A stretch of DNA of 53,413 bases from Pseudobdellovibrionaceae bacterium (lineage in GTDB: Bacteria > Bdellovibrionota > Bdellovibrionia > Bdellovibrionales > Bdellovibrionaceae), in contig CANFQX010000020.1 in assembly GCA_947449255.1 (NCBI GenBank), forward strand, positions 1 through 53,413. The letters run 5' to 3'. The notes under the pieces are model-generated. The model had not been told where the DNA came from and did not search any database. It worked only from the letters and a program-made list of their open reading frames with translations. Below, piece after piece: positions 1-53,413 of the stretch (positions within the stretch are counted from its first letter, which is position 1; each line of letters begins with the position of its first letter). The position numbers and the translations under genes were made by a program.

Positions 1-32
1 GTTGTTTGTTCGAAAATTTTTTTTGAAATTGT

Positions 33-54
33 GTTAGAACTTTACAGTTCTAAC
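33..54. other. Perfect hairpin in the presumed rRNA spacer
   Basis: A 9-bp stem (33-41 with 46-54) closes a 4-base loop. It lies between tRNA-Ala and the left window edge, where a 23S gene is expected on the minus strand. It could be part of the pre-23S processing stalk or simply spacer structure. There is no U-run suited to a terminator. Confidence 0.5.
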
Positions 55-81
55 TAAGAGCCCAAAAATCTTTTATTCTAG

Positions 82-100
82 CTATTCAGTTTTCAAAGAG
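82..100 (-). promoter_or_regulatory. boxA-like rRNA antitermination motif
   Basis: Read on the minus strand the sequence is CTCTTTGAAAACTGAATAG, close to the conserved element found before 23S rRNA in many bacterial 16S-23S spacers (family knowledge: NusB/S10-dependent boxA). It lies downstream of tRNA-Ala on the same strand. I infer that a 23S rRNA gene starts left of position 1. Confidence 0.45.
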
Positions 101-213
101 CGAGTATCTATTATTCAGCAGTTAATTACTTAGCTGCGAGGTGACGATTATATCTTAATATTTCTAATCGTCAATATTTATTTTCAGTAATTTAATTTAA
201 CTACTGAAAAACT

Positions 214-289
214 TGGTGGAGGCAACAGGGATCGAACCTGCGACCTTCTGAATGCAAATCAGACGCTCTCCCAACTGAGCTATGCCCCC
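214..289 (-). tRNA. tRNA-Ala (anticodon UGC)
   Basis: This is a complete 76-base cloverleaf on the minus strand: acceptor GGGGGCA pairing with TGCCTCC, a D arm with GCTC/GAGC, anticodon loop TTTGCAT with anticodon TGC, T loop TTCGATC, and an encoded CCA end (214-216). tRNA-Ala(UGC) normally sits between 16S and 23S genes. Here a protein gene, not 16S or tRNA-Ile, lies upstream of it. Confidence 0.97.
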
Positions 290-370
290 TCAAAGTGGTG
301 CTGTTCTCTCGTAACCCTTCGAAAACGTCAATAGCTTTTTTAAAAATAGTTAGTTGACTCTTTGCGTGAA

Positions 371-414
371 AATTTACCCCCCCCCTACTATTCCTGTAGG
401 GGGGGGGATAAATT
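371..414. terminator. GC-run hairpin, probable terminator
   Basis: Nine C's plus TAC (377-388) pair perfectly with GTA plus nine G's (396-407) around a 7-base loop. Six more A:T pairs extend the stem after one bulged base (408). It lies just downstream of the minus-strand gene at 444-959 and before tRNA-Ala, so it probably ends that transcript or insulates the tRNA. The U-run after the stem is weak (TAAATTTT), so the termination role is inferred. Confidence 0.55.
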
Positions 415-443
415 GGAAGCCTAACTTGTTGTTTCCACTAATG

Positions 444-959
444 TTATGCAATGGCCCTTATTTTTGACACAAAGAGTCTGTTAAGCCAATCTCTCTCCTC
501 GGAGAGATCAAAACCAACTTTTTCGCCCCCAGCCACTACTGCTAGGTATACTTTTTTAAGAACCTCAAGCTCAGACTCCAGGCCTAAGTCTGAGCCCATG
601 GATTCAGAAATAGCTTCCGAGACACTTAGCAGGTCCGGCGTTGTTACTACCTTCGGCAGTCTCGTCATATCCAACCCCATTGTTTCAATTGGCTTGAATC
701 CTACAAGTGAATCAGTCAGCAAAACCTTTGTTTCGTTCCTAAAGTTTATCTGGATGAATGCTTTTTTTTCAGCGTCAACCCTCTGTAGGATCTCTACGAC
801 CTCTGATGTTTGAAATGTAAGTGCTTTTCCATCAAAATCTTGCCTTACTAGAATTCTACCTGATTCTTGAACCACAGCTCGTAGGCCCTTTGAAGAGTCA
901 ACAAAGTTTAGAATTTGGTCTAACTCTGCATGCATAGTACTGGAATTTGAATTACTCAA
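444..959 (-). CDS. Hypothetical protein, 171 aa
   Basis: I do not recognise a family. The protein is acidic and soluble, with no signal peptide or membrane segment. The N-terminal half looks like alternating strands (GRILVRQDF, AFIQINFRNETKVLLT), as in small beta-barrel domains such as PilZ. No PilZ RxxxR signature is visible, so that is only a fold guess. The C-terminal third is helical and acidic. The longest frame starts with ATG at 983 without a ribosome site. A TTG at 959 has GGGAGG six bases upstream, so I chose TTG. The gene stands alone, followed by the strong hairpin at 371-414 and tRNA-Ala. Confidence 0.65.
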   Translation of the reverse strand: MSNSNSSTMHAELDQILNFVDSSKGLRAVVQESGRILVRQDFDGKALTFQTSEVVEILQRVDAEKKAFIQINFRNETKVLLTDSLVGFKPIETMGLDMTRLPKVVTTPDLLSVSEAISESMGSDLGLESELEVLKKVYLAVVAGGEKVGFDLSEERDWLNRLFVSKIRAIA

Positions 960-1027
960 AACATCCCTCCCGGGTCTAATCATGTTAAGGGTATCGACAA
1001 ATATGGGATAGACTTTACGGTAAACTA

Positions 1028-1199
1028 CAAAAAAGACCTTAAACAGGTCTCTCGAATTGTTTCAAATTGACCCAATTGAAACTCCGTCTATTTCCTGACC
1101 CGATAAGCTAATTTTTAAATTGCGCGGGAACACCTTGCCTGGGCTTGTAGGCTGATATTTATATCCGAATCGCTGTATTGCAGTATTCTGCAGCACACG
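1028..1199 (-). ncRNA. Candidate small RNA of about 170 nt
   Basis: On the minus strand a perfect -10 hexamer TATAAT (1206-1211) is followed about 170 bases later by an intrinsic terminator (1029-1050). Nothing between them codes for protein. The span holds a tight hairpin (TGCAG-AATA-CTGCA) and an imperfect 8-bp helix near the 3' end. No convincing -35 box is present. Length and layout recall 6S-like or other abundant sRNAs, but I cannot match a known family. Confidence 0.25.
1029..1050 (-). terminator. Intrinsic terminator, minus strand
   Basis: The stem AGACCT/AGGTCT has a 5-base loop and is followed on the minus strand by TTTTTT (plus-strand A's 1029-1034). The stem is short but the arrangement is classic. 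No protein gene reads into it from the right, which is why a small RNA is suspected. Confidence 0.55.
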
Positions 1200-2160
1200 A
1201 ATTCAATTATATCGGTTGTTAATTTTTTTAAATGTTAAACCTTTCCGAATTCTTTTTTAAAGCCTTTTTTTGAAAAATCCGCAGCCCCAACATTTAGGAC
1301 AATCGATTTTTATATATAAAGCTAAATCGAGGAGACTAATGTGTTTATATTTATTTTGATCAGCCACATTAGGGTTTTTAGTTTCTGTTTTCAAAGGTAA
1401 CGGCTAGATAGTACCATTTTTTGAAATAATGTATTTTGTTGTATAAATTTCAGAACATTACCTAGCCCAGTAGGTTTAAAATAGAAACATCAGAGTTTTT
1501 GATCATTGGGCTATCGGTTAAATACAAAATGCGTCCACCTATGCTACCTTGAATGTCCCTAATAGCGGCGACCCTACATAAGCAGGACATTTATTATCAT
1601 AAACTTACATCTTTATAGCGAAATGTCTTACTAGTAATCAAAGGGGTTCAGTATAAGTAGTCGAACTTGGCCGCTCAGGCCATTGGCATTTACATCCGCA
1701 GGCAAATTTAGTGAGCTCTCAATTTTAAATCAATTAGCTGCTCAGTCGATTTTATTCAACCGTAAGATTATGCCTCTACGTCGCATTAATATTTATCCCT
1801 AGAGAACAAAAGAACAATGCTATTTCTGCCATTTTTTTGGGACCAACCATGAAGCTTCGCTATTTGTCACTTTTTTTTCGAACTTCAGGAAAAACTCAGC
1901 ACGCTGAAGACTATAACGCTTAAGTGGAAATTTAGTCCAAATACAGTCAAACTCTAAGTCTTTTTGGATGTTGAATGCTAATAGATTTCGATCTACGCAA
2001 ACTAAACTATAAAGGTATTCGCTACAGATATCAGCTTTTTAAAGCTTGAGAGACTTCAGCTTTTCAACCAATCCCTAAACGGCAGCTGTCATTTAAAATT
2101 TGTATGTACTTGATCATTGTCAGTTGAAAACCTTTAAAAATAAGCATAAAGTCTAGCTCT

Positions 2161-2466
2161 ATGATTATAACACGCTGGCAGGCACCAATTATTCCTAGTA
2201 AGAACCAAATAAAGAAAATATTAGAGAATGAGGGCCTAGAACCTTTTGAAGAGACTTATGAACCGCAGGTAAAAATTCCTGATCATCGTCACCCTTTTGC
2301 TGAAGTTCGAGTTATTGTTTCCGGGGAAATTTTATTTAATATTTCTGGTAATCAATTTGTTATGCGTCCTGGCGATAGAGTTGAAATTCCTGCAAACACC
2401 AAACATTCCCATATGATTCAAGGTACTGATGATTGCGTTTGTATCTGCGCACAACGAGCAATATAG
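2161..2466 (+). CDS. Small cupin-domain protein
   Basis: This 101-residue protein is essentially a single cupin beta-barrel. Cupin motif 1 is seen around residues 40-58 (DHRHPFAEVRVIVSGEI, with the metal-ligand pattern HxH...E) and motif 2 around 68-83 (PGDRVEIPANTKHSH, with the last metal histidine). Such single-domain cupins bind a metal and act as small-molecule sensors, isomerases or dioxygenases. The substrate cannot be told from sequence. No clear Shine-Dalgarno precedes the ATG. The gene is isolated between two long empty stretches, so no neighbour suggests a pathway. Confidence 0.85.
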   Translation: MIITRWQAPIIPSKNQIKKILENEGLEPFEETYEPQVKIPDHRHPFAEVRVIVSGEILFNISGNQFVMRPGDRVEIPANTKHSHMIQGTDDCVCICAQRAI

Positions 2467-3191
2467 CACTCTTCAGGCTTAGACCATATTGATCTATTTT
2501 ATAGTTTGTTTCTTTATTATTTTTTGGTGGAATCCTTTTAGAACCAGATTTAAATGATGTATTGTAATTCCATCTCCAGGTTCGATTTAGACAACCCAAT
2601 TAAGAGCTCATAATCGAAGTAAAGTCGAATAAGCTGATCAATTTTTACGCTAAAAAAAGAAGTTCATCATCAATGAGCATAACTCATAAGAGATCATACT
2701 GGCTGTGTTTGCAAAAAAGTTGGAGATTTGTAGTATTGCTACTCATATCTAGACTAGCTGACACCGGGGATAGCTACAGAAAAGGTTGCCCCTCAACAAT
2801 CTAATGGGGCCAGTTTGAGCTGAACAAACTCCCTTCATCCTCAGTTTTGCGATGCATTTAAGGATGATCGATGAGAGTGAGCGGATTAGCTAGATACTTA
2901 GAGTGATACCATAAAGATAGTGACCCTATTTAATTTGAAAGCCAATCCAGTGTTCTTTTCAATGCCAACATAAATACTTGCAAATATTGGCGATATAAAC
3001 TTTTGCTGGTGTTTTTTAAATTCATTAACACAGTGAATACCAGCAAGGTTTGGCCATTTTTTAATATTAACTAGAGGTTTTTTTGGAGCCCTAGCTATGA
3101 CTGAATTTTCAAGCGCTCCATAGTGCTATAAAATCACTCCACATCTAATTCACTCTTTGACTATATATTCATGATAAAATTGAAGTCTTTT
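2467..3191. other. 0.7-kb gap, possible decayed coding DNA
   Basis: No intact gene is seen. On the minus strand, 2898-3125 is open for 75 codons with a protein-like composition but no start codon, and could be the remnant of a lost gene. An inverted repeat TTGCTGGT/ACCAGCAA lies within it near 3005-3050. No transposase motif is recognisable. Confidence 0.5.
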
Positions 3192-4034
3192 TTATTTTTC
3201 ACCAACAATATAGGCGATCCAACTTTGACAGGACTCCCCATGGTCAACTCTGGTGAATTCGCCATTCCCAGAGCCATCCTTTGCGGTTCCTTCCCAATAA
3301 ATATGAGTTTTTTTGAAACCAACTTCGCTCATAATTTCTCTAAGCTCGGGTATAGTCCAAAGACGCCAATCATAGGTAAAAACTTGTTCGAACTTTTTCC
3401 CGCCAACTTTGAAATGGATATGAAACAAAGCTTCATTGGTTACGGGGTCAAAGTTAGTCTGGTCCCAATAATAGGTAAAATTATCGATTTTTTTTGTGTC
3501 TTCAATTGAATCATAGCACTGACTTCCTCCGAAAAGATCGACTAAGAAAATTCCGTCCTTATTCAATGAGCTCAGCACACTAGCGAAGTATTTTTTTACC
3601 AATTCCCTTTGTTTTAAACAGAAAAAAGAAAAGTTCATTGCTGCAACAATGTCAGCCTTCGGTAAATTTGGCGCTAATACATTTCCTTCTATCAGCTGCA
3701 TGCGACGCTGCTGCTCTGGCTTAAGTTTTGCCAAATAGTGACTTTTGCCATAGGCCATTGGCTCAGGATCTAAGTCAATCCCAACTGAACGATGAAGTGA
3801 ATTCATTTTTATCCATTCAGTGGATAAAGCAAAGGTGCCACAAAAATCTTCGCGAAAAACTTTTGCATTTTTACCCTTGATCTCATGATAAGTATCTCGA
3901 ATAAAAACCACGTCGTGTTCTGCTGACTGAACAGCCTTTCGGTAAAGCTCATATTTATCGAATAAGAACTTATTTGTTTTTTTAACGACCTGGCGGCGAG
4001 AGTTCTGAGATGGCCCCTTTAAGGATTTTGACAT
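3192..4034 (-). CDS. Class I SAM-dependent methyltransferase
   Basis: This 280-aa cytosolic protein has a Rossmann methyltransferase core. Motif I is REDFCGTFALSTEW near residues 62-75, the acidic ribose-binding loop is GIDLDPEPM near 85, and the post-I region ADIVAAMNFSFF lies near 128. The substrate is unknown. The short Lys/Arg-rich N-terminus might favour a nucleic-acid or charged target, but that is a guess. Its ATG overlaps the stop of the E1-beta gene (TAATG, one shared base), with AGAGG upstream, so it is the last gene of a translationally coupled three-gene operon with the two E1 subunits. The link to 2-oxoacid metabolism is positional only. Confidence 0.85.
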   Translation of the reverse strand: MSKSLKGPSQNSRRQVVKKTNKFLFDKYELYRKAVQSAEHDVVFIRDTYHEIKGKNAKVFREDFCGTFALSTEWIKMNSLHRSVGIDLDPEPMAYGKSHYLAKLKPEQQRRMQLIEGNVLAPNLPKADIVAAMNFSFFCLKQRELVKKYFASVLSSLNKDGIFLVDLFGGSQCYDSIEDTKKIDNFTYYWDQTNFDPVTNEALFHIHFKVGGKKFEQVFTYDWRLWTIPELREIMSEVGFKKTHIYWEGTAKDGSGNGEFTRVDHGESCQSWIAYIVGEK

Positions 4035-5089
4035 TATGGAACCTCTTCTAAAATATCACGGACAGCCAACTCAATATCCTGAATTTGTGGAACAGAGTTC
4101 TTTTCAAGATTTGGATTAAGACCAATACCTGGTAAATTTTTTCCTGCCAAAACTTTAGGACGTGCCATCAGCTGATAAAAACATTCTTGAGTGACTCTGT
4201 AGGCAAGGTGTTCTCCAAAATTTGTAACATCTGTATCTTCATTTACAAATAATACTCGTCCTGTTTTTAGCACTGAAGTTTTAATCATATCCCAGTCATA
4301 AGGATAAATGGATCGCAAATCGATCACCTCTATGGAAATATTTTCTTGAGCTAATTTTTCTGCAATTTCTGTACATAAATGAACCATGCGACTGTAGGTA
4401 ACTATAGTTAAGTGATGGCCCTCATGCACAATCTTCCCTTTTCCAATCGGCACAAGGTATTCCTCAAGATCTGGCCATCGAGGCTTCCAGCCAGCAGAAT
4501 TTTGTACAGGCTTATCAATCATTGCCTTCAATGCTTTTTCATCTGACGGCTCGCCTGGAATTAACTCAATACCCTTATGCCGCATCAGTGCTTTTGATTT
4601 TAAATATAAAACCGGATTTGGGTCTTTAATTGCAGACAGCATAAGGCCATAAGCATCTAGTGGATTCGATGGCATTACTATTTTCCAACCTGGAATTCGA
4701 GATGCCCATGCATCAAAGGAATGGGAATGATAGACTGAACCAAAAATGCCAGCTCCAACAGGTGTCATGACAACCATTGGCAAAGGAACTTGCCCATTGG
4801 TACACCACAAAGTGTTGCCGGCAATTTTCAATAAATCTATGGTATTAAAAATATAATCAGCAAATTGAATCTCTGCAACACAGCGATCTCCTGCCATTGC
4901 GATCCCCATTGCCATACTGATTATTCCACGCTCATCCAACGGGGTGTTCCAAGCGGTTTGCAAACCTTGAGTTGCTGTAAAGACACCCCCAAGAGGAGCA
5001 CCAACATCCTGGCCAAAAATATCTTTCACACCAAGATGTGCTTCACCATAATGCAAAGCCATTCTGATTGCTTGTGCCATACTTGCCAT
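4034..5089 (-). CDS. 2-oxoacid dehydrogenase E1 component, beta subunit
   Basis: This is the beta subunit of a thiamine-diphosphate E1 (pyruvate or branched-chain 2-oxoacid dehydrogenase type), 351 aa. It shows the transketolase pyrimidine-binding domain (LDERGIISMAMGIAMAGDR, then EIQFADYIFNT near residues 55-90) and the C-terminal transketolase domain (LTIVTYSRMVHLC, EVIDLRSIYPYD, VNEDTDVTNFGEHLA). The start at 5089 is chosen because GGAGGAAG stands eight bases upstream and the ATG overlaps the alpha stop as TAATG. The longer frame to 5104 lacks this support. With alpha it forms the alpha2beta2 E1 that decarboxylates a 2-oxoacid and passes the acyl group to E2 lipoamide. No E2 or E3 gene is nearby. 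Confidence 0.93.
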   Translation of the reverse strand: MASMAQAIRMALHYGEAHLGVKDIFGQDVGAPLGGVFTATQGLQTAWNTPLDERGIISMAMGIAMAGDRCVAEIQFADYIFNTIDLLKIAGNTLWCTNGQVPLPMVVMTPVGAGIFGSVYHSHSFDAWASRIPGWKIVMPSNPLDAYGLMLSAIKDPNPVLYLKSKALMRHKGIELIPGEPSDEKALKAMIDKPVQNSAGWKPRWPDLEEYLVPIGKGKIVHEGHHLTIVTYSRMVHLCTEIAEKLAQENISIEVIDLRSIYPYDWDMIKTSVLKTGRVLFVNEDTDVTNFGEHLAYRVTQECFYQLMARPKVLAGKNLPGIGLNPNLEKNSVPQIQDIELAVRDILEEVP

Positions 5090-6264
5090 TAGAACTTCCT
5101 CCAATCAGCATTTTCGTTATCTACAAAAACATGATCCCAAACAGATTGGGATGTCGGCGAAGGCTCAGTCCTGGCTTTTTCTTGAGCTTGCACGCCTTCG
5201 ATTTCATATTTTTCCCAAATTGATTTCGCTTCAATATCTTTTATTATTCCTGCTGATATAAGCTTCTTTTCAAACTCTAAAACAGAATCAAATAATTCGT
5301 TTTTTCGATTTGCTCCGTCGGCTGATGAGTGCCCATAAAGCCTTGTGACTTTGACCTCGATAAAAGAGGGCTTTCCTGTTTTACGAATATATTCCATTTC
5401 CTCTTTTATCGCCAAATACGATTCGATAGGATCATTTCCATTAATTACTCTAGAACGAATATTAAAAGCCTTCGCCCGATCCGCTATCTGAGTTTCGCCA
5501 TGCTGACCATCAAAAGGAGTTGAAATTCCAAAGCCATTATTCTGAACGGTAATGAGAACCGGAAGTTCATTTCCTTTTCGAGATGACCATACTAAACTGG
5601 ATGCGAAGTCACCCTCTGCTGTTCCTGCATCGCCTCCAGTGACAATTGAAATTGCATTGAAGCCCGCTCGCTTTTGCGCATGAGCCGTACCACAGGCCAG
5701 TGGATATTGAACCTCAATAGGAGAAGTCACAGGAGCCACATTCCATTTTGGAAAGCAATAATGACCGGCAAAGTTTCTGCCACCAGTCGAAGGATCGGTT
5801 ACTCGATTCATCATTAATCGCACAGCATCAATCATAGGCATACCCAGTGCAATCAAAGTAGGAGTGCATCGGTAGTGAAGGTGAAACCAATCATTAGCCA
5901 AGCCTTGGCCTTTTCGAGCGAGCAAGCCAAGCGGAATACCAAAAGCCTCTTCACCTGGGCCACCGATCCAAAAATATCCTTCACCAGCTTTGTATATTTT
6001 TATTACTCGTTCTTCTAAGACACGAGATTTAACCATGAGGTCATGGATTATCAATAGGAGGCCTTGCGATAGGCCACCGAAGTCCGATGTATTTATCTTT
6101 TTTATTTTTTTAGTCCTCAATTGAGACGAAGCTGGCTTCACCAACCCAGCCTTTGTTTTACTTTTTGTATCACCTTTTTTATTTGATTTACTACTCAAAG
6201 TAGATTTTGAATCGGTCCTATTTTTTAAACTGCGAGAACCTTGTTGAGACACTTTTTGTGCCAT
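5089..6264 (-). CDS. 2-oxoacid dehydrogenase E1 component, alpha subunit
   Basis: This is the alpha subunit of the same E1. The ThDP motif is GGDAGTAEGDF...QNNGFGIST near residues 205-245; family members usually have GDG, here GDA. The phosphorylation-loop region RLYGHSSADGANR near 310 is also present. The first ~70 residues are a low-complexity Lys/Ser/Thr extension not typical of E1 alpha; the catalytic domain begins around GLSQGLLLIIHDLM. The cytosolic enzyme supplies acyl-CoA from pyruvate or branched-chain 2-oxoacids. The adjacent alpha and beta genes fit the BCKDH/PDH heterotetramer type, but the substrate class is not decided. GGAG precedes the ATG by 11 bases. Confidence 0.93.
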   Translation of the reverse strand: MAQKVSQQGSRSLKNRTDSKSTLSSKSNKKGDTKSKTKAGLVKPASSQLRTKKIKKINTSDFGGLSQGLLLIIHDLMVKSRVLEERVIKIYKAGEGYFWIGGPGEEAFGIPLGLLARKGQGLANDWFHLHYRCTPTLIALGMPMIDAVRLMMNRVTDPSTGGRNFAGHYCFPKWNVAPVTSPIEVQYPLACGTAHAQKRAGFNAISIVTGGDAGTAEGDFASSLVWSSRKGNELPVLITVQNNGFGISTPFDGQHGETQIADRAKAFNIRSRVINGNDPIESYLAIKEEMEYIRKTGKPSFIEVKVTRLYGHSSADGANRKNELFDSVLEFEKKLISAGIIKDIEAKSIWEKYEIEGVQAQEKARTEPSPTSQSVWDHVFVDNENADWRKF

Positions 6265-6840
6265 GCCTATAAATCTCCAATTTTAATCATCTGAAATATC
6301 TTATTCAGAATTAACGCGAATACACTGCGCCCGTTCAAAGGCAAACATACTGCATTATGTAAACGATAAGAAAGGAGATTGTCGCTATTTTTCAGTTCAT
6401 TTTCGCTTTAAGTCAAAACTCAGATTCAGGTCATCTTTAACTAAACAGAGGACGTCAAAACGAGCCAGATCGATCAAAATCCCTTTAAATTATTATGAAC
6501 TGGTACCTTAACCCGGAGAAAGGGACCAAATAGGCTCATTTTCCTTGGCCTCAATCGTATGATGCACTTGAAAAAGGCTGCTCAGAATGTCGGATTATCT
6601 GACCTCCAAGCACCACTTCAAAAAACCATTTAGCACCTGCCACTATTTTAGAAGCTATTTATTGATTCTTAACTGGTTGTAAACACACCGCTTTTTATAA
6701 GTTAATCTAGACAGTCAAAAAAAGCTCACATGAAGGTGAATTTGCCTTTCTCTTTCATTGGTTTTAAGCAGATTCGAAAGCCAACAACGTTAGCCGCGAA
6801 TTTACGGCACTGGCTTTAGAGAATCTTGAATTACCTAAAA
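6265..6840. other. 0.6-kb gap, promoter region of the E1 operon
   Basis: It lies upstream of the minus-strand E1 operon and must hold its promoter, though no clear -35/-10 pair is visible. A 29-codon frame on the plus strand (6730-6819) ends 21 bases before the terminator at 6841-6868. It has no ribosome site and I do not call it a gene. Confidence 0.5.
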
Positions 6841-6868
6841 AAAAGCCTCAGAATTTTCTGAGGCTTTT
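6837..6868 (-). terminator. Intrinsic terminator of the S41 protease gene
   Basis: A perfect 12-bp stem (6841-6852 with 6857-6868) has a 4-base loop and is followed on the minus strand by a run of eight T's. It lies 75 bases after the protease stop codon. The plus strand also has TTTT after the stem, so it may work in both directions. Confidence 0.88.
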
Positions 6869-6942
6869 CAAATCAATTGTATTTTTCTTAACTTAATTTA
6901 TTTACCTACTAAGATGAAGCGTCTATGAAATAAATTTTTAAA

Positions 6943-8976
6943 TTACTTTGCATTAGCCTGCTTAGGCGGAGCTATTAGAGGCTTTCCAATTTCCAAGCTG
7001 ATAAGATCAAGAAGCACACTTTCAGCTTCTTGAATATCTGGACGCTTGAGGTAGTCCTCTGCCTTTTTGTTTTTACTTGCTATTTTTTTAGCTTTTTCTT
7101 TTTTGTCTTTTTCATTTTTATCTTTTAAAACTTCACTCACGCGAATTATTTTTCCACGAGATTTAGCTTTGTTGAGTTCATCTACTATTTTTTTGAACTC
7201 TTCATTTTTACTAACTCTATCCAATGATCTTTCATTGAGTGCTTTCAACCATTCAGGCTTAATTTCCTTCCAGGCATTCGATCCTTCTTTTACATAAGCA
7301 TCTGGTGAACCAAAGGCCTCAATTGTTTTGGGCGGCAAAGAGTAATCCATATACTTTTCGCCAATATCATCAATACTAAATGGCCCAGGCAATACAATGT
7401 CTGCATCCACGCCACGGTGCTGAGTTGATTTTCCTGAAGGAACAAAAAACATACCCACAGTGACCTTAATTGCTCCCAGATCATGAGGTATTGGCAAAAC
7501 AGATTGAACACTGCCTTTTCCATAGGTGTGATCACCACCAACAATAACAGCACGTTTATAATCTTGCAAAGTGCCAGAGACAATTTCCGAAGCTGATGCT
7601 GAAATTCGGCTTGTCAATACAACCAATGGCCCAGACCAATCTACTGTTGCATCTGAGTCACGCAATGCAGCCTCTGCTTTGCCATCACCTTTTGAGGATT
7701 GTTTTACCACATTCCCTTGAGCAAAAAACAGTCCTGCAATTTTAACTGCATCCTCAAGTGACCCACCACCATTGTTAGACAAATCCAACACAATTCCGTC
7801 AACTTTTTTATCAACAGCTTCTTTTACAATTTGCTTCAAATCAGCAGCTGAAGACCTACCTCCACGACGTGAGTCAGCATAAAAAGAAGGGAAATTAATA
7901 ACTCCCAATTTTTTCTTCGTGCCAGCAACGTCCTTTTCGATAAAGTGAATGGCCGCAGCTTCATCCTCTAGATTTACCTTCTCCCGAGTCAGAACCACAT
8001 CAAGACGTTTTTTCCCATCACCTGATTTGCGTAACACAGTAAGGTGAACTTTTGTTCCCTTTTTTCCACGGATTTTCTTAACAACATCTTTTAAATCCAT
8101 GTCTATTACGTTTTCCATAGGACCGCCGTCTTGGCCGACCGCAATGATTTTATCTTGTGGCTCTATAAGACTAGACTTTGCTGCAGCACCACCTGGTACC
8201 AATTGCTCTACAACAGTGAACCCATCTTGTGATGACAGAGTTGCACCAATGCCTTCTAATGATAAGCGCATTTGAATTTCAAAATCCTCTAGGACATCAC
8301 GAGAAAAGAAGCTTGAATGTGGATCTAGAGCTCGAGCAAAAGAATCCAAATATCCTGAGAGTAAATCATCTTGCTTGGTGTCCTGAGTTCTCTTGACTGC
8401 TCGTTCGTAGTTCTTTAATACATTTTTCTTTGCTTCATCAATTTTCATATCCGTTGCCAAATAATTGGATATCTGAAATTGAATGTATTTTTTTAAATAT
8501 TCATTGGCTTCATCGCCATTCTTCGGCCAAGCACGCTTGTCTGGATCAAAACCAAACTCCGTGGTTGGATCAAATTTAAAGTCTTTTCCTAAAAACTGCT
8601 TTGCAAAGGCTGCTCGGTCAGAGACCCGTGCCAAAATCAGCTTTTGAGCTTCGTCCAAGAATGAACAGTCACGGTTTTTCGTTTTCTCAAAGACGTTAAT
8701 CATCGACTTTTTAATGGCATCAACATCATTTTGAACAAGGTATATCTTCGAGGGGTCTAACCTTTTGAGATATTGTTCGATCAAACGATTTGCAAGCTCA
8801 ACATCTCGGTTTGAATACTTAACATGATTTGCAAGAAAGCCCTGCTCTATTATAGACAAGTAGCGACACTCTAAGTCCTCTTTTGCTGGTGTCATACCTT
8901 GCGCCACGACTATTGAACTCAAAGCAAAGGATCCTGCGGCCATCAAAATTTTTATATTATTGAACAGTGAACTCAT
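6943..8976 (-). CDS. S41-family C-terminal processing peptidase (Prc/Tsp type)
   Basis: This periplasmic serine protease has 677 aa. The signal peptide (NNIKILMAAGSFALSSIVVAQG) is followed by a helical N-terminal domain, a PDZ domain around residues 235-320 (GIGATLSSQDGFTVVEQL), and the S41 catalytic domain with Ser near 460 (SRISASASEIVSG) and Lys near 486 (GKGSVQSVLP), the Ser/Lys dyad. The C-terminal Tsp-type domain contains a Lys-rich stretch. Length matches the long Tsp/Prc class (E. coli Prc 682 aa), which trims or degrades periplasmic proteins from their C-termini. The start at 8976 is preferred because GGAAGGG lies five bases upstream and the signal peptide begins there; the frame extends to 9018 without a ribosome site. 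Confidence 0.93.
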   Translation of the reverse strand: MSSLFNNIKILMAAGSFALSSIVVAQGMTPAKEDLECRYLSIIEQGFLANHVKYSNRDVELANRLIEQYLKRLDPSKIYLVQNDVDAIKKSMINVFEKTKNRDCSFLDEAQKLILARVSDRAAFAKQFLGKDFKFDPTTEFGFDPDKRAWPKNGDEANEYLKKYIQFQISNYLATDMKIDEAKKNVLKNYERAVKRTQDTKQDDLLSGYLDSFARALDPHSSFFSRDVLEDFEIQMRLSLEGIGATLSSQDGFTVVEQLVPGGAAAKSSLIEPQDKIIAVGQDGGPMENVIDMDLKDVVKKIRGKKGTKVHLTVLRKSGDGKKRLDVVLTREKVNLEDEAAAIHFIEKDVAGTKKKLGVINFPSFYADSRRGGRSSAADLKQIVKEAVDKKVDGIVLDLSNNGGGSLEDAVKIAGLFFAQGNVVKQSSKGDGKAEAALRDSDATVDWSGPLVVLTSRISASASEIVSGTLQDYKRAVIVGGDHTYGKGSVQSVLPIPHDLGAIKVTVGMFFVPSGKSTQHRGVDADIVLPGPFSIDDIGEKYMDYSLPPKTIEAFGSPDAYVKEGSNAWKEIKPEWLKALNERSLDRVSKNEEFKKIVDELNKAKSRGKIIRVSEVLKDKNEKDKKEKAKKIASKNKKAEDYLKRPDIQEAESVLLDLISLEIGKPLIAPPKQANAK

Positions 8977-9169
8977 TGTAGCCCTTCCATTAACGTCCAA
9001 TTTCAGACGCCTACTCATTTCGGTAGAATATCAGGATTTCTGGAGGGAGCACTGATTAAATCACTTAAAGTATAAATAAAATACTGAGGGCGAGGATTAT
9101 TATTGATTCATTCTAAAATAAGCATGACTAACGTCGAGTATTTTAAAAAAATTTAAGACTTATTTTATT

Positions 9170-10069
9170 CTACTCTTCTTTATCAAATTCATCAAAAAAT
9201 GAAAGCTGAGGAATGGATTTAGTCCTCTCAGACAACAAACTTTGCAGCCCAACTTCGTGCTTTACAAAATTTCCATTTTGAGTTTCGATCATAAAAAAAG
9301 ACATCTCCGGGTAGTTCGATTTTAAGCGAGTCATCTCCTCAAAAATTAACTGAATATTTTTTGGATCATCGTCCGACATACCAAACCTATGGTGAGAGTT
9401 GTACCCATACTGCTCAATTGCCTTTTCCACGCTAGCCCGAATAGCTCGTTGCTTTAACTCTGCGGTCGTAGCATCAAAATTCAGATCACCCAATTCGACT
9501 CTTGTCGGGTTATGACTCACGGGATAAACACTCAAATAACAAGGCTCTAAGGGCAAAACTTTACTCTTTACTAAGAAGCTAATTCCATCTTTTACAGTTT
9601 CAGGATGATGCCCTCGCGCAGTAATAATGGATAGAGGGCGTTGATTAAATGTTGCGTGATAAAAGCAGTCCCAGGAAGGACCCTTCCATTGAAATTCAGG
9701 AAAGCCCAATGCGTGCGCTATATCTTCGACGAAGAGCTGTTTTTTTCCGGCTATTTTTTCAATTTCTGAGAGATTTAGGTCACGGAAATTTCTAAACGTT
9801 CCTAAAACATCGTCTAATTTAATCTCGTAGTCTTTGTAGATCCCCATTTTGCCAATGAAGTGGCTATGTTCTGCAAAAATTCCACTTGAAATTTCTAGCT
9901 CTTTACCGCTGTCTTTATGAAAAAGAATCAAAGAGGTGGAGAGAAAAGCAATATTATCATCAAAATCAAAGAAATAAAAACTACGTCCGCCTAGGTGATA
10001 GTTTCTGTCTTTTTCTTGAATTCGATTGATTCCCAGATCTAACTTTCCCTGATTTGACTGTTTTCCCAT
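9170..10069 (-). CDS. HAD-like hydrolase family protein, function unknown
   Basis: This soluble protein of about 299 aa shows scattered HAD-superfamily signatures. They are FYFFDFDDN near residue 35 (motif I DxD), SIITARG near 150 (motif II), and RFGMSDDDPKNIQ near 235 (motif IV acidic cluster before the phosphate exit). The spacing suits a large-cap HAD phosphatase, but the residue after the motif I aspartates is N rather than T, so activity is uncertain. The ATG at 10069 has GGTGGG a few bases upstream; a further ATG at 10087 has none. It lies just downstream of topA on the same strand with a 60-base gap. Substrate unknown. Confidence 0.75.
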   Translation of the reverse strand: MGKQSNQGKLDLGINRIQEKDRNYHLGGRSFYFFDFDDNIAFLSTSLILFHKDSGKELEISSGIFAEHSHFIGKMGIYKDYEIKLDDVLGTFRNFRDLNLSEIEKIAGKKQLFVEDIAHALGFPEFQWKGPSWDCFYHATFNQRPLSIITARGHHPETVKDGISFLVKSKVLPLEPCYLSVYPVSHNPTRVELGDLNFDATTAELKQRAIRASVEKAIEQYGYNSHHRFGMSDDDPKNIQLIFEEMTRLKSNYPEMSFFMIETQNGNFVKHEVGLQSLLSERTKSIPQLSFFDEFDKEE

Positions 10070-10150
10070 AAAACCCACCCATCTCATTTGAATTGGACTT
10101 TAGCAGAATAACACCCTCTTCGTGAAGGGATGGGGGGGGATCTGTATATT

Positions 10151-12877
10151 TTACTTTCTAACCTTTCGAGTGATCACTTTTTTTACAGTGAGAGCTTTCG
10201 CCTTCTCTTTAGCTGTTGACGGCTTTTTTAGAACCTTAGCATTCACTTTAGCTGGAGCTTTCCTTGCGGCTTTTTTAGAAGCAGTTTTTTTTGCTTTTCC
10301 ATCGCCTGCAACTGGCCCTTTTTCATTAATTAAAGCAATGGCTTGTTCGAGAGTGACAGTTTCTGGAGTCGCTCCCTCTGGGAGTGAAGCATTGACTTTG
10401 CCACATTTAATGTAGGGACCATAGGGGCCATTGAAGACTTGGATCTGCTCACCCGAAACTGTATGTGCACCCAGGTCCTTTAAAGCAGCTGCTTTTCCTC
10501 GCCCTTTTTTGGGCTGACTCAACATTTCTATAGCTCGTTCAAATGTGATCGTAAAAATACTTTCACCTTTTGGAATAGATCGATAATCACCCTCATGAAC
10601 TATAAAAGGACCAAAACGACCTAATCCTGCTTTCACCTCTTTACCTGTGCCGGGGTGGACGCCCAATACTTTCGGCAATGATAGCAGCTCTAATGCCATT
10701 TCTAGGTTTACTTGTTCGGGCTGAACTCCGGGGGGTAATGAAGCTCTCTTGGGCTTATCGTTTTCTGGAGAGACATCACCCAACTGTACATAGGGACCAA
10801 AGCGACCACTTAAGACGTAGATGGGCTCTCCAGTTTTTGGATTTTTCCCAAGTGCATCGGCACCATTTATTTTTTGATCAATTAATTTTTCAGCAATTTC
10901 AGGGGTGATATCCGCCGGCGACTCACTATCTGGAACGGTCGCACTGACGTCTTTACCATCTCTTTGTGTTGATAGGTAGGCTCCATATCGCCCGACATGG
11001 AATTTATAATTCTCCATACCTTCAATCGTCATAGTTCGAGCTTCTTCAGGATTTATTTTTTCTTCTTGAGACTCAACACGCGCCTTGAGACCTGTGGCGC
11101 CTTTGTAAACCGATGCTAAATAGCTTTCCCAGTCTAGTTCACCATCGGCTATGCTATCCAAACTTTGTTCCATTGCCGAGGTAAAGCCAAGGTCTACATA
11201 TTCAGTCAAATAGCTGCGTAGTAATTTAGAAACAATCATCGCTGTAAATGTTGGAACTAAAGCTGTTGCATTTTTTCTAACATAACCCCGGTCAATAATG
11301 GTCCCTATGACTGAAGCGTAGGTAGAAGGACGACCGATACCTTCTTTCTCCATTGTTTGCACAAGACTCGCCTCAGTAAATCGAGCTGGGGGCTTAGTTT
11401 CATGAGAAGTTGGATCTAACTTCAAACAATTGATACTATCCTTCACATTAAGGTTCGGCAAACGAACTTCTCGTTCAGCCAAATCAGCTTCGGGATCATC
11501 ACTTCCTTCAACGTAAGCACGCAAGAAACCTGGAAATTCAATTGTCATACCTGAGGCATTAAAAATAGCATCACCAGAAGAACCCGACACAGAAATCTTT
11601 GCACTGACCTGCTTTTGTCGCGCGTCAACCATCTGAGAAGCAATGGTTCTCTTCCAAATCAAATCATAAAGTCTAAATTGTGTACCAGTAAGTCCTGTGT
11701 CATCTGGATCCACAAACTGATTTCCCGCTGGACGAATAGACTCATGGGCTTCTTGAGCTCCCTTAACTTTTTTTGCGGCATAATTTCTTGCTTGAGGAGT
11801 TAAATATTCATTGCCGTATTTTTTTAAAATGCATTCACGCGAAGCAATTAAAGCCTCATTCGATAAAAATGTTGAATCCGTACGCATATACGTGATGAAA
11901 CCCTGTTCATAAAGTTTCTGAGCAACTTGCATCGTTTCGCGCGCACTAAGGCCCAACTTTCGATTAGACTCTTGTTGTAAACTTGATGTAATAAACGGAG
12001 CTGCCGGCTTCCTAAAAACTGGTTTTTCTTCTACATCGGAAACGATCCATGAGCCTGATTTTAAATCCTTTGAAAGCTGTGCGGCATCTTTCTCATTTAA
12101 TACAAGAACATCTTTCCCGGCGGTAAGCTGGCCAGTAAGTCCATCAAAGTCTTTACCTACTGCAACTCTTTGATTTTTATATTGTTGCAATCTCGACTCG
12201 AAACTGACTCCACTCTTAGATAATTCGGCTAGGACTCCCCAATACGAAGATTTTTTAAAGCGTAGGCGCTCAAGTTCACGCTCCACAATTAAGCGAACTG
12301 CGACGGATTGCACTCGACCGGCTGAAAGCCCGTAGGCAACTTTTTTCCAAAGCAACGGTGAGATTGTATAGCCAACTAGCCGGTCCAAAATTCGACGAGC
12401 TTCTTGAGCCCGAACTAGGTTTAGGTCAATCTCTCGAGTGTCTTTTAGGGCTTTAAATATGGCCTCTTTTGTAATCTCATGAAAAACCATTCGCTTAGTA
12501 GGAACTCTGGGCTTTAAGACTTCTTTCAAATGCCAACTGATTGACTCACCTTCGCGGTCTTCATCGGTTGCAAGATAGAGTTCAGATGCATCAGTCAGTT
12601 TGTCTTTCAGGTTTTTTACAATTTTTAATTTATCTTTAGGAATGCAGTAAAGTGGCTCAAAATTCTGATCAACATTGACACCAAGCTGTGCCCACTTTTC
12701 CTTTTTTACTTTTTCTGGAATATCTTTTGATGATTGTGGAAGATCGCGTATGTGTCCCATACATGACTCCACTACATAGTCTTTTCCTAAGAATTTTCTT
12801 ATTGTTTTTGCTTTTGTTGGTGACTCAACAATTACGAGCTTAATTCCATCTGTGGTGCTTTCAGTTTTTTTTGCCAT
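10151..12877 (-). CDS. topA: DNA topoisomerase I
   Basis: Type IA topoisomerase, 908 aa, which relaxes negative supercoils. The Toprim domain is at the N-terminus (LVIVESPTKAKTIRKFLG near residue 14; ATDEDREGESISWHL near 103 with the DxD metal site). The active-site tyrosine is in GFITYMRTDST near 327. The C-terminal part lacks the Cys4 zinc fingers of E. coli TopA. It instead carries four copies of a glycine/aromatic repeat (VGRYGAYLS, SGRFGPYVQ, LGRFGPFIV, NGPYGPYIK) between about 640 and 850, then a Lys/Ala tail of about 50 residues resembling histone H1. GAGGG precedes the ATG. Located between two HAD-type genes and transcribed away from the plus-strand pair at 13 kb. Confidence 0.97.
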   Translation of the reverse strand: MAKKTESTTDGIKLVIVESPTKAKTIRKFLGKDYVVESCMGHIRDLPQSSKDIPEKVKKEKWAQLGVNVDQNFEPLYCIPKDKLKIVKNLKDKLTDASELYLATDEDREGESISWHLKEVLKPRVPTKRMVFHEITKEAIFKALKDTREIDLNLVRAQEARRILDRLVGYTISPLLWKKVAYGLSAGRVQSVAVRLIVERELERLRFKKSSYWGVLAELSKSGVSFESRLQQYKNQRVAVGKDFDGLTGQLTAGKDVLVLNEKDAAQLSKDLKSGSWIVSDVEEKPVFRKPAAPFITSSLQQESNRKLGLSARETMQVAQKLYEQGFITYMRTDSTFLSNEALIASRECILKKYGNEYLTPQARNYAAKKVKGAQEAHESIRPAGNQFVDPDDTGLTGTQFRLYDLIWKRTIASQMVDARQKQVSAKISVSGSSGDAIFNASGMTIEFPGFLRAYVEGSDDPEADLAEREVRLPNLNVKDSINCLKLDPTSHETKPPARFTEASLVQTMEKEGIGRPSTYASVIGTIIDRGYVRKNATALVPTFTAMIVSKLLRSYLTEYVDLGFTSAMEQSLDSIADGELDWESYLASVYKGATGLKARVESQEEKINPEEARTMTIEGMENYKFHVGRYGAYLSTQRDGKDVSATVPDSESPADITPEIAEKLIDQKINGADALGKNPKTGEPIYVLSGRFGPYVQLGDVSPENDKPKRASLPPGVQPEQVNLEMALELLSLPKVLGVHPGTGKEVKAGLGRFGPFIVHEGDYRSIPKGESIFTITFERAIEMLSQPKKGRGKAAALKDLGAHTVSGEQIQVFNGPYGPYIKCGKVNASLPEGATPETVTLEQAIALINEKGPVAGDGKAKKTASKKAARKAPAKVNAKVLKKPSTAKEKAKALTVKKVITRKVRK

Positions 12878-13097
12878 TGCGAGCCCTCAGTCCAAAGTAG
12901 TCCTGTATCCGACATTATTAATAGACAAACGATGTATTTGATCGATACAAGATGCAAGTCTCATTTTTGACAACTCGTATTATAACTCTTTACGATAGCT
13001 GTTCACTTTATCAAATTAATAGTGGACCTTTTCAAAGCAATATATTTCTCATCATGAGCATGGCTCAGTATAATTTTTAGGAAGAGAGAGAGAACCT

Positions 13098-13892
13098 TTG
13101 AAAAATGTAACAGAATTTTCAAAACCAATTCATTTTCTTTTGACTGATATTGACGACACTTTAACTGATGAAGGACTTCTCAGTTCAGAAGCCTACCAAG
13201 CCCTTTGGGAACTGCACTCTGCTGGAATTCATGTTATTCCCGTCACAGGTCGACCCGCTGGCTGGTGTGAAATGATAGCACGTGTTTGGCCAGTAAGTGG
13301 TGTTGTTGGTGAAAACGGTGGGTTTTATTTTCGGTATCACAATAAAAAAATGCATCGACACTTTTTCTTTGACGAAAGAACTCAAAAAGAGAATCGCACA
13401 AAACTAGATCTCATTGAATCCGAAGTTTTAAGCCAAGTGTCAGGCTGCCAACTTGCGAGTGATCAATTTTGTCGAATAATGGACCTAGCTATTGATTTCT
13501 GTGAAGACGTTAGTCCATTGCCTGAAAGTGAGGTTAAAAAAATAGTTGAAATCTTTCATAGGCATGGAGCACAAGCAAAGATTAGTTCCATTCACGTTAA
13601 TGGATGGTTTGGCGAATATGACAAACTAACGATGTCTCTTAAATTTCTAGAAAAAGAGTTTGGGCTCACCAAAGATGAAGCTAAAAATATTTGCGCCTTT
13701 AGCGGCGATTCTCCAAATGATGAGCCGATGTTCGAGTTCTTTCCTCACAGTTTTGCCGTGGCAAATATCAATAAATTTATTCATCAGATTAAAAACAAAC
13801 CAACCTATGTGACCAAACAAAGAGGTGGATTGGGCTTTACAGAAATTGCAGATCAGATTCGCCGTAGTTTTTTACCATCAAAAAAATCATAA
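13098..13892 (+). CDS. HAD-superfamily phosphatase (Cof/MPGP-like)
   Basis: This cytosolic phosphatase has 264 aa. Motif I is LLTDIDDTLTDEG near residue 16, with the nucleophile and general acid aspartates. Motif II is IPVTGRPAGW near 48, the motif III lysine probably falls around residue 175 (EYDKLTMSLKF), and motif IV is FSGDSPNDEPMFE near 212. The inserted cap between II and III places it in the Cof/sucrose-phosphatase/mannosyl-3-phosphoglycerate phosphatase group (type II cap). Substrate cannot be told; sugar phosphates are typical. The start is TTG with only a purine stretch (GAGAGAGAG) upstream, so the start is uncertain; it sits 50 bases before the next gene on the same strand. Confidence 0.85.
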   Translation: MKNVTEFSKPIHFLLTDIDDTLTDEGLLSSEAYQALWELHSAGIHVIPVTGRPAGWCEMIARVWPVSGVVGENGGFYFRYHNKKMHRHFFFDERTQKENRTKLDLIESEVLSQVSGCQLASDQFCRIMDLAIDFCEDVSPLPESEVKKIVEIFHRHGAQAKISSIHVNGWFGEYDKLTMSLKFLEKEFGLTKDEAKNICAFSGDSPNDEPMFEFFPHSFAVANINKFIHQIKNKPTYVTKQRGGLGFTEIADQIRRSFLPSKKS

Positions 13893-13942
13893 AACAGAAC
13901 TATTTTAAAATTTCGCCATCAATTAAAAAAAGGGTCCCAATC

Positions 13943-15223
13943 ATGAAAAGCAAAAAAAACATCAAGCAGAAATCTCTTCGAACCAAAGCAATACATGGAG
14001 AAGCTGATTCAAGCTCATGGGAGTTTTCACATCACCTTATTCCGCCTATGACTGCATCGACAACATTTCGTTTGGAATCCCTAGAAAGAGGGGCACAAGG
14101 CTTTAGTACTTTTGGCGCAACAAAAAAAACTGACAAGCCCATCTGGATTTATGATCGCCTTGAGGAACCAACAACAAAAATGCTTGAAGATCAACTAGCA
14201 GCACTTGAAAAAGGTGAATGTGCAATTGCTTTTGCAAGCGGAATGGGAGCTATTTCCTCTACTCTTTTATCTTTATTAAAAAGTAATCAGAAAGTTGTAG
14301 CCCATAAGACACTTTATGGGTGCACTTATAGCCTTATAACCAACTGGCTTCCCCGCCTGAATATTGGCCATAGCTTAATTGATATGAACAACTTAAAAGA
14401 GTTAGAAAAATCACTTCAGGCAGCTGACACAAGAGTCATATACTTCGAGTCTGTTTCCAATCCTATATTGGAAATTGCCGACTTAGAGAAAATAGTCCTG
14501 CTTGTTAAAAATGCCAATAAAAAGCGCGAAAAAGACGACCAAATTTATACAGTGGTCGACAATACTTTTCCTACGCCTTGGGCTTTAAGGCCTATCGACT
14601 GGGGCATAGACTTTGTGATTCAGAGTCTGACAAAAAATATTTCTGGATTTGGCACAGAAATGGGCGGAGCGGTCATTGCACCTAAATCATTTGAAGGCAT
14701 ACTGCGCGCTGCTCGCAAAGACTTTGGCGCAATTATTCACCCCTACTCTGCTTGGCATATTTTGGTTTATGGAATATCCACACAGGCAATTCGCTTCGAG
14801 CAGCAACAGGTGTCCGCACAAAAAATTGCACAATTTCTTGAAAAAAATCCTAAAGTTGAGCGAGTCATTTATCCAGGCCTTAAAAGCCACCCTCAATTCA
14901 AACAGGCAAAAAAATACTTAAAATCTCCTGAGGGAAAGTTTGCCCCAGGAACCATGATTTCCTTCCAACTCAAGGGAAACATGGGCAAATGCCAAAAATT
15001 TGTTAACGATATTGCTCAAAATTCTTATGCAATCACCCTAGCGGTTAGCTTAGGTTTGACCAAAACACTTATTGAAGTTCCTGGTTATATGACTCACTCA
15101 GCGATTCCATCTAACAAACGCGCTGAAAGTGGTATTGATCCAAGAGCTATTCGACTAAGTATCGGCCTTGAAAATGTCGATGATATAATAAATGACTTAG
15201 AATCATCTTTGAAAAAAGTTTAA
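13943..15223 (+). CDS. Cys/Met metabolism PLP-dependent enzyme (trans-sulfuration family)
   Basis: This 426-aa fold-type I PLP enzyme belongs to the Cys_Met_Meta_PP family (cystathionine gamma-synthase, methionine gamma-lyase, O-acetylhomoserine sulfhydrylase). Visible signatures are YDRLEEPTTKMLEDQLA near residue 70, ECAIAFASGMGAISS near 92, VVDNTFPTPWALRP near 208, the PLP lysine in QSLTKNISGFG near 232, and SLGLTKTLIEVPGYMTHS near 375, followed by RLSIGLENVDDII. The exact reaction cannot be chosen from motifs. It runs on the same strand as the HAD gene and ends at a strong terminator. It probably has a role in homocysteine, cystathionine or methionine turnover. Confidence 0.92.
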   Translation: MKSKKNIKQKSLRTKAIHGEADSSSWEFSHHLIPPMTASTTFRLESLERGAQGFSTFGATKKTDKPIWIYDRLEEPTTKMLEDQLAALEKGECAIAFASGMGAISSTLLSLLKSNQKVVAHKTLYGCTYSLITNWLPRLNIGHSLIDMNNLKELEKSLQAADTRVIYFESVSNPILEIADLEKIVLLVKNANKKREKDDQIYTVVDNTFPTPWALRPIDWGIDFVIQSLTKNISGFGTEMGGAVIAPKSFEGILRAARKDFGAIIHPYSAWHILVYGISTQAIRFEQQQVSAQKIAQFLEKNPKVERVIYPGLKSHPQFKQAKKYLKSPEGKFAPGTMISFQLKGNMGKCQKFVNDIAQNSYAITLAVSLGLTKTLIEVPGYMTHSAIPSNKRAESGIDPRAIRLSIGLENVDDIINDLESSLKKV

Positions 15224-15252
15224 GTTTCCACAATTCATAGATTACAACTGGT

Positions 15253-15286
15253 AAAAAAAAGCCCCTGAATCTACAGGGGCTTTTTT
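15253..15286. terminator. Bidirectional intrinsic terminator
   Basis: GCCCCTG (15261-15267) pairs with CAGGGGC (15274-15280). Eight A's lie before and six T's after, so both strands have a U-run. It sits between the convergent PLP-enzyme and tex genes and can end both transcripts. Confidence 0.93.
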
Positions 15287-15338
15287 AAAATTCATTTTAA
15301 AAACTTTTGAAAATAAATTCGACACAAATGTGTCTCAA

Positions 15339-17720
15339 TTACTTTTTAGCAGCGGGAACACTCATCAGTGCCGCAAATGGATTGTTAAATGGATTTGCAG
15401 CAGGCCCCGTTGATGGAGGCCTATGACCTGGTCTTGACGAGCTGGCTGAACCAGAATGCTGAGCTTGTGGATTCCTTGGTGCAGCAGGTTTATATCCCCC
15501 TGTGCGTGCCTGTTCAGGTTTTTTCTCTCCACGAGGAGCCGACGCCATTTCTGGCATATCATCCATCTTCATAGTTAAAGAAATCTGATTTTTTAAAGTA
15601 TCAACTTTCAAAACTTTTACAGTGACATGGTCTCCAGGGTTTACAACTTTACGAGGATCTTCGACAAATTTATGAGACAAAGCGGAGATGTGAACAAGGC
15701 CATCTTGATGAACCCCAATATCAACAAAAGCGCCAAAATTAGTCACATTTGTCACAATACCTGGGCAAATCATTCCTTCTTTAAGATCCTTAACATCCAT
15801 AATGTCGTCGCGAAATTGAAACACCTTGAATGGATCACGTGGATCACGGCCTGGTTTTTCTAATTCTTTAACGATATCGTCGAAGGTAAACTCTCCAACC
15901 AATTGAATCCATTTATTTCGTTGAGATAAAAGCTTCTTTGCACCCTCACCGATAATTTCAGAAACTGATACCCCAAGGTCTTTCGCCATATCAGTAATCG
16001 CCTGATATCTTTCAGGATGAATACCCGTTGCGTCTAAGATCTGTTTTCCTGTCGGAATTCTAAGAAAACCAGCAGCTTGCTCAAATACTTTAGTTGAAAA
16101 CTTTGGAATTTTTAACAGTTCAGAACGATCAGCAAATAATGCTTTTTTTCGAGCCTCAACAATCCCCTTTGCTAGAGCAGGACCAATACCAGCCACATGA
16201 GATAACAAAGCGGCTGAAGCGGTATTCACATCAACGCCGATATTATTAACACAGGACTCAACAACTGCCTCTAAGGATTTTTTCAACTGTGACTGATTCA
16301 CATCATGTTGATATTGCCCAACTCCAATTGATTTTGGATCCACTTTAACTAGTTCAGCCAAAGGATCTTGCAAACGTCTGGCTATTGATATTGCGCCCTT
16401 AACTGTCAAATCAAGATCCGGAAACTCTTCGCGGGCTATATCTGATGCCGAATAAACTGAAGCACCAGATTCAGAAACCATCACAACAGGTATGTTTTTA
16501 CCCAAATCTTTTAAAATTTTACGCAAAAAGGTTTCAGTCTCACGACCAGCGGTTCCATTTCCAACAGCAATCGCCTCGATGTTGATTTGTTTCAAAACAT
16601 CACCAAATAATACTTTGGCTTTTCTTTCTGCATCATCACCGAGAGTATAAAGGACTGTGTGTGAAATAAATGCGCCTGATTTATCAATCAAAGCAACCTT
16701 ACATCCAGTTCTTAATCCAGGATCCACTCCCAACACGCATTTTGAGCCATAAGGTGAACCCAGTAATAACTTACGTACGTTTTCAGCAAATACATTAATT
16801 GCATCTGCATCAGCTTTTTCTTTAAGTATTCTATGAACTTCATTCACAACAGAAGGAAGCACATAGACATTCAACGCAAGACGTGAGGACTGCTTTAAGT
16901 AATCACCGATTGCATCATCTGGAGTCGAAGTGGCGAATTTCTCATAAGACCTTAAGATTTCCTCATCATCGCCCTTTACATCTACAGAAAGCTCTTCTTC
17001 TTGCCATCCTCTTCGCATAGCTAGATAGCGGTGATTATTTTTAGCATCGAGAAGATTTTTGACAGGCTCTTCAAACTCCTTATACATTTCGTACTTTGAG
17101 TTTGCTTTATAACCTTTTGATGCCTTTGCAATTATTCGACCTTTTTCGTTGTAGTTTTTGACTACCATACTGCGAAGGTCAGCATCATTTGCAATTCGCT
17201 CTACGATGATGTCTTGAGAACCCTTAAGGGCCTCCTCATAAGTGATAATTTTAGCTGCGGGATTTAAGAAGTTTTTGGCTTTCATTTCCATGGTTTGACT
17301 ATCTTTAATCAGACCATGCCCCATATCCCAAATCCAATTGGCTAAGGGCTCTAAACCAGCCTCTCTTGCAATTGTAGCTTTGGTTTTTTTCTTTTTCTTG
17401 AATGGCTTGTAGATCTCTTCTAACTCACCCAAATCCCAAGAGATCTCAATCCGCTTTTGAATTTCAGAGGTAAGATTATTTTGTTCGCCAATTTCCTTAA
17501 GAAGAAAAGCCTTACGTTTGACGATTTCATTGAAGGTCTCGTGCCCCTCAATAACGGCTCTAATTTGAACCTCATCTAAATTGTCTGTCTTTTCTTTACG
17601 ATATCGTGCGATAAAAGGTACAGTCGCACCTTCCGCTGCAAGTTCAATCACTGCTTGTGCTGACTTTGCCGAAACTGTTGGCGTAACGCGAGCCAAATAA
17701 CTCTGAAGAGCCTGATCCAT
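15339..17720 (-). CDS. tex: Tex-family transcription accessory protein
   Basis: RNA-binding Tex protein, 793 aa, homologous to bacterial Tex and eukaryotic Spt6 cores. In order: the N-terminal Tex helical domain (TVPFIARYRKEKTDNLDE near residue 35), a YqgF/RNase H-like domain (VLGVDPGLRTGCKVALID near 328), helix-hairpin-helix repeats (VNTASAALLSHVAGIGPALA near 490), and an S1 domain (CPGIVTNVTNFGAFVDIG near 655). It ends in a Pro/Ser/Ala-rich disordered tail of about 70 residues. Tex affects transcription and RNA metabolism in the cytosol. AGAGG precedes the ATG. infA lies just upstream on the same strand (41-base gap), so they may be co-transcribed. Confidence 0.97.
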   Translation of the reverse strand: MDQALQSYLARVTPTVSAKSAQAVIELAAEGATVPFIARYRKEKTDNLDEVQIRAVIEGHETFNEIVKRKAFLLKEIGEQNNLTSEIQKRIEISWDLGELEEIYKPFKKKKKTKATIAREAGLEPLANWIWDMGHGLIKDSQTMEMKAKNFLNPAAKIITYEEALKGSQDIIVERIANDADLRSMVVKNYNEKGRIIAKASKGYKANSKYEMYKEFEEPVKNLLDAKNNHRYLAMRRGWQEEELSVDVKGDDEEILRSYEKFATSTPDDAIGDYLKQSSRLALNVYVLPSVVNEVHRILKEKADADAINVFAENVRKLLLGSPYGSKCVLGVDPGLRTGCKVALIDKSGAFISHTVLYTLGDDAERKAKVLFGDVLKQINIEAIAVGNGTAGRETETFLRKILKDLGKNIPVVMVSESGASVYSASDIAREEFPDLDLTVKGAISIARRLQDPLAELVKVDPKSIGVGQYQHDVNQSQLKKSLEAVVESCVNNIGVDVNTASAALLSHVAGIGPALAKGIVEARKKALFADRSELLKIPKFSTKVFEQAAGFLRIPTGKQILDATGIHPERYQAITDMAKDLGVSVSEIIGEGAKKLLSQRNKWIQLVGEFTFDDIVKELEKPGRDPRDPFKVFQFRDDIMDVKDLKEGMICPGIVTNVTNFGAFVDIGVHQDGLVHISALSHKFVEDPRKVVNPGDHVTVKVLKVDTLKNQISLTMKMDDMPEMASAPRGEKKPEQARTGGYKPAAPRNPQAQHSGSASSSRPGHRPPSTGPAANPFNNPFAALMSVPAAKK

Positions 17721-17761
17721 AGAACCTCTAGATTTATTGGAATAAGTTAGAATTTATTTCC

Positions 17762-17980
17762 TTATTTGTGACGGAACATGATTAAACCATGAGTAGGGTC
17801 GTAAGGAGAAACTCCCACGCTTACTCGGTCACCCACAACCACACGAATATTAAAACGTCTCATTTTTCCGCAAAGCTTTGCGTTAATGATCGCTTTATTT
17901 TCAAGTTCAATTTTGTAAAGACCACCCGCAAGGGCGTCTATCACTTTTCCGTCTATTTGTACTAAATCATCTTTTGCCAT
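17762..17980 (-). CDS. infA: Translation initiation factor IF-1
   Basis: This 72-aa OB-fold protein is nearly colinear with E. coli IF-1: MAKDD at the start, GKVIDALAGGLYKIELEN, CGKMRRFNIRVVVGDRV, and the closing SPYDPTHGLIMFRHK. IF-1 binds the 30S A site during initiation. I start at the second ATG (17980), matching the family N-terminus MAKxD; another ATG lies two codons upstream and neither has a strong ribosome site. It lies between the lysine-rich protein gene and tex, away from any ribosomal protein operon. Confidence 0.95.
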   Translation of the reverse strand: MAKDDLVQIDGKVIDALAGGLYKIELENKAIINAKLCGKMRRFNIRVVVGDRVSVGVSPYDPTHGLIMFRHK

Positions 17981-18054
17981 GTACATAAATTTCTAGGTCA
18001 GAATCTCTCGCCATGCAATAAAATTCTAACCTTATTCTTAGTGATGATGCACTA

Positions 18055-18726
18055 TTATGACAATTTCCTATTGCTAATCAACATCCGCTTTCCATCTTTA
18101 AAAAGCACTTCAAGTCGATCATACTCATTAGAAAGCACATATCCCCAGCCAAAAAGCTTATGTTCAATTGGAGTTTTAGCTTCAAATTGACCTGTTATGG
18201 TATAAACCGGGGCTTTAGAGGCCTTATGCTTCTCAAATAAATCAGTCCACTTAGCTTGTTCGTCAGATAGGCCAGATTTTTCTGCTTTAGATTTTTTACT
18301 TTTTTTAGACACCTTAGCAATAGATTTTTTTTCATCTGATGCTTTAGCTTTTCCAACTTTCTTCAGGGATTTAACCACTTCAGAAGCTGGCTCCAAGATT
18401 TCAATCTCAGCTACTTTCAATTTTGGAACAAGGTCGGCTTCAACCTTTGCAGGCTTCTTAGATTTAGTTGGTTTCAATTCAACTTTAGATAACAGCTTCG
18501 GTGGTGCTGCCTTTTTTGCTACTTTAGATTCAACCTTTGTTGGCACTTTCCCTCGGGGGACCTCAGATTTCACAGTAGCTTTTTGCAACACTTTTGGTGA
18601 CTCCTTGCTAGTTGATGCACTAGCTGACTTAACGCTTGTTTTAGCGTTTGATTTCACTGCAAGTTTATTTGCTGTTTTTTTCTTTTTTAATGCGGGCGCT
18701 TCCTTTTTAGGAGCTTTTTTTGCCAT
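18055..18726 (-). CDS. Lysine/alanine-rich protein with C-terminal Tudor/CarD-like barrel
   Basis: This protein has 223 aa. Residues 1-150 are a histone H1-like low-complexity stretch rich in Lys, Ala, Ser, Val and Pro, expected to be disordered and strongly basic. The last ~45 residues form a compact domain, EHKLFGWGYVLSNEYDRLEV then LFKDGKRMLISNRKL. This pattern (H..FG.G.V....D.LEVLF.DG.K.L) is seen in small SH3/Tudor-like domains of CarD and UvrD C-termini and many myxobacterial proteins. A nucleoid or RNA-polymerase/DNA-binding role is inferred, not shown. GAGAGG precedes the ATG. It is divergent from lpxD and upstream of infA-tex on the same strand. Confidence 0.75.
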   Translation of the reverse strand: MAKKAPKKEAPALKKKKTANKLAVKSNAKTSVKSASASTSKESPKVLQKATVKSEVPRGKVPTKVESKVAKKAAPPKLLSKVELKPTKSKKPAKVEADLVPKLKVAEIEILEPASEVVKSLKKVGKAKASDEKKSIAKVSKKSKKSKAEKSGLSDEQAKWTDLFEKHKASKAPVYTITGQFEAKTPIEHKLFGWGYVLSNEYDRLEVLFKDGKRMLISNRKLS

Positions 18727-18851
18727 CTCAATTCCTCTCTTCCTAAGTAGGTGAGAAATAATCGAACAGAATCAACAAACTACTTTTATACTATTACACA
18801 TTGTCTTGACAGCAAAAAAATAATGGTAAAATGTTAGCGCGAGGCATTACT

Positions 18852-19904
18852 ATGATAACTGCAGAAGTACTTATTAATCTAAATTCAACTCTAATATCCT
18901 TCGTATCAGGAAATCCTGAAGCAACAGCTGTCAATGTCATGCCTCCAGGCAATGCAGAGCCTGTATCTTTGGTTTTTGTTTCAAAAAAAGATCAACTGGA
19001 CCAGGCACTGAGTGAACTACCTACTATAATCATTGCTCACAAATCCTTACCTCTTCCAAAAGACTCTCCAATAACTTTTTTTTCAACGGACAACATTCAA
19101 TTAGCGATGGCTACCGTTTTGCCGCTTTTTGATGGTAAAATGAATCGCTTCAATCAAACAGAGAAGATTCACCCTACAGCAATAATTCATCCCAACGCTC
19201 AAATCGGCAAGAATGTCTGCCTTGGTCCCTATGTTTTTATTGGCGACAACGTGAAAATTGGCAATTATGCGACAGTAGGAGCACAGACTGTGATCGAGGA
19301 AGGTGCTTCCGTTGGAGATCATAGCATTTTACACCCACAAGTTTTTCTTGGAGCCCATTGTGAGATAGGCTCTCATTGTGAGATTCATCCACACACAACG
19401 ATAGGATCTGATGGATTTGCTTTTGTGCAGACAAAGGATGGAACTCATAAAAAAATTCCGCAAATCGGCAGAGTGACCATTGGCAATAATGTCGAGATTG
19501 GTGCTAATTGTGCAATTGATAGAGCAGCCCTGACTGAAACTCGAATTGGTCATGGAAGTAAATTTGATAACTTCTGCCATGTTGCTCACAATGTTGTCAT
19601 TGGTGAAAATTGCGTTATGGCAGCAGGCTTTATTATAGCAGGATCCAGCATTGTCGGTAACAATTGCATGTTTGGCGGCAAAGTGGCAATTACAGATCAC
19701 GTTAAAGTCTGTGATAAAGTTATCGTTGGCGGAAATAGCATTATTACAAATGACGTCAACATTGCTGGAGTTTACGCGGGCTACCCCTTAGAGCCGCTTC
19801 GAGAGAACATGAAAACACTTGCAAGTATTGGCAATGGGAATCTAGTTCGTATGCGAAAAGAACTTTCCAAAATAATTCGACATCTTGGATTAAATAACGA
19901 ATAG
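18852..19904 (+). CDS. lpxD: UDP-3-O-acylglucosamine N-acyltransferase
   Basis: LpxD adds the second acyl chain to UDP-3-O-acyl-glucosamine in lipid A synthesis, working as a trimer in the cytosol. The 350-aa protein has the LpxD N-terminal domain (SLVFVSKKDQLDQAL, residues 35-55), a left-handed beta-helix of hexapeptide repeats (IHPTAIIHPNAQIGKNV onward), the catalytic histidine segment NFCHVAHNVVIG near residue 240, and a C-terminal helix. I start at 18852, where GAGG lies eight bases upstream; the frame opens at 18831 without a site. It shows that the organism makes lipid A. No other lpx genes are adjacent. Confidence 0.96.
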   Translation: MITAEVLINLNSTLISFVSGNPEATAVNVMPPGNAEPVSLVFVSKKDQLDQALSELPTIIIAHKSLPLPKDSPITFFSTDNIQLAMATVLPLFDGKMNRFNQTEKIHPTAIIHPNAQIGKNVCLGPYVFIGDNVKIGNYATVGAQTVIEEGASVGDHSILHPQVFLGAHCEIGSHCEIHPHTTIGSDGFAFVQTKDGTHKKIPQIGRVTIGNNVEIGANCAIDRAALTETRIGHGSKFDNFCHVAHNVVIGENCVMAAGFIIAGSSIVGNNCMFGGKVAITDHVKVCDKVIVGGNSIITNDVNIAGVYAGYPLEPLRENMKTLASIGNGNLVRMRKELSKIIRHLGLNNE

Positions 19905-19913
19905 GAGATCCTC

Positions 19914-20279
19914 ATGACATTTGAATTTTATAAAATCCTTCACCTTTCTGGACTTATTTTCTTGTTTTTTGGCTTTGGGGGACTACTTGTCACCTCTTAT
20001 GCAGGAGTTACCATCAAGGGCCCAGCAAAAATAATGGGCTTTGCTACCCATGGTCTTGGGCTTTTATTTTTACTTATTGGGGGCTTTGGCATGCTGGCAA
20101 AATTGGGCCAAATGGGACAAATGCCTGGATGGGTTATTGGAAAGATTGTTATTTGGTTATTTATGGGAGTCGGAATCTCTCTCGTAAAAAGAAAAGGTCA
20201 TCTGGGCTGGCCTATAGCGACACTTTTGATCGTCTTGGGCACTACCGCTGCAGTTCTAGCCATTAATAAGCCATTTTAA
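19914..20279 (+). CDS. Small four-helix membrane protein
   Basis: 121 aa with four predicted transmembrane segments: around residues 6-28 (ILHLSGLIFLFFGFGGLLV), 40-62 (MGFATHGLGLLFLLIGGFGM), 72-92 (WVIGKIVIWLFMGVGISLV) and 97-116. The helix with KILHLSG near the start and the two glycine-rich helices resemble the SirB/cytochrome-b561-like small membrane proteins, but I cannot name a function. AGGAG (GAGATCCTC spacing) precedes the ATG only nine bases after the lpxD stop, so it is co-transcribed with lpxD. A bidirectional terminator follows. Confidence 0.8.
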   Translation: MTFEFYKILHLSGLIFLFFGFGGLLVTSYAGVTIKGPAKIMGFATHGLGLLFLLIGGFGMLAKLGQMGQMPGWVIGKIVIWLFMGVGISLVKRKGHLGWPIATLLIVLGTTAAVLAINKPF

Positions 20280-20287
20280 TATGCACA

Positions 20288-20338
20288 AAAAAAGCTTATG
20301 CTGACTCGTTTTTATAAGAAATCAGCATAAGCTTTTTT
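20288..20338. terminator. Bidirectional intrinsic terminator
   Basis: AGCTTATGCTGA (20293-20304) pairs with TCAGCATAAGCT (20322-20333) around a 17-base loop. A's precede and T's follow. It separates the convergent lpxD unit and rlmL. Confidence 0.9.
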
Positions 20339-20400
20339 AAATTACGGTGAATTTTTTCGATTACGGCTACACATGAAAAGCAGCATTCTTCGCTCAATAT

Positions 20401-21525
20401 TTAAAACATTGAGTACTTCAAGAATCGACATTCAATATTACCATTGAATACAAAATACTTCCTGGTGGATTTTAATTTTAAGTCCGCAATAAGCTCTTTA
20501 TTTCCTGACAAAATCCAAGCATCCCAACCCAAAAACCTATGCTTCAAAGTAAAGCTTAAATCTCGATAAACATCGCGAAGATTATCTTCATCACCGATTC
20601 TAGCACCATAAGGTGGATTAACAATAATTAGGCCTTTTTCTACAGGTGGCTCCACTGTAGCTACGGATTCTTTTTTAAATTCTATAACCTGATCAACACC
20701 AGCTCGCTTTGCATTGTCTTTGGCAATTTTCAATACTCGATTATCTATATCGTAGCCGTAGAATAAAAATGGCAACTCTTCCTTTTCAGCATCCATGGCC
20801 TCTTGGACGACTTTGTCCCATGCCACTTCATCGTAGTTTAACCAACTCTGAAATCCAAATCTTCGTCTATGAATACCAGGTGCAACATTCATGGCCATCA
20901 TTGCTGCTTCAATTAAAAATGTTCCGGAGCCACACATGAAATCAATAATTGGAGAATTCTGATCCCAACCCGACAACTTGATAAGCCCTGCAGCCAAGTT
21001 CTCTTTTAATGGAGCCTCACCTGTTTCTCTACGGTACCCTCGCATAAACAAGGAATCACCTGTAGTATCAATTGAAACGTTGAATTGATTTTTAACTGCT
21101 CTGACATGAATTCGTAAATCAGGAGCATCATTTTCAACATCAGGACGAACGCCGAATTTTTCTCTGAATTGATCGACAACTGCATCTTTAATTTTCATCG
21201 CAACAAAACGCTGATCTCGCATTTTCGAATCACGGATAGTCACATCGATAGAAATTGTTTGGGTAGGCTCTATATACTTTGTAAAGTCATGATGCAGGAT
21301 CTGAGCGTACAACTCCTCAGGCTGATAGGCCGTAAAATCCAAAATGGGCTTAAGGATTCTACTCGCTAGGCGAGAGTGAAGGTTTGCTTTATAGCATCCT
21401 TCCCAATTGCTTTCGAAGTAAACTCCTCCGACAGTTTTGTCTAGGACTTTAAGTCCTAATTCTTTGAGTTCGACCTCAAGTGGATCGACAAGTCCTTTGG
21501 CAGTTGAAGCAAAAAATTCTGGCAT
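20401..21525 (-). CDS. rlmL: THUMP-domain 23S rRNA methyltransferase (RlmL-like)
   Basis: This 374-aa methyltransferase has an N-terminal THUMP RNA-binding region (residues ~40-155; ISIDVTIRDSKMRDQRFVAM) and a C-terminal Rossmann domain. The latter shows SAM motif I (IIDFMCGSGTFLIEAAMMA near 190) and the catalytic NPPYGARIGDE near 305, the N-methylating N/DPPY type. This matches the N-terminal half of E. coli RlmL/YcbY, which makes m2G2445 in 23S rRNA; the RlmK half is absent, as in many bacteria. AAAGGA precedes the ATG. It lies downstream of the ETF-QO gene on the same strand with a hairpin between them. Confidence 0.9.
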   Translation of the reverse strand: MPEFFASTAKGLVDPLEVELKELGLKVLDKTVGGVYFESNWEGCYKANLHSRLASRILKPILDFTAYQPEELYAQILHHDFTKYIEPTQTISIDVTIRDSKMRDQRFVAMKIKDAVVDQFREKFGVRPDVENDAPDLRIHVRAVKNQFNVSIDTTGDSLFMRGYRRETGEAPLKENLAAGLIKLSGWDQNSPIIDFMCGSGTFLIEAAMMAMNVAPGIHRRRFGFQSWLNYDEVAWDKVVQEAMDAEKEELPFLFYGYDIDNRVLKIAKDNAKRAGVDQVIEFKKESVATVEPPVEKGLIIVNPPYGARIGDEDNLRDVYRDLSFTLKHRFLGWDAWILSGNKELIADLKLKSTRKYFVFNGNIECRFLKYSMF

Positions 21526-21545
21526 GGGGCATTCCTTTCTTTTGA

Positions 21546-21576
21546 AGAAAGCCCCATCCCAAGCGCAGGGCTTTCT
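21546..21576. other. Hairpin between ETF-QO gene and rlmL
   Basis: AGAAAGCCC (21546-21554) pairs with GGGCTTTCT (21568-21576) around a 13-base loop. On the minus strand only TTCTTC follows, so it may be a weak terminator or a processing or stability element for the upstream gene. Confidence 0.55.
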
Positions 21577-21609
21577 ATATCGCCCTACAGTCCTTCATAA
21601 TAAGAAAAA

Positions 21610-23343
21610 CTATACTTCGCGATATTGAGGTCCACCGCCCCCTTCGGGCACGGTCCACTCTATGTTTTCGAATGGGCATTTGATATCACAAGTTTTGCAA
21701 TGAATACAGTTGGTATAATTGATTTGTAGGTCTTTCTTACCTGTCTCTTTTTTAGACGGCACCATTTCATATACGGAGGCAGGACAGAAATGATTACAGG
21801 GTGATTTATATTGAGGCTCACACACAGAGCGACAGATATCGCCATCTTTCAATATGAGATGGTTTGGAGAGTCCTCATCATGCATAGTTCCCGTCAAGTA
21901 AACGCTTGAGAGTTTATCAAAAAACAAGTGACCATCAGCTTTCGGCAGAGCGCCCATCTGCTCCTCATAGCCCATCGGTCCCCAGACATCTAAAACTTTT
22001 TGCGTTGTATGGGCATCGGACTCGTTGATAGGCATTGGATCTTGCAATCCACGTCCACCGGTCATTTCCTGAATTCCTAAAAGTGGCAATGAAGAAAGGA
22101 TTCCCTTACTTAAGGCTTGATGGAAATTACGCACCTTATAAAGCTCAGTTTTAACAAAACTGTTGTGTATGCGGGCTTCATAGCCTTTTGTTTGATTCTC
22201 TGAAAAGTCAGAATTAGCTAAAAGCCCATCAATTACAGTCTCAGCAGCATTCATACCGGATTTCATGGCTAAATGGATTCCTTTTAACTTTTGAACATCC
22301 ACCATGCTGGCTGAGTCACCACAAACCATAAAACCATTTCCATAGAGCTTAGGCATTGAATACCAACCACCAGCTGGCAAAGTCTTTCCACCATAGGCAA
22401 TAACTTTACCGCCTTTGATCATGCTTTGAATAAAAGGATGAGTCTTAAGTATTTGCAATTCTCTGTGAGGATCCAACAGAGGATCCTCAGAATCTAAATA
22501 AGCCACCAATCCAAGGACTATTTTATCCCCAGGAAGAGTGTATATAAAAGTACCTCCTATAGACTTAGATAGTGGGAAACCCATCGTGTGAATAACTTGG
22601 CCCGCCTCCACAGTTCCTGGTGGCATTTGAATGACTTCTTTTACTCCTTCTTCGAAAACTTCTTTGTTTTTACCTTCTCGAAGATTCAGTTTTTCAGACA
22701 CCTTTTTAAATAAGGAGCCCCTGGTTCCCTCTGCAAAAATGGTTACTTTGGATTTCAGTATTAATCCTGCTTCAAAGTTAGGCTTAGGGACTCCATTTTT
22801 ATCTCTCCCTTTATCGCCAGTGCGGACTCCAACAATCTTGTTGCCATCATAGAGCGCTTCAACAGCAGCAAAGCCCGGGAAAATATTTATGCCTTTTTCT
22901 TCGCATTTAGTCGCCAACCATCGATTCAACTTACTAATTGAAGTGATGTAATTTCCATCATTATGAAAGGGCGGAGGTGTTACAGGCAACTTGAACGAAA
23001 AATCACTCCCCAGATAATAAACTGCATCTTTCTTGACCTCAACATCAAGAGGGGCGCCTTCTTCTTTAAAATTTGGAATCAACTCCCTTAATGCAGATGG
23101 ATTCAATACTGCACCCGACAGACTATGAGCTCCAATTTCTGAAGCTTTTTCAATCACGACAATCATTTGTTCTGGTATAATGGCTCCAGCTTTACGTCCC
23201 GAAGACACATCTTCGTTGTGCATCTGAATTTGATTCTGCAAATGCAAGGCGCAAGATAATCCAGCGGATCCCCCACCCACAATCAATACATCAGCATCCA
23301 TAGTTTCACGATTTACACCATCCGGAAGTTGTTCATATGTCAT
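21610..23343 (-). CDS. Electron-transfer flavoprotein:ubiquinone oxidoreductase
   Basis: ETF-QO passes electrons from reduced ETF (fatty-acid and amino-acid oxidation) to the quinone pool at the inner membrane. The 577-aa protein has the FAD-binding motif DVLIVGGGSAGLSCALHL near residue 18, the central membrane-associated FixC-like part (MVCGDSASMVDVQKLKGIHL near 340), and a C-terminal ferredoxin domain with CEPQYKSPCNHFCP and CIHCKTCDIKCPF near 546, the ligands for one 4Fe-4S cluster. Length is normal for the family. AGGAGA stands nine bases before the ATG. No etfAB genes are in the window. A small secreted protein gene lies 28 bases upstream. Confidence 0.96.
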   Translation of the reverse strand: MTYEQLPDGVNRETMDADVLIVGGGSAGLSCALHLQNQIQMHNEDVSSGRKAGAIIPEQMIVVIEKASEIGAHSLSGAVLNPSALRELIPNFKEEGAPLDVEVKKDAVYYLGSDFSFKLPVTPPPFHNDGNYITSISKLNRWLATKCEEKGINIFPGFAAVEALYDGNKIVGVRTGDKGRDKNGVPKPNFEAGLILKSKVTIFAEGTRGSLFKKVSEKLNLREGKNKEVFEEGVKEVIQMPPGTVEAGQVIHTMGFPLSKSIGGTFIYTLPGDKIVLGLVAYLDSEDPLLDPHRELQILKTHPFIQSMIKGGKVIAYGGKTLPAGGWYSMPKLYGNGFMVCGDSASMVDVQKLKGIHLAMKSGMNAAETVIDGLLANSDFSENQTKGYEARIHNSFVKTELYKVRNFHQALSKGILSSLPLLGIQEMTGGRGLQDPMPINESDAHTTQKVLDVWGPMGYEEQMGALPKADGHLFFDKLSSVYLTGTMHDEDSPNHLILKDGDICRSVCEPQYKSPCNHFCPASVYEMVPSKKETGKKDLQINYTNCIHCKTCDIKCPFENIEWTVPEGGGGPQYREV

Positions 23344-23371
23344 TGAGTCATTCTCCTAAGCGTTTTAATAT

Positions 23372-23623
23372 CTATTCTTCAGCAGGCTCTTCAACTTTGA
23401 TTTCCGCCTGTGGGGCCATCTTTCTAACCGGATTTGCAATTTCAGCCTGTATTTTTAAATCGCCCTCGTCACGGCCGCCAGGATACAATCGTTTCTTTGC
23501 TCTTTTCGCTAATTCAACTTCCTGAGATTCATTATAAATCTTACCAGCGATAACCTCTTCAGAAGCAATTGCCTTTGATTGAAAGGAATTTAGTCCGATC
23601 AATACCAAAAAAATTCGAATCAT
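23372..23623 (-). CDS. Small secreted hypothetical protein
   Basis: 83 aa. Residues 1-20 (MIRIFLVLIGLNSFQSKAIA) look like a signal peptide ending in AIA-S, so the mature ~63 residues are periplasmic. The mature part is charged, with a basic middle (KRAKKRLYPGGRDEG) and an acidic Glu-rich end. No family recognised. The start at 23623 has GGAGACGGT directly upstream; the frame extends seven codons further without a site. It sits just upstream of the ETF-QO gene on the same strand and may be co-transcribed with it. Confidence 0.65.
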   Translation of the reverse strand: MIRIFLVLIGLNSFQSKAIASEEVIAGKIYNESQEVELAKRAKKRLYPGGRDEGDLKIQAEIANPVRKMAPQAEIKVEEPAEE

Positions 23624-23728
23624 ACCGTCTCCATGTCTAGCCAACTGGCCCCACTGGGAATATAAAAATCAAAATAGAATGTGTCATCGAAATAGTTGAA
23701 TTTAATTTTTATTAAATTTTAAAGGACA

Positions 23729-24571
23729 TTAGCCTTTAGAAAAAAGTCTGCGGTGATTTTTCATTGGAATCTGTCGTCGAACACTCTCAATTTTAGACTT
23801 TGAGAGTGTAGCTAACGCAAAGCCTTCATTCGAATCATTGACGCTTGCGATAACTTGTCCCCATGGATCTATTATCATTGAATGACCATAGGTTTCACGA
23901 CATACCCCTTGAGCGCTCTTGTGGACTCCACTTTGCGCACTAGCTAGGATATAAACTTGGCTTTCAATTGCACGTGCACGCAATAATATTTCCCAATGAG
24001 CCCTGCCGGTTTCAACCAAAAAAGCTGCGGGAACCAAAATAATATCGGCATTTAGACTGGCATATTGGGAAAAAAGCTCTGCGAATCGAATATCATAGCA
24101 AATAGTCTGACCAATATTCCAATCGCCGACAGAAAAGGTTTGAGGGCGATCACCATGGCGAAAAACATCAGACTCCTTGATAGGCTTTCCACCCTCTAGC
24201 TGGATATCAAAAAGATGACATTTCTGATAGCTCGCTTTCAAATCACCCTCTGGACTGATTAGAACTGAAGAATTATAGAGATTTCCTTCAATGAACAATG
24301 GGACTGAGCCTAAATGTAAATATATTTTATGCTTTTTAGCTACTTTGGAAAGTACTTGAAAACAACTGTGAGAAAGCTCTAAGCCTTGAATCAATTCACC
24401 TTCCAGAATTCTCATATAGAGGCAGTTTTCTGGAAAAGCTATAATTCTAGGATCAGAAACCTCACAAATTTTAAAAATTAATTTTTCAATTTGAGCCAGA
24501 TTAGAATCAATATTATCGACCGAGTTCATCTGAGCAACAGCAATACTCAATTCAGAGGACACCGACTCCAC
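23729..24571 (-). CDS. Carbon-nitrogen hydrolase (nitrilase superfamily amidase)
   Basis: This 280-aa cytosolic amidase has the Glu-Lys-Cys triad: Glu46 in AFPENCLYM, Lys117 in YQKCHLFDI, and Cys158 in GQTICYDIRFAELF. The pattern and length are closest to the Nit1/NitFhit branch (deaminated-glutathione or omega-amidase repair enzymes), marked by LRARAIESQVYILASAQSG near 205. The precise substrate is inferred. The frame opens with GTG; a second GTG three codons later has AGGTGG better spaced, so the true start may be 24562. Confidence 0.9.
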   Translation of the reverse strand: MESVSSELSIAVAQMNSVDNIDSNLAQIEKLIFKICEVSDPRIIAFPENCLYMRILEGELIQGLELSHSCFQVLSKVAKKHKIYLHLGSVPLFIEGNLYNSSVLISPEGDLKASYQKCHLFDIQLEGGKPIKESDVFRHGDRPQTFSVGDWNIGQTICYDIRFAELFSQYASLNADIILVPAAFLVETGRAHWEILLRARAIESQVYILASAQSGVHKSAQGVCRETYGHSMIIDPWGQVIASVNDSNEGFALATLSKSKIESVRRQIPMKNHRRLFSKG

Positions 24572-24597
24572 CTTTCAAACTGAGAACAAAAAAATAT

Positions 24598-24948
24598 CTA
24601 GAGATCAGATGACGAATTAAGACTTGATGCCTGAAATTCCTTAACTTCTCGGCAAGACCAGTTGGCTGCCTCAATAGTCTTTCGAACAGCACCAATAATT
24701 TCCTCACAGGACTTAAGACTTTGGCTGGCACCAATATTTTGATCTACACCCTGCTTTGTATATATGGCCTTGCAGTGTTGATCAGGCAACAATTCAATGC
24801 GAAGCGTTCTTACTTGTTTTTCTCTTTTGCAAATTATGAGGGAATCACCACTTTCCGCAAAGGAAGTCAGTGAAAAAAAAAGCACTGCACAAGTTGAGAC
24901 TTGCAGTGCTTTTATTTTATTAAAGGTGAAAAATTGACCGTGGTCCAA
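24598..24948 (-). CDS. Secreted cysteine-containing hypothetical protein
   Basis: 116 aa. The N-terminus NKIKALQVSTCAVLFFSLTSFA-ES is a signal peptide. The mature protein has four cysteines (near residues 40, 58, 80, 98), likely two disulfides in the periplasm, and ends in a Ser-rich tail. No family recognised. I start at a TTG (24948) with GGAG six bases upstream; an ATG ten codons earlier has none. Oddly, a terminator-like hairpin with a nine-T run lies inside the signal-peptide codons (24873-24909). It precedes the amidase gene on the same strand by 26 bases. Confidence 0.6.
   Translation of the reverse strand: MDHGQFFTFNKIKALQVSTCAVLFFSLTSFAESGDSLIICKREKQVRTLRIELLPDQHCKAIYTKQGVDQNIGASQSLKSCEEIIGAVRKTIEAANWSCREVKEFQASSLNSSSDL
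24873..24909. terminator. Terminator-like hairpin within a coding start
   Basis: GCACTGCA (24882-24889) pairs with TGCAGTGC (24902-24909), plus three inner pairs across a 2-base bulge. On the minus strand nine T's follow, on the plus strand TTTTATTTTATT. It overlaps signal-peptide codons of the minus-strand gene at 24598-24948, so it could attenuate that gene. Confidence 0.6.
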
Positions 24949-25093
24949 TTTAATCTCCAGTTTATAATTAAGGCACATATATTGATATACATGCCAATTA
25001 CAACCTTACTTGACCATCAACAAAGTGAACAACAAAACTTAAGTTAAAGTTGCACCCTTAGACTAAATATAGACTTTAAAATAGGACAACTAA

Positions 25094-25354
25094 CTATGCA
25101 GTTTTTTGCTTTGCTGTTTTTTTAGTCGTCTTTTTCTCTTTAGCAGCTGATTCAACCAATTTTACGTTGGAATAATCAATAAAGCCTTCCTTTTTCAAAA
25201 GACCATCTTTTTTGTCAAAGTGAGTTTGAACTTTTACACCTTGAACCAAGATTTTCATTTTTGCAGCGTCTATAGCCAAAACAGAACCTTTTTTGCCTTT
25301 GTCCGAGCCAGTGATGACTTGAACAGTTGCGCCTTTTTTTATTTTTAGTTTCAT
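25094..25354 (-). CDS. rplX: 50S ribosomal protein L24
   Basis: The 86-aa protein carries the KOW motif of L24 at its N-terminus (IKKGATVQVITGSDKGKKGS), followed by the L24 core (LVQGVKVQTHFDKKDG, IDYSNVKLVE). It ends in a Lys/Thr-rich tail (KEKKTTKKTAKQKTA). L24 helps initiate 50S assembly by binding the 5' end of 23S rRNA. Its usual place is the spc operon; here it follows rpmB by 11 bases, apart from other r-protein genes. AAGAGG precedes the ATG. Whether another rplX exists elsewhere cannot be seen. Confidence 0.93.
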   Translation of the reverse strand: MKLKIKKGATVQVITGSDKGKKGSVLAIDAAKMKILVQGVKVQTHFDKKDGLLKKEGFIDYSNVKLVESAAKEKKTTKKTAKQKTA

Positions 25355-25365
25355 ATGAAAGCCTC

Positions 25366-25653
25366 TTACTTCTTAGTGCTTATTTTCTTTTTAATTCTGG
25401 TCTTAACAGCCAAAGCTCTTTTAGAGAGTTTTGATTCATCCGCATTAAGGATGAATGCATCCAAACCACCAATATGCTCCATATCACGGATAGCACTTGT
25501 TGCGACGTTCAATCTCACCATTGAGTTCAAAGCACGACTAAAAAGTCTTTTCTTTTGAACATTTGGTTGCGCGATCGATTTTGTTTTTATGTTGGAATGA
25601 GATACCAAGTTTTTTACAACAGGACCTTTTCCAGTAATTTCACATTTGCTCAT
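25366..25653 (-). CDS. rpmB: 50S ribosomal protein L28
   Basis: The 95-aa protein begins with the L28 signature MSKCEITGKGPVVKNLVSHSN, then QKKRLFSRALNSMVRLNVATS and a basic C-terminus. Only one cysteine remains, so it is the zinc-free form. It is longer than E. coli L28 (78 aa). GAGGAG precedes the ATG. It is the first gene of a two-gene unit with rplX, divergent from rpsR across a 285-base region that must hold both promoters. Confidence 0.94.
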   Translation of the reverse strand: MSKCEITGKGPVVKNLVSHSNIKTKSIAQPNVQKKRLFSRALNSMVRLNVATSAIRDMEHIGGLDAFILNADESKLSKRALAVKTRIKKKISTKK

Positions 25654-25938
25654 TATAAGCTCCTCTGGCTTGTCTTATGGGCTCGTCTTTTGGGCTCGCC
25701 TTAACACAGTGCAATGAATCTTTCGACTCTGAATACAAGTCTGAGGTACCCTTTATTAAAAACTTTGTGCCAAATGGACCAACGTATAGGTTAGTCCCTG
25801 AGATACGAAACTTTAAAACGAATATGGACGCCACAAACGAGAAACAATCATATAAAGTAAAAAGACACTTGATGGCAACCTTTTTTTCTTGTACACACAA
25901 TAACTCGCTAACCATAAGGAAATCAAATAGAGGATAGA

Positions 25939-26208
25939 ATGAAAAAGACGACTCGTAGCAAATACAGACAAGAATTCTCCGGTGACCACGTTTTTGACTA
26001 TAAAGATCCAGCATCTTTAACTCGCTTCATAGGCGATGGTGGAAAAATCACTCCATCTAGAATATCAAAACTTTCAATAGCTCAACAAAAACGTGTTGCT
26101 TCTGCAGTGAAAAAATCACGCAACCTGGCTTTGTTACCTTCTGGAACAGATTCTTTTGATACTTTCAGCCGAGCGGAAGCTATTTCGCCAGTTCCGTTTG
26201 AGATCTAA
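25939..26208 (+). CDS. rpsR: 30S ribosomal protein S18
   Basis: The 89-aa protein matches S18: YKDPASLTRFIGDGGKITPS, then RISKLSIAQQKRVASAVKKS and RNLALLPSGT. It has no cysteine, so it is a zinc-independent form. The C-terminal extension after LLPSGT is about 20 residues, longer than usual. GAGGATAGA stands before the ATG. S18 normally lies in rpsF-rpsR-rplI; here it stands alone, divergent from rpmB-rplX and closed by its own terminator. Confidence 0.94.
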   Translation: MKKTTRSKYRQEFSGDHVFDYKDPASLTRFIGDGGKITPSRISKLSIAQQKRVASAVKKSRNLALLPSGTDSFDTFSRAEAISPVPFEI

Positions 26209-26253
26209 TTAGATTTCAACATAAAAAGAACTTCCTTTTTGGAAAGCTAATAT

Positions 26254-26282
26254 AAAAAAACCGGCCTATCGCCGGTTTTTTT
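26254..26282. terminator. Bidirectional intrinsic terminator after rpsR
   Basis: Seven A's plus CCGGC (26254-26265) pair with GCCGG plus seven T's (26271-26282) around CTATC. It lies between convergent rpsR and the membrane protein gene. Confidence 0.95.
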
Positions 26283-26323
26283 ATGCCTAAAATCTTAGCC
26301 GACTTCCAAATAGGCAGCCTATA

Positions 26324-26716
26324 TTATGTTTTTGGCCTTCCACTCAAAAACCACGACCTTACAGTTATCAGCATCATCACCATGTAACTTTTACTCGACC
26401 ACACATGCAATTGATCCCCTGACAGCCCTAAAAGTAAAATCTCCGAAAAGGGCTTATCCCAATACACAATGCGCAAACAAAAAATGGGCACAGCAAATAA
26501 GACCCAAAACTGCAAGACACCGAAATACCAAACCTTTTCTTGAAAGCCTGAACTCCGATACTCCGAAATCAATAGGACTATCGGAGTTAAAACGAAAAGT
26601 GCGCCCGCAAAAACCGCAGCCACCTGCCGAACTTCAATAATTCTGAATATAAATATGACTGCAGCAATCACCGACAATTGAAGAACCAGGTAAGCTAAAT
26701 ATTTTTTTTGTCTCAT
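26324..26716 (-). CDS. Small four-helix membrane protein
   Basis: 130 aa, very hydrophobic, with probable transmembrane segments at about residues 6-26 (YLAYLVLQLSVIAAVIFIFR), 30-50 (VAAVFAGALFVLTPIVLLIS), 62-84 (VWYFGVLQFWVLFAVPIFCL) and around 108-123 (SYMVMMLITVRSWFL). No family is recognised. The ribosome site is weak. It is a single gene convergent with rpsR. Confidence 0.65.
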   Translation of the reverse strand: MRQKKYLAYLVLQLSVIAAVIFIFRIIEVRQVAAVFAGALFVLTPIVLLISEYRSSGFQEKVWYFGVLQFWVLFAVPIFCLRIVYWDKPFSEILLLGLSGDQLHVWSSKSYMVMMLITVRSWFLSGRPKT

Positions 26717-26870
26717 GTCTTAGAAGCTAGACCAAAGGGTAAGACTACACAAGCGGCGTCCCGCACCAAATTGCATTTAATTCGTTTTAATAGGTTTTCA
26801 GGATGGCACCTGAATTGCTTAATCCTATTTTGTTGCTTAACAAAAATCATAATTACGAAATGGAATTAAA

Positions 26871-27083
26871 ATGGAAACATTCAACCTTGAACTTAAGAAC
26901 TTTCAACTGAGATCCGAACTTAGACATTTTGGATTGAACCCCGCAGATTGGTCGATTATTAAACTTCAGTCACTGAGCTATTTGATAAAAAACAAAGTGG
27001 ATGAGTCTTTTTCACTTTACGGACAGCTTGAATATAAAAAAAGCAAGCCCACTTGGAAATCCCTTGAATTAGCGTCTTTTTAA
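26871..27083 (+). CDS. Small hypothetical protein, 70 aa
   Basis: A 70-residue soluble protein, mostly helical (ELKNFQLRSELRHFGLNPAD, then IKLQSLSYLIKNKVDESFSL), with no signal or membrane segment. GGAATTAAA precedes the ATG. Composition is protein-like and the frame has no competing open frame on the other strand. It ends six bases before the stop of the convergent gene at 27090. Function unknown. Confidence 0.55.
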   Translation: METFNLELKNFQLRSELRHFGLNPADWSIIKLQSLSYLIKNKVDESFSLYGQLEYKKSKPTWKSLELASF

Positions 27084-27089
27084 AAAGAC

Positions 27090-27755
27090 TTAATAAGACT
27101 CACAGGGAACAGAAAAAAGGCTGCGACCATACACTTCTTGTTCAGACATTAGCGATAGCGCCTTTCGTGGATCTTTACCTACTTCAGTGCTTGATTCTGA
27201 CATCCCAAGAAGCTCTTCACCGGGAAGCTTCTTGAAAATTTTTGATCGGAAATCATTCCAGACATCCTCCCCGTTGACTTGAATATATATATTTTTGAGC
27301 TGGCAGAACGTAGTCACCTCTGCCTCATGCAGCCAACCCAACTTTTCTGGACCAATCTCTGGAGGTTTATTACCCCAGGCAAGCCGCACCATCAACTCTA
27401 GACCATCATTCATTGCGGCTGAAATCTCTTTAATACCGTACAGCTGTGCTACGCACTCGGTGCTCGAGCTTAGAACATCCTTGGAGATTTTTTTTAGCAA
27501 AGAAAAGTATTCTGAGCACGAGCCAGGACTATTTCCGACCTGACAAGCTTCTTTCACCCTAACAAGGGAAGGGGGCATTTTGCTTTTTTTAATCTCTTTG
27601 GGAAATAAAACTCCGATCTGCAGGTCTCGCACGATTTCCTCCTGAGAGTCACAGACAGTGTGAAGAGGATTCATCAAAAAAACTAAGGCGATACCTATCA
27701 GAATGGCAATAAATGCTAAAAGGGGCTTTGGGAGGGAGCTGATAAAGTTTTCCAT
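27090..27755 (-). CDS. Membrane-anchored periplasmic hypothetical protein
   Basis: 221 aa. One N-terminal transmembrane anchor (residues 10-30, PLLAFIAILIGIALVFLMNP) is followed by a ~190-residue soluble domain with six cysteines (first VCDSQEE near 35, then CQVG, GSCSEY, TECVAQ, FCQLK and VPCESY at the end), suggesting disulfides in the periplasm. No family recognised. It stands alone beside tRNA-Pro. Confidence 0.7.
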   Translation of the reverse strand: MENFISSLPKPLLAFIAILIGIALVFLMNPLHTVCDSQEEIVRDLQIGVLFPKEIKKSKMPPSLVRVKEACQVGNSPGSCSEYFSLLKKISKDVLSSSTECVAQLYGIKEISAAMNDGLELMVRLAWGNKPPEIGPEKLGWLHEAEVTTFCQLKNIYIQVNGEDVWNDFRSKIFKKLPGEELLGMSESSTEVGKDPRKALSLMSEQEVYGRSLFSVPCESY

Positions 27756-27841
27756 AATATTAAATAAGCATACTTATGTTCTGCGTTAGAATCTACTAGT
27801 TTGACAAATGTCTCCATACTTACTAATTTCCTGGTCTCAGT

Positions 27842-27918
<77 letters not shown>

Positions 27919-28021
27919 ATTTTCTTCTTAATATCTAAAAACTAATCTATAAATATTTTCCATACCAAGCTTTAACATCTCCGTAACATGAGATGTTCGT
28001 GGATTTAACTCACTTAAAATC

Positions 28022-28804
28022 TCATACAGTCTCTATCATTTGCTCGCGAGGAAAACGCAGACGAGGACCATAGAGGCCGCCTTCTGCCCGTCTGCCTGCG
28101 CCGATAATCATCACAATTTTTTCATCGCTAGGGAGGCCTAATGCTTTCTTTGCACGATGAGAATCAAACCCCTCCATGGGGCACGTATCAAATCCATGAG
28201 CGCGAAATGCCAACATTAGGTTTTGACAAGCTAACGCGCAGGACTTCACTGACCACAGAGTTAAGCCGAATGAACTGAGTGGCTCTCTTGGGACCGGTCT
28301 AAAAAAACCTGCCAGAGTATTGAAAAGCCATTTTATCGGCATCATTAAATTTAAGAAACCAACGCTATAGACCATGGGCACGAGCTTGCTGTAATAAAAT
28401 TCAACCGACTTGGGTGCTCCTCCAGGTTGAGATCTCAATAGCTCCAACATTTGCTGGCTGTGCCTTCGCCATTTTTTAGGAGTGGCTACACAGACAATAA
28501 GTTCTGCACTGGTCGCAGCAGCTGGTTGTGAAAAACAGGCTTTGATTAGGTTTTCCCTAACTTGCAGATTTTTAATTTTATAAAACTTCCAGGTTTGCAG
28601 ATTTGATGAGTTTGGTGCCAACAAGGCTAAATCTAAACATTCATCAAGAACAGACTCTGGAATTTTTTCGTCAGTAAATTGCCTGACTGATCTTCTTGCA
28701 TGAACTAAAGCTTTGAATGACTTAGGGTCAGAGAAAGCTACACTTTTTTCGCTTTCTGGAAATGAATTTTCCATGGCCTTAAAAATATTTTTTTCGTCTT
28801 TCAT
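28022..28804 (-). CDS. Nitroreductase-family flavoprotein
   Basis: This 260-aa FMN-dependent nitroreductase-family protein has RRSVRQFTDEKIPESVLDEC near residue 37 (the FMN phosphate arginines), LALLAPNSSNLQTWKFYKI near 58 (substrate/FMN loop), and GFDTCPMEGFDSHRAKKALG near 208. These enzymes reduce nitro compounds, quinones or related substrates with NAD(P)H. A middle segment (MVYSVGFLNLMMPIKWLFNT, 140-165) is unusually hydrophobic for the family. AGGTG precedes the ATG. Two copies of ATTGATCATT lie just upstream and may be operators. Confidence 0.88.
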   Translation of the reverse strand: MKDEKNIFKAMENSFPESEKSVAFSDPKSFKALVHARRSVRQFTDEKIPESVLDECLDLALLAPNSSNLQTWKFYKIKNLQVRENLIKACFSQPAAATSAELIVCVATPKKWRRHSQQMLELLRSQPGGAPKSVEFYYSKLVPMVYSVGFLNLMMPIKWLFNTLAGFFRPVPREPLSSFGLTLWSVKSCALACQNLMLAFRAHGFDTCPMEGFDSHRAKKALGLPSDEKIVMIIGAGRRAEGGLYGPRLRFPREQMIETV

Positions 28805-28840
28805 TGGACACCTACTTTAAATGGTATTTTATTTCAATCT

Positions 28841-28865
28841 ATTGATCATTGATATATTGATCATT
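28841..28865. promoter_or_regulatory. Tandem ATTGATCATT operator candidate
   Basis: Two identical 10-mers (28841-28850 and 28856-28865) begin 15 bases apart, each centred on the palindrome TGATCA. They lie 37-61 bases upstream of the nitroreductase start. Repeats in this position often bind MarR- or LysR-type regulators of nitroreductases; the regulator is unknown. Confidence 0.4.
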
Positions 28866-28880
28866 AACAATTGGACTAAG

Positions 28881-30296
28881 CTAGCCCTGATTTTTCATCC
28901 AAGCTAAATATTCTCGTATGGTTTTTTCAAATCCATGAGTTGTTGGCTCGTACAATTTTGCGTCTTTGACTTCCTCGGGCAAATAACTTTGAGAGGCCCA
29001 GCCTTTGGGATGACTGTGAGGATATTTGTAGTCTTTGCCGTAACCCAGATCTTTAGCCAGATTCGTTTTTGCAGAACGCAAATGCAAGGGAACTGGTAAT
29101 GTTTTGGTTTTTTCTACCAATTCACGAGCGCGATTTAAAGCATTATAGGAGGCATTGGATTTAGGGCATGAGGCCAAATAGGTTGTAACCTGAGCAAGGG
29201 TGATGGCCCCTTCAGGTAAACCTATAGCTTCAACAGCCTGAAGGCCAGAAACGGCCACTGAAATAGCCCTGGGGTCAGCGTTGCCAATATCCTCGGAGGC
29301 CAAAATAATCAATCTGCGAGCGATAAAAACCGGATCTTCTCCACCCTCAAGCATCCTTGCTAGGTAATAAACTGCCGCATCAGGATCGCTGCCTCGCACA
29401 CTTTTAATGAGTGCCGAAACAAGATCATAATGCATTTCTGAGTTTTTATCATATCCTATTGGATTGCCCTGAAGAAGCTCTCTCATCTCGGCGACATCGA
29501 GCAGATTTTTTGAGCTGCTGCTGATTTGAGAATTCTGTTGAAGAGATGATGGAGAATCTGGTTGAGATTGTAAATTAAGTTCTTCAGAAGAACTTGTGGC
29601 AGAGCTAGGGGATGATATTGAATCTGCACTTGGAGCAAAACTTGAAAAACTGTAGAGAATTTCAAGACTATTAATCAATCTTCTGGCATCACCATCGGAA
29701 AAATCCAAAATATTTTCCGCCGCTGCTGCGGTCAGTATTTGATCAATTTTTTTTTGATAATGATCTTCAGCTCTGTGAATGATTTGTTCAAGGTCTGCTT
29801 CAGTCAGGCGTTCAAAGACGACTACTCGGCAACGACTCAGTAGGGCTCTATTCAATTCATAACTTGGATTTTCTGTCGTAGCGCCGACCAAGACCAAGTC
29901 CCCTTTTTCAACAAAGGGCAATAGGATATCTTGTTGCGATTTATTAAAGCGATGGATCTCATCCACAAAAAGAACGGTTTTTTGTTGAATTTGAAGTCGA
30001 CGGTCTCGGCCTGCTTCACCCACTTCTCTCAACACTTTAGCACCAGCGTCTATGGCATTGATATTTACAAAATGGGCATTAAAATGTTGCGATAGCGCTA
30101 AGGCGAAGGTGGTCTTGCCTGTGCCCGGTGGTCCCCAAATGATTAAACTTGGAAGATAACCTTTCCTCAGCATCTGCCCCAACTTTGAATGCAATCCTAT
30201 GGTCTTTTGTTGGCCAATGATTTGATCTAAATTTTTTGGACGAAGTATTTCTGATAGAGGTGACAAGCTTTGAGCCGCTGATGAAAATAAATCCAT
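28881..30296 (-). CDS. rarA: Replication-associated recombination protein A (AAA+ ATPase)
   Basis: RarA/MgsA acts at stalled replication forks and is related to clamp loaders. In 471 aa: Walker A in [18 protein letters not shown] near residue 53, Walker B in [17 protein letters not shown] near 108, sensor 1 in [14 protein letters not shown] near 137, and the C-terminal tetramerisation domain ([20 protein letters not shown], then [12 protein letters not shown]). An insertion of about 50 Ser/Gln/Pro residues (217-269) sits between the AAA+ lid and the C-terminal domain, where other RarA proteins have a short linker. The start is the ATG with weak GATGGG upstream. Confidence 0.95.
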
Positions 30297-30465
30297 AGGC
30301 CCATCTATAATGCATTCAAATTAAAAAACCTAGAACAATAGTAAGTAGTGATAAAAATAAAGCGGCAGTTCATAGTTAAAGTTCCTATTTAGATTTCAGC
30401 TCGATTTTTTTTTGGACAACAAAATATCTTTAAATCTAAACTCAATATCTAAGACAAATGGCATA

Positions 30466-31062
30466 CTAAATAGGATTTTCAACTTGCAGGCTCCCAAAAA
30501 CTTTCAAGGGCAGTTGTAGATCGCTGCCCGGAGTTTGTTCGTAGCCTATGACCTCGATGGTTGCAGTAGTTGAAAAAGCCCCCCCCTCAACATTCACGGC
30601 ACCACAATAGAGAGGGCAATCTGTCTGCCAAGTTGTTGATCCTGCTGGAATTATAGCCTCTTGGGTCGAGCGCCTCCACCAAGATAGGCTTGTGCTAGAG
30701 GATCCACCATTAGTTTCTTCAATGGAATTTAAAGAAGCTAGATTTTCTCCTGCAAAGGTGCATTCATAAGCCCCGCTGTTTGGAACTTGCATTTTGATTC
30801 TTAAAAGAACGATATATAAATCTGTACCCACGTTTTTTTTTGTAAAAATGAGTCTTGGAATACGGAAATAGGCAGATGTAATATCTGTCGAGGCCGAAGT
30901 GCCTGCACTGGTAGCAGTCAATTTTGCAAAGCAACTGGCAGCCACAGTTGGAATAATTAAGGCCTTTGAAATTGAGCTTTTTATAGTAAGCACAGACTCA
31001 TCGGCCCCACCACAACTTAAAAGAGTGGATGAAATAAGAAATATAAATAGTAACTGTCTCAT
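30466..31062 (-). CDS. Lipoprotein at the end of the pil operon
   Basis: 198 aa with a lipoprotein signal peptide: MRQLLFIFLISSTLLSCGG, lipobox LLSC with Cys17. The mature part is Ser/Thr-rich and beta-like, with several cysteines (ASCFAK, YECTFAG, TDCPLYCG) that may form disulfides. AGAGGAGG precedes the ATG only 11 bases after the pilQ stop, so it is the last gene of the pilMNOPQ unit. It may assist secretin function as a pilotin-like or periplasmic partner, but nothing in the sequence proves that. No family recognised. Confidence 0.8.
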   Translation of the reverse strand: MRQLLFIFLISSTLLSCGGADESVLTIKSSISKALIIPTVAASCFAKLTATSAGTSASTDITSAYFRIPRLIFTKKNVGTDLYIVLLRIKMQVPNSGAYECTFAGENLASLNSIEETNGGSSSTSLSWWRRSTQEAIIPAGSTTWQTDCPLYCGAVNVEGGAFSTTATIEVIGYEQTPGSDLQLPLKVFGSLQVENPI

Positions 31063-31073
31063 AAATCCTCCTC

Positions 31074-33353
31074 TTATAAATCTTTAGTGGCAGAACTTTC
31101 GAGTTGGCCTAAAATTCGTGGCGTTAGGAAAATCAATAGCTCTGATTTTCTTTTTGAAATATCTTTCGTTTTAAATAGCCAACCTAAAAATGGCGTGTCT
31201 CTAAGCCAAGGAACACCTTGTTCTCCGTCGGTGGCATCACTTTGATAAATTCCACCTATCACTGCCGTCTGACCATTTTTGACCAAGACTTTAGTATTGG
31301 CTTCCCTGGAATTCACGGCGAAGCTTCCCGCTGCAGGATCTACCACGGCACCTTGAAACTGCCTATTGACTCCTACCTTCATGATAACAGATCCATCCGA
31401 AGTGACCTGAGGAGTTACTTCAAGCTTTAAGGTCAATGGCTTAAATTGAAACGAAACTTGGGTTGAATTGCCATTTACAGTCACCTGTTTAACTGGGACC
31501 TCGGTGGTTTGATTGATATCTGCCTTTTCATTGCTCAAAGTGAAAATTCTGGGGGAGGCTAGAACTTTTACTTTATTTTCCTGCTCCGACAAAGATAAGG
31601 CTGATGTAATGCTGCCAAAGATATCCAATGTTCCTATATCAAACCCCAATGCGAAGTTTGGAGATTTGGACGTACTGCCTTGATTCACTGCAAATCGCGG
31701 TGTCATATTGACTGGACCTTTTGGCGAATTGCCCAACTTGATTTGAGCACCGTTACTGGCCCAGTTAACGCCGATACTGCGCGTGAATTCTTCTTGAGCT
31801 TCGACAATTTTACCTTCAATCAGCACCTGCTGGGGCTGAATATCTAAACTTGCAATGAGCTTTGCTACTCGAACTAGATTTTCTTCAATATCTGTGACCA
31901 CTAGGGCGTTGGTGCGAACATCCCCGACGACTTTGCCTCTCTCGCCAAGAAAGTCTTTTAATTTTTTCTCGAGTTCATCGACTTTTGCGTAACTAATGGG
32001 GAACATTCGAACCTTCAGAGCTTCCACGGCTTTCCTAGAAGCTGCCAACTTGTTTGCATCTTCTTCTTCAGCTTTAAGATCTGCGATTGGAGCAATCCTT
32101 AATAAATTACCTTGTCTGGAATAACCCAGCTTTCTTGCCCGCATGATAACAACCAGCGCTTGATCCCACGGCACTTGCCTAAGTTTAAGACTGATATTTC
32201 CTTTGATCTCTTCAGAAATTATAACATTCAAACCGCTCTGATCAACAATTTCAGCCAAAGCTTTTTGAATAGGCATTTCGTCATACTCCATAGAAATTTT
32301 ATTTCCATAAAACTGCGTATTTCCTGCCAAGAAATCAGTAAGCGTCTGTCCTGCCAAAGCTTTACTTTCCTGGCTTTCAACTCCGGCTTGCTCTGAAAGT
32401 CCTCCTGCATTTTCGCCAAGATTTGAGCCTGCTGTGGCTTGCATGTTAGGACTCATTGTTTCAGACGGTGTGCCACCAGCCACAATCAATAAGCTGTTTC
32501 CTTCAGATTGAACGGCTGGCTCCGAAACGCCCTCTCGCATTTGAACAACGAATCTAGCTTTATTCGATCCTATATTTTGATAGGCATCGATGGCACCCAC
32601 TGAGCCTTTTATATCACGGGTGTTTAATGATCGCTTTAATCGGTCTGGTAAAATTGCATTATCAACTTCAACAATGAACTGATGTAAGTCAGGGTTTGTC
32701 CGAGTTGTAAAGGTCAGGGGGCGATCACCTTGAACTATGATCGTGCCTCCATTTTCATTCGCCTTGAACTTAAGGTCTGTGATATTTGCCGGAGAGGCCT
32801 TCGGACTGGCAGTTTCTGTCGAGGGTGCGGGGCTCAATTCCGGAGCTGCCGCCGGAACTTGTTCCACTGCAACAGGTGGCACTTCTTGAGTGACAGCAGG
32901 TTCAGCTATTTCCTGAACTACAGGAGCTTCTTCGACAGTTGGACTTGGAGCAGGAGTTGGAGACTGATCAAGTTCTGGTTGAGTTGCCGTCACTTCCGTT
33001 TTTTCAATTGAATCTTTTGATGGTTCACCACCGGCCTGCTGAAGCTCTTCCTCAATAGATGATTCTTTATTCTTTACTTCAGTTGGAGCCGCCTGCGGTT
33101 CTTGCGCGGTTTTTGAATCCACAGAAGGCTCATCAAAATTTGAAAAATTGTCCGCTGTCTTTGCTTCATCGCTAGAACTAGAACTTGATTTTTTGCCTTC
33201 CGGCTTGTCCTCAAGAGATCCAGCTTCATTTGATGCCTGATCACTTGGCTCACTGAAAGCATCATCCTCATTACTTTGTGTTGGCTGACTTGAACATGAC
33301 GTCAGAGTGGCAATCATTGCACCTAGAAAAATTAATCTAATGAATCCATTCAT
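31074..33353 (-). CDS. pilQ: Type IV pilus secretin PilQ
   Basis: Outer-membrane secretin ring for type IV pili, 759 aa. A lipoprotein signal (LIFLGAMIATLTSCSS, lipobox Cys near 20) is followed by a ~160-residue Glu/Ser/Pro/Ala-rich region. Next come an AMIN domain near 194-290 (VSEPAVQSEGNSLLIVAGG), the secretin short N-domain near 350-400 (KISMEYDEMPIQKALAEIVD), the N1 domain near 440-510, and the secretin beta-barrel from about 555 (ASPRIFTLSNEKADINQTTE; SELLIFLTPRIL at the end). AAGGGG precedes the ATG. It follows pilP in the pilMNOP order typical of Gram-negatives. Type IV pili are needed for prey entry in Bdellovibrio. Confidence 0.97.
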   Translation of the reverse strand: MNGFIRLIFLGAMIATLTSCSSQPTQSNEDDAFSEPSDQASNEAGSLEDKPEGKKSSSSSSDEAKTADNFSNFDEPSVDSKTAQEPQAAPTEVKNKESSIEEELQQAGGEPSKDSIEKTEVTATQPELDQSPTPAPSPTVEEAPVVQEIAEPAVTQEVPPVAVEQVPAAAPELSPAPSTETASPKASPANITDLKFKANENGGTIIVQGDRPLTFTTRTNPDLHQFIVEVDNAILPDRLKRSLNTRDIKGSVGAIDAYQNIGSNKARFVVQMREGVSEPAVQSEGNSLLIVAGGTPSETMSPNMQATAGSNLGENAGGLSEQAGVESQESKALAGQTLTDFLAGNTQFYGNKISMEYDEMPIQKALAEIVDQSGLNVIISEEIKGNISLKLRQVPWDQALVVIMRARKLGYSRQGNLLRIAPIADLKAEEEDANKLAASRKAVEALKVRMFPISYAKVDELEKKLKDFLGERGKVVGDVRTNALVVTDIEENLVRVAKLIASLDIQPQQVLIEGKIVEAQEEFTRSIGVNWASNGAQIKLGNSPKGPVNMTPRFAVNQGSTSKSPNFALGFDIGTLDIFGSITSALSLSEQENKVKVLASPRIFTLSNEKADINQTTEVPVKQVTVNGNSTQVSFQFKPLTLKLEVTPQVTSDGSVIMKVGVNRQFQGAVVDPAAGSFAVNSREANTKVLVKNGQTAVIGGIYQSDATDGEQGVPWLRDTPFLGWLFKTKDISKRKSELLIFLTPRILGQLESSATKDL

Positions 33354-33380
33354 TAGGCACCCCTTCAGTAGAGAATCCGA

Positions 33381-34088
33381 TTATTTGCTTTTATCTCTTT
33401 TAATTTCTTTTACGCGTGTTTCTTTGATTGTTTTTCCGTCTTCATACCTTATTTCAGAAACAACAATTTCACCCTCACGAATCGCTAAAATGGACCCATT
33501 ATTTCGACCAATCTTAGAATTCTTATAAACTGTAAACAGATCGTTTTTTGGGGTCCTGATCATGGCCCTTGGTTTATTGATGTCCCATAAAATTCCTACA
33601 ATCTGAAGCTGATCAATTTCAAACTCTTCCAAGGGCTCCAGTTTCGCAGGTATTCCTGCATTGAGTGGAGTTTTTGCCCCAAAAGGCTTAAATGGGTCAC
33701 GCTTCCCGGTAGGATCAAAAAAATATTGATCCTGAGCTAACAATGTGACTGCTTCCGATTTACTTTCCTTTTTTATTTTAGGCTCTTTATTTTCAGGTTC
33801 AGGAATTTTTTGTCCAGCCGGAGGCTGCGCTGGTAGATCTGCTGGTGGCAAAACTGGTGGTTGATTCGGGGGCTGTTGCACAGAAACATCAGCATTGTCA
33901 TTTGTCACCTCTGGCGGAGGGGCCGGAATGTTCTCATGATCTTTGGATTTTTCGAGCTGAGAGCCAGTTTCTTGAGGCGGCACTTGAGAATGAGCTGGCG
34001 CCATAAACTTCATACTAGTGAAAAAAGCCATCCAAAGACCTAAAGATGCCACTAAAATGTAAGAGAATATCCATCTTAGAGACCTCAC
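33381..34088 (-). CDS. pilP: Type IV pilus assembly protein PilP
   Basis: 235 aa. An N-terminal membrane segment (IFSYILVASLGLWMAFFTSM) is followed by a Pro/Gln/Lys-rich linker of ~90 residues and the PilP beta-domain from about residue 120 (YFFDPTGKRDPFKPFG, then FEIDQLQIVGILWDINKPRA). PilP joins the PilN/PilO inner-membrane complex to PilQ in the periplasm. Unlike many PilP it has no lipobox cysteine. The start is GTG (34088) with GGAG five bases upstream; its codon overlaps the pilO stop as GTGA, so translation is coupled. Confidence 0.93.
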   Translation of the reverse strand: MRSLRWIFSYILVASLGLWMAFFTSMKFMAPAHSQVPPQETGSQLEKSKDHENIPAPPPEVTNDNADVSVQQPPNQPPVLPPADLPAQPPAGQKIPEPENKEPKIKKESKSEAVTLLAQDQYFFDPTGKRDPFKPFGAKTPLNAGIPAKLEPLEEFEIDQLQIVGILWDINKPRAMIRTPKNDLFTVYKNSKIGRNNGSILAIREGEIVVSEIRYEDGKTIKETRVKEIKRDKSK

Positions 34089-34678
34089 AGTTTCTTCTCC
34101 ACTTTTGGTTTCTCTGGGGAAATTTTATACCCTATGACAATGCCATCAAATTTCAACTTTCCGCGAACCTTGCCGTCGGCATAATCAGATTCTATGACAA
34201 TATCTCGAACTCTGGACATTCGCTCTGCCGATGAAACTAAAAAGACAAATTGAGCTAACTCTGCAAAAGAGCCTTCCATATTTACAGACACAGGAACTTC
34301 GTCATAAATTTCTTTTTTTTCAATTTCTCCTGGTCTTTTTGTTTTTATGCTCACACCTGAGCTGCGACCAAAATCATCAATAGCTTTATTTATATCAATT
34401 GAGCCCAATACACTCGGAAGTCGACGAGAAATCTCTTGGTATTGGCTGCTTAGTCGGCCAATTTTTTCTTGCATTTCATGCACTTCCTTTAAAGACGCAT
34501 CCGTCTCTTTCCGTTTTCCTTCTTCAACTTGAAGTTGACCGTTCATTTGCATAATTTGAGCCTCGACGGCTGAACCATTATCAAACGGTCCAAGATAGTA
34601 GGCTAAAGCCAAAGCTCCACTAATGATGAGTGTTTTTTGAAAATCAATACCTGCTAAGAGTTCAAACAATTTTTTCAT
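34085..34678 (-). CDS. pilO: Type IV pilus assembly protein PilO
   Basis: 197 aa: one N-terminal transmembrane helix (TLIISGALALAYYLGPF), a coiled coil near residues 45-85 (AQIMQMNGQLQVEEGKRKET), and the PilO ferredoxin-like periplasmic domain (YDEVPVSVNMEGSFAELAQF). It pairs with PilN in the inner-membrane platform. The start is 34678, where AGAGGGG lies six bases upstream and the ATG overlaps the pilN stop as ATGA; the frame opens at 34699 without support. Confidence 0.94.
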   Translation of the reverse strand: MKKLFELLAGIDFQKTLIISGALALAYYLGPFDNGSAVEAQIMQMNGQLQVEEGKRKETDASLKEVHEMQEKIGRLSSQYQEISRRLPSVLGSIDINKAIDDFGRSSGVSIKTKRPGEIEKKEIYDEVPVSVNMEGSFAELAQFVFLVSSAERMSRVRDIVIESDYADGKVRGKLKFDGIVIGYKISPEKPKVEKKL

Positions 34679-35289
34679 TGCTGCCCCTCTAACGAACAAC
34701 TGATTTCAAAGTTTTTATAACTTGTGCCTGAAGAGATCACTTCACTTGAAGTGATCAAATTAACATCAACCAAGAATGCACTTTTTGTGAGGGACTCCAT
34801 AAACTTTGAAACCTCAAAGTCACTGAGGGCTGTTCCCTCTAATATCAATTTCTGTTGACCAATTTTAACTTTTCGTAGCCAGGCCTTTTCAGGTATGACT
34901 TGCTGAAGCAGTTCAAGCACGCGAATTTCTTTATAACGGTCTTTTGATAGTTTATTAAGAACCACGATTCTTGATTCAATGAGACTTTCATCTTCTTTGA
35001 ATTTTTTAATCTCCGCGACGGATGCACTTTGTTTTTTATTATAGTCGACGAGTTTGTTATAGTCTTGAGTTTTCGCAGCCAGCTCGTCTCGTTTCTGGGG
35101 AACTACCAATTCCCCATACGTCCAAATCAAGACTATAGGTACTAAAAAGATTACGATTCTTTTGGCGGCATCTTTGCGAACTTCATCGTCTGATATAAAC
35201 TCATCTGATTCAGATATTGACCCAAGGGATGATCCCCTTAAACTGGTCGTTTTTTGGGGCCCGTTTGAAACCAGATTGATCTTAATCAT
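34675..35289 (-). CDS. pilN: Type IV pilus assembly protein PilN
   Basis: 204 aa. The N-terminus MIKINLVSNGPQK keeps the conserved PilN motif (INL) that binds PilM in the cytosol. One transmembrane helix (IVIFLVPIVLIWTYGELVV) precedes a coiled coil and a ferredoxin-like domain (KVGVKIGQQKL region, VLELLQQVIPEKAWLRKVKI). The ATG at 35289 overlaps the pilM stop as ATGA; a TTG two codons upstream is less likely. Confidence 0.93.
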   Translation of the reverse strand: MIKINLVSNGPQKTTSLRGSSLGSISESDEFISDDEVRKDAAKRIVIFLVPIVLIWTYGELVVPQKRDELAAKTQDYNKLVDYNKKQSASVAEIKKFKEDESLIESRIVVLNKLSKDRYKEIRVLELLQQVIPEKAWLRKVKIGQQKLILEGTALSDFEVSKFMESLTKSAFLVDVNLITSSEVISSGTSYKNFEISCSLEGQQ

Positions 35290-36341
35290 TTGCAATCACC
35301 GATCTCACGAATTGCCAATCCCAGAGCAACTGCTGCAAATGAACCGATTTGATGTAAGTATTCAGGAGAAAATTTCTTAGGATTTGCTTTGACTTTAAGG
35401 AATGGATCAAAGACTTGCATTTTAACACCGGTGATGCGCGTGACTGTCTCCATAAGCCCAGATGTTGTTGAGCTTCCGCCAGAGTAATAGCAACGCTGTA
35501 AAGTGAGTCCATTTGTCGTTGCACTCAAAAAATCAAAACTATTACGAATCTCCTCAGCAATAAACTCATTTGTTGCGCTTATCACAGAGTGGACATCATC
35601 AGGCACTTCTTGTCCTGAAACGGCACTGAGCTTCAGTGCTTCTGCCTCAGAAGTCGAGATTCCCATGACTTTGTGAATCTCATTGGTATAGTTCGCCCCG
35701 CCTACGGGAATATCACGGCAGAAAATGACTTCGCCATTATGTATGACAACAAAATTAGCGACGGTCGAGCCAAAGTTCAAAACACCAATCGACTCACCCC
35801 TAAATTTGCCATAGTTGTATTCAAAGGCATTAGCCAGAGCAAAACCACTGACATCAAGAATATTTAGATTTAGCCCAGCAGCTTCGACGGTTTGACTGTA
35901 TTGGCTGACAATTTCATTTTGAGCAGCCACAAGTAAAATATCCATTGTATCGATTGAACTTTCGCCATTCAAAATCATATGTGAGAGGCTCATATTATTA
36001 ATATCAAAGGGAATGTATTGCTCAGCCTCAAACCGAATTTGATCTTGCACTAGCTTTTTATCCATCTTTGGAATTGTAATTTTTTTAACAATAACAGCAG
36101 TTCCCCAGATTGCGGTGGCTGCATTTTTCCTGTTGGATGAAATTTCTGAAACTAAACTTTGAATAGCCCTACCCAAGGCGTAGGTGTCGGAAATTTCCCC
36201 CGCGCCTGTGCAGTTTGGAGGTGTCGGTGCAATACCAAAGGACAACAACTGGACTCCACTTCGAGATACGTCCACTTCTGCAATCTTAATGGAACTAGTT
36301 CCAATATCGAGCCCTATGACTTTCTTCGACTTAAAAAACAT
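35286..36341 (-). CDS. pilM: Type IV pilus assembly protein PilM
   Basis: 351-aa cytosolic actin-like ATPase that holds the PilN N-terminus in the pilus machine. Visible are the actin-fold phosphate loop (VIGLDIGTSSIKIAEVDV near residue 8), a second phosphate motif (SIGVLNFGSTVANFVVIHNG near 185), and the adenosine-side motif (CYYSGGSSTTSGLMETV near 290). It is the first gene of pilMNOPQ; 165 bases without a gene separate it from pilD, and its promoter must lie there. GGGGAAG stands upstream of the ATG. Confidence 0.95.
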   Translation of the reverse strand: MFFKSKKVIGLDIGTSSIKIAEVDVSRSGVQLLSFGIAPTPPNCTGAGEISDTYALGRAIQSLVSEISSNRKNAATAIWGTAVIVKKITIPKMDKKLVQDQIRFEAEQYIPFDINNMSLSHMILNGESSIDTMDILLVAAQNEIVSQYSQTVEAAGLNLNILDVSGFALANAFEYNYGKFRGESIGVLNFGSTVANFVVIHNGEVIFCRDIPVGGANYTNEIHKVMGISTSEAEALKLSAVSGQEVPDDVHSVISATNEFIAEEIRNSFDFLSATTNGLTLQRCYYSGGSSTTSGLMETVTRITGVKMQVFDPFLKVKANPKKFSPEYLHQIGSFAAVALGLAIREIGDCK

Positions 36342-36506
36342 GTATTAGCGCTTCCCCAGTTAATGACTATGGCATTTTCAATTTATTCCATAATTTCAGT
36401 TAAAATTTTTGGTTCTAACATATTAAAATTATTTATGGTCTGTATGTGAATGTCAAACAGGGGTCTAGTTGAAAAAGTAAAGACTAAAAAACTTGGCTAC
36501 GAAATT

Positions 36507-37298
36507 TTAATTCAATCCTGGCATAAAAATATCTAAATACCAAAATGCAATGGTTTGGCCACCAAATAAATAAATCACAGCCCCCAGAGCTAAATAAGGT
36601 CCAAATGGAATCACAGTCTTTAAACCTGCATTTTGTTTTCTGGCAGCGATCAGACCAATAACACTTCCAATAATGGCAGAGGACATGATCACAAATGGAA
36701 TAGCTTTCCATCCTAAAATCGCACCAATCCATGCCAAAAGCTTAATATCACCACCACCCATGCCCTCCCGTTTAGTCATGAGGTAATAGACATAGGCAAC
36801 CCCCCACAAGAATCCTCCACCCATTAAAACGCCGTAGACTGCATCCATAAATTCACGTTGTGGATTTAAAGCAGCCCCGATCAGTCCGATGACAATTCCT
36901 GAAAGTGTCAATTCATCTGGCAAGATCATATGATCGAAATCTATAAAAGTGCAGACCAACAATCCAAAAACAAAAATTAAATATTCAAGAAGTGACCAGG
37001 TAAATCCCGCATAGTGATAACTCAAAGCAAAAAGCAAACCCAAAAGGCACTCAACAAGCGGATAGCGAAAAGAATACTTTGCATGGCAATGACGACATTT
37101 ACCGCGCAGAAAAAACCAGGCAAAAATAGGAATGTTGTCATACCACTTGACTGGCTTGTTGCAGTTTTGACAGTGACTTCCTGGGCTGACTATACTTTTC
37201 CCCTGAGGAAGTCGGTAAATAACTACATTGGCAAAACTTCCAAAAATGGACCCAAAAATAAAGAAAAAAACATAATAAGCAGCATCCAGATTATACAA
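36507..37298 (-). CDS. pilD: Prepilin peptidase / N-methyltransferase PilD
   Basis: 263-aa integral membrane aspartyl protease that cleaves and methylates type IV prepilins. Near residues 37-75 are the two CxxC zinc pairs (GSHCQNCNKPVKW and RGKCRHCHAKYSFRYPLVE). The catalytic aspartates are in CTFIDFDHMILPDELT near 115 and GMGGGDIKLLAWIGAILG near 178. About seven further transmembrane helices. The start is TTG (37298) with AGGAG eight bases upstream, overlapping the end of the ABC permease gene by eight bases. So pilD is translationally coupled to the ABC exporter. Confidence 0.95.
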   Translation of the reverse strand: MYNLDAAYYVFFFIFGSIFGSFANVVIYRLPQGKSIVSPGSHCQNCNKPVKWYDNIPIFAWFFLRGKCRHCHAKYSFRYPLVECLLGLLFALSYHYAGFTWSLLEYLIFVFGLLVCTFIDFDHMILPDELTLSGIVIGLIGAALNPQREFMDAVYGVLMGGGFLWGVAYVYYLMTKREGMGGGDIKLLAWIGAILGWKAIPFVIMSSAIIGSVIGLIAARKQNAGLKTVIPFGPYLALGAVIYLFGGQTIAFWYLDIFMPGLN

Positions 37299-38061
37299 TG
37301 TCTTTTCTCCTAAAAAAGAAGTTAGTCAAAAGGATATAGATCAAAAACCATCCCAGCATGTGACCTAACATCCAAATCATATTTTCCCGAGGAATACCCT
37401 TTTCTAAAAAATATCCCGATTTCCAATTAGAACGGTATAAATTTGGAATCAGCCAATGCAGTCCCTTTGCCAAATTGATAAATAAAGCATCTTTGCTTTT
37501 TTCAGCAAAAAACATCAAATCAGGCAACCACTGCCCTAACAGATAAATAACAAAGCCCGAAGACAAAGCCAGGACTGGACGAACGACCAGACTGATCCAA
37601 ATGACTAGAGCCAGAATCACTGCACTTTCAAAAAGAAGACTTAAACAAATTTCAATAAAAGTGAGTGTACCTCCGGGCTGAGTCCACATCCCTAGCAACA
37701 ACCATAACAACACACCTAAGGTCGTCCCTAAAAGCATATTAAGTGATAGTACACCAAAAAGCTTTCCCAAGATAAACTGATCACGACTGACTGGACGAGA
37801 TAGAATTAACAGACAGGTCTGTTTTTCAATTTCCTTCGATAATAAATAAGCCCCAGAAAAAAGGGAAATTCCCAATAAAGCAAATTCAATTCCCAAAAAT
37901 CCAAAATCAGCCAGGATCTTTCTTTGTTCATCAAAGGACAGTGCACCCAAAAGAAAGCTTAATGCAAAAAGAATAACTGCTATAAAAATAGCCACGAAAA
38001 AAATCTTTTCTCGCAGCATTTCTCTTAAGGTTGTTTTCGCAATGAAAAAAACTTTATTCAC
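37291..38061 (-). CDS. ABC transporter permease (ABC-2 type)
   Basis: 256 aa with about six transmembrane helices (e.g. IFFVAIFIAVILFALSFLLG near residue 21 and FGVLSLNMLLGTTLGVLL near 105). The cytosolic segment KEIEKQTCLLILSRPVSRDQ near 75 is the hallmark of ABC-2/NosY-GldF-type permeases. The start is GTG (38061) with AAGGAG upstream, overlapping the ATPase stop by eight bases. It works with the preceding ATPase as an exporter; substrate unknown. Coupling to pilD suggests a shared transcript, not necessarily a shared function. Confidence 0.9.
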   Translation of the reverse strand: MNKVFFIAKTTLREMLREKIFFVAIFIAVILFALSFLLGALSFDEQRKILADFGFLGIEFALLGISLFSGAYLLSKEIEKQTCLLILSRPVSRDQFILGKLFGVLSLNMLLGTTLGVLLWLLLGMWTQPGGTLTFIEICLSLLFESAVILALVIWISLVVRPVLALSSGFVIYLLGQWLPDLMFFAEKSKDALFINLAKGLHWLIPNLYRSNWKSGYFLEKGIPRENMIWMLGHMLGWFLIYILLTNFFFRRKDIV

Positions 38062-38803
38062 GAGAGTTCTCCTTGTTTTTTAAAACTTGGAAGGCTTTTT
38101 CAAAACTTTGATACTCCGACATAAAGGAAGGAAGATTTCCTTCGTAAATAATTTGGCCCTTATTTATGACGACCAATTGCGAACAAAGCTCTTCCATGTC
38201 TTGCAAAAGATGGCTACTAAAAAACAAGGTCACTCCGCGCTTTTGCTCTTCCTTTAAGATATCTTTAACCATGGCTCGACCATCTGGATCCAAGCCTGAC
38301 ATGGGTTCGTCTAAAATCAATAAATCTGGACGAGTTAAAATAGCTTGGGCGATTCCTACTCTTTGGAGCATTCCCTTTGAGTAGGTTCTGAGCCTGCGAC
38401 CTTTGGCTTCCACCAGATCCACTTTACGAAAGGCCTCTTGAGACCTCTCTATAAAATCTGGGGTTGTCGATCCAAAACATAAATTCCAATGGAGTTTGAG
38501 AAATTCTTCACCCGTCAGAAATTCGTAAAGATAAGGTCGTTCAGGAAGGTAGCCAATTCGAGTTTTTGATTGGTTGTCCAAAGATTTCCCAAAGAAATGA
38601 ATGTCGCCGTTGTCTGGATGAATGAAATCAAAAAGGCATTTAATTGTTGTGGTCTTACCAGCTCCATTGCTGCCGACAAAGCCTGTTGTTTGTCCGGTGA
38701 GAAGGGAAAAACTGATGTTTTTTAGGACATGCCGGTCTTTTTCAAAAAGTCCCCCGACAAAAGTCTTGTTCACTTGATTTACTTTTAATACAAATTCATT
38801 CAT
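38054..38803 (-). CDS. ABC transporter ATP-binding protein
   Basis: 249-aa ABC ATPase: Walker A GFVGSNGAGKTTTIKCLFDF near residue 42, Q-loop at RIGYLPERPYLYEFLTGEEF near 82, signature YSKGMLQRVGIAQAI near 140, Walker B LLILDEPMSGLDPDG near 159, and the H-loop SSHLLQDMEELC near 197. These match the ABC-2 (drug/lipid/gliding type) subfamily with a separate permease. It is the first gene of the exporter-pilD unit; its promoter must lie in the 38804-38910 stretch, after the carB terminator. Confidence 0.95.
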   Translation of the reverse strand: MNEFVLKVNQVNKTFVGGLFEKDRHVLKNISFSLLTGQTTGFVGSNGAGKTTTIKCLFDFIHPDNGDIHFFGKSLDNQSKTRIGYLPERPYLYEFLTGEEFLKLHWNLCFGSTTPDFIERSQEAFRKVDLVEAKGRRLRTYSKGMLQRVGIAQAILTRPDLLILDEPMSGLDPDGRAMVKDILKEEQKRGVTLFFSSHLLQDMEELCSQLVVINKGQIIYEGNLPSFMSEYQSFEKAFQVLKNKENSRE

Positions 38804-38910
38804 TTTGCATTATGGATTCAGCTTAACTCTTAAGGCTTTCACCATCTCCCTCACAGGATGATACTGTCTATTTGTTGCAGGCATCAAGTTCTGTGTTTTT
38901 AAAATCTCAG

Positions 38911-38945
38911 AAAAATAAGATGTCGCCAAGGCTTGCGACATCTTA
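38911..38945 (-). terminator. Intrinsic terminator of the pyrimidine operon
   Basis: TAAGATGTCGC (38916-38926) pairs with GCGACATCTTA (38935-38945) around an 8-base loop. On the minus strand TTTTT follows the stem. It lies about 70 bases after the carB stop codon and before the exporter gene. Confidence 0.88.
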
Positions 38946-39017
38946 GGGTTGAAATCAAAAATAAAGCTTTAAAGAAAGCCAAAACACCTAAGGATGTCCT
39001 TAAGTATTTTCTTTGAT

Positions 39018-42000
39018 TCAAAAGGCTTCCATGGACGGCAAAGCCTCAACATTGGAAGTGCCACTTCTGACATTTTTTAGAGCTAGCACAAAGGCCTCTG
39101 CCGCGTCACTTTCTGTCAAGCACGGAATGTTATAATCTATGCAGGCACGGCGAATATCAAAGCTGGCCTCAATGGCACGACGACCTGAAGTCGTGTTGAC
39201 AACAAAGGCCACTTCTCCAGAGTTGATTTTATCGACACAATGGGGACGACCTTCATCAACTTTTTTAAGGGATAAGCAGTTTATACCTTTTTCATTAAAG
39301 AAATGTGCCGTGCCCGTTGTGGCAGAAACACCATAACCCATGCGCTGCAATTCACGAGCTAAAGGAACCATCATTTGCTTGTCTTGATCACGAAGCGAAA
39401 AAAAGACTTGTCCATTCATCGGCAAACGTATGTTGCAGGAAATAAAGGCTTTGGCTAAGGCTTCAGAATAATCTTTACCTCGCCCCATACTTTCCCCTGT
39501 GGATTTCATTTCAGGGCCTAAAATGGAGTCCGCTTCAGGGAATTTTTTAAATGGAAAGACAACCCCTTTTACAGAAACTGATTTGGTGCTTCTCCAATTC
39601 ATTTTTTCTAAGTTCAATTCTGATTTCTTTTTGCCGAGCATTGCGGCCACGCCCAGATCAATCAGTGGAATGCCAGTGGCTTTGGCGACAAAGGGAACCG
39701 ATCTTGAACTTCGCGGATTGGCTTCAAGCATAAAAACTTTTTCATCAATCACTGCCAATTGAAGATTCAAATGACCAATAACTCCAATTCGGTGAGCTAA
39801 TTTAATACTGAGTTCTTCGATCATCCGACAGGTTTCAGCTTTTAATCGTTGTGGAGGCAAAACCCCCATCGAATCCCCAGAATGAACACCAGCCGCTTCA
39901 ATATGCTCAACGATTCCACCAATCACGGTCCAATCTTCTCCGCGCACAAGATCCACATCGACCTCAAGGGCACCACCTAAAAATTGATCCATCAAACATG
40001 GTTTTTCGGAGTGGATAAATTCATGGTGTCTCTGAAAATAAGAAGTCAGTTCTTCGTGGTTTTCAACAACCTCCATGCGTCTTCCACCAAGTACATAACT
40101 TGGTCGACAAATCATGGGATATCCCACTTTGGATTCATTGACTAAAGCATCCTCTAAAGAAGCCGCCATGGCCGAATTTGGAATAGCAAACTGCAGTTCC
40201 TGACAGATCTTCGTGAACAATCCACGATCTTCTGCAAGATCAATGGTATTCAGAGAAGATCCTAAAAGCTTATAGCCCGCTTTCACAAGCGCTGGAGCAT
40301 TGTTGATGGGAGTCTGACCGCCCAACTGAGCAACAAAACCTCGTGGCTTAACAAAACGCATGACTTCAATCATGCTTTCTGAAGTGAGAGGCTCAAAGAA
40401 TAAGATGTCAGAAGTGTCATAATCAGTCGATACAGTTTCTGGATTGGAGTTGATCATGGCCACTTTGACTTTATTTTTTTGAAAAGCCTTCACTCCACGA
40501 ACACAACCATAGTCAAACTCTATGCCCTGGCCAATTCGATTTGGGCCACTACCAATAATGACGACAGACTCTTGCACATCAACTTTTGAGGAAAGCTTAG
40601 ACCAATAGGTCGAATAAAAGTAGGGCGTTGAAGATTCAAATTCACCGGCACAAGTGTCCACTTGAAGATAGGCGGGAAATAAATTTATGGCTTCGCGAAG
40701 CTCTCGAATTTGAATTTCAGTCTTTCCAACCAGAAATCCAAGGCGGGCATCAGTAAAGCCTTTTCTCTTCGCCTTTAGCATCAAATCTTGAAGTTCACCT
40801 GAAGTGGCTGCATGTACTGCAAATTCATGCTTGAATTTATTTTCAAATTTAATCAAGCCTTCAATTTGTTCCAGGAAAAAGGGATTGATCGCTGTTAAAG
40901 TCTCGACATCAGCAACAGTCTTACCTTCTCGGAAGGCCTGAAAAAGATGATAAATACGGTGGCTGTTTGGATAGGAAACTTTACCTATTTCCAATTCCAC
41001 TTCAGGAATGGCCTGAGGATCTTTTTCAAGGCTAGCCATAGCCTTCATGAGCGATTCCTGCAAGGTGCGACCAATTCCCATCACTTCACCGACACTCTTC
41101 ATTTGAGTGGTCAGTGAATCTTTTGCACCTTGAAATTTTTCAAAAGCAAATCTTGGAATTTTTGTCACAATATAATCTAATGCTGGCTCATAGCAGGAAG
41201 GTGTGACCTTCGTGATGTCATTCGTAATTTCTTCAAGACTGTAGCCCAAACACAAAAGGGCTGCTATTTTTGCAATAGGAAATCCAGTGGCTTTACTAGC
41301 TAAGGCAGAGGATCGGCTGACTCGTGGATTCATCTCAATAACAACTCGTTCTCGAGTCGTTGGATGAACTGCAAACTGAATGTTTGCCCCTCCGGTTTGA
41401 ATGCCTACTTCATTAATAATCTTGCAGGCTTCATCGCGCATCGCTTGATATTCACGATCACTCAGAGTTTGTTGTGGGGCCACTGTGATGCTGTCCCCTG
41501 TATGAACGCCGCAAGGATCAATATTTTCTATATTACAGACGACAACAAAGGTTCCTTTGTAGTCGCGCATGACTTCAAGTTCGAACTCTTTCCAGCCAAG
41601 GATGCTTTCTTCTACGAGCACTTCAGAGGTGGGGCTTTCTTGTAAAGCGCCAATCAGCATCTTTTTATACTCTTCAGGAGAGTAGGCAATACCGCCACCG
41701 CCCCCACCCAAAGTGTAATTGGGCCTCAAAATCATCGGATAGCCAAGTTCGTCAGCAACCTTAAGTCCATGTTCAAAAGTTCGGACCATGTGACTTTTTG
41801 GATAGCCTGCGCCGATTTTATCTAAAAGGCCGCGGAAAATTTCGCGATCTTCGCCAGCCTTAATCACATCTGGAGTGGCACCCAAAAGACGAACGTTGTA
41901 TTTTTGCAAAATGCCTTTGGCATAAAGATCGAGAGCCAGATTTAAAGCCGTCTGACCTCCCAAGGTTGGAATAACGGCATCAGGTCTTTCTTTTTCAATA

Positions 42001-42242
42001 ATTTTTTCAAGATAATCGACTTTGAGGGGCTCTACATAAACCCTTGTTGCAACTTCGGGATCAGTCATAATTGTTGCTGGATTGGAGTTAACGAGGATCA
42101 CTTCCAAACCTTCATTCATCAAAGCCTTACAAGCTTGAGTCCCTGAGTAATCAAACTCACAGGCTTGCCCAATCACGATAGGACCAGAGCCAATAATTAA
42201 AACCTTTTTCAAACTAGCTCTTACGCTATTGGCCTGATTCAC
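39018..42242 (-). CDS. carB: Carbamoyl-phosphate synthase large subunit
   Basis: 1074 aa, the normal CarB length. Two homologous ATP-grasp synthetase halves are seen: the first with [20 protein letters not shown] near residue 13 and the Gly-rich loop [12 protein letters not shown] near 175; the second with [20 protein letters not shown] near 562. The oligomerisation region lies between them and the MGS-like allosteric domain follows near 940 ([19 protein letters not shown]). It makes carbamoyl phosphate for pyrimidines and arginine. The start is GTG with GAGGAGG upstream. Preceded by an unknown gene rather than directly by carA. Confidence 0.98.
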
Positions 42243-42277
42243 TGAATCCTCCTCAAGGGCAGCGACTGCCCTGATTA

Positions 42278-42925
42278 CTAAATACCCAACTTGCCTTGAT
42301 TGGCGTAGATCAATTCTGGTTTTACGTGCTTATATTGTTCAAATTTATATCTCATCTTAATGAGCCTTAACATCATCAAATCCAGATCTAAATCTGAGTC
42401 CTTGCGATGAGTTTTAATTTCACTCAATATAAATTTCTTAGCACTCTCAGGATGAAAGCAAAAACCTCTTGTAAAGACATAGGAATCTAAATGAGGAATC
42501 AGGCGCACCTCAAAAATCTCATTGGGATTGAAACCAAACAAATAAGGTGACGCCTTCACAATAAGTTTTTTATTGGCAATCAGATCCTTGATATAAATAT
42601 CACCATTTTTAATTTTGATAACTTCAAACAATGAATGCCGATGTTTCTTTAAAATCTCAATAATTCTGAGCTCGTCTTCGGTGAATCGCAATTCACGAAC
42701 TAAATGGCAGGCTTCCAAGGGCGTTTCCTTGAAGCCTACTAAATCTCGAGTAAAGAAATACCAATCATAGAATTGTGCCATTCTGGATTCGTAATGTTCT
42801 GATTGCTCATCAAAAACTCCGGCGTTCTCAAAAAATTCTTTTTTTGCGAGGGCCAATTCGTTTTTAAAATCATCTCCGACGAAATGATTCAAAATTTTTT
42901 CTATCACTTTTTCATATTCGTTCAT
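42278..42925 (-). CDS. Conserved-looking hypothetical protein between carA and carB
   Basis: 215 aa, soluble and highly charged, with no signal or membrane segment. It looks like an alpha/beta protein: helical N-terminal half ([36 protein letters not shown]), then strands ([40 protein letters not shown]), then a C-terminal helix ([20 protein letters not shown]). No motif or family recognised. Its ATG overlaps the carA stop as ATGA, and carB follows after 35 bases, so its protein is made with the two CPSase subunits. An accessory or regulatory role in carbamoyl-phosphate synthesis is inferred from position only. Confidence 0.8.
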
Positions 42926-43986
42926 AACATCCGCTCTACAAAATAATCAAATAAGGCTGTCGCTTCATGGGGACCGGGGCAACTTTCAGGATGGTATTGT
43001 ATTCCCAAACACTTCCTTTTTTCACTATAAAAACCTGCCACAGTGCTGTCATTTAAATTTCTTTGCGTAACTTTAACATCAGCCGGGAGGCTGGATTCTT
43101 TGACCGCATAGCCATGATTCTGACTTGTTACGTAAATTTGCTTTAGCAAATCATCCTGAATTGGATGATTGCTTCCGCGATGACCAAATTTCATTTTGTA
43201 TGTCTCAGCACCTAAGGCCAAGGCAAGAATTTGATGTCCCATGCAAATTCCAAAAATGGGCTTAGCCCCTAGCAATTCGCGTACAGTTCCGATTGAAATC
43301 TTCACGTCTTCTGGATTTCCGGGCCCATTGGTGAGCATGATCCCATCAGGCTTGTAATCCAAAATTTCTTGCACTGAAGATCGACTATTAAAAATTTTAA
43401 TTTCTGAACAGCGAAGCTCTAGCTCTCGCAATATGTTTTCCTTACTGCCAAAATCTAGGACGGCAATCTTAGGTCCCACCATATTGTTTCCCTTACGGAC
43501 TTCAGCTGTTTTACGAGAAGCCACATAAACCCAGTCCGTCTCTTGATGTTTTTTGGCGGCAATCAATGTCTTAGCCTTTTCGCAAGCTTCAACTTCAGAT
43601 TTTGCTTTAACTAAAGCTCCCCAAGAAGTCCCACCACTGCGAAGTCGCATCACTAAAGCCCGCGTGTCAATTTCTGTAACTAAAGGAATGGATTGTGTGG
43701 TTAGCCTTTCTTTCCAAGCATGATCGCGCTCACTGTCTTGAATTTCTAGGCAAATAAAGCCTTCGATCCAAATTTTTCGCGATTCCCAGACTTCGTCCGA
43801 AACACCGTAATTTCCCTGCATTGGTGCGGTCAGAACTAGAATTTGACTGAAATAGGAGGGATCGGTTGCGATCTCTTCATAACCTGAATGAGAAGTATTG
43901 AAGACAACTTCACCGGCCCGATCTTCACCACCCTGCCAGACACCTTTGTAGACTTCGCCACTTTCAAGGACAAGATAGGCCGTCAT
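42922..43986 (-). CDS. carA: Carbamoyl-phosphate synthase small subunit (glutaminase)
   Basis: 354 aa. The N-terminal CPSase_sm_chain domain (SHSGYEEIATDPSYFSQILV near residue 32) is followed by a class I glutamine amidotransferase: nucleophile Cys in IFGICMGHQILALALGAETY near 240, and the His/Glu pair in GIQYHPESCPGP near 330. It supplies ammonia to CarB. GAAGGG precedes an ATG that overlaps the pyrB stop as ATGA, so pyrB-carA-unknown are coupled. Slightly shorter than the usual ~380 residues. Confidence 0.97.
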   Translation of the reverse strand: MTAYLVLESGEVYKGVWQGGEDRAGEVVFNTSHSGYEEIATDPSYFSQILVLTAPMQGNYGVSDEVWESRKIWIEGFICLEIQDSERDHAWKERLTTQSIPLVTEIDTRALVMRLRSGGTSWGALVKAKSEVEACEKAKTLIAAKKHQETDWVYVASRKTAEVRKGNNMVGPKIAVLDFGSKENILRELELRCSEIKIFNSRSSVQEILDYKPDGIMLTNGPGNPEDVKISIGTVRELLGAKPIFGICMGHQILALALGAETYKMKFGHRGSNHPIQDDLLKQIYVTSQNHGYAVKESSLPADVKVTQRNLNDSTVAGFYSEKRKCLGIQYHPESCPGPHEATALFDYFVERML

Positions 43987-44936
43987 AATTTCCCTTCTAA
44001 AATACTATAAATTAAAGCCTGTCGAACCAGAACTCCATGAGAGACCTGATCTAAGACTTTACACCGCGGATCACTTAAGACTTCACTGTCCAGCTCGGTT
44101 CCCTGATTTATGGGACCCGGATGCATTATTATGGCCTGCGATGATAAATGAACTAAATTTGATTTCGTAAATCCATACTGCAAACGATAATTATTCAAAG
44201 CGCTCTCCACTGAGACCTCTGTCGAAGATGCCGGCGAACTCTTTGTAGAATGCCTTTCGAATTGAACTCGCAAGGCCATCGCCGCTGTCGACCACTCTAA
44301 AGCTGGGGTTAAGCTTTCGAAAACTTTTCCGGAAAAATCTTGTGGTAAAAACTCTTGGGGACCACAAATAGCCACTTCGTAGCCCAGTTTTTGACACAAT
44401 TCAAAATGTGAGGCTGCTACGCGACTGTGTCTGACATCTCCAACAATCAAAAGTCGCTGCCCTTCACAGGATCCAAAATGCCTACGAATTGTGTAGGCAT
44501 CCAGTAGGGCCTGCGTTGGATGCCCTTTTTTTCCCCAACCCGCATTCAAGATGGGAACAGTCAGTTTTTTAGAGATTTCCTCTAAATCTAGGTCATCACC
44601 ACAGCGAATCACTAAAAAAGATGGATCCATGGCTGCAACATTCAGCACTGTATCTTCTAAAGTCTCGCCTTTTTCTAAACTGCTGCCAGCTTTACCATCC
44701 AAACGAAGGGGGTAAATTCCTAATCTTGCACTGGCCGTTTCAAAACTCATCCGCGTCCGAGTGCTGGCTTCAAAAAACAGCAAAGCTCCAGTTTTACCTG
44801 AGCTTTTAAATTTGGAAAAACTGAGATGAGAATCCGAGTTTAAACGAATCTGATCCGCAAAAGAAAAAAGAGTCTTAATTTTTTCATTTGTGATCGTTTT
44901 AAAATGAATAAATGAGTTTGAAGAACTAGATGACAT
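43983..44936 (-). CDS. pyrB: Aspartate carbamoyltransferase catalytic subunit
   Basis: PyrB condenses carbamoyl phosphate with aspartate, the first committed step of pyrimidine synthesis. The 317-aa protein has the carbamoyl-phosphate loop FFEASTRTRMSFETASARLG near residue 54, HPTQALLDAYTIRRHFG near 140, and the aspartate-binding IIMHPGPINQGTEL near 267. First gene of pyrB-carA-unknown-carB. No pyrI regulatory subunit, pyrR or upstream attenuator is visible. A Ser/Lys-rich loop (residues 222-235, RHSTKSSPASSTE) is longer than usual. Confidence 0.96.
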   Translation of the reverse strand: MSSSSSNSFIHFKTITNEKIKTLFSFADQIRLNSDSHLSFSKFKSSGKTGALLFFEASTRTRMSFETASARLGIYPLRLDGKAGSSLEKGETLEDTVLNVAAMDPSFLVIRCGDDLDLEEISKKLTVPILNAGWGKKGHPTQALLDAYTIRRHFGSCEGQRLLIVGDVRHSRVAASHFELCQKLGYEVAICGPQEFLPQDFSGKVFESLTPALEWSTAAMALRVQFERHSTKSSPASSTEVSVESALNNYRLQYGFTKSNLVHLSSQAIIMHPGPINQGTELDSEVLSDPRCKVLDQVSHGVLVRQALIYSILEGKL

Positions 44937-44971
44937 CTAGAACCCGAGCCTAGGGTTCAGGCCTTCGCTTG

Positions 44972-45658
44972 TCAATGAACTGAATTAAAAACTCTGCTCC
45001 AACGCACTGTAGGATAGAGATCTCCACCCCATTTGACCTGCCAATCCAAAGACATCCAAATACAGACCACTTTACCTAACACCCGAGATTCTGAAACGGT
45101 CCCCCAATATCGCGAGTCGTCACTGGCATCACGATTATCCCCTAGCAAAAAAAGCTCTCCAGTGGGAACGATGATGGGACCAAAATCTTTATTTTCATTG
45201 TGCTTTTGAAAAATAACCTTCCAATGAGAATCCTTGTATTTTTCATCCAAAACTTCAAATATTTCAGGATTTGGATTGTCATTTTTGCCGTCAGAGGATT
45301 TTTTATACTCGAGAGGTTCCTCGTTCAGAAAAAGTCGACCCTTAATAATTTGAACTCGGTCGCCAGGCAAACCCACAACTCGCTTCACATAATTAACCTC
45401 GGGCTGATTGGGATAACTAAACACAACTAAATCTGCTCGATTTGGAAATCTATATTCAATTTCCTTAAGACCAAATGGAAGTCGAACCCCATAAGCAATA
45501 CGGGAAGAAAAAATAAAATCTCCAGGCTTTAATGTCGGCTGCATGGATCCAGTGGGAACTTTGTAAGCCGCAACTAAATAGCTTCTTACAAAGAGCGCAC
45601 TCAAGACTGCCAGTGATAATGTTAATAGATACTCTCGCCAACGACGCATATGTGTCAT
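44972..45658 (-). CDS. lepB: Signal peptidase I, paralog 1
   Basis: 228 aa. An N-terminal transmembrane helix (EYLLTLSLAVLSALFVRSYL) is followed by the periplasmic catalytic domain: nucleophile Ser in AYKVPTGSMQPTLKPGDFI near residue 37, general base Lys in NYVKRVVGLPGDRV near 91, and the family box LFLLGDNRDASDDSRYWG near 168. It removes signal peptides of exported proteins. This shortest paralog lacks the Cys pair found in the other two. It is third of three tandem lepB genes, with a 63-base gap from paralog 2. Confidence 0.95.
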   Translation of the reverse strand: MTHMRRWREYLLTLSLAVLSALFVRSYLVAAYKVPTGSMQPTLKPGDFIFSSRIAYGVRLPFGLKEIEYRFPNRADLVVFSYPNQPEVNYVKRVVGLPGDRVQIIKGRLFLNEEPLEYKKSSDGKNDNPNPEIFEVLDEKYKDSHWKVIFQKHNENKDFGPIIVPTGELFLLGDNRDASDDSRYWGTVSESRVLGKVVCIWMSLDWQVKWGGDLYPTVRWSRVFNSVH

Positions 45659-45721
45659 AAGGAGATATTAACTAATTTTAATAGCAATTGGATAGCAATC
45701 TTTAAGGCTCGATGCCGGTCT

Positions 45722-46450
45722 TTAGTTCAGAACTTTAAAAAACCTGGACCAACGAATTTGCGAAGGATCACAAACAAAGGTCATTGTTGGTAAAGTCGAG
45801 TGACAGGAAAGCCATATCAGCCAGGCCTTCCCGACTAAATATTCATTTTTTACATAGCCCCAATATCTGGAATCACTAGACTGATCCCGATTATCACCCA
45901 TAAAGAAAAATTGCCCCTCGGGCACGACAAAGGTTTGATTCTTTATTCCATCAAGCACTTCGGGATTCATGAAGCGAATAAGATGGGGACTTATTTTGTT
46001 CGTCTCCTGGGCTATAAATTCATCATAATAAGCAAAGTCAGGATCTAAATCACCCTGTCCAGAGTAAGGCTTCAGTGGCCATTTTTTACCGTTTAAAGTG
46101 ATATGCCCATTTTGAACCTCAATGACATCTCCGGGCAAGCCAATGAGCCTTTTTATATAAAAGACATCTGGATTTTCAGGATATTTAAATACGACGATAT
46201 CACCACGTTCTGGGAACTGCCATTGAAGCATCCATTTGTCACTGAAGGGAACATGCAGCCCAAACGCAAACTTTTGAACCAAAATGTGATCATGGACGAG
46301 CAGATTGGGAATCATGCTGCCCGAAGGAATGACAAAGGGCTCATAGAAAGCCCAACGAAAAACTAAAACCAACAGAACGGGAAAAAGGAAGGTGAGAATA
46401 GCTTGTCCCCACGTTCCTTTTAATGATTTTGGCTTATTGGATTCAGTCAT
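45722..46450 (-). CDS. lepB: Signal peptidase I, paralog 2
   Basis: 242 aa. One transmembrane helix (ILTFLFPVLLVLVFRWAFY), catalytic Ser in EPFVIPSGSMIPNLLVHDHI near residue 40, Lys in VFYIKRLIGLPGDVIEV near 96, and the box FFFMGDNRDQSSDSRYWG near 185. Near the C-terminus it has two cysteines in WLSCHSTLPTMTFVCDPSQ, matching paralog 3, which could form a disulfide. The ATG at 46450 overlaps the stop of paralog 3 as TAATG; the frame to 46501 overlaps further and is less likely. Confidence 0.95.
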   Translation of the reverse strand: MTESNKPKSLKGTWGQAILTFLFPVLLVLVFRWAFYEPFVIPSGSMIPNLLVHDHILVQKFAFGLHVPFSDKWMLQWQFPERGDIVVFKYPENPDVFYIKRLIGLPGDVIEVQNGHITLNGKKWPLKPYSGQGDLDPDFAYYDEFIAQETNKISPHLIRFMNPEVLDGIKNQTFVVPEGQFFFMGDNRDQSSDSRYWGYVKNEYLVGKAWLIWLSCHSTLPTMTFVCDPSQIRWSRFFKVLN

Positions 46451-47295
46451 TAATTCACTGAATGAAAAAAGCGACCCCAACGGATTGTCGTAGGATTGCA
46501 CAAGAAGGAAAGACCTGGAACGGTCTCTTCACAGCTCAACCATACAAACATAGCTCGCCCTAAAATATTTTGTTTTGGCAAAAAGCCCCAAACTCGACTG
46601 TCAGAGGAATTCATTCGATTATCCCCCATGACAAAAAGTTGGTCATCTGGCACAACAACCGGGCCGAAAGTTTCATAGACATCACCCTTACGAAGTAAAA
46701 TCGAATGATCTTTTCCAGCAACTTCAGAATCTTTTCCTGCCTCTTTCACAGAAGTTTTTCCAGGTGGAAGTGCTTCTGTAAAGTGCACATAATTATTTTT
46801 TACGTCGCTGAAACTGCCATCATGTGAAAAATCTGCATCACGCAACCAATCAAAATCGCTGGTGTTGGCTGGAACCTTTTTTTCAATAGGCTTATCATTG
46901 ATATAAAGAGTGCCATTTTCATAATAAATTTTATCACCAGATTCGCCCACAATGCGCTTAATAAAAAAAGTGCTCATGTCTTTTGGATATTTAAAGACAA
47001 TGACCTCGCCCCGTTGAGGCTCACTAAATTTCACCAACCAATTTTCTGAAAAAGGCACACGCAATCCGTAGGTCAATTTATTCACAAAAATATGATCATG
47101 GATTAACAAAGAAGGCAGCATTGAACCCGACGGGATCACATAGGCCTCAACAAAACCCCAACGAATAAAAAGAGCGATAAATACGGCTAGGAAAAGTGAA
47201 CCCCAGCCCTCAGACCAAAAGTACTTTGTGCGCCAATCCCACTGCGCCGGCTGTGCATGTTGAGCGGGTTTGCTGTTTTGATTTTGTTCACTCAT
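46450..47295 (-). CDS. lepB: Signal peptidase I, paralog 3
   Basis: 281 aa, longest of the three. A Gln/Ala/Pro-rich cytosolic N-terminus (HAQPAQWDWR) precedes one transmembrane helix (SLFLAVFIALFIRWGFVEAY). Catalytic Ser in YVIPSGSMLPSLLIHDHIFV near residue 57, Lys in FFIKRIVGESGDKI near 112, and the box LFVMGDNRMNSSDSRVWG near 222. A ~40-residue insert (SFSDVKNNYVHFTEALPPGK) lies between. The C-terminal Cys pair is WLSCEETVPGLSFLCNPTT. GGAGG precedes the ATG just after the lepA stop, so lepA-lepB3-lepB2 are one unit. Confidence 0.95.
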   Translation of the reverse strand: MSEQNQNSKPAQHAQPAQWDWRTKYFWSEGWGSLFLAVFIALFIRWGFVEAYVIPSGSMLPSLLIHDHIFVNKLTYGLRVPFSENWLVKFSEPQRGEVIVFKYPKDMSTFFIKRIVGESGDKIYYENGTLYINDKPIEKKVPANTSDFDWLRDADFSHDGSFSDVKNNYVHFTEALPPGKTSVKEAGKDSEVAGKDHSILLRKGDVYETFGPVVVPDDQLFVMGDNRMNSSDSRVWGFLPKQNILGRAMFVWLSCEETVPGLSFLCNPTTIRWGRFFHSVN

Positions 47296-47299
47296 GTTG

Positions 47300-49099
47300 C
47301 TAATCCTCCACTTTCAAGATGGCTAAGAAGGCTTCTTGCGGCACTTCCACAGATCCGATCTGTTTCATGCGCTTTTTTCCTTCTTTCTGACGTTCTAATA
47401 ATTTACGTTTTCGAGAAATATCGCCACCATAACATTTTGCGGTGACGTCTTTACGTAAGGCACCCAAAGTTTCTCGGGCTATAATCTTCGCCCCAATCGT
47501 TGCCTGAATAGCAATCTGGTATTGTTGACGAGGAATCAGTTCCTTCATTTTTTCCGTCAAAGATCTTCCACGATTGATACATTTCGATCTGTGCACGATC
47601 AAAGACAGGGCATCAATGGGCTCACCGTTGATCACGATGTCTAATTTCACAAGGTCTGACTCTTCAAAACCTATGAATTCATACTCTAAGGAAGCATATC
47701 CTTTAGAAATCGACTTGAGTCGATCATAGAAATCCATCACCATTTCATTCATCGGAAGCTTGTACTCTATGATCACTTTTTTATCTGTGACATATTCCAT
47801 TTTAATTTGAGCTCCACGTTTATCTTCGCAAAGCTTCAAAATCCCACCAATATAATCCGTGGGAGTGTGCAAGGTGATTTTAACATAGGGCTCTTCAAAT
47901 TTAGTGATCGCCGTTTCAGGTGGCATTCCTGATGGATTTTCCAACATCAAGACGGTGCCATCCGTTTTCGTGATTCGATAAACCACGGTTGGAGCCGTGG
48001 TGATGAGGTTCAAATTGAACTCTCGCTCAAGACGCTCTTGCACAATTTCCATATGCAAAAGTCCCAAAAATCCACAGCGGTAGCCAAAGCCCAGGGCCTG
48101 TGATTTTTCGACTTCAAAAGTTAAAGAAGAGTCATTGAGGCAAAGTTTATCCAAGGCATCCCGTAAGCTTTCGTATTCAGAGGCCACGATCGGGAAAATC
48201 CCCGCAAAAACCATCGGCTTGATTCTTTGAAAACCCGGCAATGGTTGAGGTGCTGGATGCTTGGAAGCGGTGACAGTGTCACCGACTTTAACATCCCGAA
48301 TATCTTTAATTCCACAGACAATAAAGCCCACTTCGCCGGCTTCAAGTAAATCTTGGGCCACGGGCAGAGGCTTGTATTTGCCCATTCGCAAGACTTCATA
48401 ATCACGATCCGTGGCCATGAATTTAATCTTGTCACCTTTTTTGATCACTCCATCCATCATACGAACTAGAATGACGACACCTTGATAGGCATCAAACCAA
48501 GAATCAAAGATTAAACCTCGAGGAGTCAGACTGCGATCAGCCTTGGGCGCTGGAACTCTTTCGATCACAGCTTCTAAAATATCGATAATCCCGATTTTTT
48601 CTTTGGCTGAAGCATGAATAATTCCAGTGCAATCTAAACCCACAGTGTCTTCAATTTGCTTGGTGACCCCTTCTGGGTCGGCGGACGGCAAATCGATCTT
48701 GTTTAAGACGGGAATGATTTCAAGATTATTTTCCATGGCTAGATAAACATTGGCTAAGGTTTGAGCCTCAACTCCTTGAGCCGCATCGACAACCAGAATG
48801 GCCCCCTCACAGGCGGCCAAAGACCTTGAAACTTCATAGGAGAAATCCACATGTCCCGGAGTATCAATCAAATTGATTTGGTACTGATTGCCATCTTTGG
48901 ATTTAAAATCCAAACAAACTGTTTGCGCCTTGATGGTGATACCACGCTCGCGCTCGAGCTCCATGCTATCTAAAAACTGATCTTTTTTCTCTCGATCGGA
49001 AAGTGCCCCTGTCGCCGACAGCAGTCCGTCCGCTAAAGTTGATTTGCCATGATCGATATGAGCTATAATTGAAAAATTGCGTATATACTTAGGATCCAT
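47300..49099 (-). CDS. lepA: Elongation factor 4 (LepA)
   Basis: Ribosomal GTPase of 599 aa, the same length as E. coli LepA. GTPase motifs: [20 protein letters not shown] near residue 11, [12 protein letters not shown] near 77, and [10 protein letters not shown] near 131. It carries the EF-G-like domains ([20 protein letters not shown] pattern) and the LepA-specific C-terminal domain ([20 protein letters not shown]). I start at 49099 ([12 protein letters not shown], family N-terminus); an ATG three codons earlier fits too. Neither has a Shine-Dalgarno, and a TATAAT overlaps the upper ATG. Confidence 0.97.
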
Positions 49100-49119
49100 T
49101 GGCACCATTATATAATAGA

Positions 49120-49150
49120 TGCGCCGAGTTGCTACAAACAACTCGGCGCA
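49120..49150. other. Perfect 12-bp hairpin between metK and lepA
   Basis: TGCGCCGAGTTG (49120-49131) pairs with CAACTCGGCGCA (49139-49150) around a 7-base loop. It ends 11 bases upstream of the first in-frame lepA ATG (49108) and about 57 bases after the metK stop. No U-run follows on the minus strand, so it may separate or protect metK and lepA transcripts rather than end transcription outright. Confidence 0.65.
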
Positions 49151-49206
49151 ATGATTGATAATTCCACTTTATTTGAGTGGCCAAGTTGAGGAAGGTTCTA
49201 ATTTCC

Positions 49207-50367
49207 TTACACTAAGCCCTTTACGGCTTCCTTTATCTCTTCAATCTTATTTAATTTTTCCCAGGTGAAAGTTTCCTCTGACCTTCCGAAATGTCCATAA
49301 GCTGCAGACGGTGAATAAATAGGTCTCAAAAGATTCAAATCCTTGGTGATCCTTGCTGGGCGTAAATCAAAAACTTGACGCACAGCTTTTTCTAAAACTT
49401 CAGATCCCACTTTGCTTGTGCCAAAATCGTTGATTGAAATGCTGACAGGCTCAGCCACACCAATGGCGTAAGCCACTTGCAGCAAACATCGATCTGCCAA
49501 TCCAGCGCCAACGATATTTTTAGCGATATGACGAGCTGCATAGGCCGCAGAACGATCCACTTTTGAAGGATCTTTACCCGAGAATGCTCCGCCACCGTGA
49601 GCCCCATGTCCACCATAGGTGTCCACAATAATTTTTCGCCCCGTCAACCCAGCATCACCCATCGGCCCGCCCGTAACAAAACGTCCTGTCGGATTGATAT
49701 AAAATTTAGTCTTATTGTCGATCCAATGAGCAGGAATTGATTTTTTGATCAGCTCCTCGGTGATAAATTCTTTAATTGTTGCGTTAGAAACATGCTCCGC
49801 ATGCTGAGTCGAGAGCACAACGGCATCAATTCGTTTTGCCACGCCATTTTCATATTGCACAGTCACTTGAGATTTTGCATCGGGACGAAGCCAGTCGACC
49901 TTCCCTGCTTTGCGAAGTGCCGCAAGATCCTTCACCAACAGATGAGACATCGCAATACTTAAGGGCATCAATTCTGAAGTTTCATTGACTGCATAGCCAA
50001 ACATCAAACCCTGATCGCCAGCCCCTTGGTCATCAGAAAGTGTTTCTTTCACTCCGACAGCGATATCAGGAGATTGCTGACCAACGGCCACGGTCACGCC
50101 GCAAGTTTTATAGTCAAAACCCTTATCCGAGTGATCGTAACCAATGCGTTTGACGACTTCGCGGGCAATTTCAGAGATGTTTATTTTTGCTGAAGTCGTA
50201 ATTTCGCCAGCTACAACAATCAGGCCCGTCGTCAGAAGCGTTTCGCAAGCCACACGACCTTTAGGGTCTTGAGCTAAAATTGCATCCAACACGCCGTCGG
50301 AAATTTGGTCAGCCATTTTGTCGGGATGCCCCTCAGATACAGATTCACTCGTAAAAAGGTAATTTTT
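49207..50367 (-). CDS. metK: S-adenosylmethionine synthetase
   Basis: MetK makes SAM from methionine and ATP. From the chosen start the protein has 386 aa, matching E. coli (384). Motifs: [20 protein letters not shown] near residue 6 (ATP/methionine site), [20 protein letters not shown] near 115, and [19 protein letters not shown] near 260. The family N-terminus is [11 protein letters not shown]; here the codon is GTG (50367) with GGGGG upstream, whereas the frame extends to an ATG at 50448 without support. No SAM riboswitch was recognised upstream. Confidence 0.97.
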
Positions 50368-50474
50368 CACTGCTTTTGCCCCCGGCGGAGAAGAGTTGAT
50401 AACTTGCTTAATGCTTATTAATTCCAAATTGAGTGCGCAACCTATCAAACTCGCTTTTTCCGGTCAAGAATGGA

Positions 50475-50520
50475 TAGACGCAATAAGAGGGTAGCACAGG
50501 CCACCCTCTTATTGCGTCTA
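50475..50520. other. Perfect 18-bp hairpin between hpf and metK
   Basis: TAGACGCAATAAGAGGGT (50475-50492) pairs without a mismatch with ACCCTCTTATTGCGTCTA (50503-50520) around a 10-base loop. It lies 37 bases after the hpf stop. On the minus strand no U-run follows, so it may be an atypical terminator, a folded leader of metK, or a small mobile-type repeat. Confidence 0.7.
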
Positions 50521-50557
50521 AATTTTGCTTAAAATTAAGGATTCAAAAATTATGAGC

Positions 50558-50908
50558 TTAAGAAACTTTTTGGATACGAAGGGCTAGTTCTAGGCGGCCT
50601 TCCTTAGAAAGCTCAGGTTTTTTATGATTTTTGCGCTGTTTAGTGTTTTTCAAAAATTGCTTCTCAAGCTTATCCACAACGAAGTCCACAGCCTCATAGA
50701 TGTCTGTGCTATAATGAATGGCTTTAAAGTACTTTTCTGGGGCCTTCACAGAAATCTCAACACAGAATTCATTTTTCTGTTTGCTGAAAATAACGCTGCC
50801 CGATCCATCTTTAAGCAAGAAACGCCCGATTTCTATCATCCTCTGATCTGTATATTCTTGAAGTGCATCAGAATGGTCGAGGTGCTTAAAGGTATAGCTT
50901 AGTTTCAT
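50558..50908 (-). CDS. hpf: Ribosome hibernation promoting factor (HPF/RaiA family)
   Basis: 116-aa short-form hibernation factor. The beta-alpha-beta fold is visible: MKLSYTFKHLDHSDALQEYT, then EFCVEISVKAPEKYFKAIHY and STDIYEAVDFVVDKLEKQFL with a basic tail (RKNHKKPELSK). Such proteins bind the 30S decoding centre and store idle ribosomes. GGAGAC precedes the ATG. It lacks the long-HPF dimerisation domain. In an alternating attack/growth life cycle storage of ribosomes would be useful, but that is inference. Confidence 0.94.
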   Translation of the reverse strand: MKLSYTFKHLDHSDALQEYTDQRMIEIGRFLLKDGSGSVIFSKQKNEFCVEISVKAPEKYFKAIHYSTDIYEAVDFVVDKLEKQFLKNTKQRKNHKKPELSKEGRLELALRIQKVS

Positions 50909-51172
50909 ACTGGTCTCCTTTGGCCGCTTTCAAGGCCTTTGTTCTAGTCAGCTTATCGGTCCAGCAAGACTAAAGATGAGCTTCAGGTTGAGATTGAGTA
51001 AAAAAATTTAGATTTTTTTTAATCCAAACAAGGAGGTGCATTCGTGAAACTCTTGCGTTTTTCCGTAAGCGTCTCTCTTTGAGACAGACCATTCGATTTT
51101 TTTTAGTGGCGAAGTTGAGTCCCGCGGACATTTTCTTAGAAGAGTAAGAATACTTATACGAGGAGGGCTGGC

Positions 51173-51583
51173 TTGAGGATATCTCATCCGTCAAATCTGT
51201 TCTGCAGCAGGAGTGCTCGAGAAAATGTTACACAATCGGCAACGGCAAATCACTCCGAAATTGGAATTTCTTTTGAGCAATTTATCATCAATGAAGTGCG
51301 AGCCTATATTTCTTATCGCCGTCGAGATATCAATATTTACTTTTGGCGATCTCGAAATTACGAAGTGGATCTTCTTATTGGCGACGAGATTGCAATTGAA
51401 ATTAAATTTGCGGAGAAAGTGAAGAACGAATTTTTTGATGGTCTTTTAGCCCTGAAACAAGAAAATCTGCAAAAACAATTTCACCTTGTTGGTCGCTTTA
51501 GTCGGGGCGGTGAATATAAAGACTGCCGCTATTGGAATTGGCAGGTTTTTTTAGAGACCCTCTGGCAGGATAAGCTTTTTTAG
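51173..51583 (+). pseudogene. Decayed DUF4143 / AAA_14 ATPase remnant
   Basis: The last ~105 residues (from about residue 30) match the C-terminal DUF4143 domain of AAA_14 ATPases. GISFEQFIINEVRAYISYRR corresponds to the conserved LEIRAYLSYRR region, then YEVDLLIGDEIAIEIKF (PD-(D/E)xK-like core) and a final VFLETLWQDKLF. Family members have ~380 residues, so about two thirds, including Walker A, is missing. The first ~30 residues are unrelated frame. About 140 bases upstream a perfect ribosome site AGGAGGTG (51031-51038) precedes a GTG frame that stops after 12 codons (51044-51082), probably the broken 5' end of the same gene. Confidence 0.75.
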
Positions 51584-51643
51584 GAATTTTTTTGGGCGCC
51601 TTCGGCGGGAATTAAAAAATGATCAAATAATCAAATAACCAAT

Positions 51644-51664
51644 GATAGCCGCGTCGCGGCTATC
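51644..51664. other. Perfect hairpin across the fibre gene stop codon
   Basis: GATAGCCGCG (51644-51653) pairs with CGCGGCTATC (51655-51664) around a single base (a 9-bp stem with a 3-base loop in practice). It covers the stop codon of the minus-strand fibre gene. A T-run follows ~22 bases further on, too far for a standard terminator. Confidence 0.75.
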
Positions 51665-53413
51665 AGAATCTCCGGACACAACGGACATAGACTGCAGCCG
51701 TCTTGGTGAAGTTGTTGACATATCCGAGGTTGAAGTTGAAGAACCAGGCGCCCGTAGTACTGTACTCAGTGGAGGACCAATAAGACGAAGTGTGGCTAAA
51801 TCCTCCAATCACAGGTGAGTTTTGATAAAGCAAATTTAACTCCAGACGAGCCGGTAAATACCAATCGGAATAGCCTGCATAAACAAGATTTTCGCAGTAT
51901 TTTGCCGCATTTGTGGTAGCATAAGTTGCCAGTGCAGCTGATTGCGCTTGCCCGTCAACAGCATTGGGCGGTGCTTGAATTGATGTATTTGATTCTGGCG
52001 CTGCCGTCGCCCAAGCCAGCGTGAGACTATCCGTCCCCCCAGCACAGGTAGGCGTTTCCACATTCGTCGCACAACCCCCAGGCGTCGTGAAATATTGATG
52101 TCCATTGTAACTGCCAGCAAAAAGTGATTTCATTCCACCCGTCGCATCCGTTGTCCAGCACGAATGCCCGACAATACAATCCTCAGTTTTATTCGTTAAA
52201 ACCCATTTGCTGCCAAGTTTAGTTAATGTCACTGAAGAATAATTCAAACCCTGCAACTCAAGCGTCGTATCCCCGCCCGGAAAGGCATCGGCACCTGAAG
52301 GGGTGATCGTCACCATCTGTGCTACTTGTCTAGCAATGGTCACCTGCCAGCCATTCACAAGCCCTGACAGTGCTGGCAAATTGAACACACCAGCAGTGGT
52401 GCCGTTGTAGGTGTAGTAAATCCCAGAAGTTGTATTCGTCACATTGTAAGTTGCCGCAGTGACATCGGTGTTTGTTACAGCACCGCCGCCGCCTGCGGCC
52501 TGCCAACTTGGCGCAGCCCCCGCACCATTGCTGGTCAATACAGTTCCACTCGTAGAGGCCGGCAATCGCGTCAACGCACTCGTCGTTGAAGCGTACAATA
52601 AATCACCCACAGCATAAGTGCTCTGCCCTGTTCCACCATTAGCAACAGGCAAGATGCCCGTAGCACCGGAAACACTCAACGTATCACAAGTCCAAGCATC
52701 CGTAACCGAAGTGTAATGCATGGATTGACTTGCGCCAGCACAGGAAGGCAGAGCCGTTGGCTCCCACTGCGAAAGGGTATTATTCCATTTTAAATAAGTG
52801 CCTAATGTCGGCGCCGTGGAAGCCACTGTGCGGTTTTGCAATTTCGCAACGGTAAAGGCACCTGCATTTGTCATGCTGACATCCGAAGACGGCGTGACAG
52901 CTGTGGCCACACCACCCGCATTTCCCACCAAAATATTTCCTGCTGATAAAGCCGTTCCCTGTTTGCTATTAAATGTATTCCAGTCTGTACTTGAAAGGTA
53001 ACCATCCGTTGAAGTCGTCGCTTTCGCAATTGAAATCGCTGGGGTCGTCGTGCCGGTCGCAACACTGAGCGGAGCAGAGGCCGTGACATTTGTCACTGTG
53101 CCTGAACCCCCAACTAAATTTGTATAGGCGCTGCCGTTTTGGGAAGCTTTAAAAGTATTTGCGCTAGTATCAAAATAAATAACTCCTTGGCCCGCTGAGG
53201 ACACAGCAGGCGCTGCCATGCCTCGCAGAGTGAAGGCGCCGTTGATATCCATCGCACTAGAAGGAGTTGTTGTGCCAATGCCAACTTTGCCGGTGCTGTC
53301 CACACGAATTCGCTCCGTACCTGCACCATCAGCAATTAAAATATTGTTCGATGATGTGGCGATGGTTGAACCCGTGTTTGAACCTATCACCACGTTGTTA
53401 CTTCCCGTTGTGA
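51663..53413 (-). CDS. Tail-fibre-like adhesin with C-terminal DUF1566 domain (5' end outside the window)
   Basis: At least 582 aa are visible and the frame stays open to the window edge (TTGSNNVVIGSN...), so the start lies outside. In order: phage-tail-fibre-type repeats (STGKVGIGTTTPSSAMDING, GQGVIYFDTSANTFKASQNG, DGYLSSTDWNTFNSKQ, GILPVANGGTGQSTYAVGDL), typical of trimeric fibre stalks, then a DUF1566 (Lcl_C, C-type-lectin-like) domain over the last ~140 residues, marked by YSDWYLPARLELNLLYQ, SSYWSSTEYSTTGAW and the closing YVRCVRRF. Bdellovibrio carries families of such chimeric fibres with varied tips that bind prey (MIDAS, Caulton et al. 2024, from memory). Higher GC than its neighbours by eye suggests transfer. 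Prey or surface attachment is inferred. Confidence 0.85.
   Translation of the reverse strand, partial: TTGSNNVVIGSNTGSTIATSSNNILIADGAGTERIRVDSTGKVGIGTTTPSSAMDINGAFTLRGMAAPAVSSAGQGVIYFDTSANTFKASQNGSAYTNLVGGSGTVTNVTASAPLSVATGTTTPAISIAKATTSTDGYLSSTDWNTFNSKQGTALSAGNILVGNAGGVATAVTPSSDVSMTNAGAFTVAKLQNRTVASTAPTLGTYLKWNNTLSQWEPTALPSCAGASQSMHYTSVTDAWTCDTLSVSGATGILPVANGGTGQSTYAVGDLLYASTTSALTRLPASTSGTVLTSNGAGAAPSWQAAGGGGAVTNTDVTAATYNVTNTTSGIYYTYNGTTAGVFNLPALSGLVNGWQVTIARQVAQMVTITPSGADAFPGGDTTLELQGLNYSSVTLTKLGSKWVLTNKTEDCIVGHSCWTTDATGGMKSLFAGSYNGHQYFTTPGGCATNVETPTCAGGTDSLTLAWATAAPESNTSIQAPPNAVDGQAQSAALATYATTNAAKYCENLVYAGYSDWYLPARLELNLLYQNSPVIGGFSHTSSYWSSTEYSTTGAWFFNFNLGYVNNFTKTAAVYVRCVRRF

Follow-up and report, generated by a model that had tools for sequence, protein, structure and literature searches.

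The C-terminal tip of a fibre-like gene in a Pseudobdellovibrionaceae bacterium is probably an orphan variable repeat (VR), written by a diversity-generating retroelement (DGR) of the kind that we found in a relative, genome G235, and that is now gone from the source genome. The window, that is, the whole stretch of DNA analysed here, is 53,413 bases long and represents the entire contig C20 of the source assembly; the fibre gene overruns the contig end, where its N-terminus is lost (Table 1).

Table 1. Features of the fibre locus in the window and of the DGR locus of G235 with which it is compared
Feature	Positions	Strand	Details
Fibre-like gene, 3' part	51663..53413	-	582 codons present; stop at 51663; low-complexity shaft, then C-terminal Lcl_C domain
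Lcl_C tip domain, C-type-lectin-like	51672..52019	-	PF07603, formerly DUF1566; domain and structure-library matches
Putative orphan variable repeat	51668..51797	-	gapless alignment to the 130-nt TR/VR of the G235 DGR; boundaries from G235 TR/VR homology
Stretch with fifteen codons aligned to Asn (AAC/AAT) of the G235 template	51693..51767	-	
Perfect hairpin, candidate DGR target-site hairpin	51643..51665	-	10-bp stem with a loop of 3 nt; begins on the stop codon
Second terminator-like GC hairpin	51594..51609	-	CCCGCCGAAGGCG...; G235 counterpart CCCGCCGCAGGCGGG
Short ORF, probably a gene fragment	51173..51583	+	matches only the last part of DUF4143 (domain match)
G235 locus L101 (G235:C96), complete DGR with MAT-like fibre	2-4162		VR 2093-2222, Avd 2312-2674, TR 2862-2991, RT 2978-4162, then integrase-like gene

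The shaft of the fibre shows a weak similarity to structures of Bdellovibrio mosaic adhesive trimer (MAT) fibres (8ojn, 8onb and 8onc; E 0.04). The tip domain, for which a DUF1566 type had been correctly anticipated, is the single Lcl_C domain of the source genome and reaches the stop codon of the gene. It resembles the C-terminal domain of Legionella Lcl (8q4e; E 2e-11, about 70 aligned residues), and a C-type-lectin fold is assigned to it through this homology; a single-sequence structure model attained a pLDDT of 36 and was left unused. The 38-codon tip with which we are concerned here corresponds to the C-terminal half of the domain. At the DNA level, close relatives are limited to matches of 32-64 nt in two genomes of the family. 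A phage origin of the tip was considered and rejected, with 0 matches in annotated phages and no match to the tip or its 3' motif in viral contigs; reverse transcriptases (RT) of the G235 type are present on viral contigs together with Lcl_C-like targets or ORFs.

The tip was originally singled out by a switch to C-ending codons, with four AAC and several TTC codons among them, and the counts bear this out. Twenty of the last 39 sense codons end in C, the maximum for the gene, in which the sliding mean over 39 codons is 7.7. C-ending codons number 19 in the 38-codon tip, whereas draws for the same amino acids under local codon usage give 7.95 on average and never reach this value (0 of 20,000), a simulation that rules out amino-acid composition as the source of the excess. 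Furthermore, in a comparison with 21 other genes of the window, stretches of 38 codons always contained fewer than 19 C-ending codons.

Among 369 genomes of the phylum, with one genome per species, the closest match to the tip (61-64% identical) comes from G235, where it is the VR of a complete DGR with 16 of the 17 mismatches between template repeat (TR) and VR located at TR adenines. The Avd protein of this DGR scores over the cut-off of the Pfam bAvd model and under that of the NCBIfam model DivGenRetAVD (E 6e-15). The tip of the source gene and the G235 template align gaplessly over 38 residues (YWSSTEYSTTGAWFFNFNLGYVNNFTKTAAVYVRCVRR and YWSSTENNNTNAWNFNFNNGYANNNNKTNNNYVRCVRR, respectively), with identical residues at 22 of the 23 non-Asn columns and at only 4 of the 15 Asn columns (Fisher 1.2e-5); in other words, 11 of the 12 residue differences fall at AAC or AAT codons of the template, and none of these 11 changed residues is K, Q, E, M or W. 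At the non-Asn columns, every other tip without a TR shows at most 18 agreements with the G235 template, compared with 22 for the source tip. On its own, the Fisher test lacks specificity, since most of the variation of other tips lies at Asn columns as well and these tips too give low values against the G235 TR (e.g., L077, 1.1e-6), and we take the pattern by codon position to be the informative part of the comparison. At the Asn codons, tip and template differ at 18 of 30 first and second positions and at 4 of 15 third positions; at the other codons, the respective values are 4 of 46 and 9 of 23. The third base is that of the TR in 8 of the 11 changed Asn codons (p 0.003 under two null models). 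Two changes, one Asn-column codon (GCA) and an Ala-to-Val replacement at tip position 22, do not fit an origin from template adenines. Thus, the differences are concentrated at template adenines, the template being that of a relative.

Consistent with this pattern, 14 of the 15 Asn columns of the tip contain NNC or NNT codons (NNY), where the usage of the gene would give 55% (p 0.0009-0.0017); once the amino acids are held fixed, the p value of the excess is only 0.056. The mean NNY fraction at variable columns is 0.89 in known VRs and 0.69 in tips without a TR (P 0.003). Five of the 43 TR-less tips reach 14 of 15, and some of these high-NNY tips may be orphan VRs too.

An ordinary lectin tip might likewise show its differences at exactly these variable columns, which is a point against an orphan VR. 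In the main rival reading, the source gene carries an ordinary Lcl_C tip that never met a DGR; a tip of the G235 lineage would have been recruited later and its template would have evolved Asn codons at exposed positions, so that the differences arose on the template side; horizontal origin or chance would then account for the C-ending codons. The source genome is devoid of DGR parts, most Lcl_C tips in the phylum have no TR, and the tips that have a DGR occur at dispersed places in the tree (7 changes, clustering no greater than with shuffled labels), all of which fits this scenario. However, it leaves to chance the NNY codons at 14 of 15 Asn columns, the template third base in 8 of 11 changed codons, the strong excess of C-ending codons confined to the tip, and a hairpin in the same place as in G235, and we consider it unlikely. 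In a tree built without the Asn columns, the source tip groups with the G235 VR and the tip G055b (98/95). The latter, a member of the same small clade as the source tip, has the hairpin at the stop codon and no VR signature.

The hairpin itself, TGATAGCCGC-GAC-GCGGCTATCA (read from 51665 to 51643), is perfect and closes the region as originally described, with its first bases lying on the TGA stop codon. It is the only stem of at least 7 bp that begins no more than 8 nt from a stop among the 44 genes of the window that were checked. A hairpin is likewise found on the stop codon of the G235 VR, with a different stem and the same 3-nt loop length, and of the G202b VR, with a different stem and the GAAA loop familiar from BPP-1. 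The TR copies carry no hairpin at a stop codon, and the same is true of most other tips, the exceptions being G055b and a long terminator in G004. Other known VRs (G030, G261 and G226) have no such hairpin on the stop codon. In phage BPP-1, retrohoming depends on a hairpin following the VR; the structure of its stem and its 4-nt loop matter, whereas the stem sequence is free (PMC3240598). Compared with the DGR form of this element (7-10 bp, GC-rich, 4-nt GRNA loop), the tip has a 10-bp stem at the stop and a 3-nt loop, and since the loop is 3 nt both here and in G235, the hairpin is supportive evidence and not decisive.

We regard as a serious possibility, albeit one that we do not favor, that this hairpin is merely a transcription terminator unrelated to any DGR, which would be compatible with every other reading of the locus. 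A terminator scan reports the stem with a T-rich tail, and the downstream gene converges on it. Nevertheless, a compact T-run is absent after the stem, a second GC hairpin lies some 35 nt downstream in the source locus as well as in G235, and the position on the stop codon is common to the true VRs of G235 and G202b and missing from the TR copies. Even under an orphan VR, the hairpin is possibly now only a terminator-like stem. Between the two hairpins (51610-51640), the fibre stop is followed by an AT-rich tandem array whose units measure about 7-8 nt (ATTTGATTATTTGATCATTT), and such tandems come after the stop in many Lcl_C fibre genes from different families (G063, G028, G072, G226 and G261).

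The source genome was searched for the components of a DGR. A profile search with PF00078 (RVT_1) produced 0 matches, the DGR RT of G235 used as a query retrieved 0 candidates, and Avd (PF22296) was not detected in the genome at E<=1. No near copy of the tip region was found in the genome at E<=10, a protein-level search gave a single tip match, and an adenine-tolerant search for a template, in which a single pattern let each base of the putative VR be adenine and up to 3 mismatches were accepted over 95 nt, matched only the region itself. As had been observed from the outset, the window contains neither an RT nor a TR; it is also free of Avd and of RT or Avd remnants. Hence all three hallmarks of a DGR, namely, RT, near-identical TR and Avd, are absent from an assembly that is 99.97% complete by markers and comprises 34 contigs. 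Because no DGR RT, Avd or TR is found, the genome in its assembled form has no operating DGR. The original prediction had named two signs that would count against it, a genome free of retroelement RTs and near copies differing at random bases; the first is what we observe, and the second is inapplicable since the genome holds no near copies. The proposal of a DGR-like variable region therefore stands as regards origin, given that relatives carry true VRs in this place, that the adenine codons of the G235 template account for nearly all residue differences with third bases largely kept, and that the hairpin is shared; a functioning DGR at the tip is not borne out.

An active DGR in cis was rejected, the cassette being absent beside the fibre gene. 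A DGR acting in trans, from a cassette present in the cell and missing from the assembly or residing on an unassembled plasmid or prophage, seems very improbable. The assembly does consist of 34 contigs, with that of the fibre ending inside the gene, remote DGR targets are known (PMC8144416), and in G030 the RT and its two VR fibres are on separate contigs. Nonetheless, several searches yielded zero RT, Avd or TR candidates in this nearly complete assembly, and the stretch just downstream of the VR, the place of the cassette in G235, is assembled and holds the DUF4143 fragment and hpf. The fragment ORF sits between hpf and the fibre, where G235 has Avd, TR and RT. When the hpf neighbourhood was compared with that of 22 other members of the genus, the fibre and the DUF4143 fragment adjoined hpf only in the source genome, so that synteny is unable to tell gain from loss.

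DGRs that target Lcl_C tips are found in relatives. Within the family of the source organism, RTs are found next to Lcl_C tips, with adenine-specific TR/VR pairs in G030, G055 and G058; another adenine-specific pair, in G036, has a different target. The latter pair (L064, G036:C188, 2800-2919 and 4607-4726) has an RT and an Avd-like gene nearby, and its target is apparently not an Lcl_C tip. Further Lcl_C DGRs were identified in G202, G226 and G261, and like G235 and G030 these are examples in the phylum of intact or nearly intact Lcl_C-target DGRs. G261 (contig C3) contains two separate Lcl_C DGR cassettes (L115 and L151), one with an internal TAG stop in the RT. A literature search did not find discussion of DGRs in Bdellovibrionota.

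Several other loci might represent DGRs at different stages of decay. In G021, a member of the source genus, an ORF located just after an Lcl_C remnant (L136, G021:C384, 1387-1701) joins 31 Avd residues, in frame, with the C-terminal portion of an RT (blastp 6e-9 and 3e-17), and judging from its sequence this is a DGR that decayed by deletion. In G072, two paralogous fibres (L083 and L152) with similar bodies have tips that differ at 21 first and second codon positions and at 1 third position, compared with 6 and 8, respectively, upstream of the tip. This pair bears what looks like the classical DGR signature, and a search with the G235 RT did not find a DGR RT in the G072 genome. Given the apparent deletion in G021 and the signature in G072, orphan VRs seem to recur in the phylum. 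In G017, also from the source genus, the tip of L078 has NNY codons at 15 of 15 variable columns and the genome has no DGR RT; this is possibly another orphan VR.

Because the source genome holds no DGR machinery, we infer the DGR mechanism for the tip chiefly by comparing it with a single relative, which is about 40% diverged. Under this scenario, the change would have run from template to tip: an ancestor carried a DGR like that of G235, with Avd, TR and RT, which overwrote the 3' end of the gene with a copy of an AAC/AAT-rich template. Replacement of template adenines by random bases would have given rise to NNC and NNT codons at exposed positions, and the codon usage of the template would have been left across the whole tip. 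The hairpin at the stop codon could have served the DGR as a landing mark. The Avd-TR-RT cassette would since have disappeared, either by loss or because the gene was transferred without it, and the tip would now be fixed or drifting, still presenting one lectin-like variant. By analogy with MAT fibres (PMC10769870) and Lcl, this variant may recognise prey or other surfaces and might bind something such as prey surface glycans.

More generally, it is conceivable, with the odds in our judgement only slightly against, that the fibre tips of the Bdellovibrio lineage, probably prey-recognising, owe their diversity to DGRs that are gained and lost again, with the source locus, the G072 pair and the G021 remnant as successive stages. 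If so, a cassette rewrites the tip and later disappears or stays behind, and a frozen variant persists in the genome. For the recognition of very different prey by predatory bacteria, MAT fibres with exchangeable tips are leading candidates; intact DGRs on such fibres in the phylum, together with the putative orphaned VR described here, offer a concrete and testable mechanism for rapid change of tip specificity. Moreover, a VR could remain recognisable after its retroelement has gone, through comparison with the template of a relative.

The source locus can be compared with four known systems. Like the DGR of Bordetella phage BPP-1, which targets Mtd, it combines a C-terminal tip of predicted C-type-lectin fold and NNC/NNT variable codons with a hairpin that immediately follows the VR close to the stop codon and whose stem sequence is free; unlike BPP-1, it is devoid of RT, Avd and TR, its lectin family is Lcl_C, and its loop is of 3 nt instead of a GRNA tetraloop. 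DUF1566 is the commonest Pfam domain of DGR targets (PMC6642488), and the locus shares with DGRs of this class both the domain and the position of the variable region, although it consists of the target only, with no cassette. The C-terminal domain of Legionella Lcl (8Q4E) belongs to the same family and is trimeric, C-type-lectin-like and able to bind glycosaminoglycans; unlike the source fibre, Lcl has a collagen-like stalk, and it is not reported there as a DGR target (PMC11162425). Finally, among the MAT fibres of Bdellovibrio bacteriovorus, the C-type-lectin tip of Bd2740 has been compared with Mtd, and no DGRs are reported in these fibres (PMC10769870). Members of the MAT superfamily carry, behind a signal peptide, a conserved beta-rich domain of about 130 aa at the N-terminus; the N-terminus of the source fibre lies beyond the contig end. 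The source fibre, from a Bdellovibrio relative, resembles the MAT fibres in its low-complexity shaft and exchangeable C-terminal tip, and differs from them in the weak match of its shaft and in the Lcl_C family of its tip.
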